40,164 bases of DNA from an uncultured Acetobacteraceae bacterium (lineage in GTDB: Bacteria; Pseudomonadota; Alphaproteobacteria; Acetobacterales; Acetobacteraceae), in the NCBI GenBank assembly GCA_903877125.1, contig CAIRCM010000152.1, forward strand, positions 1 through 40,164. Direction: 5' to 3'. Made by a program: the position numbers and the translations under genes. How positions within the stretch are numbered: position 1 is the stretch's first letter; every line of letters starts with the position of its first letter. The notes beneath the pieces are model-generated. The model was not told the origin of the DNA, did no database searches, and saw only the letters and a list, made by a program, of their open reading frames with translations. This document shows positions 1 through 40,164 of the stretch, piece by piece.

Positions 1-181
1 AGAAGCGCTCCAGCCGCTCACGTCCGGCCACTCGCTTGCGGCCCTCAATGACGAAGGACAACTCAACGCGGGTGACAGCCGAGACAAGACGGGCGGACGC
101 GCCCTCAATGGCCTCGGCATACCGAAGCTGGTCCTCCTCCTCGAAGAGGATCGCCACAACGGCGGACGTGTCGATGACCAT
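1..181 (-). CDS. vapC: VapC-family PIN-domain toxin, 3' part outside the window
   Basis: Type II toxin of the PIN ribonuclease family, expected to cleave RNA in the cytoplasm unless bound by VapB. The N-terminus reads MVIDTSAVVAIL, the classic first strand of a PIN domain carrying the first catalytic Asp. It continues into a segment with SAVTRVELSFVIEGRK, where the Glu matches the second acidic position. About 60 residues are visible and the rest lies beyond the left edge, so the last acidic residues cannot be checked. The ATG overlaps the vapB stop by one base (TGATG), so the two are translationally coupled. The fold call is secure. Whether the toxin is intact is unknown. Confidence 0.85.
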   Translation of the reverse strand, partial: MVIDTSAVVAILFEEEDQLRYAEAIEGASARLVSAVTRVELSFVIEGRKRVAGRERLERF

Positions 182-438
182 CAACGCCACATGCCCGTGT
201 CGTCATAGCCCACAATTTCGTCCGGGCTGCGGGTATCGAAGTCCGGCAAGGCAGCGCATTCATGGCCAAGCGCCGCGAGTTGGTCGGCGAGCTTGGCGGG
301 TTGCCCTCGCCGGAGCCGTTCACGCTGCAACCGCTCGGCCAAAGCCGTCCGCACGGCGTCGGTGAGCGTCTCTCCGGTCAGAGAGGCGACTTCGCGGGCA
401 AGCCGGTCGGTCTCCTTGTCTTTCAAGCTCAAGGCCAT
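181..438 (-). CDS. vapB: VapB-type antitoxin (PSK/Rv0623-like family)
   Basis: An 85-residue antitoxin expected to neutralise the neighbouring PIN toxin and repress its own operon. The N-terminal half (about residues 1-40, beginning MALSLKDKETDRLAREVA and containing TGETLTDAVRTAL) matches the short ribbon-helix-helix-like DNA-binding segment of the PSK/Rv0623 VapB family. The C-terminal tail is acidic and ends in DDTGMWR, as expected for the part that wraps around the toxin. It lies directly upstream of and coupled to vapC, and 68 bases after the helicase gene. The start is set by a GGAG ribosome binding site a few bases upstream. A stabilising role for the surrounding island is inferred from context. 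Confidence 0.85.
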   Translation of the reverse strand: MALSLKDKETDRLAREVASLTGETLTDAVRTALAERLQRERLRRGQPAKLADQLAALGHECAALPDFDTRSPDEIVGYDDTGMWR

Positions 439-444
439 GGCACG

Positions 445-480
445 CTCCGGTGTCTAGAAATCGCCTGTTGATATAGAAAC
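445..480 (-). promoter_or_regulatory. putative vapBC promoter/operator
   Basis: The AT-richer gap before vapB holds two copies of TTTCTA on the minus strand (at 474-479 and 455-460) 19 bases apart. They surround a TATATC that could be a -10 element at 470-475. A GGAG ribosome binding site lies at 445-448. VapB proteins of this class bind repeats in their own promoter, so an autoregulatory operator is plausible. This is a reading of sequence pattern only. Confidence 0.3.
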
Positions 481-506
481 CTGCGCGCCGGGCGGCAACC
501 GCTCGT

Positions 507-3500
507 TCAACCCGGAGGCGCGGCCAATGACATCAGGTCGTCGATATTGAACACCACGGCCGTCTCGGCGAAGCCTGGTTCCCGCTGCGCAAACCGGCGG
601 ACATAGGCCGGTTGGTGCGCGAACCCGGCGATCACCCGCACCACTGCAAGGATGAAGGCGTCCGGTGCGTTCAAAGAGGCCAGAATCTCGTTCTTGGTGA
701 TGATCACGTCCCGTGCTTCGCCATGGCGGCCCTTCACCTCGATGAAGCGGAGATGCCCGGCGCGTGGATCGCGGCTCTCCACGTCCCAGCCCTTCTTCTC
801 GGCGGAAACATCCCGCGGCTCGTTCCCCAAGGCCCGCTCCGCCGCGATCACGGATTCCATCGCAAGGCGTTCGACTTCGGCGCGGGCGTTCGGGTCCTCA
901 GAAAAGCCGGGAGGTGCGCCGCCCTGCTGGGTGGCAGGCGCCCTGACGGCGAGCAAGCCCTTCGGTATAATTAGGGCCGCACCTTTCAGGACCGGGGGGA
1001 GGGCCGTGATCAGGCGCTCGCGCGCCAACTCCTCCTGGCGTTTATGCAGCCGCTCCACCAAACGCTGTGCCGTCGCCTCGGCGTTGCTGGCATTGATCCT
1101 CTGTTCCTTCCCGGCACGCTCTTCTTCCCGAAGGCGGGCGGCCCGCGCGTCCCAATAGTTGATCTCGCGATTGAGGCGCGCGCGCACCTCACGCTCTACC
1201 TTGTCGATCTCCGCCAAGCGGCGACGTTTCACCTCTGTCAGATGGTCAGGCACCAGGTTGGCGATGGCATAGGCGAGCGCCCGGTCTTCAACGTGACCTG
1301 AAAGCCAAGGCGCGTTGATCTGGTCGGCAACCAATGCGCGTTCGTCGGGCGTGATCGGCCGACAATCGAGGTAGGGGGCCGGTCCGCCGTCCATGGCAGC
1401 ACCGTCTTCGCGCAAGTGGATGAACTGCAACCGCTGAGAGACCACACGCGGCTCGCCGGATTTCGCCACACGGCCATCGCGAATGGCGTGCTCCAGATAA
1501 ACAAGCAGGCGCGGTGCGAAGCCTTCATCGGTCTCGTCCACCAGCACCGCGCCTTGCTGCAAGAGAGGCTGGAACCGCTCCAGCACGACATCCACGACGG
1601 CATCGAGCAGCGAATGGCCGGGCGCGAGGAGTTCGGCCTGGGGTTTCCCGGCGATCAACGTCTTGTCGAAGGTCACGCGGGCATAGCGGTCGAGCACGGG
1701 ATCGCCGCGCCCGATGAGCCGGTCGCGATGTTTGAGGATCGGTGGGACACGCAGGATTTCCGACCGGCCTTTCTCACGTTCGGCGATCCGCCCGCCGAGA
1801 TGCTGAAACGCCTCGCGGAAGAAGGCGCCGATGAAGTGGGGTTGCAGGCGGCGGGCCTGCGCGCGCTCCATTTCCTCGCGGATGGTCGCGACCGCGTTCG
1901 GGTCCATCCCTTCCGAGGTCAGCTTCCGTTCGGCGACGAGCCGTTCGATGGCGTCCACGTCCACCGCGTCGTCCACCTTCTGGAACAGGCGGGCCTTGGT
2001 TTCCGGGGCGTCACCGTAGCGGATGGCGTCGATCAGAAGGTCGCGCAACGCCTGGCCTTCGAAGAGCTGGCCCAATACGTCATAGACCTTGCCGCCCAGG
2101 GCTTTCCGCGCTTCCTCCAGTTTTTCCAGCAGGCGGCGGTAGACCTCGCCTTCGCGTGTGTTGGTCGCGCACAGATTCCACAGGTGGCAGACCTCGGTCT
2201 GGCCGATGCGATGGATGCGCCCGAAACGCTGTTCCAAGCGGTTTGGGTTCCAGGGAAGGTCGTAATTGACCATCAGATGGGCGCCGCGCTGAAGGTTCAC
2301 GCCCTCGCCGGCCGCGTCGTTCGCGATCATCACCCGCACGACGGGATCGGAATTGAAGGCCGCGATCGAGGCGCGCCGGGCTTCGCGGGCGATGCCGCCA
2401 TGGATGACGACAACCGCGGCGGGGTCGCCAACGCGGGCGGCGATTTTCTGGTGGAGATATTCGAGTGTGTCCTTCGGCTCCGTGAAGATCAGGATTTTGC
2501 GGCGAAGGCCGGTCGCCGGATCGAGCATGATCGGGTCGTCGAGAATCGTCTCCAGTTCCCGCCACTTCGCATCCTGGCCGGACAGTTTGAGCCGAAGCGC
2601 CTGGGCCTCAAGGTCCCGGAGAATGGTGATTTCCGCCTCAAGTTCGGCGAGGGTCGCCGCCGCCGTGGCCTGATCGGCGATCTGTTCCTCGATCGCCTCC
2701 GCCTCTTCGCCCGGGACGTCTTCCAGATCTTCGGCATCGACGCTCGGCAATACCGGGGCATAGGAAAGGGAGGCCGTTCCCACGTGACGGGTGAGTCTCT
2801 CCTCTTGGAGCCGGTCCTCCAACCGTTTCCGGCGCCGCTCAAGGGAGCGATGGATTGCGGCGGGAGAGGAAGCGAGGCGGCGTTGCAAGATTTGCAGCGC
2901 GAAGCCGACGCTGTTCTGCCGCTTTCCGTCGCCCGATCGATCGGCGCGATTCATCTCCTCGCGGACATAGGTGGTGACGGCCGTATAGAGCGCGGCCTCG
3001 GCGGATGAGAGTTCGTAGCTGGCCGTGTAGGCCCGCCGCTCCGGGAAAAGCGGTGTGCCGTCGAACCGATAGAGTTCCTCTTTCGTCAGCCGCCGCATCA
3101 TGTCCGACACGTCGGCCTTGTGGACGCCTTCGCGGAAGAGCCCCTCAAAACGGTCAGCGTCCAGCAGGCCCATGAAAAGCTGGAAGTCCGCCTCCTTGCC
3201 GTTGTGCGGCGTGGCGGACATCAACAGGAAATTGCGGGTCCGGGTGCCAAGCAGCTTGCCCAGCTTGTGGCGCTGCGTTTCCTTCACCTCGCCGCCAAAA
3301 TACGAGGCCGCCATCCGATGGGCCTCGTCGCAGATAATCAGATCCCAATCAGGCGCGGCCTGTAGCTTCGCTTTCAGGTCGTCGGACCGGGCGGCCATGT
3401 CCAGGCGAACGATCAGGCGGGAGCGGTCTGCGAAGGGGTTTCCCGTGACGGAGTTTTCGATCTGGTCGCGGGAGAGAATGTCGAAGGAAATGCCAAACTT

Positions 3501-4016
3501 TTCGGACATTTCCTCCTGCCACTGCTCCACCAGGCTGCCGGGCGCGACAATCAGACACCGCTCAAGATCGCCGCGGATCAAAAGCTCCTTGATGAGCAAT
3601 CCCGCCATGATGGTCTTACCGGCCCCTGGGTCGTCGGCCAGCAGAAAGCGAAGCGGCTGGCGGGGCAGCATTTCGCCGTAGACGGCTGTGATCTGGTGGG
3701 GCAGGGCCTCGATCTGCGAGGCGCTGACGGCAAGGTAGGGGTCGAACAGGTGCGCCAGCCGAAGCCGGTATGCCTCGGACGCGAGCCGTAGCAAGCTGCC
3801 GTCCGCATCGAAGCCGTATGTCCGGCCGGTTTCCAAAACCTCGAACGCGGCCTCTTCGCCCCGGTAGACCAGCCGCTCGCCGACGCGGCCGTTCACACGG
3901 AAAACGATATTGAGGGCGTCGGGTCCAAAGCGTGTGACCTGAACGATTTCGGCGATGCCGGCCGTGTCCAAACCACGGAAGCGGGCGCCCGCCTTGATGT
4001 CTTCGAACGCCGTCAT
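507..4016 (-). CDS. SNF2-family DNA helicase with C-terminal DUF3883 nuclease-like domain
   Basis: A 1169-residue superfamily 2 translocase of a type found in anti-phage defence islands. Walker A is ADDPGAGKT (about 127-135) and the DEAH box is at 230-233, with SATPHNG at 267-273. The second RecA lobe carries NDAAGEGVNLQRG (about 566-578) and QRFGRIHRIGQ (about 596-606). An acidic, Arg-rich coiled-coil-like insert sits at about 390-490. The last ~110 residues match DUF3883: a GWDVES strand followed by RFIEVKG, an E-x-K pair typical of PD-(D/E)XK folds. It is similar to DISARM DrmD but its N-terminus is not that of canonical DrmD, so no symbol is given. From memory, such proteins sit beside DUF1156 methylases and DUF499 ATPases. 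None is in this window, and partners could lie left of vapC. Its ATG overlaps the stop of a 39-codon frame upstream. Confidence 0.85.
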   Translation of the reverse strand: MTAFEDIKAGARFRGLDTAGIAEIVQVTRFGPDALNIVFRVNGRVGERLVYRGEEAAFEVLETGRTYGFDADGSLLRLASEAYRLRLAHLFDPYLAVSASQIEALPHQITAVYGEMLPRQPLRFLLADDPGAGKTIMAGLLIKELLIRGDLERCLIVAPGSLVEQWQEEMSEKFGISFDILSRDQIENSVTGNPFADRSRLIVRLDMAARSDDLKAKLQAAPDWDLIICDEAHRMAASYFGGEVKETQRHKLGKLLGTRTRNFLLMSATPHNGKEADFQLFMGLLDADRFEGLFREGVHKADVSDMMRRLTKEELYRFDGTPLFPERRAYTASYELSSAEAALYTAVTTYVREEMNRADRSGDGKRQNSVGFALQILQRRLASSPAAIHRSLERRRKRLEDRLQEERLTRHVGTASLSYAPVLPSVDAEDLEDVPGEEAEAIEEQIADQATAAATLAELEAEITILRDLEAQALRLKLSGQDAKWRELETILDDPIMLDPATGLRRKILIFTEPKDTLEYLHQKIAARVGDPAAVVVIHGGIAREARRASIAAFNSDPVVRVMIANDAAGEGVNLQRGAHLMVNYDLPWNPNRLEQRFGRIHRIGQTEVCHLWNLCATNTREGEVYRRLLEKLEEARKALGGKVYDVLGQLFEGQALRDLLIDAIRYGDAPETKARLFQKVDDAVDVDAIERLVAERKLTSEGMDPNAVATIREEMERAQARRLQPHFIGAFFREAFQHLGGRIAEREKGRSEILRVPPILKHRDRLIGRGDPVLDRYARVTFDKTLIAGKPQAELLAPGHSLLDAVVDVVLERFQPLLQQGAVLVDETDEGFAPRLLVYLEHAIRDGRVAKSGEPRVVSQRLQFIHLREDGAAMDGGPAPYLDCRPITPDERALVADQINAPWLSGHVEDRALAYAIANLVPDHLTEVKRRRLAEIDKVEREVRARLNREINYWDARAARLREEERAGKEQRINASNAEATAQRLVERLHKRQEELARERLITALPPVLKGAALIIPKGLLAVRAPATQQGGAPPGFSEDPNARAEVERLAMESVIAAERALGNEPRDVSAEKKGWDVESRDPRAGHLRFIEVKGRHGEARDVIITKNEILASLNAPDAFILAVVRVIAGFAHQPAYVRRFAQREPGFAETAVVFNIDDLMSLAAPPG

Positions 4017-4132
4017 GTTGATAACCCCGAAATCGTCGCCGCGCCGACATCATAGTTTCTGGCCAATTGTGGCGCCCTCGGTGCGGCGTAGATTTCTTCC
4101 ACCGATAGCGCGATCCGCTTGAAGGGGGGCAT
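4013..4132 (-). CDS. small HTH-like ORF coupled to the helicase gene
   Basis: A 39-codon frame whose TGA overlaps the helicase ATG (ATGA), an arrangement usually seen in coupled genes. The middle reads PQLARNYDVGAATISGLS. This resembles the helix-turn-helix core of small phage and island regulators, in which a similar phrase with GVSQATIS is common. No ribosome binding site is evident before the ATG, and the protein is too short for a complete HTH fold. It could be a leader peptide, a remnant of a regulator, or chance. The resemblance was judged by eye. Confidence 0.3.
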   Translation of the reverse strand: MPPFKRIALSVEEIYAAPRAPQLARNYDVGAATISGLST

Positions 4133-4230
4133 GGAGAAATTCGAATTCTGCTGGGAAGGGGTTCAACCACCCGCGAACTGGAAACGCCGAACTCAATGGA
4201 GCCGGACACGTCGCCCCGAGTTATGACCTG

Positions 4231-4250
4231 GTGATACCCCCGTGATACCC
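4231..4250. repeat. tandem GTGATACCC repeat, possible integrase arm-type sites
   Basis: Two identical 9-mers, GTGATACCC at 4231-4239 and 4242-4250, lie 11 bases apart start to start, one helical turn. They sit about 70 bases beyond the 3' end of tRNA-Phe. On the minus strand they read as GGGTATCAC twice. Similar GGGGGTA-type tandem strings lie near tRNA-targeting integrase genes in alphaproteobacteria. No integrase gene is present here. The rest of the gap between 4133 and 4321 holds no gene I can recognise. Confidence 0.4.
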
Positions 4251-4321
4251 AGGACTGTCCGCCGCAGCTACCGTCACTGATGGATATTCCCAGAAAGACG
4301 TGCATTTTCAGGGAGTTAGAA

Positions 4322-4397
4322 TGGTGCCCAGGGGCGGAATCGAACCACCGACACTGCGATTTTCAGTCGCATGCTCTACCAACTGAGCTACCTGGGC
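4322..4397 (-). tRNA. tRNA-Phe (GAA)
   Basis: A 76-base cloverleaf including the encoded CCA. The acceptor arm is GCCCAGG paired with CCTGGGC. The D-loop contains AGCTCAGTTGGTAGAGC. The anticodon stem GCGAC/GTCGC-type hairpin carries loop CTGAAAA with anticodon GAA, and the T-arm contains GGTTCGATTCC. Its 3' end faces the helicase island, the usual geometry for an element integrated at a tRNA gene. No second copy of the tRNA 3' end was seen in the window, so the other attachment repeat, if any, lies left of base 1. Confidence 0.97.
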
Positions 4398-4461
4398 CTC
4401 TGTTCGTCCAACCCGTTGGGGCCGGCGGAGGCAGGGTGATTACAGCAAGGCGACAGAGGGA

Positions 4462-4638
4462 TCAAGACGCTTCCGGCGATGGCGGCGGATCCTCGTCAAG
4501 CTCCTCCGGCGGGCCGGGAATCACGTATTCACCGGTCAGCCACCGGCCTAAATCCACGTCCGAGCAGCGTTTGCTGCAGAACGGGCGGCTGGTTGGGGTG
4601 GGGGGCTTGCCGCAAATCGGGCAACGCGGGTCAGCCAT
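4462..4638 (-). CDS. yacG: YacG family zinc-finger protein (DNA gyrase inhibitor)
   Basis: A 58-residue zinc-binding protein. The E. coli homologue binds GyrB and inhibits gyrase. Four cysteines form the site: CPIC at residues 6-9 and CSKRC at 21-25, in the order C-x2-C-x11-C-x3-C. They are followed by the family phrase VDLGRWLTGEY and an acidic, Pro-rich tail. The start is the only ATG that gives the full zinc finger, and it lies 8 bases inside the end of the RNase gene, so the two are coupled. It is the last gene of the maf-rng-yacG unit and its stop lies 64 bases before tRNA-Phe. Confidence 0.93.
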   Translation of the reverse strand: MADPRCPICGKPPTPTSRPFCSKRCSDVDLGRWLTGEYVIPGPPEELDEDPPPSPEAS

Positions 4639-5662
4639 GCTCTTGCTCCAGTCTCCACGCGGTTCCGGTCAGGGATGGGTCGGATCGTAACGTCAGCGCC
4701 CGCCCGGCGCGATTGGCAAGGTCCGGGAGCGCCACGGGATCGCGTTGCAGCGCCTCCACCACGGCGGGGGCGGCGTGCAAAGCGGGCAGGCGGCGCGGGT
4801 CGGGGTGGAGGTCCCGCACGATCATGCGCAATGCGGCCAATCCGGCGGCGTGGGGGCCGGCCAGCAGCTCATGCAGCGGCGGGTGGATACGGGTGCGCAT
4901 GATCTCGGCGAGGCCGAGTGCGGAAAAGCCGAGGAACCGCGGCCGAAGCGGATCGGCGGCGAGGGCGGCGGCGATCGCGGGCCCGAGGCTGGCGCGTTTG
5001 CGGATCGCCATGCCCGCGAGGTCCACGACGATCGCGCCGGAGAGATTGCGCAGCCGGATTTCCCGGGCGATGGCGGGAATGACGGCGCGGTTGACCTCGG
5101 CATGGCCGTCCCGGTGACCAGCCGTGTCGGTATCGATGGCGACCAGCGCCGGGGTTGGGTGGATCGATATTCGGGCGCCGTTGTGCAGGGTGACGTCGGG
5201 GTCGGCGAGGGCGTCGATCTGCGCCTCCAGCTCGTCGTCGAATGCGGAATCGCCCTGGGTCACGGGCGCGTTGGGGTACGCGGCGGCGAACCGTTCGACG
5301 GCGCCGGGTCCTCGGGCGATCAGGCCGACCGGGCCTTGCGGGACCGTTTGGGTCATGCGTGCGGTGAGGCGCGGTCCTTTGCCGCCGACCGCCGCGCGTG
5401 TGATGCGGACGGGGAGGATGGTGCCTTCGGTGAGGCCTTTGGCGCCCTCGCTGTCGGGCAGGAAGCCATCCCCGTCGGTCAAGGCGACGAAGGCCCCGGC
5501 CATTGCGGGCATGACCGCGATGACGCGCCCGCGGTGGATGTCCCCGACGCCATCGGGCAGGCCGGGGCGCCAGATCGCGTAGTCCAGCAGGTGGGCGCCG
5601 AGGATGGCGGCGACCCGGATTTCCCCGGGGCTGGTGGCGGCGAGAATGCGTTCGCCGCTCAC
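4631..5662 (-). CDS. rng: ribonuclease E/G family endoribonuclease, short form
   Basis: A single-strand-specific endoribonuclease for RNA maturation and decay, probably cytoplasmic. The 343-residue protein carries the DNase I-like catalytic region: IVVDLAGM supplies the first metal-binding Asp. A second Asp precedes the conserved RFLGFSALGLAEIMRTR segment, which matches the FGLLEMSRQR motif of RNase E/G. It is shorter than E. coli RNase G (about 490) and lacks an obvious zinc-link CPxCxG and a long RNase E scaffold. It therefore belongs with the compact form seen beside maf and yacG in alphaproteobacteria. The start is a GTG that overlaps the maf stop (GTGA). Open frame upstream of that GTG is an Arg-rich shadow of maf. 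Confidence 0.85.
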   Translation of the reverse strand: MSGERILAATSPGEIRVAAILGAHLLDYAIWRPGLPDGVGDIHRGRVIAVMPAMAGAFVALTDGDGFLPDSEGAKGLTEGTILPVRITRAAVGGKGPRLTARMTQTVPQGPVGLIARGPGAVERFAAAYPNAPVTQGDSAFDDELEAQIDALADPDVTLHNGARISIHPTPALVAIDTDTAGHRDGHAEVNRAVIPAIAREIRLRNLSGAIVVDLAGMAIRKRASLGPAIAAALAADPLRPRFLGFSALGLAEIMRTRIHPPLHELLAGPHAAGLAALRMIVRDLHPDPRRLPALHAAPAVVEALQRDPVALPDLANRAGRALTLRSDPSLTGTAWRLEQEHG

Positions 5663-6234
5663 GGCACCGGCCAGCCGCAACCTCGCAGCAACTGCGCGGT
5701 CTCGAACAACGGCAGGCCGACGACGCCGGAGTAGCTGCCGGACAGGAACCGCACGAAGCCGGCGGCGAGGCCGTTGATCGCATAGCCGCCGGCCTTGCCC
5801 TGCCATTCCCGGCTGGCGACGTAGACATCGGCCTGCTGGGGCGTCAGGCGGTTGAAGGTGACGATGGTTTCGGACAGTCGTTCGAAGGTCCGCCCGTCGG
5901 GTGCGGTCAGCGCGATGCCGGTCAGCACGCGATGGCGGCGACCGGAAAGGAGCGTCAGGCAGGAACGTGCCTCATGTTCCGATTCCGCTTTCGGGAGGAT
6001 GCGGCGGCCGACGGCCACGACGGTATCGCCGGCCAGCACGAAGCAGCCGGATTCGGTCACCGCGGCGGCCTTGGCGCGCGCCATGCGCTGCGCATAGGGG
6101 CGGGGCAACTCGCCGGGTAGGGGCGATTCGTCGATATCGGGGGAGACGACGCGGGCGGGCATAATGCCCAGCTGGCCCAGGAGCATCAGGCGCCGCGGGC
6201 TGGACGAGGCCAGCACCAGCGGTGGCGGCGACAT
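5659..6234 (-). CDS. maf: Maf family nucleotide pyrophosphatase
   Basis: A house-cleaning pyrophosphatase that hydrolyses non-canonical or modified nucleoside triphosphates in the cytosol. The N-terminal signature LASSSPRRLMLLGQLG (about residues 8-23) is diagnostic. It is followed by DIDESPLPGE, the AxxKA segment RMARAKAAAV, the strand VLAGDTVV with the catalytic Asp, and GGYAINGLAAGFV near the C-terminus. At 191 residues it has normal length. The ATG follows the infA TAA immediately, and the 3' end overlaps the RNase start, so the genes form one unit. Which Maf substrate subgroup it belongs to cannot be told here. Confidence 0.95.
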   Translation of the reverse strand: MSPPPLVLASSSPRRLMLLGQLGIMPARVVSPDIDESPLPGELPRPYAQRMARAKAAAVTESGCFVLAGDTVVAVGRRILPKAESEHEARSCLTLLSGRRHRVLTGIALTAPDGRTFERLSETIVTFNRLTPQQADVYVASREWQGKAGGYAINGLAAGFVRFLSGSYSGVVGLPLFETAQLLRGCGWPVP

Positions 6235-6453
6235 TTACTTGAACCGGAAGGTGATGCGTCCCTTGGTCAGGTCGTAGGGCGTCATCTCGACATTCACCCG
6301 GTCACCCGCCAGCACGCGAATGCGGTTCTTGCGCATCTTGCCGCTGGTGTGCGCGAGGATGCTGTGTTCGTTGTCGAGCTTCACGCGAAACATGGCGTTG
6401 GGCAGCAGTTCCATTACGGTACCGCTGAATTCGATCATATCTTCTTTGGACAT
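6235..6453 (-). CDS. infA: translation initiation factor IF-1
   Basis: A 72-residue OB-fold protein that occupies the A site of the 30S subunit during initiation. The sequence [18 protein letters not shown] at the start and [15 protein letters not shown] at the end match IF-1 over the full length, as do [15 protein letters not shown] and the HTSGK loop. It is the first gene before maf, with no spacing between stop and next ATG. A possible promoter overlaps the end of hisD upstream. Confidence 0.98.
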
Positions 6454-6485
6454 CAGGCCTCATCATGGGGTTGATTTCGCGGCGG

Positions 6486-6514
6486 AACATGATGATCCCC
6501 GCGGGAAAGGTCAA
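6486..6514 (-). promoter_or_regulatory. putative infA promoter
   Basis: On the minus strand TTGACC at 6514-6509 is followed after 17 bases by CATGTT at 6491-6486. This gives a good -35, correct spacing and a weak -10. It overlaps the hisD stop codon and ends 33 bases before the infA ATG. It would give infA transcription independent of hisD. Confidence 0.3.
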
Positions 6515-7800
6515 GTTTTCCCTTGTAATCTGACCGCAACGCTGCGGGCATGGGCTTGCAGACCTTCGGCTTCCGCCAACGCGACGGCGGCGGGACCGAC
6601 CTGTTGCAACGCCGCGCTGTCGGCCGAAATCCAGGTCGTGCGCTTGAGAAAATCGAACACCGACAGGCCCGATGCAAACCGCGCGGTGCGCCCGGTGGGC
6701 AGGACATGGTTCGGGCCGGCGACGTAATCGCCCAGCGCTTCAGGGCAATAGGCGCCGAGGAATGCGGCGCCGGCGTGGCGGATCCGGGCGAAAAGCTGCT
6801 CCGGGTTGGGCAACATGATCTGCAGATGCTCGGGGGCGAGGCGGTCGACGATCGCGACGGCCTCGTCCCAGTCGCGGACCAGGATGATCGCGCCATGGGC
6901 TTCCCAGCTCGCGCCGGCGATCGCTTGACGCGGCAAAGTGGGGAGTTCGGCTTGTACGGCGGCCGCGACGGCGTCGGCGAGGGCGGCACTGTCGGTGATC
7001 AGGATGGATTGGGCGGCCTCGTCGTGCTCGGCCTGGGCAAGGAGGTCGATGGCAATGCGGCGCGGGTCGTTGTCGGCGTCCGCGAGGACCACGACCTCCG
7101 ACGGGCCGGCGATGTTGTCGATGCCGACCCGGCCGAAGACCTGGCGCTTGGCCTCGGCCACATAGGCGTTGCCGGGGCCGACGATGCGGTCGACCGGGGC
7201 GATGGATTCGGTGCCATAGGCCAGTGCCGCGACCGCCTGCGCGCCGCCGACCCGGTAGATTTCCGACACGCCCGCCCGGCGTGCGGCGGCGAGGACGAGG
7301 GGGTTCAGAATCCCGTCCGGCGTGGGGACGCACATGGCGATGCGGGCAACCCCGGCGGCGCGCGCGGGGATCGCATTCATCAGGACAGAGGACGGATAAG
7401 CAGCCTTGCCGCCGGGGACGTAGAGGCCGACGGAATCCAGCGCGCCCCAGCGCATGCCGAGGGTCAGGCCGGCGGCGTCGGTCATTTTCAGATCGGCGGG
7501 GAGTTGGGCCTTGTGGAAGGCTTCGATCCGCGTGGCGGCGAGGTCGAGCGCTTCTTTGAGCTCGGGTGGTATCGCGGCCGTGGCCGCCACGATTTCCGCT
7601 TCGGTGATGCGAAGGGTTTTCGCGGTGAACCGGTCGAATCGGGCGGTGTAATCGTGGAGCGCCGCGTCGCCGCGGGCGCGGACATCGGCGATGATGGCGG
7701 CGACTGGCTGGTCGACGGTGGTCGTGGTTTCTCGAGCCTGGTCGAGCAGGGCGCGGAAGGACGGTTCGAAGTCTGGGGCGGTTGTGATGAGGCGGATCAT
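6511..7800 (-). CDS. hisD: histidinol dehydrogenase
   Basis: Catalyses the last two oxidations of histidine synthesis, L-histidinol to L-histidine, with NAD+ and zinc. The 429-residue length is standard. Family landmarks in order are [20 protein letters not shown], the [11 protein letters not shown] strand, [12 protein letters not shown] (a zinc ligand region), and LAPEHLQIM with the Glu-His pair used as general base. A late [12 protein letters not shown] segment also matches. The gene ends 57 bases before infA, an arrangement common in alphaproteobacteria. The 271 bases upstream (7801-8071) show no gene or clear signal. Other his genes are not nearby. Confidence 0.97.
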
Positions 7801-8071
7801 CGGGGGCGTTTAGCGGATATCGAGGGGGGAGTCAGGTGGGCGCGTCCGAGACAAACCGTCTGCCGCCGGCCCAATGGCCAACTGTGCCAGCGGGCTGAAA
7901 GGCTGACGCAAGGAGGTTGTTCCGGATCAAGATCGAAAGCGGCGGATGATCGCGCCGCGGCTTGTGAAGACGTCGAGTTTGAAAGTCAGTCGGGCCGACC
8001 CGGAATGATTGCGGGACGCCTGGTCGATGGGGCAAGTTCGGGATCCGGGATTTTATCCGGAGTGAACCCCC

Positions 8072-8533
8072 TCACTCCTCCCCGCCTTCCGCCAACCCCC
8101 CAACAAAATCCTCGAAATCCTTCGCCTCGCGGAAATTTCGGTAAACGCTGGCGAACCGGACGTAAGCCACCTTGTCCAGTTCCTTCAGCGTATCCATCAC
8201 AAGCTCCCCGATCTGCTTGCTCGCCACGTCGCTATCGCCCGACGCTTCCAACTGGCGGACGATCGAGTTCACGATCCGCTCGACACGTTCCTCCTGGATC
8301 GGCCGCTTACGTAACGAAATCCGGATGGAACGCGCCAGCTTGTCCCGATCGAACGGCACCCGCCGTCCGTCGGTCTTCACCACCGTCAACTCACGCAACT
8401 GCACCCGCTCCACCGTGGTGAACCGCTGTCCGCAATTGGCGCAGAACCGGCGGCGGCGGATGGCGCCGTTATCCTCGGTGGGACGGCTGTCCTTCACCTG
8501 GGTGTCTTCGGAACCGCAGAACGGGCAGCGCAT
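8072..8533 (-). CDS. nrdR: transcriptional repressor NrdR
   Basis: An ATP/dATP-sensing repressor of ribonucleotide reductase genes. The 153-residue protein starts [17 protein letters not shown], with a four-Cys zinc ribbon (CPFC and CANC) followed by an ATP-cone domain ([14 protein letters not shown]). The C-terminus has the usual [13 protein letters not shown]. The open frame extends 13 residues upstream, but the family start is this ATG, placed 5 bases after the glyA stop. It is co-transcribed with glyA, as in many alphaproteobacteria. The usual next genes (ribD onward) lie about 18 kb away here. Confidence 0.97.
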
Positions 8534-8538
8534 GGCCG

Positions 8539-9825
8539 TTACCGCCCGGGATACATGGGGAATCGGGCGCACAGCGCTTTGACCCGAGCACCGACGGCGG
8601 CCTCGGCGGCGGTGTTGGTGCCGTCGTTGGATCGGCCGAGACCCTCCAGCACCTCATTGATCATCATCCCGATCTCCCGGAATTCGGCCTCCCCGAAGCC
8701 GCGGGACGTGGCGGCGGGGGAGCCGAGGCGGATGCCGGAGGTGATGGTCGGTTTCTCCGGATCGTAGGGGATGGCGTTCTTGTTGGCGGTCATGTGCGCG
8801 CGTTCGAGGCTGGCTTCGGCCGCCTTGCCGGTCACCCGCTTGGGCCGCAGATCGACCAGCATCAGATGCGAGTCCGTGCCGCCGGACACGATGTCCAGGC
8901 CTTGGGTTTTCAGCGTCTCGGCGAGGACGCGCGCATTGTCCTGCACCGCCTTCTGGTAAACCTTGAACGCGGGTTGCAGCGCTTCCTGGAACGCAGCGGC
9001 CTTGCCGGCGATCACATGCATCAGCGGCCCGCCCTGCAGGCCGGGGAACACCGCCGAATTGATCTTCTTGCCCAATTCGGCGTCCATCGACAGGATCATG
9101 CCGCCACGCGGGCCGCGCAGTGTCTTGTGAGTCGTCGTCGTCACCACATGCGCATGCGGCAGCGGGCTGGGGAACAGGCCGGCGGCGACCAGCCCGGCGA
9201 AATGTGCCATGTCTACCATGAAGAACGCACCGACTTCGTCCGCGACCTTGCGAATGCGGGGGAAGTCGATGAAGCGGGGATAGGCCGAACCACCGGCGAT
9301 GATCAGCTTGGGTTTGTGTTCGCGGGCGAGGCGTTCGAGTTCCTCGTAGTCCAGGATGCCGTCTTCCTTCCGTACGCCATACTGCACCGCATGGAACCAC
9401 TTCCCGGACAGGTTCGGTGCCGCGCCATGCGTCAGATGCCCACCGGCGGCGAGGCTCATGCCCAGCACCGTATCGCCGGGCTGGCACAGCGCCAGGAACA
9501 CCGCCTGATTGGCCTGCGCGCCGGAATGGGGCTGGACGTTGGCGAATTCGCAGCCGAACAGCTTCTTCGCTCGGTCGATGGCGAGGGTCTCGGCGACGTC
9601 CACATGGACGCAACCGCCGTAGTAGCGGCGACCGGGGTAGCCCTCGGCGTATTTGTTGGTCAGGACGGACCCTTGGGCTTCCAGGACTGCGGCGGAGACG
9701 ACATTCTCCGAGGCGATCAGCTCGATACCGTCCTGCTGGCGATGCAGCTCGGCGCCGATCGCGGCGGCGAGTTCGGGATCGGTTTCGGCGAGCGGGGCGG
9801 CGAAGAAGCGGTTCAGATCGGTCAT
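8539..9825 (-). CDS. glyA: serine hydroxymethyltransferase
   Basis: A PLP enzyme that converts serine and tetrahydrofolate to glycine and 5,10-methylene-THF, the main one-carbon source. The 428-residue protein has the N-terminal [14 protein letters not shown], the [15 protein letters not shown] segment, VDMAHFAG, and the PLP lysine in [14 protein letters not shown] (Lys234). The open frame runs much further upstream, but the added residues are unlike the family, and MTDLNRFFA at 9825 is the expected start. It heads the glyA-nrdR unit and is divergent from the restriction-modification genes. Confidence 0.98.
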
Positions 9826-9970
9826 GGAGGCCTGTGGAGCGGGGGATGAAGGAGCGGCCCTGTAGCATGGCGGTTGCCGCGGGGTGAACCGGGATTCGAC
9901 AGGGGCACCTGTCGAGTGCGGCCAGCCAGACATACACTGGCAATGCACATCCGAGTCGCGGGTAAAAAGC

Positions 9971-11794
9971 ATGACCGACAATCGCACATGCGAGAGCCGC
10001 AGCGCCCTCATGGCGCGCATCGGCGGGAAGAACACAACACCCGAGCACATCGTGCGGCGGCGTTTGCATGGGTTGGGGTACCGCTTCCGATTGCATGCGA
10101 AGAACCTGCCGGGCCGGCCGGATATCGTCTTTCCTGGACGCCGTAAGGCGATCTTCGTCCATGGCTGCTTTTGGCACGCGCATGGCTGCAAGATCGGGCA
10201 GCCGCCGAAATCCCGCCTCGATTACTGGGCGCCGAAGCTGGAAGCCAATCGGGTACGGGATGCCGCTACGGAAGCCGCGCTGCGGGCCATGGGCTGGGAA
10301 ACGTTGACCGTCTGGCAATGCCAGCTACGGACGCTCGACGCGTTAACCGCCGATATGGTAGCATTTCTGGTCGGCAAAAAACCCGATCGACAGGCTGGGG
10401 CAAAACAGCTAGCCTCACCACCAGATATGGCCGAGGCCAGACAGGAAGGGATTGCCGTGCGACCGATTGGGATCGATCTGTTTGCCGGGGCGGGCGGACT
10501 AAGTCTCGGCTTCGAACAAGCCGGGTTCGAGGTGGTTGGCGCCGTCGAGATCGATCCGATCCACGCCGCCGTGCACAAGTTCAATTTTCCTCGGTGCGCC
10601 GTTCTGCCCCGGTCTGTGGTCGGATTGACCGGAGCCAAGATCCGCGAGGTCGCGGGCATTGGCTCGCGACAGGTTGATGTCGTCTTCGGCGGTGCGCCCT
10701 GTCAAGGCTTCTCGCTGATCGGCCAACGCGTCCTCGACGACCCCCGCAATTCGCTGGTGCGGGAATTCGTTCGCATCGTGGGCGAACTGCAGGCGTCGTA
10801 TTTCGTGTTCGAGAACGTCAAGGGCCTGACCGTAGGCAGTCATCGGGCGTTTCTGGACGAGTTGATCGCCGCGTTCGATGCCATCGGGTATTGCGTGCTG
10901 TTGCCGTGGCAGGTCATCGATGCCGCCGACCACGGCACGCCGCAGCACCGGGAGCGGCTGTTTTTGTACGGCGCTCGCAAAGGCCTGCCGCTGCCCGCCT
11001 ATCCCGAGAAGGCAACCAGACCGGCCGACAACGAGTGGCGTACGCAGCCGAAGGGGCCGACCTGCGAGGACGCACTCGGCGATCTGCCGGATGCCGACGC
11101 GTTCGATGCGTTGCTCGATAGCGACGAGGTCTTGCCGGGGAAATGGCGGGAGCCGAGCGCCTACGCGCGGGAAATGCGATGCCTGACCAACGATGCCTGG
11201 CATTTCGGCCATGTAAGGGAGTGGAACCCAGCGGTTCTGACATCCAGCGCCCGGACCGATCACACCGACATCTCGCGCCGCCGGTTCGCCGCGACCGTGC
11301 CTGGCGAAGTCGAACCGATATCCCGCTTTTTCAAGCTGAGCGGGGCGGGGCTGAGCAACACCCTGCGGGCGGGCACGGATGCGGCCCGCGGCGCGTTCAC
11401 CAGCCCGCGCCCGATCCATTACGCGCTGCCGCGATGCGTGACGGTACGGGAAATGGCGCGTCTGCACGGCTTTCCGGATTGGTTCCGTTTTCACACCACG
11501 AAATGGCACGGTGCCCGGCAGATCGGCAATTCCGTGCCCCCGCCGCTCGGGCGCGCGGTCGCGGGGGCATTGATGAAGGCCCTGGGTGTCGAGCCGGTGC
11601 GGCCTTCAGGCAAGATGTTGCTTGGCGACCCCGCCTTGATCCGCATGGATATGTCGGAAGCATCGGCTTATTTTGGGATCGAGAACCCGATCGGCCGTCG
11701 CGACAGGAAAAGCGGCGCGAAGAAACGCTCGCAACATGAAGTCGAGTCGCAACGGCATATGGCCCAGGGTGAGGTTGCATTTGTCGGGGATTAA
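9971..11794 (+). CDS. fusion of Vsr mismatch endonuclease and C5-cytosine DNA methyltransferase
   Basis: One continuous 607-residue frame. Residues 1-120 form a complete Vsr nick-directed T:G mismatch endonuclease. PGRPD gives Asp51 and HGCFWH gives His64 and His69 with intercalating Phe67-Trp68. Cys66, His71, Cys73 and Cys117 are the zinc ligands, the same numbering as E. coli Vsr, which supports the ATG at 9971. A linker of about 45 residues leads to a C5 methyltransferase: [13 protein letters not shown] (motif I), GGAPCQGFS with catalytic Cys244, FENVKGL (Glu281), [18 protein letters not shown] and [12 protein letters not shown]. The methylase would create 5mC and the Vsr half would repair the T:G mismatches from its deamination. 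These activities are normally on separate genes. The reverse strand carries glyA. Confidence 0.93.
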
Positions 11795-12584
11795 GGAGAA
11801 CCGGTACCGACAATTGGTCGAGCAAATTTTTTTCGATCCGGCTTTCGGGGCATACCGTCCAGGTACAACGGAAATCCCCTTCGCACGCCCCGATATCGAG
11901 CGCGCGGCGGCCGCGCTGCGCATCGAACTGCCGAAGAACATCGGCGATGTCCTCTACGCGATACGGTATCGAACACCGATGCCGCGCAAGGTTGTCGATA
12001 TTCAGCCAGAGGGCATGGAATGGATTATCGAAGGCGACGGCCGTGCCCGCTACAAGTTTGTCTTAGTGCCGATAAATCGCATCGTTCCCAACCGCACGCT
12101 CGCGGCGATTAAAATCCCCGATGCAACCCCCGAAATCATCGGCGCCTATGCACTGAACGACGAGCAGGCATTGCTGGCCAAAGTGCGGTACAACCGGATT
12201 ATCGATATCTTCCTCAGAATAACCGCTTACTCGTTGCAAAGCCATATGCGAACTTCGGTCGCCGGCATCGGTCAGATCGAGATTGACGAGGTATACGTCG
12301 GGATCGACCGTAACGGCGTGCAGTATGTGGTTCCGGTGCAGGCGAAGGGCGGTAAGGACCAACTCTCGGTTGTCCAGACCAAACAGGATATCGGATGTTG
12401 CGCCGAGAAATTCCCCAATCTTGTCTGTCGCACGGTATCGGCTCAATTCATGGACGACGACCGCATGGCCATGTTCGAACTAACTGTGCAGGACGGACGG
12501 GTTTGCGTCGTAGATGAGAAGCACTACCTCTTGGTTCCCGCCGACCGGATCGGTGCGGACGAATTGCTGGGGTACCGGCGATAG
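11736..12584 (+). CDS. probable type II restriction endonuclease partnered with the Vsr-methylase
   Basis: The 282-residue protein has the phrase PDATPEIIGAYALNDEQALL and a region GQIEIDEVYVG...YVVPVQAKGGKD that fits a PD-(D/E)XK core: acidic residues at about 182-185 and Q-A-K at about 202-204. The Gln at the usual acidic position is a known variation (BglII-like). From memory, such proteins are annotated as endonucleases next to C5 methylases, and gene order supports an R-M pair. The proposed ATG lies 59 bases inside the methylase gene. A later TTG at about 11815, after an AAGGAG just past the methylase stop, is an alternative with poor spacing. The stretch looks less GC-rich than its neighbours by eye. 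The recognition site cannot be told. Confidence 0.7.
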   Translation: MKSSRNGIWPRVRLHLSGIKENRYRQLVEQIFFDPAFGAYRPGTTEIPFARPDIERAAAALRIELPKNIGDVLYAIRYRTPMPRKVVDIQPEGMEWIIEGDGRARYKFVLVPINRIVPNRTLAAIKIPDATPEIIGAYALNDEQALLAKVRYNRIIDIFLRITAYSLQSHMRTSVAGIGQIEIDEVYVGIDRNGVQYVVPVQAKGGKDQLSVVQTKQDIGCCAEKFPNLVCRTVSAQFMDDDRMAMFELTVQDGRVCVVDEKHYLLVPADRIGADELLGYRR

Positions 12585-12635
12585 AGCCGCCTACCGTTAA
12601 CCCTTCCTTAACCCAACCCTGTCATCCTCCCTCGC

Positions 12636-13016
12636 ATGACCACCCTCGCCCGCCGTGCCCGAGGCCAGATCGCCCACGCCCGCGGCATGGGCGCCGAAGC
12701 GGCCGCACGTTCGGCATTGGAAAAGGACGGCTGGACCATCCTCGCGCAGCGCCTGCGCACGCCAGCCGGCGAAATCGACATCGTGGCCGACAAAGCCGGC
12801 CTGCTGGCGATCGTCGAGGTCAAGTCCCGCCCCACTTTGACCGAGGCCGCCACCGCCCTGACGCCTCGCCAGCAGGCCCGGTTGATCGCCGCGTGCGACA
12901 TCGTGCTGACCGAGCACCCGGACTGGGGCGCGGCGGGGGTGCGGTTCGACGTGCTGCTTGTCGATGGCGCGGGGCGGGTGCGGCGGATCGCCGATGCGTT
13001 CCGGCAGGAGGTTTAA
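12636..13016 (+). CDS. yraN: YraN family protein (UPF0102), nuclease-like fold
   Basis: A 126-residue cytoplasmic protein of the UPF0102 family, whose exact role is unsettled. Its fold resembles Holliday-junction resolvases. Visible landmarks are RGMGAEAAARSALEKDGW near the start, the GEIDIVADKAG strand with acidic residues, and IVEVKSR with the E-x-K of the nuclease-like core. Then follow ALTPRQQARLIAA and RFDVLLVD. Length and start are normal. It begins 51 bases after the endonuclease gene and is probably not functionally linked to it. Its native neighbours may have been separated by insertion of the R-M genes. Confidence 0.88.
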   Translation: MTTLARRARGQIAHARGMGAEAAARSALEKDGWTILAQRLRTPAGEIDIVADKAGLLAIVEVKSRPTLTEAATALTPRQQARLIAACDIVLTEHPDWGAAGVRFDVLLVDGAGRVRRIADAFRQEV

Positions 13017-13115
13017 GAGCCAGTCGGCAGGACAACAGGGCCGTTTCAGCGGCTTGGCGTCGACGTGCTGGCCGACACGGCATATAGCGCCGCACTCGCC
13101 ACTGAGGAATTTTCG

Positions 13116-15044
13116 ATGACGCCGGACCGGACGCCGCGGTCGCCAGCATACCGGCCTGACATCGATGGGCTGCGGGCGGTGGCTGTGGTGGCCGTGATCC
13201 TCAACCATCTCGACCACCGGCTGCTGCCCGGCGGTTACCTGGGCGTGGACATTTTCTTCGTCATCTCCGGCTTCGTCATCGCCACCTCCCTCCGCCAACG
13301 CCCCGACGAGCCGCTCGGGAAACTGCTGATCGGCTTCTTCGCCCGACGCTTCCGCCGCCTGGTGCCGGCGCTGGCCCTGTGCGTCGCCGCCAGCGGGCTG
13401 GCGGTCTGGCTGATCGCGCCGAACCCGAGGGAGTCGCTGGAGATCGGTCTCGCGGCGCTGGTGGGCGTGTCCAATATCGCGTTGCTGTGGAACGCCCAGG
13501 ACTATTTCGCGACGTCGGCCACGCTCAATTTCTTCACCCAGACCTGGTCGCTGGGGGGCGAGGAGCAGTTCTATCTGCTTTTCCCCTTTCTGGTATGGGC
13601 CACCGGCCTTACGCGCCTGGGCCGAGGTCCGGCGCGGCTGTTAGCGGTTTGCCTGGTTTTATCCTCGGTCTCCATCGTTGCCTTGCTGTGGCTGCCCGGC
13701 TGGGATGGCGGCGCGGCGTATTTCCTGGTCCTGAGCCGTTTCTGGGAACTGGGCTGCGGCGTGATGGCAGCGCTGCTGCCGGTCAAGTGGCGCCGCTTAC
13801 CCGCGTGGCTGGCGCTGGTGGGCATGATCGGCGTCATGGCGCTGCCGCTGCCCCCCAGCGTGCTGGTCGGCCTGCTGATCGTGCCCCCGACGGTCGTCGT
13901 CATTCTGGGCGATGCATCCAAACCCCTGGCTTGGCCGGGCCTCGTCGGGGTCGGACGGATGTCCTACTCGCTGTATCTTTGGCACTGGCCGATCGTCAGT
14001 GCTTCCCTGCTCGCCTTCGGCCGCTTCCATCTGGATATACCCGCAAGATTGGCGCCCATGCTGCTGCTCGGCGCGGCCTCCTACTACTGGGTCGAACGGC
14101 CGGCTCGCACCCGGCTGTCGAACCTGCCGCGCCGCTGGTCGTTCGCGGTCGCATTCGGATCGATCGGGCTGACGGCGGGTTTGCTGGCGGGGCTGAACCA
14201 CTGGTCCAACCCGATCCCCCTGGTGGCGCGCACCTTCGCCGATGTCCCCGCGGACTACCCACCCTTCCCCATCACCCTGGTCGACCATCTGAATGAATGT
14301 GTGGTCGACGGCCAGTCCCGGGTCGCCAAGCCGACGACATTCGATCGTTGCACTCTACCGCCATACGGCGCCGCGACGAACACCGTCTGGGCCATGGGCG
14401 ACAGTCATGCCGGTGCGCTCGACGGCATGATGGTCGCGCTCTACCGGCGGACCGGGCTTGGCATCCATTTGATCGAAACCCCCGGCATGCCGTTTCCAGC
14501 ACCGCCCGGCCTCGATTTTCCCGATCGGGATGCGTTTTTCGCGACCACTCTAACCCGGATCAAACCTGGCGACATCGTCCTCCTGGCGCGCCTGTTCATG
14601 ATGCGGGAAGGCGCGGTACGCCCGATGCCCGACGTCGGTCCATGGATCGCGGAGGTGGAAGCGTTGGCGCGGCGCCTCAGCGCGCTGGGCGTGCACGTCG
14701 TCGTCGCCGGCCCGCCGCCGTTGTTTCATTTCGATACAATCTTCCACTGCGCGTTGCGCCCCGATGGGACGACGCCCTGCGATGTGGATCGCGCCGCGCT
14801 GGCGGCGGCGATCGACCCGGTGATGGCCGCACTGGAAGCCGCCGCGCGCCGGCAGCCGAACCTGCATGTGTTCGACGATTTCACGCCGCTGTGTCCGCCG
14901 GAGCGACGCACCTGCTCCCCGATCAAGGACGACATCCCGCAGTTCCGCGATGCGGATCACCTCAACGGTGCGGGCGCCGGCAGTCTGGCGCCGTCGTTCG
15001 CGGCATTTCTGACCCGCCTGGGACTGTTTCAACCGAAACCTTGA
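13116..15044 (+). CDS. membrane acyltransferase 3 with C-terminal SGNH domain (OafA/YrhL type)
   Basis: An inner-membrane O-acyltransferase, probably O-acetylating a cell-surface polysaccharide or peptidoglycan component. Residues 10-350 carry about ten hydrophobic helices. They begin with the family start RPDIDGLRAVAVVAVILNHL and the motif GGYLGVDIFFVISGFVI, and include QTWSLGGEEQFYLLFP. The C-terminal third is an SGNH hydrolase-like domain with GDSHAGALDGMM (block I Ser) and DADHLNGAG (block V Asp-His). It is 642 residues long, normal for the fused class. The upstream part of the open frame (to 13065) is unlike the family, so the ATG at 13116 is chosen. No sugar-synthesis genes adjoin it, so the target is unknown. 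Confidence 0.88.
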   Translation: MTPDRTPRSPAYRPDIDGLRAVAVVAVILNHLDHRLLPGGYLGVDIFFVISGFVIATSLRQRPDEPLGKLLIGFFARRFRRLVPALALCVAASGLAVWLIAPNPRESLEIGLAALVGVSNIALLWNAQDYFATSATLNFFTQTWSLGGEEQFYLLFPFLVWATGLTRLGRGPARLLAVCLVLSSVSIVALLWLPGWDGGAAYFLVLSRFWELGCGVMAALLPVKWRRLPAWLALVGMIGVMALPLPPSVLVGLLIVPPTVVVILGDASKPLAWPGLVGVGRMSYSLYLWHWPIVSASLLAFGRFHLDIPARLAPMLLLGAASYYWVERPARTRLSNLPRRWSFAVAFGSIGLTAGLLAGLNHWSNPIPLVARTFADVPADYPPFPITLVDHLNECVVDGQSRVAKPTTFDRCTLPPYGAATNTVWAMGDSHAGALDGMMVALYRRTGLGIHLIETPGMPFPAPPGLDFPDRDAFFATTLTRIKPGDIVLLARLFMMREGAVRPMPDVGPWIAEVEALARRLSALGVHVVVAGPPPLFHFDTIFHCALRPDGTTPCDVDRAALAAAIDPVMAALEAAARRQPNLHVFDDFTPLCPPERRTCSPIKDDIPQFRDADHLNGAGAGSLAPSFAAFLTRLGLFQPKP

Positions 15045-15110
15045 CCCGGCAGGCCTTGACCGGTTGCCCCCCGCCCCCCACTAAGGCGCGCGCAACTATC
15101 GGGCTGTCAT

Positions 15111-16004
15111 ATGAGTGCAACCGTCGCGATGGCATCCGGCCCGCGGGCCTATGGGCGGCGTTACTGGGTGTTCGCCGTTCCGGCGGCGCTGGTGGTGCTG
15201 CTGGTCATCCTGTTTCCCTGGATTTTCACCATCTTCATGTCGGTGCACGACTGGAAGGTGAGCGGCGATACGCCCTATGTCGGCTTCGCCAACTACGCGA
15301 AAATGCTGCACGACCAGCGCTTCATCGGCGCGGTCTGGCGGACGCTGATCTTTACCGCGGCCTCGGTGATCGCGCCGTTGGTCCTCGGGGTCTGGGCGGC
15401 GGTCTGCTTTTCGTCGAATTTCCGGGGCAGAGGGCTGGCACGCACCCTGTTCGTGCTGCCGATGATGGCGACACCGGTCGCGATCTCGCTGGTCTGGACG
15501 ATGATGTTTCACCCGCAGCTGGGCGTGCTGAACTACCTGCTGACCAGTATCGGCCTGCCGCCGTCCACCTGGGTTTACGACGGCAGCACGGTGATCCCGA
15601 CGCTGGTGATGGTGGAGACATGGCAGTGGACGCCGCTGGTGATGCTGATCGTGCTGGGTGGGATCGCCAGCCTGCCGACGGATCCGTATGAGGCAGCGGT
15701 GCTGGATGGTGCCAGTGCCTGGCAGATGTTCCGCCACATCACGCTTCCGCTCGTCATGCCCTTCATCATGGTGGCCGCGGTCATCCGGATCATCGACGCG
15801 CTGAAGACCTTCGACACGATCTATGTGATCACCCTGGGCGGTCCCGGTTCAGCCAGCGAGACGGTCAACATCCTGCTGTATCAGACCGCCTTCGCCTATT
15901 ACGACCTCGGCTACGGGTCGGCGATGGTGGTGGTGTTTTTCATCCTGATCCTGCTGATCAGCATGCTGCTGCTCCGCCTGCGCCAGCGGGAGGATCTGCG
16001 ATGA
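15111..16004 (+). CDS. ABC importer permease, carbohydrate type (MalF/UgpA-like)
   Basis: A 297-residue inner-membrane permease with six predicted helices, of the CUT1 carbohydrate-importer family. The cytoplasmic EAA loop reads EAAVLDGASAWQMFRHITLP (about residues 195-214), the contact site for the ATPase. The first helix follows a short positively charged N-terminus. It overlaps the second permease by 4 bases (ATGA). Together with the binding protein downstream it makes an importer for a sugar, polyol or glycerol phosphate-like solute. The solute cannot be told. A weak TTGACC in the gap before it may be part of a promoter. Confidence 0.92.
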   Translation: MSATVAMASGPRAYGRRYWVFAVPAALVVLLVILFPWIFTIFMSVHDWKVSGDTPYVGFANYAKMLHDQRFIGAVWRTLIFTAASVIAPLVLGVWAAVCFSSNFRGRGLARTLFVLPMMATPVAISLVWTMMFHPQLGVLNYLLTSIGLPPSTWVYDGSTVIPTLVMVETWQWTPLVMLIVLGGIASLPTDPYEAAVLDGASAWQMFRHITLPLVMPFIMVAAVIRIIDALKTFDTIYVITLGGPGSASETVNILLYQTAFAYYDLGYGSAMVVVFFILILLISMLLLRLRQREDLR

Positions 16005-16822
16005 AGCGCACGCCCCTTGGCCAGATCGGCCTGTATTTTTCGGTGATCGTGCTGGTGTCTCCGGCCGTGCTGTTCTTCCTGTGGATGCTGTCCCTGTCGT
16101 TGAAGAACGAGCTGGACAATACCGCCTGGCCGCCGGTGTTCATTCCCAACCCGCCGACCTTCGACAATTTCATCGACGTGTTCGCGAAGAACGATTTCCT
16201 GACCTATACGATCAACTCGGTGATCGTGTCGTTCAGCGCGACCGGTCTGGCGATCCTGTTCGGGGTGCCGGCGGGGTACGGGATCGCCAAGGCGAAGGCG
16301 ACCAAGGCGGCGGCGCTGATCCTGATCGCGCGCGTGACGCCAGGTCTGTCGTATCTGATCCCGCTGTTCCTGCTGTTTCAGTGGCTGGGGCTGATCGGCA
16401 CGCTGGTGCCGCTGGTGATCACCCATCTGGTGATCACGGTCCCCATCGTGGTCTGGATCATGATCGGCTTCTTCGAAGGCCTGCCGGGCGAGCTGGAGGA
16501 AGCCGCGCTCGTCGACGGTGCCACGATCTGGCAGGCATTTCTATATGTCGCGATGCCGCTGGCGCGACCGGGGATCACGGTGGCGACGATCCTGGCATTC
16601 ATTTTCTCCTGGAACAATTTTATCTTCGGCGTCGTGCTCGCGGGACGGGCGACCCGGACGCTGCCGGTCGCGGTCTACAACGTGCTGACGTTCGAGCAGA
16701 TCAGTTGGGGGCCGCTGGCCGCCGCCGCGCTGATCGTCACCGCGCCGGTGCTGCTGCTGACTTTGCTGATGCAGAAGGAAATCGTCGCGGGCCTGACGGC
16801 CGGCGGGGTCAAGGGGGGGTGA
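16001..16822 (+). CDS. ABC importer permease, carbohydrate type (MalG/UgpE-like)
   Basis: The second 273-residue inner-membrane permease of the importer, also with six helices. The EAA loop is ELEEAALVDGATIWQAFLYV (about residues 163-182) and ends in MPLARPG. MalG-class signatures such as IFSWNNFIFGVVLAGR follow near the C-terminus. It is coupled to the first permease by a 4-base overlap. The next gene is the binding protein after a 94-base gap. No ATP-binding subunit follows in the window. Confidence 0.92.
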   Translation: MKRTPLGQIGLYFSVIVLVSPAVLFFLWMLSLSLKNELDNTAWPPVFIPNPPTFDNFIDVFAKNDFLTYTINSVIVSFSATGLAILFGVPAGYGIAKAKATKAAALILIARVTPGLSYLIPLFLLFQWLGLIGTLVPLVITHLVITVPIVVWIMIGFFEGLPGELEEAALVDGATIWQAFLYVAMPLARPGITVATILAFIFSWNNFIFGVVLAGRATRTLPVAVYNVLTFEQISWGPLAAAALIVTAPVLLLTLLMQKEIVAGLTAGGVKGG

Positions 16823-16916
16823 ACGGATGATGGCCGTCGTTTGCACACCCGACCGCCCTGTTTGATCCCGCGATCACGCACTATAACCTCCCCGCGTTAA
16901 CTCCAGGAGGAAACAC

Positions 16917-18239
16917 ATGATCCGCCGTCGCCAGGTTCTGGCATCCACCGCCGTGCTCGCCGCTCCGGCGATCGTGGCCAAGGCCAATGCGCAGTCCGCT
17001 TTCGATTGGAAGCAGTGCAAGGGTCAATCGATCGAAATCAACTTCCAGCTCTCCCCGCGCGGCGATCTCGTACGCCACCACATCAAGGAATTCGAGGCGC
17101 TGACCGGCATCACCGCCGGATTCGAACAGATTCCCGAACAGCAGCAGCGCCCGAAAGTGGCGATGGAGATGGCGACCGGCCATCCCAGCTTCGACGTGGT
17201 CAATGTCGGCATGCACGTGCAGAAGAAGCTCGTGGAAACCGCGCATTGGATGGAAGACCTCCGCCCGTACCTGGCGGACAAATCGCTGACAAATCCCGAT
17301 TTCGACTTCGGCGATTTCAGCAAGCCGTCCTTGGCTGTGGCGACCGCGGCCGATGGCAGCGTTAACGTGATCCCCAGCAATCAGGATCTGTTCATCGTCT
17401 TCTACAACAAGGAATTGCTGGCCGCGAAAGGCTTCACCGCGCCGCCCAAGACCTATGACGAGATGTACGCGATGGCGAAGGCGCTGACCGACCCATCGAA
17501 GCAGATCGCCGGCTTCGTCGGTCGTGGCCTCAAGAACGCCAACGTCGTGTTGTTCGACAACATTCTGTTGGGCTTCGATCAGGAAACCGTGACGCCCGAC
17601 GGCAAGAAGCTGCTGACCGACACGCCGGCCGCGATCGAGGCCGGCAAGTGGTATCAGAAAATCATGCGTGACTGCGGGCCGCCCGGCAACATCGGTTTCA
17701 ACTGGAACGAATGCCAGACGACCTTCATGCAGGGCCGCGCGGCGATGTGGTGGGACGGGATCGGATTCTCCGCCCCGCTGCTGGACAAGAACAAGTCCCG
17801 CGTCACCGACAAGGTGGGGTTCGCGCCGGTTCCCGCCGGCCCGAAATCCCACAATGCCGCGACCTTCATCGAGGGTATCGGCATCCCCAAAGCCGCCAAG
17901 AACAAAAAGGCGGCTTGGCTGTTCGTGCAGTGGATCACCGGCAAGGACATGATGAACGAACAACTGCGCGCCGGTGCCGGTACGCCGCCGCGCCTGTCCT
18001 GCTACGGGCGGGAGGATATCGTGAAATCCAGCGCCTTCCCGAAGGAATGGTTCGACACGACCGGCATCAGCCTGAAAATCGCACGCCCGGGTCTGCCAGT
18101 CATCGTGCCGGTGACCGAGTTCCGCGACACCATCGGCGCCGGCCTGACCAACATCGTCGGCGGTGCCGATGTGGAGGCCGAGCTGAAGAAGGCTACCGAG
18201 GCGTTCCAGCCCGTGCTGGATAAAGCGAACGCGGGCTAA
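16917..18239 (+). CDS. extracellular solute-binding protein, family 1, of the sugar-type ABC importer
   Basis: A 440-residue periplasmic receptor. The N-terminus MIRRRQVLASTAVLAAPAIV has an Arg pair, a hydrophobic stretch and a likely cut after ANA (about residue 25), so export may use the Tat route. The mature part has family 1 features: FEQIPEQQQRPKVAMEM, SNQDLFIVFYNKELL and FMQGRAAMWWDG. A strong ribosome binding site AGGAGG at 16905-16910 sits 6 bases before the ATG. With a TATAAC at about 16882 in the gap, it suggests the receptor is made in excess over the permeases. Placing the receptor last, after both permeases, is less usual than first. Its 3' end overlaps the converging gene by 4 bases. 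Confidence 0.92.
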   Translation: MIRRRQVLASTAVLAAPAIVAKANAQSAFDWKQCKGQSIEINFQLSPRGDLVRHHIKEFEALTGITAGFEQIPEQQQRPKVAMEMATGHPSFDVVNVGMHVQKKLVETAHWMEDLRPYLADKSLTNPDFDFGDFSKPSLAVATAADGSVNVIPSNQDLFIVFYNKELLAAKGFTAPPKTYDEMYAMAKALTDPSKQIAGFVGRGLKNANVVLFDNILLGFDQETVTPDGKKLLTDTPAAIEAGKWYQKIMRDCGPPGNIGFNWNECQTTFMQGRAAMWWDGIGFSAPLLDKNKSRVTDKVGFAPVPAGPKSHNAATFIEGIGIPKAAKNKKAAWLFVQWITGKDMMNEQLRAGAGTPPRLSCYGREDIVKSSAFPKEWFDTTGISLKIARPGLPVIVPVTEFRDTIGAGLTNIVGGADVEAELKKATEAFQPVLDKANAG

Positions 18240-19333
18240 TCGACCTCGGCGGGGGGGCTGGCTTCGGCCGGTGCCTCCGCCTCGGCGGTCCATTCCCGCC
18301 ACAACATGATCAGCGCCGCCATCACTGCCGGGCCGAGGAACAGGCCCAGCAGACCCCAGGTCGCCACCCCTCCCAGAATCCCGAACAGCACCCACAGGAA
18401 CGGCAGCTTGGTCGCGCCACCGATCAGCACCGGCCGCACGAAATGATCGGCCACGAACGTGACGATCATGCCGGATGCCAGCACCACGATCGCCGCCCCC
18501 TGCGCGCCCTGGCCCAGCAGGATCAACGCCGCCAGCCCGAAGACCAGCGGCGCGCCCATCGGGATCATCGCCGCCACCGCGGTGATCGCTCCGAAGATCG
18601 CGGGGTGCGGCACGCCGGCGAAGGCGTAGATAATGCCCAGCAGCACGCCCTCGGCCAGTCCGACCAGCACCAGACCGTTCACGGTGCCATGCACGGAAGC
18701 GATCACCTGCTCGCCGAGACGCTCCCCGCTCGGGCCAAGTGCTCGGGCGCTGGCCCGGCGCATCTGCGCCGCCAGTGCGTCGCCGTCCTTGAGCAGGAAG
18801 AACAGCGTCATCAGGCTAAACCCGAACTGGATCGCCCGCCGCGCCAGACCCGCCCCGATCGCTCGGCTGGTGCCAAGGAGCTGCACCCGGTCGATGCGTT
18901 GGAGCAGTTCGGCGGCGGAGTCCTTGTCCGCCAGATGTTCGTTCCACCACGCCAACGCCTGATCCCCGACCCAGGGCAAATGCGGGACCCAATCGGGGGC
19001 CGGCAGACCGGATTGGCGGGCGTCGGTCAGGATGTGGACGATGATGTGCCACTCCCGCGCGACACGCAAACCGGCGAACGCCAGGGGGGCGATGAACACG
19101 AGCGCCACCAGCGCGGTGAAGACACTGGGCAGCAGAAGGTTGTGCTTGCCGGGGGGAAAACGTGTCTCCAACACGCGGTAGGCCGGTCCGATGGCGATCG
19201 CGATGATGCCGGCCCAGACCAAGGCGGGGAGGAATTCCCACAGCGTCCATATCCCAAGGGCAAGCAGCGCCGTGGCCAGCAGCACGCGTGCCGCGATCTG
19301 CGGGCGTCCGGGATGGGGCTCTTGTGTCGGCAT
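18236..19333 (-). CDS. AI-2E family transporter (PerM/YdiK-like membrane protein)
   Basis: A 365-residue inner-membrane protein of the AI-2E exporter superfamily. The family includes the AI-2 exporter TqsA and Na+/H+ antiporter-like members, so the substrate is not predictable. Hydrophobic helices occur in pairs: two near the N-terminus (from RVLLATALLALG), one at about 60-80, and a cluster after residue 150. The C-terminal block contains the family phrases VGLAEGVLLGIIYAFAGVPHP, FGAITAVAAMIPMGAPLVF and DHFVRPVLIGGATKLPF. The start follows an AGGGAGC-type ribosome binding site. It converges on the binding-protein gene with a 4-base overlap and leaves no room for a conventional terminator. Confidence 0.9.
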   Translation of the reverse strand: MPTQEPHPGRPQIAARVLLATALLALGIWTLWEFLPALVWAGIIAIAIGPAYRVLETRFPPGKHNLLLPSVFTALVALVFIAPLAFAGLRVAREWHIIVHILTDARQSGLPAPDWVPHLPWVGDQALAWWNEHLADKDSAAELLQRIDRVQLLGTSRAIGAGLARRAIQFGFSLMTLFFLLKDGDALAAQMRRASARALGPSGERLGEQVIASVHGTVNGLVLVGLAEGVLLGIIYAFAGVPHPAIFGAITAVAAMIPMGAPLVFGLAALILLGQGAQGAAIVVLASGMIVTFVADHFVRPVLIGGATKLPFLWVLFGILGGVATWGLLGLFLGPAVMAALIMLWREWTAEAEAPAEASPPAEVD

Positions 19334-19410
19334 GAACGCTCCCTTTCAACGGCTATTGCGTGATCGCCAGAGGTGGAACCACACGGCGGCGTGAATCACC
19401 CGATCGTGCT

Positions 19411-20757
19411 CTATTGCGTGACGACGATGGTCCCGTTCAGCGTCAGCGCGACGGAGTCCTTGACGGTCAGGACCGCGCCGCTGGCCAGTTCGATGTCGAG
19501 ACCCACGTCCAGGGCACCTGTCGGGTCATAGAACGTTTCGTCCAGGCCGCAATACAACACATGCGGCGCGGCATAGGCGCCGGACGGATCGATCGCGGCC
19601 GGCACGTCAGGGCGGGAATGGCGGATGGGTGCCGTATGTCGCGTACTGCCCGCCGTCACGCGAACGCCGCGCAGGTCGGTGTTGACGACACACCAGCCGC
19701 CGATGTGGATCGCGATCCCATCCCCGTCGCGCGATGCCGTCAGTTCCAGCGACCAGCGGGGCGGCAGTCCGCCAGTGAGAAACGCCTGAGCCAAGTCGGG
19801 AACCGCCGTCGCCAACGGTGGCGCACGGAAATGCCGGCTGACCGGACCGACGCCCTTTTCCAGCCAGAGCAGGCATTCGGCCGACTGGTCGGCGATGCGC
19901 AGCAGGGCCAGATGACGATGCGCGAAGGCCGGCAACAAACCGATTATGGCCGAACGGAGCGGGTCCGCCACACCAATCCGGTCGGCGATGGCGGCGATGG
20001 CGGCGCTGCCGGTCGGATCGAATCCGGCCGGGAGGGCGCTGGCCGTGGCAAAGCCGATTTCCTGGCCCAATATCTCCAATCCGTCCGGCGTGCCGTCGCG
20101 ATGCAGGGGAACGCGGCACCATTGCCCGACGAGGTCCAGCAAAGGGCGGTTGCCGTCGAGCACGCGCGGATCGTCCCGGTTCAGCAGCAGCAGGATATCG
20201 GCCAGAGTCTGGCCGAGGGCGCGGCGGTATCGGGCGTTCGGGCACAGAAAAAAAGCGCGGCCGCCAGGCCTTAGCCACCGGTGAATGCTGGATAAAAGCC
20301 GCCGATGGGGGAGCGCGGTGCCAGTGCAGGTATCGAAAGCGCCGTCGCGGAACACATCCCCGGTGCCGTCATGGGTGGCGAAGGTGACCGGCAGTTCGTC
20401 GAGCAGGCCGGCGCCTTGCAACTGCGCGCGAACGGCCTGCAACGCCGCGAGCGAGGTATCGGTGACGACCATGTCGGTCGCCTCTTTCCCTTCGCCGATC
20501 GCGCGGGTCAACGAACCGCTGCCGACCAGCAGGACGGAGCCGAGCATGCGGGGCCACCGATCGGCGGCGATGGCTTTGAGGTTCGTGTAGGAGAGCGGCG
20601 GACCGTCGTCGCGCGCGACGGCATTCCCGGCGGAAAAGGACAAAATACCGTCGGTGAGCACGACAGGCTCATCGCAGCGGTCGCACATGACCTTGGTGTC
20701 GACGGCACCGATCAGCGGCGCGTGGCACTCCGCGCAGTGGAACTTCGACAGGGGCAT
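19411..20757 (-). CDS. zinc-ribbon class I SAM-dependent methyltransferase, substrate unknown
   Basis: A 448-residue protein. The N-terminus carries a zinc ribbon with Cys8, Cys11, Cys25 and Cys28 (C-x2-C-x13-C-x2-C), like the Trm112-type ribbons at the head of some methyltransferases. A Rossmann-like region follows: SVLLVGSGS (about 74-82) as motif I, an acidic strand end, and HRWLRPGGRAFFL as the motif seen after strand 5. The C-terminal ~200 residues are beta-rich and I recognise no domain in them. The gene is 4 bases after the crotonase gene and ends the nine-gene minus-strand run. It may belong functionally to the iron/Cys-rich cluster upstream, but only position supports that. Confidence 0.65.
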   Translation of the reverse strand: MPLSKFHCAECHAPLIGAVDTKVMCDRCDEPVVLTDGILSFSAGNAVARDDGPPLSYTNLKAIAADRWPRMLGSVLLVGSGSLTRAIGEGKEATDMVVTDTSLAALQAVRAQLQGAGLLDELPVTFATHDGTGDVFRDGAFDTCTGTALPHRRLLSSIHRWLRPGGRAFFLCPNARYRRALGQTLADILLLLNRDDPRVLDGNRPLLDLVGQWCRVPLHRDGTPDGLEILGQEIGFATASALPAGFDPTGSAAIAAIADRIGVADPLRSAIIGLLPAFAHRHLALLRIADQSAECLLWLEKGVGPVSRHFRAPPLATAVPDLAQAFLTGGLPPRWSLELTASRDGDGIAIHIGGWCVVNTDLRGVRVTAGSTRHTAPIRHSRPDVPAAIDPSGAYAAPHVLYCGLDETFYDPTGALDVGLDIELASGAVLTVKDSVALTLNGTIVVTQ

Positions 20758-20761
20758 GAGG

Positions 20762-21502
20762 TCAGCGGCCGCGGAAGACCGGCTTGCGCTTGTCCTTGAA
20801 CGCCTGGATGCCTTCCTTGAGGTCTTCGGATTGTTTCACCCGCGCCAGGACCTGCGCGGTTTCGACCATATGCTCGATCGGTCCGACCGGCAGGACATCC
20901 GCGACCAGCCGCTTCAGCGCCCCGATCACCAGCGGCGCGGAATCCAGCAACTGCTCGGCCATCTCCAGCGCCGCTGCTTCATGCTGGCCGTTCGGCACCA
21001 CGCGGTTGACGAATCCCACGTCGTAGGCGCGCTGGGCCGGGATCTTGCTGCCAAGCAGCATGATTTCCATGGCGAGTTTGTGGGGCATGCGGGAGGCGAG
21101 GGTGCTGATGCCGCCGGCGGTCGTGCCGAGCTTGGCCTCGGGGTAGTAGAAGGTGGTGCTTTCGGTGGACACCATGAGGTCGCACATCATGACCATCACG
21201 ATCCCGCCGCCGATGACCCAGCCGGTGGTTGCGGCAATGATGGGCTTGTCGGTCTTGAACCCGACATTGGGGATGGCTCGCCAGAGCTCCGGCAGGTCGG
21301 ACACGTCGGCACCGGAGCAGAACGCCCGATCGCCAACGCCGGAGAGGACGGCGACGCGCTGGTTGTCGTCGGCGTCGAAGGCCTGAAAGGCCTGCTGCAT
21401 TTCCACCGCCACGGCCTGGTTGATGGCGTTCAGCCGCTCCGGCCGGTTGATCCGGATGATGGAGATGGGGCCACGGTGTTCGGTGGTGACAGCCTGGGGC
21501 AT
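20762..21502 (-). CDS. enoyl-CoA hydratase/isomerase family protein (crotonase fold)
   Basis: A 246-residue crotonase-family enzyme acting on an acyl-CoA. The N-terminal strand phrase ISIIRINRPERLNAIN is typical. FCSGADVSDL supplies the first oxyanion-hole segment and WVIGGGIVMVMMCDLMV the second. FYYPEAKLGTTAGG holds the Glu at the position of the first catalytic Glu of enoyl-CoA hydratase. The second catalytic Glu is not obvious, so isomerase or hydrolase activity is also possible. The start at 21502 matches the family start; the frame further upstream is Ser/Pro-rich noise. It lies 55 bases after the DUF2063 gene and 4 bases before the methyltransferase, probably in one transcript. Confidence 0.87.
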   Translation of the reverse strand: MPQAVTTEHRGPISIIRINRPERLNAINQAVAVEMQQAFQAFDADDNQRVAVLSGVGDRAFCSGADVSDLPELWRAIPNVGFKTDKPIIAATTGWVIGGGIVMVMMCDLMVSTESTTFYYPEAKLGTTAGGISTLASRMPHKLAMEIMLLGSKIPAQRAYDVGFVNRVVPNGQHEAAALEMAEQLLDSAPLVIGALKRLVADVLPVGPIEHMVETAQVLARVKQSEDLKEGIQAFKDKRKPVFRGR

Positions 21503-21557
21503 CGCGTCGGGTCCTGTGAAGCTTGGATTCCTGCGGTAACACAGATTGCCGCGGGGT

Positions 21558-22346
21558 TCACCCATGGTGCTCGATGAAGAATCCGGCATCGATCCAGCGT
21601 TGGCGCATGCCGCCGGGGCTGTGCCAGGACCGGCGGACGTCGTTCGGCGGGATGCCGACATCTCGCGCCACCGTTGCGATGGCGTGGTCGGCGTCGTGTC
21701 CGTCGCGTAGGGTGGACAGGAAGAGGTAGTGCGTTTCGGTCAGTGGCATGGTGTGGGTCAGAAACGCTGTGCGGACCATGGCCACATGGCTTGGTGTGGC
21801 CGGCGGTAATGCGGGTGCCGATTTCGCCCGCACCGCGTGGTAGTATTCGGCGACCGGAAAGCGGTAGGCGCCGAGTGCGAAACAGGCTTGCAGGCGTAGT
21901 GCGCTGTCGGGCGTGTCGGCTGTCGCGAAGCGCTGACCTTCCTGGCCAGGCGCATCGAACAGGACAAAAAGCTGCCGCTCGTAGTGGGCGAGGTCGATCA
22001 TGAAGTCGATCCAGACCTCGGGCGCGTCCTTGTCGGGGCGGGTTTGATCGAGGTAACCGGCGAAACGGCGGCCGAGGTCGTAGAGCGTATGGCTTTCCGG
22101 CGGCATGTCCCGGATATATTCGGCAACGAAATCGTCGAACAGCGATGGGCCCAATGCGTGACACAAGGCGGGAAACTGTTCGCGCATGCAACTGACGATG
22201 CGCTGGAAATAGCTGCGCTGATAGATCGCGAGACCGGCGCTGGCGCTCAGGCGCGCGGTGGCGGCCAGGAAGCGGCCGGACTCCGCGTCCGCGAGAAAGC
22301 GGAGCGCATCCTGCATCCACATTTGGATGTCCCGTAGTCCCGTCAT
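21558..22346 (-). CDS. DUF2063 partner protein of the DUF692 enzyme (BufC/MbnC-like role)
   Basis: A 262-residue protein. The N-terminal half matches DUF2063: [19 protein letters not shown], then [18 protein letters not shown] and the [18 protein letters not shown] segment. In bufferin and methanobactin clusters such proteins pair with the DUF692 enzyme and are needed for peptide modification or recognition. Its ATG overlaps the DUF692 stop (ATGA), the usual coupled order. The second half has the phrase [19 protein letters not shown] and a late HTH-like [13 protein letters not shown]. The partner role is inferred from family and position. Confidence 0.85.
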
Positions 22347-23257
22347 GCGTTCGCCAGAACGGTGCTGTCCATGACCTGGGGCACCATGAAATCGACGGGG
22401 TTGGAGACGCCGCTGTCCGGCGCGGGGTCCGGACGGTCGGCGACGATCGCCTGGTTGGCTTTCCGCACCTCGGCGTGACATTCGGCGAAGGGCGGAATAT
22501 TGCCGTCCCATTCCAACAGTGTCGATACGTCCCCGGTTCGGGCGCGGGCGATTCGGTAGAGTTCCCAGACATCGGCGCGTACCGGCCGATCGTGGGTGTC
22601 GACGATATGGGTGCCGCAATGCTGGTGCCCGGCGATGTGCATCTGCACCACCCGCTCGCACGGGAAAGCATCGAGATACGCGAGCGGATCGGTGCCCATA
22701 TTGAAACAGGTGACGTAGACGTTGTTCACATCCAGCAACAGCAGGCAGCCGGTTTCGTCGGACAGGCGACGGAGAAAATCGGGTTCGGCGATGGTCGAGT
22801 GGGCAAAGTGCACATAGGCGCTTGGGTTTTCCAGGATCAGCGGCCGCTCCAGGATGTCCTGCACCTGCCGCACCCGCCGGGTCACGTGGGCGAGGGATTC
22901 CTCGGTCAGCGGCAGTGGCAGCAGATCGTGGGAGTTCAGGCCCAGGACTCCGGTCCAGCAAAGGTGGTCGCTGATCCCCGCCGGTTTGATCTCATCGGCC
23001 AACCGTTTCAACTGACGCAGATAAGGCAAATTCAGCGGGTCGGTGCTGCCGATCGACATCGACACGCCATGCAGCATGATGGGGTAACGTTCCGCGACGC
23101 GGTTCAGGACGTGGCGGGGATAGCCGCCGGAGTCCATGAAATTTTCCGAAATCGCTTCGAACCAGTCGACCGCCGGCCATTCGGACAGGATGTGCCCGAA
23201 ATGGACATTGCGCAGCCCAAGGCCGAGGCCCAGGGGCTTCGGCCTGGTCAGGCGCAA
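22343..23257 (-). CDS. DUF692 multinuclear non-heme iron oxidase (MNIO; BufB/MbnB-like)
   Basis: A 304-residue TIM-barrel enzyme of the family that modifies cysteines in RiPP precursors with two or three iron ions. Family landmarks in order are [30 protein letters not shown] (His63), SDHLCWTG (His98), LENPSAYV (Glu143), [10 protein letters not shown] (Asp176), MHIAGHQH (His207, His211), VDTHDRPV (Asp220, His222) and LLEWD (Glu249). All expected metal-ligand positions are occupied. There is no ATG in the right place: the first codon that precedes the conserved GLGLR is a TTG at 23257, 10 bases inside the end of the Cys-rich gene. The frame further upstream is an Arg-rich shadow. Coupling to both neighbours suggests a single complex. 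Confidence 0.9.
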
Positions 23258-23898
23258 CCGCCGGCGCCGCTCATGCCGCTGGCCCCGCAGGCGGTCATGT
23301 TGTCGCGTTTGGTGTTGTCGGCGGAGATCCACAGATAGGTGGGGCCGCTGGGGGCGAAAACCTCGGGCACCGGCCCCAGTTTTTCCGGCAGTTTCTGCGT
23401 GGCGGGCACCTGCCCCTGGGCCTGCTTGTGCAGCAGTTCGGCGCGCAGTTCCGGCCAGACCTCGGTCGCGAAGACGTCCCGAGCTCGGAGCCAGACGCTC
23501 TTTCCCTGGTTGGGGCCGTTGGTGCTGAAGCGTTCGGCGTTGATCGGCGTGGCGCAGGAGCCGAGGGAGCGGCAATCGTTTTTGGCCGGCTGGTTCATTT
23601 CCTCGCCGGTGCCGTAAAGACCGCAGCCGCCCTGGTTGCGGCAGTCGTTTTTGACGTGGCAGGTATGGTCCGCGGTGGTCGCGCAGTAGCCCTGGCCGGC
23701 GCATTCGTTGGGCTTGCCGGTCGTCGGGGGCCCGGCTGTGCCGAACCGGTCAGCCCCGGCGCAGGCATTCAGCCCCATGCAGGCGTGCAGCGGCAGGCCC
23801 TCGGGCTGTGGGCCGATCGTCGTCGGGAAGGCCGGTTGGTCCTTGTACGGGTTGTGTTCGGGAACGGGTTGGCCGTTGGTCCGTTGGGGGTCAGACAT
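23248..23898 (-). CDS. Cys-rich protein, candidate RiPP precursor or metal-binding substrate of the DUF692 enzyme
   Basis: I do not recognise a named family. The 216-residue protein has 11 cysteines, at 40, 46, 66, 72, 80, 86, 92, 109, 115, 204 and 215. Nine of them fall into CX5C units, for example [18 protein letters not shown] and NDCRSLGSC. This recalls the NDC/GGC patterns of DUF2282 bufferin precursors. Those are about half this size, have a signal peptide and four core Cys. Here the N-terminus is hydrophilic and Pro-rich, so the protein is probably cytoplasmic. Residues 125-195 form a Cys-free spacer with [26 protein letters not shown] ribosome binding site lies 4 bases before the ATG. 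It follows the ferritin-like gene by 33 bases. Confidence 0.8.
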
Positions 23899-23931
23899 GT
23901 TGCCTCCTGCCTCGCATGGGTCGCCGAACGA

Positions 23932-25473
23932 TCACGGCCAGTATGGCGCGACGTTCGGCAGGTGCATCGGGTATCCGTTCGATTGGTATGTCAGGGCGTA
24001 GCTCACGTAGTAACTCGCGCCCGACGCCCCGGATTTCGAGGCGGCCGTGTAGTTCGGGTTGTTCTGGATCGCGGCAGCCGCGGCCATGGCTTTCTCACCA
24101 AGCTCGGTCAGCGCCGCGAACGAGTCCTTTTGGTTGCGAAGGGAGATGTTTTCGAACACCGGCGCCATCGGCTTGCCTTTGTAGGGGCCCGTGGGAACCT
24201 CGATGTCGCGGAGCTTCTGGATATATTTATCGAGTACCCATATCATCGAACGATGCAGCGCTTCGTTGAAAAACCGTTTCTGGCCGGATGGCGGGACGAG
24301 GAAGATCGTTTCCGTCATCACCAGCATGTATTGGAACAGGCCGGAGCAGAAATCGGCGAGCGGGCGGAGTTCGTCGGGATAATCCCGAGCAACGGGATTG
24401 TCGGGGAAATCGAACAGCACCTGGGCTTTCAGAAGTTCGGCATCCGACACCCCCGGCCGGATCGCGACGGGCGGCTTGGGATCGTCGGGGAGGGTTTCCT
24501 CTTCCGATCCATAGCGGTCGAATTCGGCCTGGACTCTCAGAAATTTGTAGTAATGCGACCATTCCCGCTTCGACGGGTCGTCTGACGGCGTTTCGTCGCC
24601 TTGTTCCCTGGCATAGCCTTCGCCCTGGTCGCAGATCGTGTCGATCGCGATCAGGGCGTCGCGCTTGGATGACACGGTGACAAGCTGGGCGGGCCCGGCG
24701 TGGCTGTCCGCCTGGTCGGTGAACACCGCGGCGGCGGAGGCGCTGGGGTGGCGGTCGTGTGTTGTTCCCGGAGGCAAATGACCGGGCGGCGCGACCTTCC
24801 AGGGGTCGAATTTTTCCTTCGGATAGACCGTATCGACGTTGTTGGGGGAGTAGTTGTAGGGCTGAATCTGGCTGGCTGCGGCGCCATGGCGGAAATCCGC
24901 GTCGGTGACGAAGGATGTGCTGATCTGGCAGCGGATATACGAATAGAACTGCCCGATCGTATCCCAGTTTTTGTCGGCGGGGAAAGTCAGGCGGGATTCC
25001 GGATATTCGATTTGCAGGAAGTGCCATAACTGCTCGAACGACAGGCGGGCCAGCGGGATTTCGACCGCGGTGACGCCACCGGGACCGGGTGGCCCCTTCG
25101 GGTCGTGATACGGCAGCCCGGTCGGGTACGCGGCGGGTGCTTTTCCGTAAAGTTGCGGGGCAACACCCATCGCGAACAGGATGTTGGCGGAGAGCGACAT
25201 ATGCAGCATCTCCTCCACCGCGACGCTCATGATGAAGCCGCCGGCCTTGTTGGCGAACAACTGCGGCGGTTCGATATTTTCTCCGGTCTGCTTGTTACGC
25301 AGCAGCGAATAATAGGTGAACAGGTAGATGGGGATCGTCGCGAGTTCGATCTCGATCGCGGTTTGCAGATTCTGCTTCAGTTCGCGCAGCACTTCCGACG
25401 GACTTTGGGTCCGTTCGATGTGCGCGACCATGTCCCGTTCATGTGGGGTCAGCGGCGTGATCGGATCGGGCAT
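23932..25473 (-). CDS. ferritin-like protein of the VioB/RebD-type family
   Basis: A 513-residue cytoplasmic protein whose N-terminal part matches the ferritin-like domain of VioB/RebD iminophenyl-pyruvate dimer synthases. Candidate diiron ligands are Glu41 or Glu43 in TAIEIELATIPIYLF, Glu88 and His91 in VEEMLHMSLSANI, Glu285 in CDQGEGYA, and His307 in EWSHYYKFL. A second helical pair, with Glu388 in MTETIFLV and Glu404/His407 in NEALHRSMIWVL, could hold another metal. The region at about 200-260 is low-complexity linker. No indole or violacein genes are present, so dimer synthase activity is unlikely. The neighbours suggest oxidation or iron handling linked to the Cys-rich protein. The start with AAGGAC upstream is chosen over an ATG 11 codons earlier. 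Confidence 0.85.
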   Translation of the reverse strand: MPDPITPLTPHERDMVAHIERTQSPSEVLRELKQNLQTAIEIELATIPIYLFTYYSLLRNKQTGENIEPPQLFANKAGGFIMSVAVEEMLHMSLSANILFAMGVAPQLYGKAPAAYPTGLPYHDPKGPPGPGGVTAVEIPLARLSFEQLWHFLQIEYPESRLTFPADKNWDTIGQFYSYIRCQISTSFVTDADFRHGAAASQIQPYNYSPNNVDTVYPKEKFDPWKVAPPGHLPPGTTHDRHPSASAAAVFTDQADSHAGPAQLVTVSSKRDALIAIDTICDQGEGYAREQGDETPSDDPSKREWSHYYKFLRVQAEFDRYGSEEETLPDDPKPPVAIRPGVSDAELLKAQVLFDFPDNPVARDYPDELRPLADFCSGLFQYMLVMTETIFLVPPSGQKRFFNEALHRSMIWVLDKYIQKLRDIEVPTGPYKGKPMAPVFENISLRNQKDSFAALTELGEKAMAAAAAIQNNPNYTAASKSGASGASYYVSYALTYQSNGYPMHLPNVAPYWP

Positions 25474-25531
25474 TGTCGGTGTCCTTCTTAATCCGATACT
25501 ACGCAAGCACGGTCCCGGGTGGCTGACAAGC

Positions 25532-25930
25532 CTACAGATCGGCCTCGTACGCCGCCCAGGCGGTCGGCGCTTCCCGTAACAAAACCTTCAAACCCTTCAC
25601 CGCCCGCCCGCCGTCGCCCAACCGACCGTCGCGGCAGGCCGCCGCCAGCAGCTCAAAGATGTGGAACGCCATATATTCCGTGGTGGTGTTGATGCCTTTC
25701 AGCAGTGGATTGTCGTCGAGATTGCTGTAGTCGACGGTGTCCAGCAACTGGCGCAGTACCGTCTTCGCCAGACCGATATCGACCAGCAATTGGTGCGGGT
25801 CCAGTTTGGATGCGCGGAATTCCGCCTCGACCGCGTAGGTCGCGCCGTGCAGGCGCTGGGCCGGCCCGAATTCCTCGCCCTGAAAGCTGTGGGCAATCAT
25901 GACATGGTCGCAGCCTGTCAGGCTGAACAT
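25532..25930 (-). CDS. 6-pyruvoyl-/6-carboxy-tetrahydropterin synthase homologue with altered active site
   Basis: A 132-residue T-fold protein of the PTPS/QueD superfamily. Retained features are His14 in MIAHSF, His28 in RLHGATY, the LLVDIG strand at the VDF position, NTTTEY at the PT-E-N position, and Glu119 in LREAPTAWAAY, which would anchor the pterin ring. Changed features are clear. The zinc motif HGH is HGA (Ala30), no Cys precedes it where QueD has its catalytic Cys, and the LDH triad segment is VDYSNLDD with Tyr68 for His. The usual reaction on dihydroneopterin triphosphate is therefore doubtful. It overlaps the dehydrogenase gene by 13 bases and is third in a three-gene unit. Confidence 0.8.
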   Translation of the reverse strand: MFSLTGCDHVMIAHSFQGEEFGPAQRLHGATYAVEAEFRASKLDPHQLLVDIGLAKTVLRQLLDTVDYSNLDDNPLLKGINTTTEYMAFHIFELLAAACRDGRLGDGGRAVKGLKVLLREAPTAWAAYEADL

Positions 25931-26871
25931 GCGGTTTCCCCGTATTCGATCGTGTGGCAGAGGCCGCCTGGTGCCAAAATCCCAGGCATCGCGCGCGGCA
26001 GATCGGCGAACGGCGTCGGCCCCTCCAGCAACCCGTCATAGGCCGGATCGGCCAACAGATCGAGCGCAAGGGCCAGTCGTTGCGCGTAGCTCCGCCGGCC
26101 GCGCATCGGATTGGCCACCGCCCCCACCTGGGAGGCGATCAACCGCAGGCGCCGCGCATGAAACGCCTCCCCCAGCGGAACGGCCGGCGCGCGATCGCCA
26201 TACCAACTCGCCTCGACGATCCGCCCCTCGAACGCCGCGCGGTCCAATGCCAAACGCAGCCCGGCCTCGGATGCCGAGGTGTGAACGATCAAATCCTGGT
26301 CCCCCGGTGCGTCGCCGGGCATAGAGAAGCGTTCCACCAGCGCGGCCCGCGCCGGCAGCGTATCGACAACCGTGACGGTCGTGCCGGGGATCCGGCGCAG
26401 CAACGACGCCGTGAGCAGGCCGACGACCCCGGCGCCGATCACCATGATCCGCTCGCCGACCAAGGGCGCCGAATCCCAAACGATATTGACCGCCGTTTCC
26501 ATTTTTGCAGCCAAAACCGCTCGGCGATCCGGCACGGCATTGGGGACGGGGATGCACATCGATGCTGGGGCGTTAAAAATATCCTGATGCGGGTGCAGCA
26601 CGAAAACCCGGTCGCCTTCCGGCAGCCGCCCGACGGCGCAATAACCGTATTTGACCGGAAACGGAAAATCCCCGCACATCAGCGGTGCCCGCATCGCGGC
26701 GAACTGACTGGGCGGCACCCGGCCGGCGAACACCAGTGCCTCGGTCCCGCGCGAAACCCCGGACGCGATCGCCCGAACCCGGACCTCGCCCTCGGCCGGA
26801 TCGGCCAGGATTTCGGTCCGTATCTCGCCCGCCCCGGGCGCTGTGGCCCAGAAGGCACGCGCCAGCGTCAT
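25918..26871 (-). CDS. zinc-type medium-chain dehydrogenase homologue
   Basis: A 317-residue protein of the medium-chain dehydrogenase/reductase superfamily. The N-terminal GroES-like part includes EGEVRVRAIASGVSRGTEAL and GYCAVGRLPEGDRVFVLHPHQD. The nucleotide-binding half starts with IMVIGAGVVGLLTASLL (about residues 141-157), the Rossmann loop for NAD(P). Structural-zinc cysteines are absent and the catalytic-zinc Cys/His set is incomplete, so it may be a non-zinc or reductase-type member. It overlaps the RibD-like reductase by 4 bases upstream and the PTPS homologue by 13 bases downstream. The three enzymes probably act on one small molecule. The substrate is unknown. Confidence 0.82.
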   Translation of the reverse strand: MTLARAFWATAPGAGEIRTEILADPAEGEVRVRAIASGVSRGTEALVFAGRVPPSQFAAMRAPLMCGDFPFPVKYGYCAVGRLPEGDRVFVLHPHQDIFNAPASMCIPVPNAVPDRRAVLAAKMETAVNIVWDSAPLVGERIMVIGAGVVGLLTASLLRRIPGTTVTVVDTLPARAALVERFSMPGDAPGDQDLIVHTSASEAGLRLALDRAAFEGRIVEASWYGDRAPAVPLGEAFHARRLRLIASQVGAVANPMRGRRSYAQRLALALDLLADPAYDGLLEGPTPFADLPRAMPGILAPGGLCHTIEYGETACSA

Positions 26872-27563
26872 ACCCGGCGCACCAGGGGAATATCGACGAG
26901 CAGGTCGTCGCCAAGGCGGTGCGTCGTCCAGACAAACCGCTTCGCGTCGGCGAGCCGCACGGCGGGAATGCCGCCCCCCATCAGCAACGGCGCCACGGTG
27001 ACATGCAGCCGGTCCAGCGCATCCGCGCGCAGAAAATTGCCGACCGCGATGCCCCCGCCTTCGATCAGGATGCGGCGCAGGCCGCGCGCGGCGAGCGTGG
27101 CCAGTATCGCCCCGATGTCCATGCCGAAGGGGCCGCGGGGCACCGTCACGACCTCGGCCGTGCCATGCACGGCCCCGCCTCCGCCGCCGGAAGCACAGAG
27201 CAGCAGCGTTTCCGGTCCGCTTTCAAAGACCTGATAATGCGGCCCAAGCCGGCGTTCGGTATCCAGGACCACGCGCACAGGGCTCGGTCCCGGCACCAAC
27301 CGCGTGGTCAGGCGGGGGTTGTCCGATCGCACCGTCGCCGACCCCACCACCACCGCATCGCAGAGCGAGCGCAGCCGATGCGTGTGCGCCAGATCCTCGG
27401 GGCCGCCGATCCAACAGGATTCGCCGTCCTTCGTCGCGATATAACCATCCAGGGATTGCGCGGCGCGCGCGATGATGAAGCAGCCGTCCGCAGCTGCCGG
27501 CATCGCCAACAATGGGTCATAAAGCGGCGCGAACCGCGTGGTTTCGGGTGGCCCCTGATCCAT
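26868..27563 (-). CDS. RibD C-terminal/dihydrofolate reductase-like NADPH reductase
   Basis: A 231-residue stand-alone homologue of the reductase half of RibD. It begins the domain with CFIIARAAQSLDGYIATKDG, then TVRSDNPRLTTRL, the strand RRILIEGGGIAVGNFL (about 158-173), and VTVAPLLMGGG near the end. There is no deaminase half. The nearby ribD supplies both functions of the riboflavin pathway, so this copy likely reduces a different pteridine- or pyrimidine-like ribosyl substrate. It is the first gene of the minus-strand trio and is divergent from ribD across a 119-base gap. It overlaps the dehydrogenase start by 4 bases. Confidence 0.85.
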   Translation of the reverse strand: MDQGPPETTRFAPLYDPLLAMPAAADGCFIIARAAQSLDGYIATKDGESCWIGGPEDLAHTHRLRSLCDAVVVGSATVRSDNPRLTTRLVPGPSPVRVVLDTERRLGPHYQVFESGPETLLLCASGGGGGAVHGTAEVVTVPRGPFGMDIGAILATLAARGLRRILIEGGGIAVGNFLRADALDRLHVTVAPLLMGGGIPAVRLADAKRFVWTTHRLGDDLLVDIPLVRRV

Positions 27564-27610
27564 ATTGCGAGCGTATCATGCCCGGTTGAGGTCTGGAAAC
27601 ACGCGGATAT

Positions 27611-27646
27611 GCCGTCACGCCGACGTGATCGTCGCGACGGCTTTTT
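27611..27646 (+). terminator. intrinsic terminator-like hairpin in the ribD leader
   Basis: GCCGTCACG at 27611-27619 pairs with CGCGACGGC at 27633-27641, with one mismatch, and is followed by TTTTT at 27642-27646. It reads on the plus strand 37 bases before the ribD ATG. No plus-strand gene precedes it, so a role as leader attenuator is possible. No FMN aptamer sequence (the RFN element) was found around it. Confidence 0.4.
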
Positions 27647-27682
27647 GCCCCCTGGCCTCGGCCCGGCTATCCTCCCGCGATC

Positions 27683-28789
27683 ATGGCTTCGAAACCGGAC
27701 GATCTTCCCCATATGCGTGCCGCGCTGGCCCTCGCGCGGCGGGGGCTTGGCGCGACCTGGCCCAATCCGTCCGTGGGTTGCGTCGTCGTGCAAGGCGGGC
27801 GTGTTGTCGGCCGTGGGGTGACAGCGGTGGGCGGCCGGCCGCATGCCGAACCGCAGGCCCTCGCCATGGCCGGGGACCGAGCGAAGGGCGCGACGGCCTA
27901 TGTGACGCTGGAGCCCTGCTGCCACTGGGGCAAAACCCCGCCCTGCACCGACGCTTTGATCGCCGCCGGCGTGGCCCGCGTGGTGGTCGCGACGATCGAT
28001 CCGGACCGGCGGGTCGATTCGCAGGGCGTGGCCCTGCTGCGCGCGGCCGGAATCGCGGTCGATGTCGGCCTGCTCGAAGACGATGCCCACGAAATACTCG
28101 CCGGCTATTTCCGAAAGATGCGAACCGGCGCCCCGCTGGTGACCTTAAAGCTCGCCACCACATTGGATGGCCGCATCGCCACCCATGCCGGGGAAAGCCA
28201 GTGGATCACCGGTGAGGCCGCTCGGCGTATGGGCCACGCGATCCGGGGCCGGCACGACGCGGTCATGGTCGGTGTCGGCACCGTGCTGGCGGATAATCCT
28301 GAACTCACCTGCCGCATTCCCGGTTTCGCGAAACGCCAGCCGGTGCGGGTCGTGGCGGACAGCCATTTGCGCACCCCGCTGACCACGCGGCTGGTGGCCA
28401 CGGCGCGCGAGACGCCCACCTGGGTCCTGACCCGCCATGACAGCGATCGGGCCAGGCGAAAAGCTTTCGAGGAAGCCGGCGTCACGCTGGTCGACGTCCG
28501 CGCCGGGTCCGCCGGGCTCGATATGACAGACGCCATGCAGGCGCTGGGCAAGGCCGGCATCACGCGGCTGATGACCGAGGGTGGCGGACAAATCGCGGCA
28601 GCCCTGCTTCGCGCCGATCTTGTCGACCGGCTGGCATGGTTTCATGCTCCTGCCACAATGGGCGGTGACGGCTGGCCGGGCGTCCAGGCGTTCGGCCTTG
28701 AAAAACTGGCTGACCTACCCCGATTTACACGCACACGGGTCACCCCGCTGGGCGACGACCTGCTGACCGAATTCACAAGGCACCGATAA
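27683..28789 (+). CDS. ribD: bifunctional riboflavin deaminase-reductase RibD
   Basis: Performs two steps of riboflavin synthesis: deamination of the pyrimidine from GTP cyclohydrolase II, then NADPH reduction of the ribosyl chain. Residues 1-145 are the zinc deaminase, with HAEPQAL (His54, Glu56) and EPCCHWGKTPPC (Cys79, Cys88). Residues 146-368 are the reductase, with LKLATTLDGRIATHAGESQW and the late LMTEGGGQIAAALL. The 368-residue length is standard. It starts the plus-strand operon ribD-ribE-ribBX-ribH-nusB, one base before ribE. Confidence 0.97.
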   Translation: MASKPDDLPHMRAALALARRGLGATWPNPSVGCVVVQGGRVVGRGVTAVGGRPHAEPQALAMAGDRAKGATAYVTLEPCCHWGKTPPCTDALIAAGVARVVVATIDPDRRVDSQGVALLRAAGIAVDVGLLEDDAHEILAGYFRKMRTGAPLVTLKLATTLDGRIATHAGESQWITGEAARRMGHAIRGRHDAVMVGVGTVLADNPELTCRIPGFAKRQPVRVVADSHLRTPLTTRLVATARETPTWVLTRHDSDRARRKAFEEAGVTLVDVRAGSAGLDMTDAMQALGKAGITRLMTEGGGQIAAALLRADLVDRLAWFHAPATMGGDGWPGVQAFGLEKLADLPRFTRTRVTPLGDDLLTEFTRHR

Positions 28790-28790
28790 T

Positions 28791-29390
28791 ATGTTCACCG
28801 GAATCGTCACCGCCCTCGGCACCGTCCGAGCGATTGAGCCTTTGGGGGGCGGGAAGGACATGCGGCTGGTGATCGCCGCGCCCTGGCCCGATACCGAGTC
28901 AATCGCACTCGGTGCGTCCATCGCCTGTTCGGGATGCTGTTTGACGGCGGTCGAGTTGCGGCCGGATTGCTTCGCCGTGGATGCGTCGGCCGAGACGCTG
29001 GCCTGCACCACGTTGGGCACCTGGACGGTGGGAACGCGGGTGAATTTGGAGCGGTCGCTGAAGGTCGGCGACGAACTGGGTGGGCACATCGTGTCCGGCC
29101 ACGTCGACGGGGTTGGCAAGGCGCTGTCCAAGACGCCGGAAAACGGCTCGATCCGCTGGCGCTTTCAGGTGCCCAAGGACCTCGCGCGCTTCATCGCCGC
29201 CAAGGGCAGCATCGCGATCGACGGGACATCGTTGACCGTGAACGACGTCCAGGGCGATACCTTCGGCGTGAACATCATTCCCCACACCGCTTCCGTCACC
29301 CGCTTCGGTTCCCTGGCGCCCGGCGACGCGGTCAATATCGAGATCGACATGCTGGCACGCTACGTCGCCCGCCTCGCGGAGACACAGTAA
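28791..29390 (+). CDS. ribE: riboflavin synthase alpha chain
   Basis: Dismutates two molecules of 6,7-dimethyl-8-ribityllumazine to riboflavin. The 199-residue protein has two lumazine-binding repeats. The first starts MFTGIVTALGTV and contains ACSGCCLTAVEL. The second contains GGHIVSGHVDGVG and later IDGTSLTVNDV. Length and start are canonical. It follows ribD by one base and ribBX follows by one base, so all three are read together. Confidence 0.97.
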   Translation: MFTGIVTALGTVRAIEPLGGGKDMRLVIAAPWPDTESIALGASIACSGCCLTAVELRPDCFAVDASAETLACTTLGTWTVGTRVNLERSLKVGDELGGHIVSGHVDGVGKALSKTPENGSIRWRFQVPKDLARFIAAKGSIAIDGTSLTVNDVQGDTFGVNIIPHTASVTRFGSLAPGDAVNIEIDMLARYVARLAETQ

Positions 29391-29391
29391 G

Positions 29392-30546
29392 ATGGAAAAC
29401 CTGATCCTGCCCGACGTGCTGCGCGCCGAGCTGTCCAGCTATCTCGCCAGCGCGGAAGAACTGATCGAGGAAGCACGGAACGGCCGGATGTTCATCCTCG
29501 TCGACGACGAGGATCGGGAGAATGAGGGCGATCTTGTTATCCCCGCGCAGTTCGCCACGCCCGACGCGATCAATTTCATGGCCAAATACGCGCGCGGCCT
29601 GATCTGCCTCGCGCTGACCCGCCAGCGGGTCGAGAAACTCGGCCTGTCGCTGATGTCGCAGCAGAACGGCACCCGCCACCAGACCGCGTTCACGGTGTCG
29701 ATCGAGGCGCGCGAAGGCGTGACCACCGGCATCTCGGCGGCGGATCGCGCGCATACGATCGCCGTTGCGACCAATCCGGACAGCACCCGGGAGGACATCA
29801 CCACACCCGGTCACGTGTTCCCGCTGCTGGCGCGCGAAGGCGGCACGCTGGTCCGCGCCGGCCATACCGAAGCGTCCGTCGATATTGCGCGCAAGGCAGG
29901 CCTCGCGCCGGCCGCGGTAATCTGCGAGATCATGAACGACGACGGCACCATGGCTCGGCTGCCCGATCTGGTGACCTTCGGCCAGCGGCATAACCTGAAA
30001 CTCGGCACCATCGCCGACCTGATCGCGCATCGCCGGTTGACCGAACGGCTGGTGCGTAAGGTGGAGGAGGGGGCGTATCAGCATCCCGCCGGCGGCGAGT
30101 GGAAGGCCATGGTCTATGCCAACACCGTTGAATACCAGGAGCATTTGGTGCTGGTGAAAGGCGACCTCTCCGGTCCCGAACCGGTGCTGGTGCGCATGCA
30201 TGCAGTCGATCTGCTGGACGATATGACGGGCGCGCCGCACTGGATCGCCGTGCACGACGCCATGCATGCCATCGGCGATGCCGGCCGCGGCGTGATCGTG
30301 TTCATCCGGGAGCATCAGAAGACCGCGCTCGCCGACCGGGTGCGGCTGCTGGGCACGACGCCACGGCCGCAGCGGGCGTTGCGCGATTACGGCATCGGCG
30401 CGCAAATCCTGTTGGACCTCGGGGTCAAGGACATGGTCCTGCTGACCAACAGCCGCCGCACCGTGGTCGGGCTGGAAGGCTACGGCCTGAACATCATCGA
30501 ACAGCGGCCCATTCCGCGCACTGTCAACGAGAAGCCAAAAGCATGA
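29392..30546 (+). CDS. ribBX: DHBP synthase with degenerate GTP cyclohydrolase II domain (RibBX type)
   Basis: Residues 1-215 are a full 3,4-dihydroxy-2-butanone-4-phosphate synthase, making the four-carbon unit of riboflavin from ribulose 5-phosphate. Evidence is DDEDRENEGDLVIPAQF, QQNGTRHQTAFTVSIEA and VRAGHTEASVDIA. Residues 216-384 align with GTP cyclohydrolase II, but the zinc segment is lost: where active enzymes have Cys-x10-Cys-x-Cys after VLVR-H-E, this one reads VLVRMHAVDLLDDMTG with no Cys. It therefore fits the RibBX variant described in Proteobacteria, in which this half has no cyclohydrolase activity. A separate ribA should exist elsewhere. The 3' end overlaps ribH by 4 bases. 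Confidence 0.9.
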   Translation: MENLILPDVLRAELSSYLASAEELIEEARNGRMFILVDDEDRENEGDLVIPAQFATPDAINFMAKYARGLICLALTRQRVEKLGLSLMSQQNGTRHQTAFTVSIEAREGVTTGISAADRAHTIAVATNPDSTREDITTPGHVFPLLAREGGTLVRAGHTEASVDIARKAGLAPAAVICEIMNDDGTMARLPDLVTFGQRHNLKLGTIADLIAHRRLTERLVRKVEEGAYQHPAGGEWKAMVYANTVEYQEHLVLVKGDLSGPEPVLVRMHAVDLLDDMTGAPHWIAVHDAMHAIGDAGRGVIVFIREHQKTALADRVRLLGTTPRPQRALRDYGIGAQILLDLGVKDMVLLTNSRRTVVGLEGYGLNIIEQRPIPRTVNEKPKA

Positions 30547-31025
30547 GCACCCAAGATGCCGCCCTACCCTCCGCCCCGCCGGTGCGGGGACCGGCGCCAC
30601 GACTGCTGATCGTGCGCGCGCCGTATTACCGCGATGTGATCGATGGCTTGACCGCCGGGGCGGTGCGCATCCTCAACGAGGTGTCGGCGACGCACGAAAT
30701 ATTGGATGTGGCGGGGGCGTACGAACTGCCGCAGGCAATCCGTCTGGTTCTGCGGGGCGATCAGCGTTTCGATGGTTTTGTTGCTCTGGGGTGCATCATC
30801 CGGGGAGAGACGGATCACTACGATTTCATCTGCAAGGCCACGATGGACGGCATGATGAACGTCTCCCTGCAATTCGGCCTGTGCACCGGCACCGGCCTGC
30901 TGACCTGCGACACCTTGGCGCAGGCCGAGGCCCGGTCCGGGCAGGATGGGTTCAACAAAGGGGCCGAGGCAGCGTCCGCTGCCCTGAAGCAGATCGACGC
31001 GGCACGCCGGTTTGGCGCCGCCTGA
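30543..31025 (+). CDS. ribH: 6,7-dimethyl-8-ribityllumazine synthase
   Basis: Condenses DHBP with the ribitylaminopyrimidine to form lumazine, the substrate of RibE. The 160-residue length is standard. Landmarks are LLIVRAPYYRDV, VAGAYELPQAIRLVL (phosphate and ring contacts) and FVALGCIIRGETDHYDFIC, which holds the catalytic His. A Gly-rich C-terminal segment and NKGAEAASAAL follow. A short Pro-rich N-terminal tail precedes the fold. The gene overlaps ribBX by 4 bases and nusB by 1 base, so it is tightly coupled. Confidence 0.96.
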   Translation: MSTQDAALPSAPPVRGPAPRLLIVRAPYYRDVIDGLTAGAVRILNEVSATHEILDVAGAYELPQAIRLVLRGDQRFDGFVALGCIIRGETDHYDFICKATMDGMMNVSLQFGLCTGTGLLTCDTLAQAEARSGQDGFNKGAEAASAALKQIDAARRFGAA

Positions 31026-31504
31026 TGTCTGCTGCGCCGAAGGCTCGGCCGCGCACGGCGTCCCGCGTCGCGGCTGTGCAGGCATTGTTCCAGAGCGAGC
31101 AGGCTGGGGATAGCGCGGAGACCGTGATCGACCAGTTCGTGCGCCACCGCCTGGGCGCGCTCCCCGGCGCGGCGGATTTCGAGGACGGGCGAATCCCGGA
31201 CGCCGAAGTGCCGCTGTTCGCCGCCATCGTGCGCGGGGCGGTGCGTCAGCAGGACACGATCGACGCGATGCTGTCGGATGCGTTACCCGCGGACTGGCCG
31301 TTGGGCCGGATCGACCCGGTGCTGCGCGCTGCGCTGCGGGCAGCAGGCGGAGAGTTGGCGGGGGCGACAGCCGCGCCGGCGAAGGTGGTGATCAACGAGT
31401 ATCTGGACGTCGTGCGCGGATTTCTGACCGGACCGGAGCCGGGGATCGCGAATGCGGTGCTGGATCGGTTGGCACGGGTGTTGCGGCCGGGGGAGTTTGA
31501 GTAG
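31025..31504 (+). CDS. nusB: transcription antitermination factor NusB
   Basis: An RNA-binding all-helical protein that works with NusE (S10) on boxA of rRNA operons. The 159-residue protein has the family pattern ASRVAAVQALFQSEQAG at the N-terminus, IVRGAVRQQDTIDAML in the middle, DPVLRAALRAAGGEL, and VVINEYLDVVRGF, with PGIANAVLDRLAR near the end. Its ATG overlaps the ribH TGA (TGATG). The ribH-nusB pair is widely conserved. Confidence 0.95.
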   Translation: MSAAPKARPRTASRVAAVQALFQSEQAGDSAETVIDQFVRHRLGALPGAADFEDGRIPDAEVPLFAAIVRGAVRQQDTIDAMLSDALPADWPLGRIDPVLRAALRAAGGELAGATAAPAKVVINEYLDVVRGFLTGPEPGIANAVLDRLARVLRPGEFE

Positions 31505-31534
31505 GGTTAACGCCGGACACCTTGCAGGGAAGAC

Positions 31535-32320
31535 ATGTCGTTCGATGTCTATCGACAGTATCTGACCGATATTTATCGTTCGCCCGCGACCGGCAAGCCG
31601 CTGCAACGCAACAGTGCGGTCGATTATGTTTCCCGACTGCGCAATCTACAAAACCTTTTACGGATCGATCTTGAACACGCCGCGCCGTCGGTGTTGCGGC
31701 AACTGCTGGGAAACTTGCGAAACGACCCCGTCCTGTTGCAGGCCAGGAGTGCAAAATTTATCGGCGATGTTGCCCCGGCCATCAGGCTGTACGCCGATTT
31801 TATGGAAACGGCTGAAAATGCCGGGGCGACGATATTGCTGCGGGCAGCCGATCGCCTCCAAGCAGCGGTCGATGCTGACCGGCTCGCCGACCCCGTGGGG
31901 TTCTTGCGTGATGTTGCAAAAACGATCCAGACCGAAGTGCAATCCATCGTCGCCGCTCGGCGTGGGCAGGAACGGTTTCGCGCCGATCTGTTTCGTCAAT
32001 GGCACGGAAGGTGCGCCGTGACGGATATAGACCGCGCCGAGCTGCTCAGGGCGTCGCATATCAAACCATGGAGCGTCAGTTCCGATGCCGAACGTGTCGA
32101 TCCGTTCAACGGCCTGCTGCTCGCGGTGCATGCCGATGCGCTGTTCGATCGTGCCTTGATCTCCTTTGGCGAGGGGGGCGAAATGCTGGTGTCGGACAGC
32201 TTGTCGGACCGGGAGCAGACGCTGTTCGGATTGTTGCCGCCACGACGGACCATTCCGCTGACCGCCGCCCACCAGTCGTATATGCAGCACCATCGGGCGC
32301 GGTTCACGTCAGGGCTTTGA
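31535..32320 (+). CDS. HNH endonuclease family protein
   Basis: A 261-residue protein. The C-terminal part (about residues 150-225) is an HNH nuclease of the HNH_2 type: GRCAVTDIDRAELLRASHIK, with the catalytic His in ASHIKPW, then DPFNGLLLAVHADALFDRAL, which supplies Asn and the last His. The N-terminal ~145 residues are helical with no domain I recognise and may bind DNA. Such genes are scattered through genomes as solitary nucleases, often near defence or mobile elements. No methylase or partner adjoins it here. It starts 30 bases after nusB with an AGGGAAG ribosome binding site. Confidence 0.85.
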   Translation: MSFDVYRQYLTDIYRSPATGKPLQRNSAVDYVSRLRNLQNLLRIDLEHAAPSVLRQLLGNLRNDPVLLQARSAKFIGDVAPAIRLYADFMETAENAGATILLRAADRLQAAVDADRLADPVGFLRDVAKTIQTEVQSIVAARRGQERFRADLFRQWHGRCAVTDIDRAELLRASHIKPWSVSSDAERVDPFNGLLLAVHADALFDRALISFGEGGEMLVSDSLSDREQTLFGLLPPRRTIPLTAAHQSYMQHHRARFTSGL

Positions 32321-32332
32321 ACACAACCCATC

Positions 32333-32360
32333 TTTAGCCCAGCCGGCAATTGCGTATAAT
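32333..32360 (+). promoter_or_regulatory. putative promoter of the DUF2237 gene
   Basis: A perfect TATAAT at 32355-32360 lies 31 bases before the ATG at 32391. The best -35 is a weak TTTAGC at 32333-32338, 16 bases upstream. A GGAG ribosome binding site follows near 32380. In this GC-rich context a perfect -10 is notable. Confidence 0.4.
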
Positions 32361-32390
32361 CTCACCTCCGACACATGCGGAGCGTGACCG

Positions 32391-32798
32391 ATGCCGTTCG
32401 ACGAATCATCCTCCCCCCGCCGGGGCCGCCGTCCGCCCAAGAATGTCATGGGCGGCCCTCTCGAATTGTGTTCGACCACCCCGCTCACCGGGTTCTTCCG
32501 CAACGGCTGCTGCGAAACCGGTCCCGAGGATATCGGCAGCCACACCGTCTGCGTCGTCCTGACGGCCGCATTCCTCGAATTCAGCAAGGGCATCGGCAAC
32601 GACCTCTCGACCCCCCGCCCTGAATTCGGCTTCGACGGCCTGAAGCCCGGCGACCGCTGGTGCCTCTGCGCGCCCCGCTGGCAGGAGGCGCTGGAGCACA
32701 ACGCCGCGCCCAAGGTAGTCATGCGCGCGACCGAGGAAGGTGCGTTGCGCTACTGTGCCCTGGTCGACCTCACGCGGCACGCCATCGATCTGGCATAG
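32391..32798 (+). CDS. DUF2237 family protein
   Basis: A 135-residue protein of a small conserved family without an assigned function. Almost the whole length matches the family: LELCSTTPLTGFFRNGCCET, GSHTVCVVLTAAFLEFSKGI, GNDLSTPRPEFGFDGLKPGD and RWCLCAPRW. Conserved cysteines (LC, GCC, CLC) suggest metal or thiol chemistry, which is an inference. The first ~18 residues are a charged tail. The gene has its own probable promoter and converges on the phosphoesterase gene with a 29-base overlap. Confidence 0.9.
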   Translation: MPFDESSSPRRGRRPPKNVMGGPLELCSTTPLTGFFRNGCCETGPEDIGSHTVCVVLTAAFLEFSKGIGNDLSTPRPEFGFDGLKPGDRWCLCAPRWQEALEHNAAPKVVMRATEEGALRYCALVDLTRHAIDLA

Positions 32799-33468
32799 CC
32801 CAGGGTTCGGCGATCCCCAGCCCCCGCACCTCGACCCCGCTTGGAAGAGTGGCGCTGTAGGACCGGTGATGGTGCCCATGCACGATCAGCCGCGCGCCCG
32901 CGTCCCGAGCGAGCTCGTCCAGAACGGCGAAACCATGTTCGTGGGTCGTGGGGGCCTCATGCGCGACCAGGATATCGAAACGTTCGGCGGCAAGGCGTTC
33001 GACATCCTCGGGGAAAATCGTGTCGCGGTGCCATAGCGGCAGCCCGCCGCGCCAAATCTCGTCAGGACGCAGGGCATTTAGAAACGCCTCCCGCGTGCGG
33101 AACCGTGGGGCGCCGGCGGCGGGGTCCCAGACGCGGGGCCGAAACACCCCGGGCAGGCCGGCGATGCGCAGGCCGTGCAGTTCGGTCACGCGCAGCCCCA
33201 AATCGCCCGCCGGCGCGGCACCCGCCAGATTGTCGTAGGCCGTTTCCGTCTCTGTATCGTGGTTGCCGAGGATCCAGCGCACGTCCCATCCCGCTTCGAT
33301 CGCCGGTGCCATGATCGCCGGCAGCGGTGCCGTGCAATCGCAATCTCCCAGCAAAATCAGCGTGCCGGACATGCTTCCAAGGCAGGCTCGTATGATCGGG
33401 GCGAAATTCCGATGCGGATCCCCAGCGAAGAGGATGGGCGTCAATTCGCGACCGCGGCCGCGACCCAT
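32770..33468 (-). CDS. calcineurin-like metallophosphoesterase
   Basis: A 232-residue cytoplasmic phosphoesterase with the two-metal motif set: GDPHRN (D-x-H), LLGDCD, LGNHD, an isolated His in VAHEAP, and VHGHHHRS. The order and spacing fit the family. The substrate could be a nucleotide, a phosphodiester or a phosphoprotein and cannot be read from the sequence. Its start overlaps the end of the amidase by 28 bases, so the two genes are probably co-transcribed. Confidence 0.88.
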   Translation of the reverse strand: MGRGRGRELTPILFAGDPHRNFAPIIRACLGSMSGTLILLGDCDCTAPLPAIMAPAIEAGWDVRWILGNHDTETETAYDNLAGAAPAGDLGLRVTELHGLRIAGLPGVFRPRVWDPAAGAPRFRTREAFLNALRPDEIWRGGLPLWHRDTIFPEDVERLAAERFDILVAHEAPTTHEHGFAVLDELARDAGARLIVHGHHHRSYSATLPSGVEVRGLGIAEPWAMPDRWRAA

Positions 33469-34721
33469 TGCGCCCAGGTCAGCACCGCCTTGTCATCGCC
33501 ACGCCGCCCGACGATCTGGATTCCCAACGGCATCCCGTTGGGGCCGAGCCCGGCGGGGACGGTGACGCAGGGCACATGGAGGGAAGTCCAGACGTAGTTG
33601 AACGCGGGATCGCCGGTCCAATCCAAGCCTTTCGGTGCCTCGCCGGGGGCCGAGGGCGTGATCAGCACGTCCAGCCCGTCCATCGCATCGGGGAAAGCGC
33701 GCTGCGTGCGGTCGAAGACGGCATAGGCCTCGGCGATTTGTTCCTGCGTGCGGGACAGGCCGAATGCCATGCGTTCGCGCAGCCCCTCGCTCAGCCCGTC
33801 GGGGGTGTTTTCCAGCTCCCACCCCAATGCGCGGGCGCTTTCGTGGTTCATGACGATGGGGTGCGCGTCGACCAGGGCGTTGAAGTCGTCGGGCAGTTCG
33901 CGGTCGGTCACGCGGGCGCCTGCGCGGTTCAGCGCGTTGGTCACCCGCACCCTCAGCGCCTCGGTTTCCGGCAGCGCGGCCGATGCGGTCGGCCCCATGC
34001 AGATGCCGACACGGGGCGCGCGGTCCGGTTTGACGTCGGGATCGCCGAGGTCGCGGGTCGACACGGCGGCGGCGAACAGCGCGCAGTCGGCGACCGAACG
34101 GGCCATGACGCCGACGGTGTCGAGGGAGGCTGACATGACCTTCATCCCGAACCGCTCGATGGTGTTGTAGGTCGGCTTGTAGCCAACGATGCCACAATAG
34201 GCGGCGGGGCGGATGACGCTGCCGGCGGTTTGGGTGCCGTAGGCCAGCGGGAAAAACCCGTCCGCCACGCCCGCCGCCGAACCGGACGACGAGCCGCCCG
34301 GCGTATGATCCAGGCCGGCGGGATTGGCGGTGGGGCCGGGCTTGCGGGTGGCGAACTCGGTGGTGACGGTTTTGCCCATGACCACGCCGCCGGCTTTCCT
34401 GGCCCAGGCAACCGCGGCGGCGTCGGCTTTCGGACGCCAACCGGCCCAGATCGGGGAGCCGTATTCCGACGGCAGATCGGCGGTGTCGAGCACGTCCTTG
34501 ATGCCGATGGGAATGCCGTGCAGCGGGCCGGGGGCGGCTTTCGCCGACTGGGCGCGGGCGTAAGCAGGGTCGAACGTCGCGAACGCGCGAACCAGCTTCT
34601 CCCGCTCGGCGATCCGGGCGAGGCACGCTTCGGTGAGGTCGCGGGGATCGAGCTTTCCCGATCGGATCAGGTTGGTGGCCTGGGTGGCTGTCAGGCTTGT
34701 CAGATCGCTCTGGAGGCTCAT
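33441..34721 (-). CDS. amidase-signature family hydrolase
   Basis: A 426-residue amidase with the Ser-cisSer-Lys triad. Lys75 is in GIPIGIKDVLDT, the cis-Ser lies in the Ser run of PGGSSSGSAAGVADG (about 141-155), and the nucleophile Ser168 is in GTQTAGSVIRPAAYCG. The N-terminal helices and late VTVPAGLGPNGMPLGIQIVG segment are typical. It is not GatA: no gatB or gatC is nearby and the GatA-specific phrases are missing. It likely hydrolyses a small amide such as an amino-acid or aryl amide. It is read with the phosphoesterase downstream. Confidence 0.92.
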   Translation of the reverse strand: MSLQSDLTSLTATQATNLIRSGKLDPRDLTEACLARIAEREKLVRAFATFDPAYARAQSAKAAPGPLHGIPIGIKDVLDTADLPSEYGSPIWAGWRPKADAAAVAWARKAGGVVMGKTVTTEFATRKPGPTANPAGLDHTPGGSSSGSAAGVADGFFPLAYGTQTAGSVIRPAAYCGIVGYKPTYNTIERFGMKVMSASLDTVGVMARSVADCALFAAAVSTRDLGDPDVKPDRAPRVGICMGPTASAALPETEALRVRVTNALNRAGARVTDRELPDDFNALVDAHPIVMNHESARALGWELENTPDGLSEGLRERMAFGLSRTQEQIAEAYAVFDRTQRAFPDAMDGLDVLITPSAPGEAPKGLDWTGDPAFNYVWTSLHVPCVTVPAGLGPNGMPLGIQIVGRRGDDKAVLTWAQWVAAAVAN

Positions 34722-35026
34722 CGCTTGTGTCCCATCGGTGATCGGTTGGCCCGAACTGGAGAATTGGCTTGTCTGTATACCACGGCGTTTGCCAGGTGTT
34801 TCAAGGACGACGTCGCACGTCCTGCAAGTGGGGCAGGCTGCGCCGCTGCGGTACCAGTGTGTGGCAGGGTCGGGAAACCAAACATCTCCGAACCGTTGGA
34901 AGTCCTGTGGCGCGACGCTTCGTGCGCAGTCGTGCGGCCGACTGCCGGCGGTGCCCGAGGATTCTCAGCCGGCAGCCGTCATCGCTGGTCCGTTGACGAA
35001 CAGCAATATGCATTGTCCCTGGCCAA
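34722..35026. other. 305-base gap with an inverted repeat and a possible amidase promoter
   Basis: No gene is recognised here; the short open frames are Arg-rich and unlike proteins. An 8-base perfect inverted repeat, CTGCCGGC at 34942-34949 and GCCGGCAG at 34968-34975, follows the MFS gene end by about 50 bases. It lacks a T-run, so it may be a structured 3' end and not a classic terminator. On the minus strand TTGAAA (34804-34799) and TATACA (34779-34774) could serve the amidase, but the 19-base spacing is long. Confidence 0.3.
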
Positions 35027-36253
35027 TCACCGATCCGCCACCCCCTCCGCGACCGACTTCGCCACCTGCCGCCCCGCCAGCCAGTTATACAAAGCCCCCC
35101 CGAACATGATCAGGCTGGTCGCCAGAAACACCGCGCGCATCCCGATATGTCCGCCCACGAACCCGCCCGCGAGTGGCCCCAGCACCTGACCCGCATATTG
35201 CGCAGACGTATTGTAACCCAAAATCGTCCCCGCCGCCCCCTGCGGCACGCTGTGCCGGATCGTCGCCCCGATCGCCGGCAACAGCCCCGCCAACGAAATC
35301 CCCATCAGAAACCGCAGTCCGATCAGCTCCCAGCCCGTGGTGATGAAGGCCTGGGGTATCAGCAGCACCCCGCAACCCGTCAAGCACATAACGATTACGT
35401 TCCAATGTCCGATCCGGTCCGCCAGCCGCCCCAGCCGCGGCGCCGCCAGGATGCTCCCGATCGCCGAGGCCCCCATCACCAGCCCCGCGGTGAACACCAC
35501 ATCCCCGCCGGCAGGCAGAAGCTGTCCGACATAGACCGTAATGATCGGCTCGATCGACATGTTCGCCAGCATCAGCAGCATCGCCGTCATCAGCATCGCC
35601 ACCACCGGCCGGCGGTCGGGGATCATCGCCCATGCCCCCTGCGTGACCCGCCGAGTCCCCTTCGCCACCGGAGCCCGGTCCTCGCGGATCAGGAAACAGG
35701 TCCCCAGGAACGCCAGAAAAATCACCCCGCCGCACAGAAAGAACGTCGCTCTCAACCCCATCAGGCTTGGCAGCGCACCGCCAAGCAGCGGGCCCAGCAG
35801 CGTCCCGGCCATGACCCCTGTCGACAGCGTCCCCAGCGCCCAGCCGGAATGGGCTTTCGGGGTTGTCGTGGCGACCAGCACCACCGCGCCCGAGGCATAG
35901 CCGCCCAGCAGCCCCGCCAGCAGACGCAGCACGACCAGTTGCTCGATATTCTGCGCCATCCCGATCAGCGACATGCAGATCGCCATCGCCAGCGACGCGC
36001 GCATCAGGATCAGCTTACGGCCATAAAGGTCGGCGAACCGCCCCCAGACCGGCGCCAAGACCCCTGCGCCGAGGTAGGAGATGCCATAAGCGATACCCGA
36101 CCATTGCACGATCGCGGCGTGACCCTGAACGCCAAGCTGCTCGACATACATTGGTAGGAACGGCAGCAGCACCGTCATCGCCGTGACGTTCGTGAAGGAG
36201 CCGAACAGGCAGACGTACAGGTTGCGTTTCCAGTGTTCGGCATCGTCAGACAT
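35027..36253 (-). CDS. MFS transporter, multidrug-efflux-like
   Basis: A 408-residue inner-membrane transporter with 12 predicted helices. The loop after helix 2 has the MFS signature GRFADLYGRKLILM, and the matching loop of the second half is APRLGRLADRIGHWN. Helix 5 includes LGPLLGGALPSLMG, resembling motif C of drug:H+ antiporters, with a second copy (LGPLAGGFVGGHIG) in the other half. The start is the ATG at 36253 right before SDDAEHWKRNL. The frame upstream is the shadow of the divergent gene. The substrate is unknown. Confidence 0.9.
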   Translation of the reverse strand: MSDDAEHWKRNLYVCLFGSFTNVTAMTVLLPFLPMYVEQLGVQGHAAIVQWSGIAYGISYLGAGVLAPVWGRFADLYGRKLILMRASLAMAICMSLIGMAQNIEQLVVLRLLAGLLGGYASGAVVLVATTTPKAHSGWALGTLSTGVMAGTLLGPLLGGALPSLMGLRATFFLCGGVIFLAFLGTCFLIREDRAPVAKGTRRVTQGAWAMIPDRRPVVAMLMTAMLLMLANMSIEPIITVYVGQLLPAGGDVVFTAGLVMGASAIGSILAAPRLGRLADRIGHWNVIVMCLTGCGVLLIPQAFITTGWELIGLRFLMGISLAGLLPAIGATIRHSVPQGAAGTILGYNTSAQYAGQVLGPLAGGFVGGHIGMRAVFLATSLIMFGGALYNWLAGRQVAKSVAEGVADR

Positions 36254-36389
36254 CGGGATCGGTCTTTCCGGCGGTCGGGTCAGTCTTGATACGCGCGGGC
36301 GGCGCGGGTTCCAAACGGTTGGCGAAATCGTGACCCTCGTTGCAGCTTCGGTGATGGAATTCACACCCCAAGCGGCGTACACAGACGAA

Positions 36390-38150
36390 ATGTCCGACCA
36401 GCCGACGCCCCTGTCCGCTTTCGTCTTCGCCGGTAAGGTTGCTGCCTTCCGCGCGCGTCGGCTGCTGATCGACCTCGCGTCCGGGCCGACGAAGCTGCGC
36501 ACCGTCGCGGCGGACGGTTTCCCGGACGCCGTGGGCCGCAGCGACACCCCGCTCTGGTCCGATGAGACCCTGGCCGAGCGGGCGATGCAGCGCGGAAAAG
36601 TGCATAATTTGCGGGTGGCGTGCCGCCGGCTCGATGGGTTGGCGATCCCCGCCGGCGCTGTGTTCAGTTTCTGGCGTCAGCTTGGTCCGCCATGGGCGAG
36701 CCGCGGTTTCGTGCCGGGTCGGATGCTCAAGCAGGGCTGCCTGATGCCGGTGGTCGGGGGTGGCCTGTGCCAGCTTTCCAACGCGCTGTACGATGTGGCG
36801 TTGCAGGCGGGTTGCGCAATTCTGGAGCGGCACGCGCACTCCCGCGTCATCCCCGGGTCGGTGGCTGCGCTTGGCCGCGACGCGACGGTGGCCTGGAATT
36901 ACGTCGATCTGCGCTTCGCCCCCGACCGCGACATGCGTCTGACGGTGCGCATGGATAAGGACCGTCTGGTCGTCGCGCTGACCGGCCGTCCCGCCATCGC
37001 GTCGGATCATGCCCTGGCGCCGGCCGTCCGAACCATATCGCCATCGGGCATCGCCCGCAGTTGCGCCTCCTGCGGGGAGACCGGGTGCCACATGCACCGC
37101 CGGGAAATGCGCATGGCCACCGTGCCCGACGGCCGCGCGGCCTTTCTGGTCGATGAGGCATGGCCGGAGTTTCAGAGTTACGTGCGCGCGACCCGACAGC
37201 CGGTGGACTGGTTCGCTGCCCCGCTGGCCCGCCGATGGACGGTCGAGGGGTTCGCACGTCGTTTCGACGCGCCGGTCGCGGCGATCCGGCGCAGCCTCGC
37301 CATTCGCTGGGCGAAATCCGCCGCCATGCGCCGCCAATCCGAACTGACCTCGACCGAGGCCATCGCGAACCGCCTCGCTCGGCATTTGCCCCCCGACGCG
37401 ATGGCGGTGACGGTCGCGCAGTCGTTGCTGCCCGCCCTTTGGCGGGACGGTCATCTGGGCGGTCGGTCGGTGAACGTGCTGATGACCCGACTGCCGGCCT
37501 GGCTGCTGCACCACCGTCTCGACGCCGCCTTCGCCGCGCATCCGGAGCGCGCCAGCCTCGCCGATTTCCGTTGGCCCGAGGAGATTGTCAGAGCGGAGGC
37601 TGAAGCGCTCGCGCAGGCCGATCGCATCATCACGCCGCATGCCGAGATCGCCGCGCTGTTCGGCGACCGGGCGGTGCTGTTGCCCTGGACACAGCCGGCG
37701 GGGCAGGCGGCGGCAGTCTGCCACCCCATTCGCCGCATCGCCTTTCCCGGCCCCACCATCGCCCGCAAAGGCGCCTTTGCCGTGCGTGAGGCCGCTCGTG
37801 TGCTCGATCTGGAAGTCGTGCTTCTCGGCGCGGACTTCGAAGGCGAAAATTTCTGGGATGGCGTGCGGGTGACCCGGACCCAGGACTGGAACGGCGTGGA
37901 CGCCGTCGTGCAGCCGGCTTTGGCCGAGGAACAACCGCGCCGACTGCTGCGGGCGCTCGCGATGGGCATCCCGGTTTTCGCCTCGCGGGCCTGCGGTCTG
38001 GACCACCGACCGGGTCTGACGATCGTGCCCCCGGACGACGCCCCGGATCTGATTGCCGCGCTGATGCGCGGACCAACGGGCAGCCCAATGGGCTGCCCAA
38101 CGGGCAGCCATGTCGAGTCCCCCCTGTCGCTGGAGCCGCAAGAGGCGTAG
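36390..38150 (+). CDS. VanW-domain protein fused to a glycosyltransferase-like domain
   Basis: A 586-residue two-part protein. Residues about 55-185 match VanW: VHNLRVACRRLDGLAIPAGA, FSFWRQLGPP, QGCLMPVVGGGLCQLSNALY and RHAHSRVIPGS. VanW is associated with glycopeptide resistance clusters but its reaction is unknown. Then comes a tight cysteine cluster, SCASCGETGCHMH (about 224-236), probably a metal site. The C-terminal ~300 residues resemble a GT-B glycosyltransferase, with ADRIITPHAEIAALFGDRAV, FPGPTIARKG, VVLLGADFEGENFWDG and RALAMGIPVFASRACG. The start could also be the ATG at 36354, 12 codons earlier; neither has a good ribosome binding site. It is divergent from the MFS gene. Confidence 0.75.
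   Translation: MSDQPTPLSAFVFAGKVAAFRARRLLIDLASGPTKLRTVAADGFPDAVGRSDTPLWSDETLAERAMQRGKVHNLRVACRRLDGLAIPAGAVFSFWRQLGPPWASRGFVPGRMLKQGCLMPVVGGGLCQLSNALYDVALQAGCAILERHAHSRVIPGSVAALGRDATVAWNYVDLRFAPDRDMRLTVRMDKDRLVVALTGRPAIASDHALAPAVRTISPSGIARSCASCGETGCHMHRREMRMATVPDGRAAFLVDEAWPEFQSYVRATRQPVDWFAAPLARRWTVEGFARRFDAPVAAIRRSLAIRWAKSAAMRRQSELTSTEAIANRLARHLPPDAMAVTVAQSLLPALWRDGHLGGRSVNVLMTRLPAWLLHHRLDAAFAAHPERASLADFRWPEEIVRAEAEALAQADRIITPHAEIAALFGDRAVLLPWTQPAGQAAAVCHPIRRIAFPGPTIARKGAFAVREAARVLDLEVVLLGADFEGENFWDGVRVTRTQDWNGVDAVVQPALAEEQPRRLLRALAMGIPVFASRACGLDHRPGLTIVPPDDAPDLIAALMRGPTGSPMGCPTGSHVESPLSLEPQEA
38078..38109. repeat. perfect 10-base inverted repeat plus a third half-copy inside a gene end
   Basis: GGGCAGCCCA (38078-38087) and TGGGCTGCCC (38089-38098) form a perfect palindrome around one base. 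A third copy, GGGCAGCC, lies at 38102-38109. It is in frame in the VanW fusion gene, giving GPTGSPMGCPTGSH, and sits 41 bases before the stop. It looks inserted relative to the end of the glycosyltransferase domain. Confidence 0.6.
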
Positions 38151-38174
38151 ACAACTTCTTTACCCTCGAACCAG

Positions 38175-38783
38175 GTGGACAAACGATTGGCGGCGATCCC
38201 GATCACGGCGGCTATGGTGAATGCGGCCCTTGGGGCAACCGCCGCGCAGCCGATGCCGGATGGTGCTTTGACGTTCGACGTTGGGGACCTCGTGGTCTAT
38301 CCGGCGCACGGCGTCGGCCGGGTCGATCGCGTGGGGGTCGAGGAATTGGCTGGCCACAAGCTGCATCTGATCCAGATTTCCTTTCAGGAAAACCGCATGA
38401 CCCTGCGGGTGCCGGTTGCCCAGGCCCGTGTCACCGGGCTGCGCAAGATCGGCACGGCGGAGGCGATGGACGAAGTGCTCACCATCCTCGGTGGCCGGTC
38501 CCGCACCAGCCGGATGATCTGGGCCAAGCGCGGGCAGGAGTATCTCGCGAAAATCAACTCCGGCGATTTGAAGCAGTTGGCCGAGGTCGTGCGCGATCTC
38601 CGCGGTTCCGGCGATGGCGCGGGGACGAGCTATTCGCAGCGGAATCTGTTCGAACTCGGTATCGACCGGCTGGCCGGCGAGTTCGGCGCGGCCACGGGCA
38701 TTGATAAAGCGGCGGCGATGCAGCGGCTGCTGGACGCGCTGCAGGCGACCCGGGGCGAAAAGGCGCCGGCCGCCGCCGCTTAG
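38175..38783 (+). CDS. CarD/CdnL-family RNA polymerase-binding regulator
   Basis: A protein of up to 202 residues. The N-terminal RNAP-interaction domain is clear: FDVGDLVVYPAHGVGRVDRV, followed by MTLRVPVAQARVTGLRKI. The helical DNA-binding part follows with SRMIWAKRGQEYLAKINSGD, AEVVRDLRG and SYSQRNLFELGIDRLAGEF. CarD proteins bind the beta lobe and stabilise open promoter complexes. The GTG at 38175 is the longest start. An ATG at 38214 leaves the conserved domain intact and is as likely, since alphaproteobacterial members have short variable N-termini. It starts 24 bases after the VanW fusion gene and is followed 21 bases later by the Hsp70 gene. Confidence 0.9.
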   Translation: MDKRLAAIPITAAMVNAALGATAAQPMPDGALTFDVGDLVVYPAHGVGRVDRVGVEELAGHKLHLIQISFQENRMTLRVPVAQARVTGLRKIGTAEAMDEVLTILGGRSRTSRMIWAKRGQEYLAKINSGDLKQLAEVVRDLRGSGDGAGTSYSQRNLFELGIDRLAGEFGAATGIDKAAAMQRLLDALQATRGEKAPAAAA

Positions 38784-38804
38784 CGCGCTGCGGCTGGGGT
38801 ACCG

Positions 38805-40040
38805 ATGCTTCAGGCTGGGATCGATTTCGGCACCACGAACAGCGTGATTGCCCTGCGCGATGCCCAGGGCAAGGTGCGTAGCGCCACCTTCGGCACCGAA
38901 TCCGTCTTCCGTTCGGTGCTCTGCTTCTGGAACGAGGAAGCCCGAGCAGGCACGCGTCTGCATCATGCCGCCGGCCCCGGGGCGATCGCGGCCTATCTCG
39001 ACGATCCCACCGAGACCCGGTTGATCATGTCGATGAAGACCTATCTCGCCCAGCGCAGCTTCGTCGAAACCCGCATCTTCGGCCGCCGGTTCACCCTGCA
39101 GGACCTGATCGCGCATTTCCTGAAGGCGTTGGCGTCGGCGGCGGACCTCGATCCCGCCGGGGTGCGCGTCGTCGTCGGTCGCCCCGTGCGCTTCGCCGGC
39201 GAATTCGCCGATGACGCGTTCGGCGAAATCCGCCTGCGCGAATCCTTCGCCGCCGCCGGATTCCGGGACGTGGCGGTGGCGCTGGAGCCCGAGGGGGCCG
39301 GCTGGCGCTTCGCCCATGCCCTGACCCGTCCCGCCACCGTTTTGGTCGGCGATTTCGGCGGCGGGACGAGCGATTTCTCGGTCCCGCGCTTTCAGCCCGG
39401 CGCGCCGGTCACCCCCATCGGGCATAGCGGCGTCGGCATTGCCGGGGACGTGTTCGATTACCGGATCATCGACAAGGCGATCAGCCCGCTGCTGGGCAAG
39501 GGCGACACCTACCGGATCTTCGGCAAGGACATGCCGGTTCCCGTCGAATATTTTTCGTCGTTCGCCCGCTGGCACAGTCTTTCCCTGATGCGGGGGCCGA
39601 AGACGTTGCGCGACATCGCCGACGTCGCGAAAACCGCCGCGCATCCGGAACGTCTGCGCGGCCTGCTGTCGCTGATCGTGGATGAACAGGGGTTTCCGCT
39701 TTATCAGGCGGTGTCCCGCACCAAGGCCGCTCTATCGCACGCGGACAGCGCGGTGCTGCGTTTCGCCCATGCCGGCGTCGATATCGAACGGACCATTACC
39801 CGGACCGAGTTCGAGGACTGGATCGCCCCCGACCTCCTGCGCATGGGCACCGCCATCGACAAGGCCCTGTCGGATGCGCACCTGGCAGCGACGGCGGTGG
39901 ACCACGTATTCTTGACCGGCGGCACATCGTTCGTGCCGGCGGTGCGCCGGCTGTTCGAGGACCGTTTCGGCCCGGAAAAAGTCACCGCCGGCGGCGAGTT
40001 CGTCTCGGTTGCCGAGGGGCTGGCGCTGATGACCGATTGA
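38805..40040 (+). CDS. short Hsp70-family protein (YegD-like), nucleotide-binding domain only
   Basis: A 411-residue actin/Hsp70-fold ATPase. The phosphate-1 loop is GIDFGTTNSVIAL (about 5-17), phosphate-2 is VLVGDFGGGTSDFSV (about 178-192), and the adenosine loop is VFLTGGTSFVPAVRRLF (about 367-383). The connection region includes VVVGRPVRFAG. It ends after the nucleotide-binding domain and lacks the ~200-residue substrate-binding part of DnaK, as in E. coli YegD. It is therefore not the main chaperone, and no DnaJ partner is nearby. The gene follows the CarD gene by 21 bases and may share its transcript. Confidence 0.88.
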   Translation: MLQAGIDFGTTNSVIALRDAQGKVRSATFGTESVFRSVLCFWNEEARAGTRLHHAAGPGAIAAYLDDPTETRLIMSMKTYLAQRSFVETRIFGRRFTLQDLIAHFLKALASAADLDPAGVRVVVGRPVRFAGEFADDAFGEIRLRESFAAAGFRDVAVALEPEGAGWRFAHALTRPATVLVGDFGGGTSDFSVPRFQPGAPVTPIGHSGVGIAGDVFDYRIIDKAISPLLGKGDTYRIFGKDMPVPVEYFSSFARWHSLSLMRGPKTLRDIADVAKTAAHPERLRGLLSLIVDEQGFPLYQAVSRTKAALSHADSAVLRFAHAGVDIERTITRTEFEDWIAPDLLRMGTAIDKALSDAHLAATAVDHVFLTGGTSFVPAVRRLFEDRFGPEKVTAGGEFVSVAEGLALMTD

Positions 40041-40085
40041 TACCGACCTGCGATGATTTGGACTCTCTCGACCGTCCAGTCTCCA

Positions 40086-40164
40086 CCGTCATGCCGGCGT
40101 ATGCCGGTATCCACGCCTTTGTTCCAGCACGAAAATCGTGGATGGTGGCATGCACCGCCATGAC
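40086..40164. repeat. REP-like dispersed inverted repeat, cut by the window end
   Basis: CCGTCATGCCGGCGTATGCC followed by GGTATCCACG (40086-40115) is mirrored, imperfectly, by CGTGGATGGTGGCATGCACC followed by GCCATGAC (40137-40164). Each arm has its own inner palindrome (GCCGGCGTATGCCGG-type). Such GTGGATACCGGCATACGCC-like units are common intergenic repeats in proteobacteria. It lies 45 bases after the Hsp70 stop and may act as a transcript end. Confidence 0.65.

Follow-up and report, generated by a model that had tools for sequence, protein, structure and literature searches.

A four-gene cassette pairing a ferritin-like protein with a bufferin-2-related Cys-rich protein and its putative MNIO modification pair

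Described MNIO systems and the locus

The closest described systems are the bufferins, whose bufABC gene order has been reported (PMC12452194); bufferin-2 (BufA2/BufB2/BufC2) shares with the present locus the order precursor, MNIO and DUF2063 partner. For bufferins and 5-thiooxazoles, a loss of mass per modified Cys and an absorption band near 305 nm have been reported. The adjamnio-I group comprises signal-less proteins of 122-293 aa with 8-21 Cys, encoded ahead of the MNIO gene (PMC12452194, Table 2). According to the same paper, in the main text of which the word 'ferritin' is absent, signal-less MNIO substrates do not accompany PME-type 1 partners. Published fusions, namely Buf1-Cytochrom_C-FGE and MerC-Buf2, join a bufferin domain to a metal-related domain. 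On the ferritin side, the family and fold relevant here are those of the PF12902 proteins CC_0557 (3hl1) and VioB, the latter an enzyme of secondary metabolism.

The window analysed here is a 40,164-nucleotide stretch (contig CAIRCM010000152.1) from an uncultured Acetobacteraceae bacterium. An earlier note on this DNA had proposed a cluster of four genes, the last three coupled by overlaps. The four ORFs were all confirmed; they lie on the minus strand from 25473 to 21558, within a cassette inserted between two other genes:

23932..25473, minus strand: ferritin-like gene (513 aa, PF12902), a helical bundle with candidate diiron residues and further helices
23248..23898, minus strand: gene for the Cys-rich protein, a putative substrate of the MNIO (216 aa with 11 Cys; signal peptide not evident)
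22343..23257, minus strand: MNIO gene (DUF692, PF05114), probably begun by a TTG and overlapping the stop of the Cys-rich gene
21558..22346, minus strand: DUF2063 partner gene (262 aa), PME-type 1 by Pfam signature
21494..25531, no strand: the whole insert, limits approximate, flanked by PTPS and enoyl-CoA hydratase genes

The ferritin-like and Cys-rich genes are separated by a gap of 33 nt; the MNIO gene, with its likely TTG start at 23257, overlaps the Cys-rich gene by 10 nt and the DUF2063 gene by 4 nt (ATGA), which bears out the proposed coupling. Searches for MNIO or DUF692 together with ferritin turned up no paper on the combination in the library searched, in line with the note, to which no described pathway of such composition was known.

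Recurrence, fusion and spread of the cassette

Searching with the Cys-rich protein as query added 21 genomic loci, spread over four phyla. The order ferritin-like, Cys-rich, MNIO is kept in all 21, and the DUF2063 gene comes next in 20, the remaining contig stopping 20 bases past the MNIO gene. The neighbourhood is thus conserved in relatives, a point on which the earlier note had let its own proposal stand or fall. The ferritin-like gene is incomplete or interrupted at two of the 21 loci, as a fragment in L009 and as two pieces in L020. At 11 of the 21 loci a single ORF encodes both the ferritin-like and the Cys-rich parts, and at least six switches between the fused and separate states were counted on a weakly resolved MNIO tree. 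One source of the fused protein is Methyloglobulus morosus; Sphingomonas echinoides is among the carriers of the cassette. Fusion at this frequency is strong evidence for a direct link between a bufferin-type modification system and a specific redox-type protein. The cassette resembles the published bufferin fusions in joining a bufferin domain to a metal-related one; however, the MerC fusions are predicted to sit in the membrane with the bufferin domain in the periplasm, whereas the present fusions have a ferritin-like partner and look like soluble proteins.

The cassette is rare. The ferritin-like query (E up to 1e-20) and the Cys-rich query (E up to 1e-3), run separately, matched the same two of 398 genomes of the phylum, the window's own genome included. 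At 8 of 11 loci of the same genus the cassette is absent and the PTPS gene is followed directly by the hydratase gene. Such rarity might suit four genes brought together by chance or joined by no more than a loose link, but this is refuted by the order kept across four phyla (20 of 21 loci, the other contig ending after the MNIO gene), by frequent fusion and by presence or absence as a block within the genus, and we give it practically no credence. The data rather suggest a self-contained, horizontally moving four-gene cassette, with a presumed direction of transfer; this forms part of the overall explanation proposed below and shares its even balance of confidence. Comparison of flanks revealed no further gene family in more than three of the 22 neighbourhoods, and no copper or iron family occurs among 25 listed of the 92 flanking families, which speaks against the metal role proposed below. 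THAP4-like heme-barrel relatives lie upstream at three of the 21 loci.

The Cys-rich protein and its modification pair

Two stretches of the Cys-rich protein, which matched no Pfam family, stand out:

23551..23787, minus strand: bufferin-2-like region, residues 38-116, containing CX5C units and an insert after C46, from profile comparison with Buf2 cores
23251..23292, minus strand: conserved C-terminal motif (14-residue consensus; 22 rows, L015 deviating at its end)

Nine of the 11 cysteines are found in 22 of 22 homologues and the other two in 21, and conservation across phyla covers much of the 216-residue protein, not a short core. Profile comparison (hhalign) with Buf2 cores scored 46.5 over 14 columns, against a maximum of 14.4 in 80 shuffles; residues 57-130 scored 31.9 over 29 columns, against a maximum of 22.0 in 50 shuffles. 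The Cys pattern is therefore of Buf2 type and homologous by profile. Against the BufA2 model NF050166, 19 of the 22 members give matches with E no higher than 1 (5.5e-7 for the best); the window protein scores 12.5 bits (E 0.13), below the curated cut-off of 60. These comparisons place a diverged bufferin-2 (BufA2) domain within the Cys-rich protein.

The kinship is accompanied by clear differences from bufferin-2: an insert, extra conserved regions, and in every cassette locus found a ferritin-like partner or fusion. Cys-Lys steps number zero in the window protein and zero to three in other members, so that its modification may differ from that of bufferins. In addition, N-terminal hydropathy gave no evident Sec signal peptide in any of the 11 separate Cys-rich proteins, that of the window included (maximum 1.09, versus 1.70 in one Buf2 control). 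A cytosolic, unprocessed product is likely, given that all 11 proteins lack a strongly hydrophobic N-terminus and that no family is shared by the flanks of more than three of 22 neighbourhoods. This agrees with the soluble Cys-rich product proposed earlier, encoded as it is beside the MNIO and DUF2063 pair, the MNIO being its putative modifying enzyme. The structure model of the protein is poor (mean pLDDT 54.7), so that no metal site can be read from it.

The window MNIO scored 349.2 bits against PF05114 (cut-off 25). All 22 MNIOs match NCBIfam MNIO_BufB (NF050167) with E no higher than 1e-5 (best E 9.8e-108, next model 7.3e-75); the window protein, the only one compared with the cut-off, scored 349.1 (cut-off 310). 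In the tree, those of the cassette fall into a single clade (100/99), which together with over-cut-off Buf2 MNIOs makes up a 29-row group (100/99, midpoint root). On this tree the MNIO groups with bufferin maturases. Aspartate equivalent to FonB D249, to which PMC12668002 (section 13) assigns the role of catalytic base, is found in 21 of 22 MNIOs, that of the window included, and is replaced by Ala in L020. The residue beside it is Gly in 20 of 22 cassette MNIOs and differs in the Buf2 enzymes at hand. The earlier suggestion of a new RiPP system accordingly holds in part: no paper describing this composition was found in the library searched, but the Cys-rich protein carries a bufferin-2 domain and the MNIO belongs among bufferin maturases.

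The window partner matches PF09836 (DUF2063) with 61.5 bits (cut-off 27.2), and all 21 partners scanned carry this signature, which marks PME-type 1, with E no higher than 0.01 (the L019 contig ends before any partner gene, and L020 is represented by its first piece). With adjamnio-I the Cys-rich protein shares the lack of a signal, the size and Cys range and a gene placed before that of the MNIO. It lacks the PME-type 2 partner given in Table 2, but may still prove to be the same family. A signal-less substrate with a PME-type 1 partner runs contrary to the correlation reported in PMC12452194.

The ferritin-like protein and the possible role of the cassette

The ferritin-like protein scored 132.9 bits against PF12902 (cut-off 22.3), and all 20 members scanned, a set without L009 and L020, match at E up to 0.001. 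The earlier label 'VioB-type' stands for this broad family but not for VioB itself: the equivalog model TIGR04492, with its cut-off of 1250 bits, gave 16.5, and VioB identity was rejected. The note had also mentioned plausible diiron ligands, and an alignment of 20 rows confirms that candidate residues are conserved:

25345..25347, minus strand: E43, candidate ligand, first long helix (33-64, L007 model); E in 18 covering rows, gap in 2 of 20
25201..25212, minus strand: E88-x2-H91, candidate motif, second long helix (77-109, L007 model); 20/20 rows
24619..24621, minus strand: E285, candidate ligand, final residue, helix 284-299 (L007 model); 20/20 rows
24553..24564, minus strand: E304-x2-H307, candidate motif, the less sure pair; 20/20 rows

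The set E, ExxH, E, ExxH is kept in every covering row. The last pair is less sure because in the L007 model its His begins helix 316-325 and its Glu lies just ahead of that helix. Because no helix of the model includes E304, and because E388 and H407 are as invariant as the candidates, the diiron assignment, made by conservation in a ferritin-like bundle, is provisional. A point against a cytosolic location is that N-terminal hydropathy of the ferritin-like protein exceeds that of the Buf2 control (1.70) in L016, where the ORF start was extended upstream (1.94), and comes close to the control in two loci with uncertain starts, L014 and L023.

From the composition and order of the genes, their fusion, their presence or absence as an insert, the Buf2 kinship and the conservation of cysteines and candidate ligands, all directly supported, we infer chemistry, metal, cell compartment and function as follows. 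The cassette would make a cytosolic two-module metalloprotein, its ferritin-like diiron and bufferin-2-derived Cys-rich modules being neighbours or one fused polypeptide, an explanation on which our confidence is about evenly balanced. The DUF2063 partner would present the Cys-rich module to the MNIO, which would oxidise some of the invariant cysteines, most likely to thiooxazoles as in bufferins. The modified residues may then serve as ligands of a soft metal, probably copper, beside the diiron site, and the matured pair may deal with intracellular metal or oxidant stress, in that its diiron site might oxidise or reduce what the modified tail binds, or shield the cell against redox reactions of Fe and Cu. 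Fusion of the parts at 11 of 21 loci, together with flanks in which no family is found at more than three of 22 neighbourhoods, makes a matured protein more probable than a small compound cut out of it.

Alternatively, the ferritin-like protein may be a second tailoring oxidase whose target, in many cases on the same chain, is the Cys-rich part as modified by the MNIO; the product would be a doubly oxidised peptide or protein. Enzyme-like and substrate-like parts fused in 11 of 21 loci recall borosins, in which methyltransferases are fused to their own core peptide; the candidate diiron residues are conserved, and PF12902 includes VioB, although the VioB model gave only the 16.5-bit match. We nevertheless consider it somewhat unlikely, as no peptidase or exporter family for product release recurs beside the cassette and it is much of a whole protein that is conserved. 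Less probable still, in our estimation, is that the ferritin-like protein is an enzyme acting on a small molecule and that the Cys-rich domain, whether or not it is modified, serves it in redox or electron transfer or as a sensor, with no copper involved. Distant PF12902 relatives do occur in other settings: they were matched in 11 plasmid records, and of five plasmid neighbourhoods viewed the four annotated ones name no MNIO in a gene table that is incomplete. The upstream heme-barrel relatives would also fit, but the Cys module and the MNIO are akin to those of copper-binding bufferins.

Returning to the two-module metalloprotein, it is tempting, though the odds are somewhat against it, to go further and suppose that the MNIO builds a prosthetic group within an enzyme-sized cytosolic protein, whose own Cys-derived heterocycles would hold copper or another soft metal beside the diiron site, giving a self-cofactored Fe-Cu redox protein on a cassette carried between phyla. 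If so, MNIO chemistry would leave the setting of exported metallophore peptides and enter that of protein cofactor biogenesis. The cassette offers a compact, expressible three- or four-gene system for asking whether MNIO enzymes mature whole proteins, and, should the matured module bind cytosolic copper beside a diiron centre, it would represent a new route to a protein cofactor.

The four-gene cassette and its fused forms

The four minus-strand open reading frames described in the earlier note are present:

25473-23932 (-): ferritin-like gene, Pfam PF12902
23898-23248 (-): Cys-rich gene, without a Pfam family
23257-22343 (-): MNIO (DUF692) gene, Pfam PF05114, start likely TTG
22346-21558 (-): DUF2063 gene, Pfam PF09836

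The 'VioB-type' label that the note had attached to the ferritin-like protein was not borne out by the NCBIfam VioB model, which gives 16.5 bits against a cut-off of 1250. The window's own genome has one MNIO and one PF12902 gene, the latter with two matching stretches in the same ORF.

Genome contigs were scanned once with a two-row alignment of the Cys-rich protein as query; this yielded at least 21 loci, a lower bound owing to the two peptide patterns used (L003, judged by length to be on the same contig as L016, was left out of the counts). The order ferritin-like, Cys-rich, MNIO was found at all 21, and DUF2063 follows at 20, the exception being L019, where the contig ends just past the MNIO gene; the co-occurrence of the four families that the earlier note had proposed to look for is thus seen. 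PF09836 matched 21 of 21 DUF2063 proteins scanned (E up to 0.01). In 398 genomes of the phylum, the Cys-rich protein (threshold E 1e-3) and the ferritin-like protein (threshold E 1e-20), each searched on its own, matched only G134 besides the genome of the window itself, which makes one independent case of co-occurrence. A profile search of 240 genomes of the class added solely one incomplete hit, in G528 (L063, G528:C281:3728-4165; E 3.2e-11), distantly related to the ferritin-like proteins.

A single ORF encodes both the ferritin-like part and the Cys-rich part at 11 of the 21 loci (L007, L011-L014, L016, L018, L019, L021, L022, L024), and the fused or separate state changed at least six times on a weakly resolved tree. 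This repeated fusion argues for a fixed association of both modules. At L012 and L014 no ATG, GTG or TTG codon was found from which the beginning of the ferritin-like domain could be translated, although the frame is open upstream. Gene damage at two further loci may reflect draft errors or decay: the Ascidiaceihabitans MAG copy (L009:6300-10257) keeps the Cys-rich gene, the MNIO gene and a 203-aa DUF2063 ORF, with just a C-terminal piece of the ferritin-like gene, while the degenerate-looking Pseudophaeobacter leonis copy (L020:6017-10330), in which draft errors are possible, has interruptions in both the ferritin-like and DUF2063 genes and Ala at the MNIO catalytic-base position.

A putative, diverged bufferin-like precursor and its MNIO

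The Cys residues of the Cys-rich protein, 11 in number, lie mostly in CX5C units; nine are conserved in 22/22 homologues and the remaining two in 21/22. At E up to 1, 19 of 22 members match the BufA2 model for bufferin-2 precursors (Buf2), with 5.5e-7 as the best value; the window protein falls below its cut-off (E 0.13; 12.5 bits, cut-off 60). Profile comparison with seven Buf2 cores scored 46.5 over 14 columns, and none of 80 column shuffles, half with the Cys columns held fixed, scored above 14.4; residues 57-130 scored 31.9 over 29 columns (shuffles up to 22.0, n=50). Since these scores exceed those of all shuffles and BufA2 matches most members, the protein contains a Buf2 domain that has diverged and carries an insert after C46. 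Residues 117-203 (window 23290-23550) form a conserved non-Buf2 stretch (11 letters, not shown, then VWxRARxVF after a gap), which may be a recognition element, and the C-terminus is conserved as well (13-letter consensus). No strongly hydrophobic N-terminus was seen in 11 separate Cys-rich copies, the window's included (maximum hydropathy 1.09; a single Buf2 control reached 1.70). Where the start is uncertain, the N-terminus of the ferritin-like protein in some loci comes close to that control or exceeds it. The predicted structure is poor (mean pLDDT 54.7) except for a helix at 135-160, and one might guess that this helix stands in for a signal peptide in recognition.

All 22 cassette MNIOs match the bufferin maturase model MNIO_BufB (best E 9.8e-108, next model 7.3e-75), its top ranking being confirmed individually for the window MNIO, which scores 349 bits (cut-off 310). 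In a midpoint-rooted tree with flagged long branches, they form one clade (100/99) nested in a 29-row group (100/99), which also includes MNIOs adjoining Buf2 genes over the cut-off (six rows, four distinct) and that of L034, adjoining a gene below it. The catalytic-base Asp defined for FonB (PMC12668002) is present in 21/22. The neighbouring selectivity site is Gly in 20/22, and Asp or Ala in the four distinct Buf2 enzymes compared; Cys-Lys steps are absent from the window precursor and number 0 to 3 in other members. On these sequence features, the enzyme may have diverged in step with its putative substrate.

Insertion and flanking genes

In 11 same-genus loci retrieved with the upstream PTPS gene, PTPS directly adjoins an enoyl-CoA hydratase gene at eight, with no space for the cassette, so the cassette is an insert of roughly 4 kb (about 25531-21494). 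At L055, L058 and L059 no hydratase gene shows at the position downstream of PTPS. The sole Cys-rich match in 23 other same-genus genomes was weak (51 residues, G006). Because carriers come from four phyla (Pseudomonadota, Acidobacteriota, Actinomycetota, Cyanobacteriota), gain by transfer fits best; loss in same-genus relatives is a possible alternative.

PTPS belongs to a compact run that also includes a dehydrogenase-like gene and encodes a stand-alone RibD_C protein (25532-27563, -), and the DNA upstream of it is kept alongside it at 9/11 same-genus loci. A candidate full ribD, by the look of the ORF, lies at 27683-28789 (+), and a tRNA-Phe gene at 4322-4397 (-).

No fifth family recurs beside the cassette in more than 3 of 22 neighbourhoods compared. 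Of the 146 flanking ORFs listed, 66 were compared with Pfam and gave 92 families; among the 25 of these listed, no metal, export or protease family occurred in more than one ORF. Relatives of THAP4-like heme-barrel proteins lie upstream of the cassette at three loci, the Pfam match being below cut-off for two and absent for L018:

L005:5268-6149 (-): THAP4-like-related gene, opposite strand to the cassette
L018:5329-6387 (+): THAP4-like-related gene
L021:5165-6520 (+): THAP4-like-related gene

They are possibly accessory heme or nitric-oxide proteins.

Proposed function

Most likely, the DUF2063/MNIO pair would oxidise cysteines in the Cys-rich module, which once modified would remain cytosolic as partner or part of a putative diiron protein. 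Bufferins are described as carrying thiooxazoles and binding copper (PMC12452194, PMC12636315); by kinship with them, the ligands here would be thiooxazoles and the metal copper. The ferritin-like module would bind iron. The main rival explanation is that the putative diiron protein itself modifies the Cys-rich module in cis, as a second enzyme.

The closest published description to the Cys-rich gene plus MNIO is adjamnio-I, whose partner type, as described in PMC12452194, differs from DUF2063, although the two could be identical. Our literature search for DUF692 or MNIO together with ferritin or ferritin-like proteins found nothing relevant. As set out in PMC12452194, PME-type 1 (DUF2063-type) partners accompany signal-bearing precursors and not signal-less ones; the cassette is an exception to the rule as stated there. 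We file it with the bufferin systems, as a new variant.
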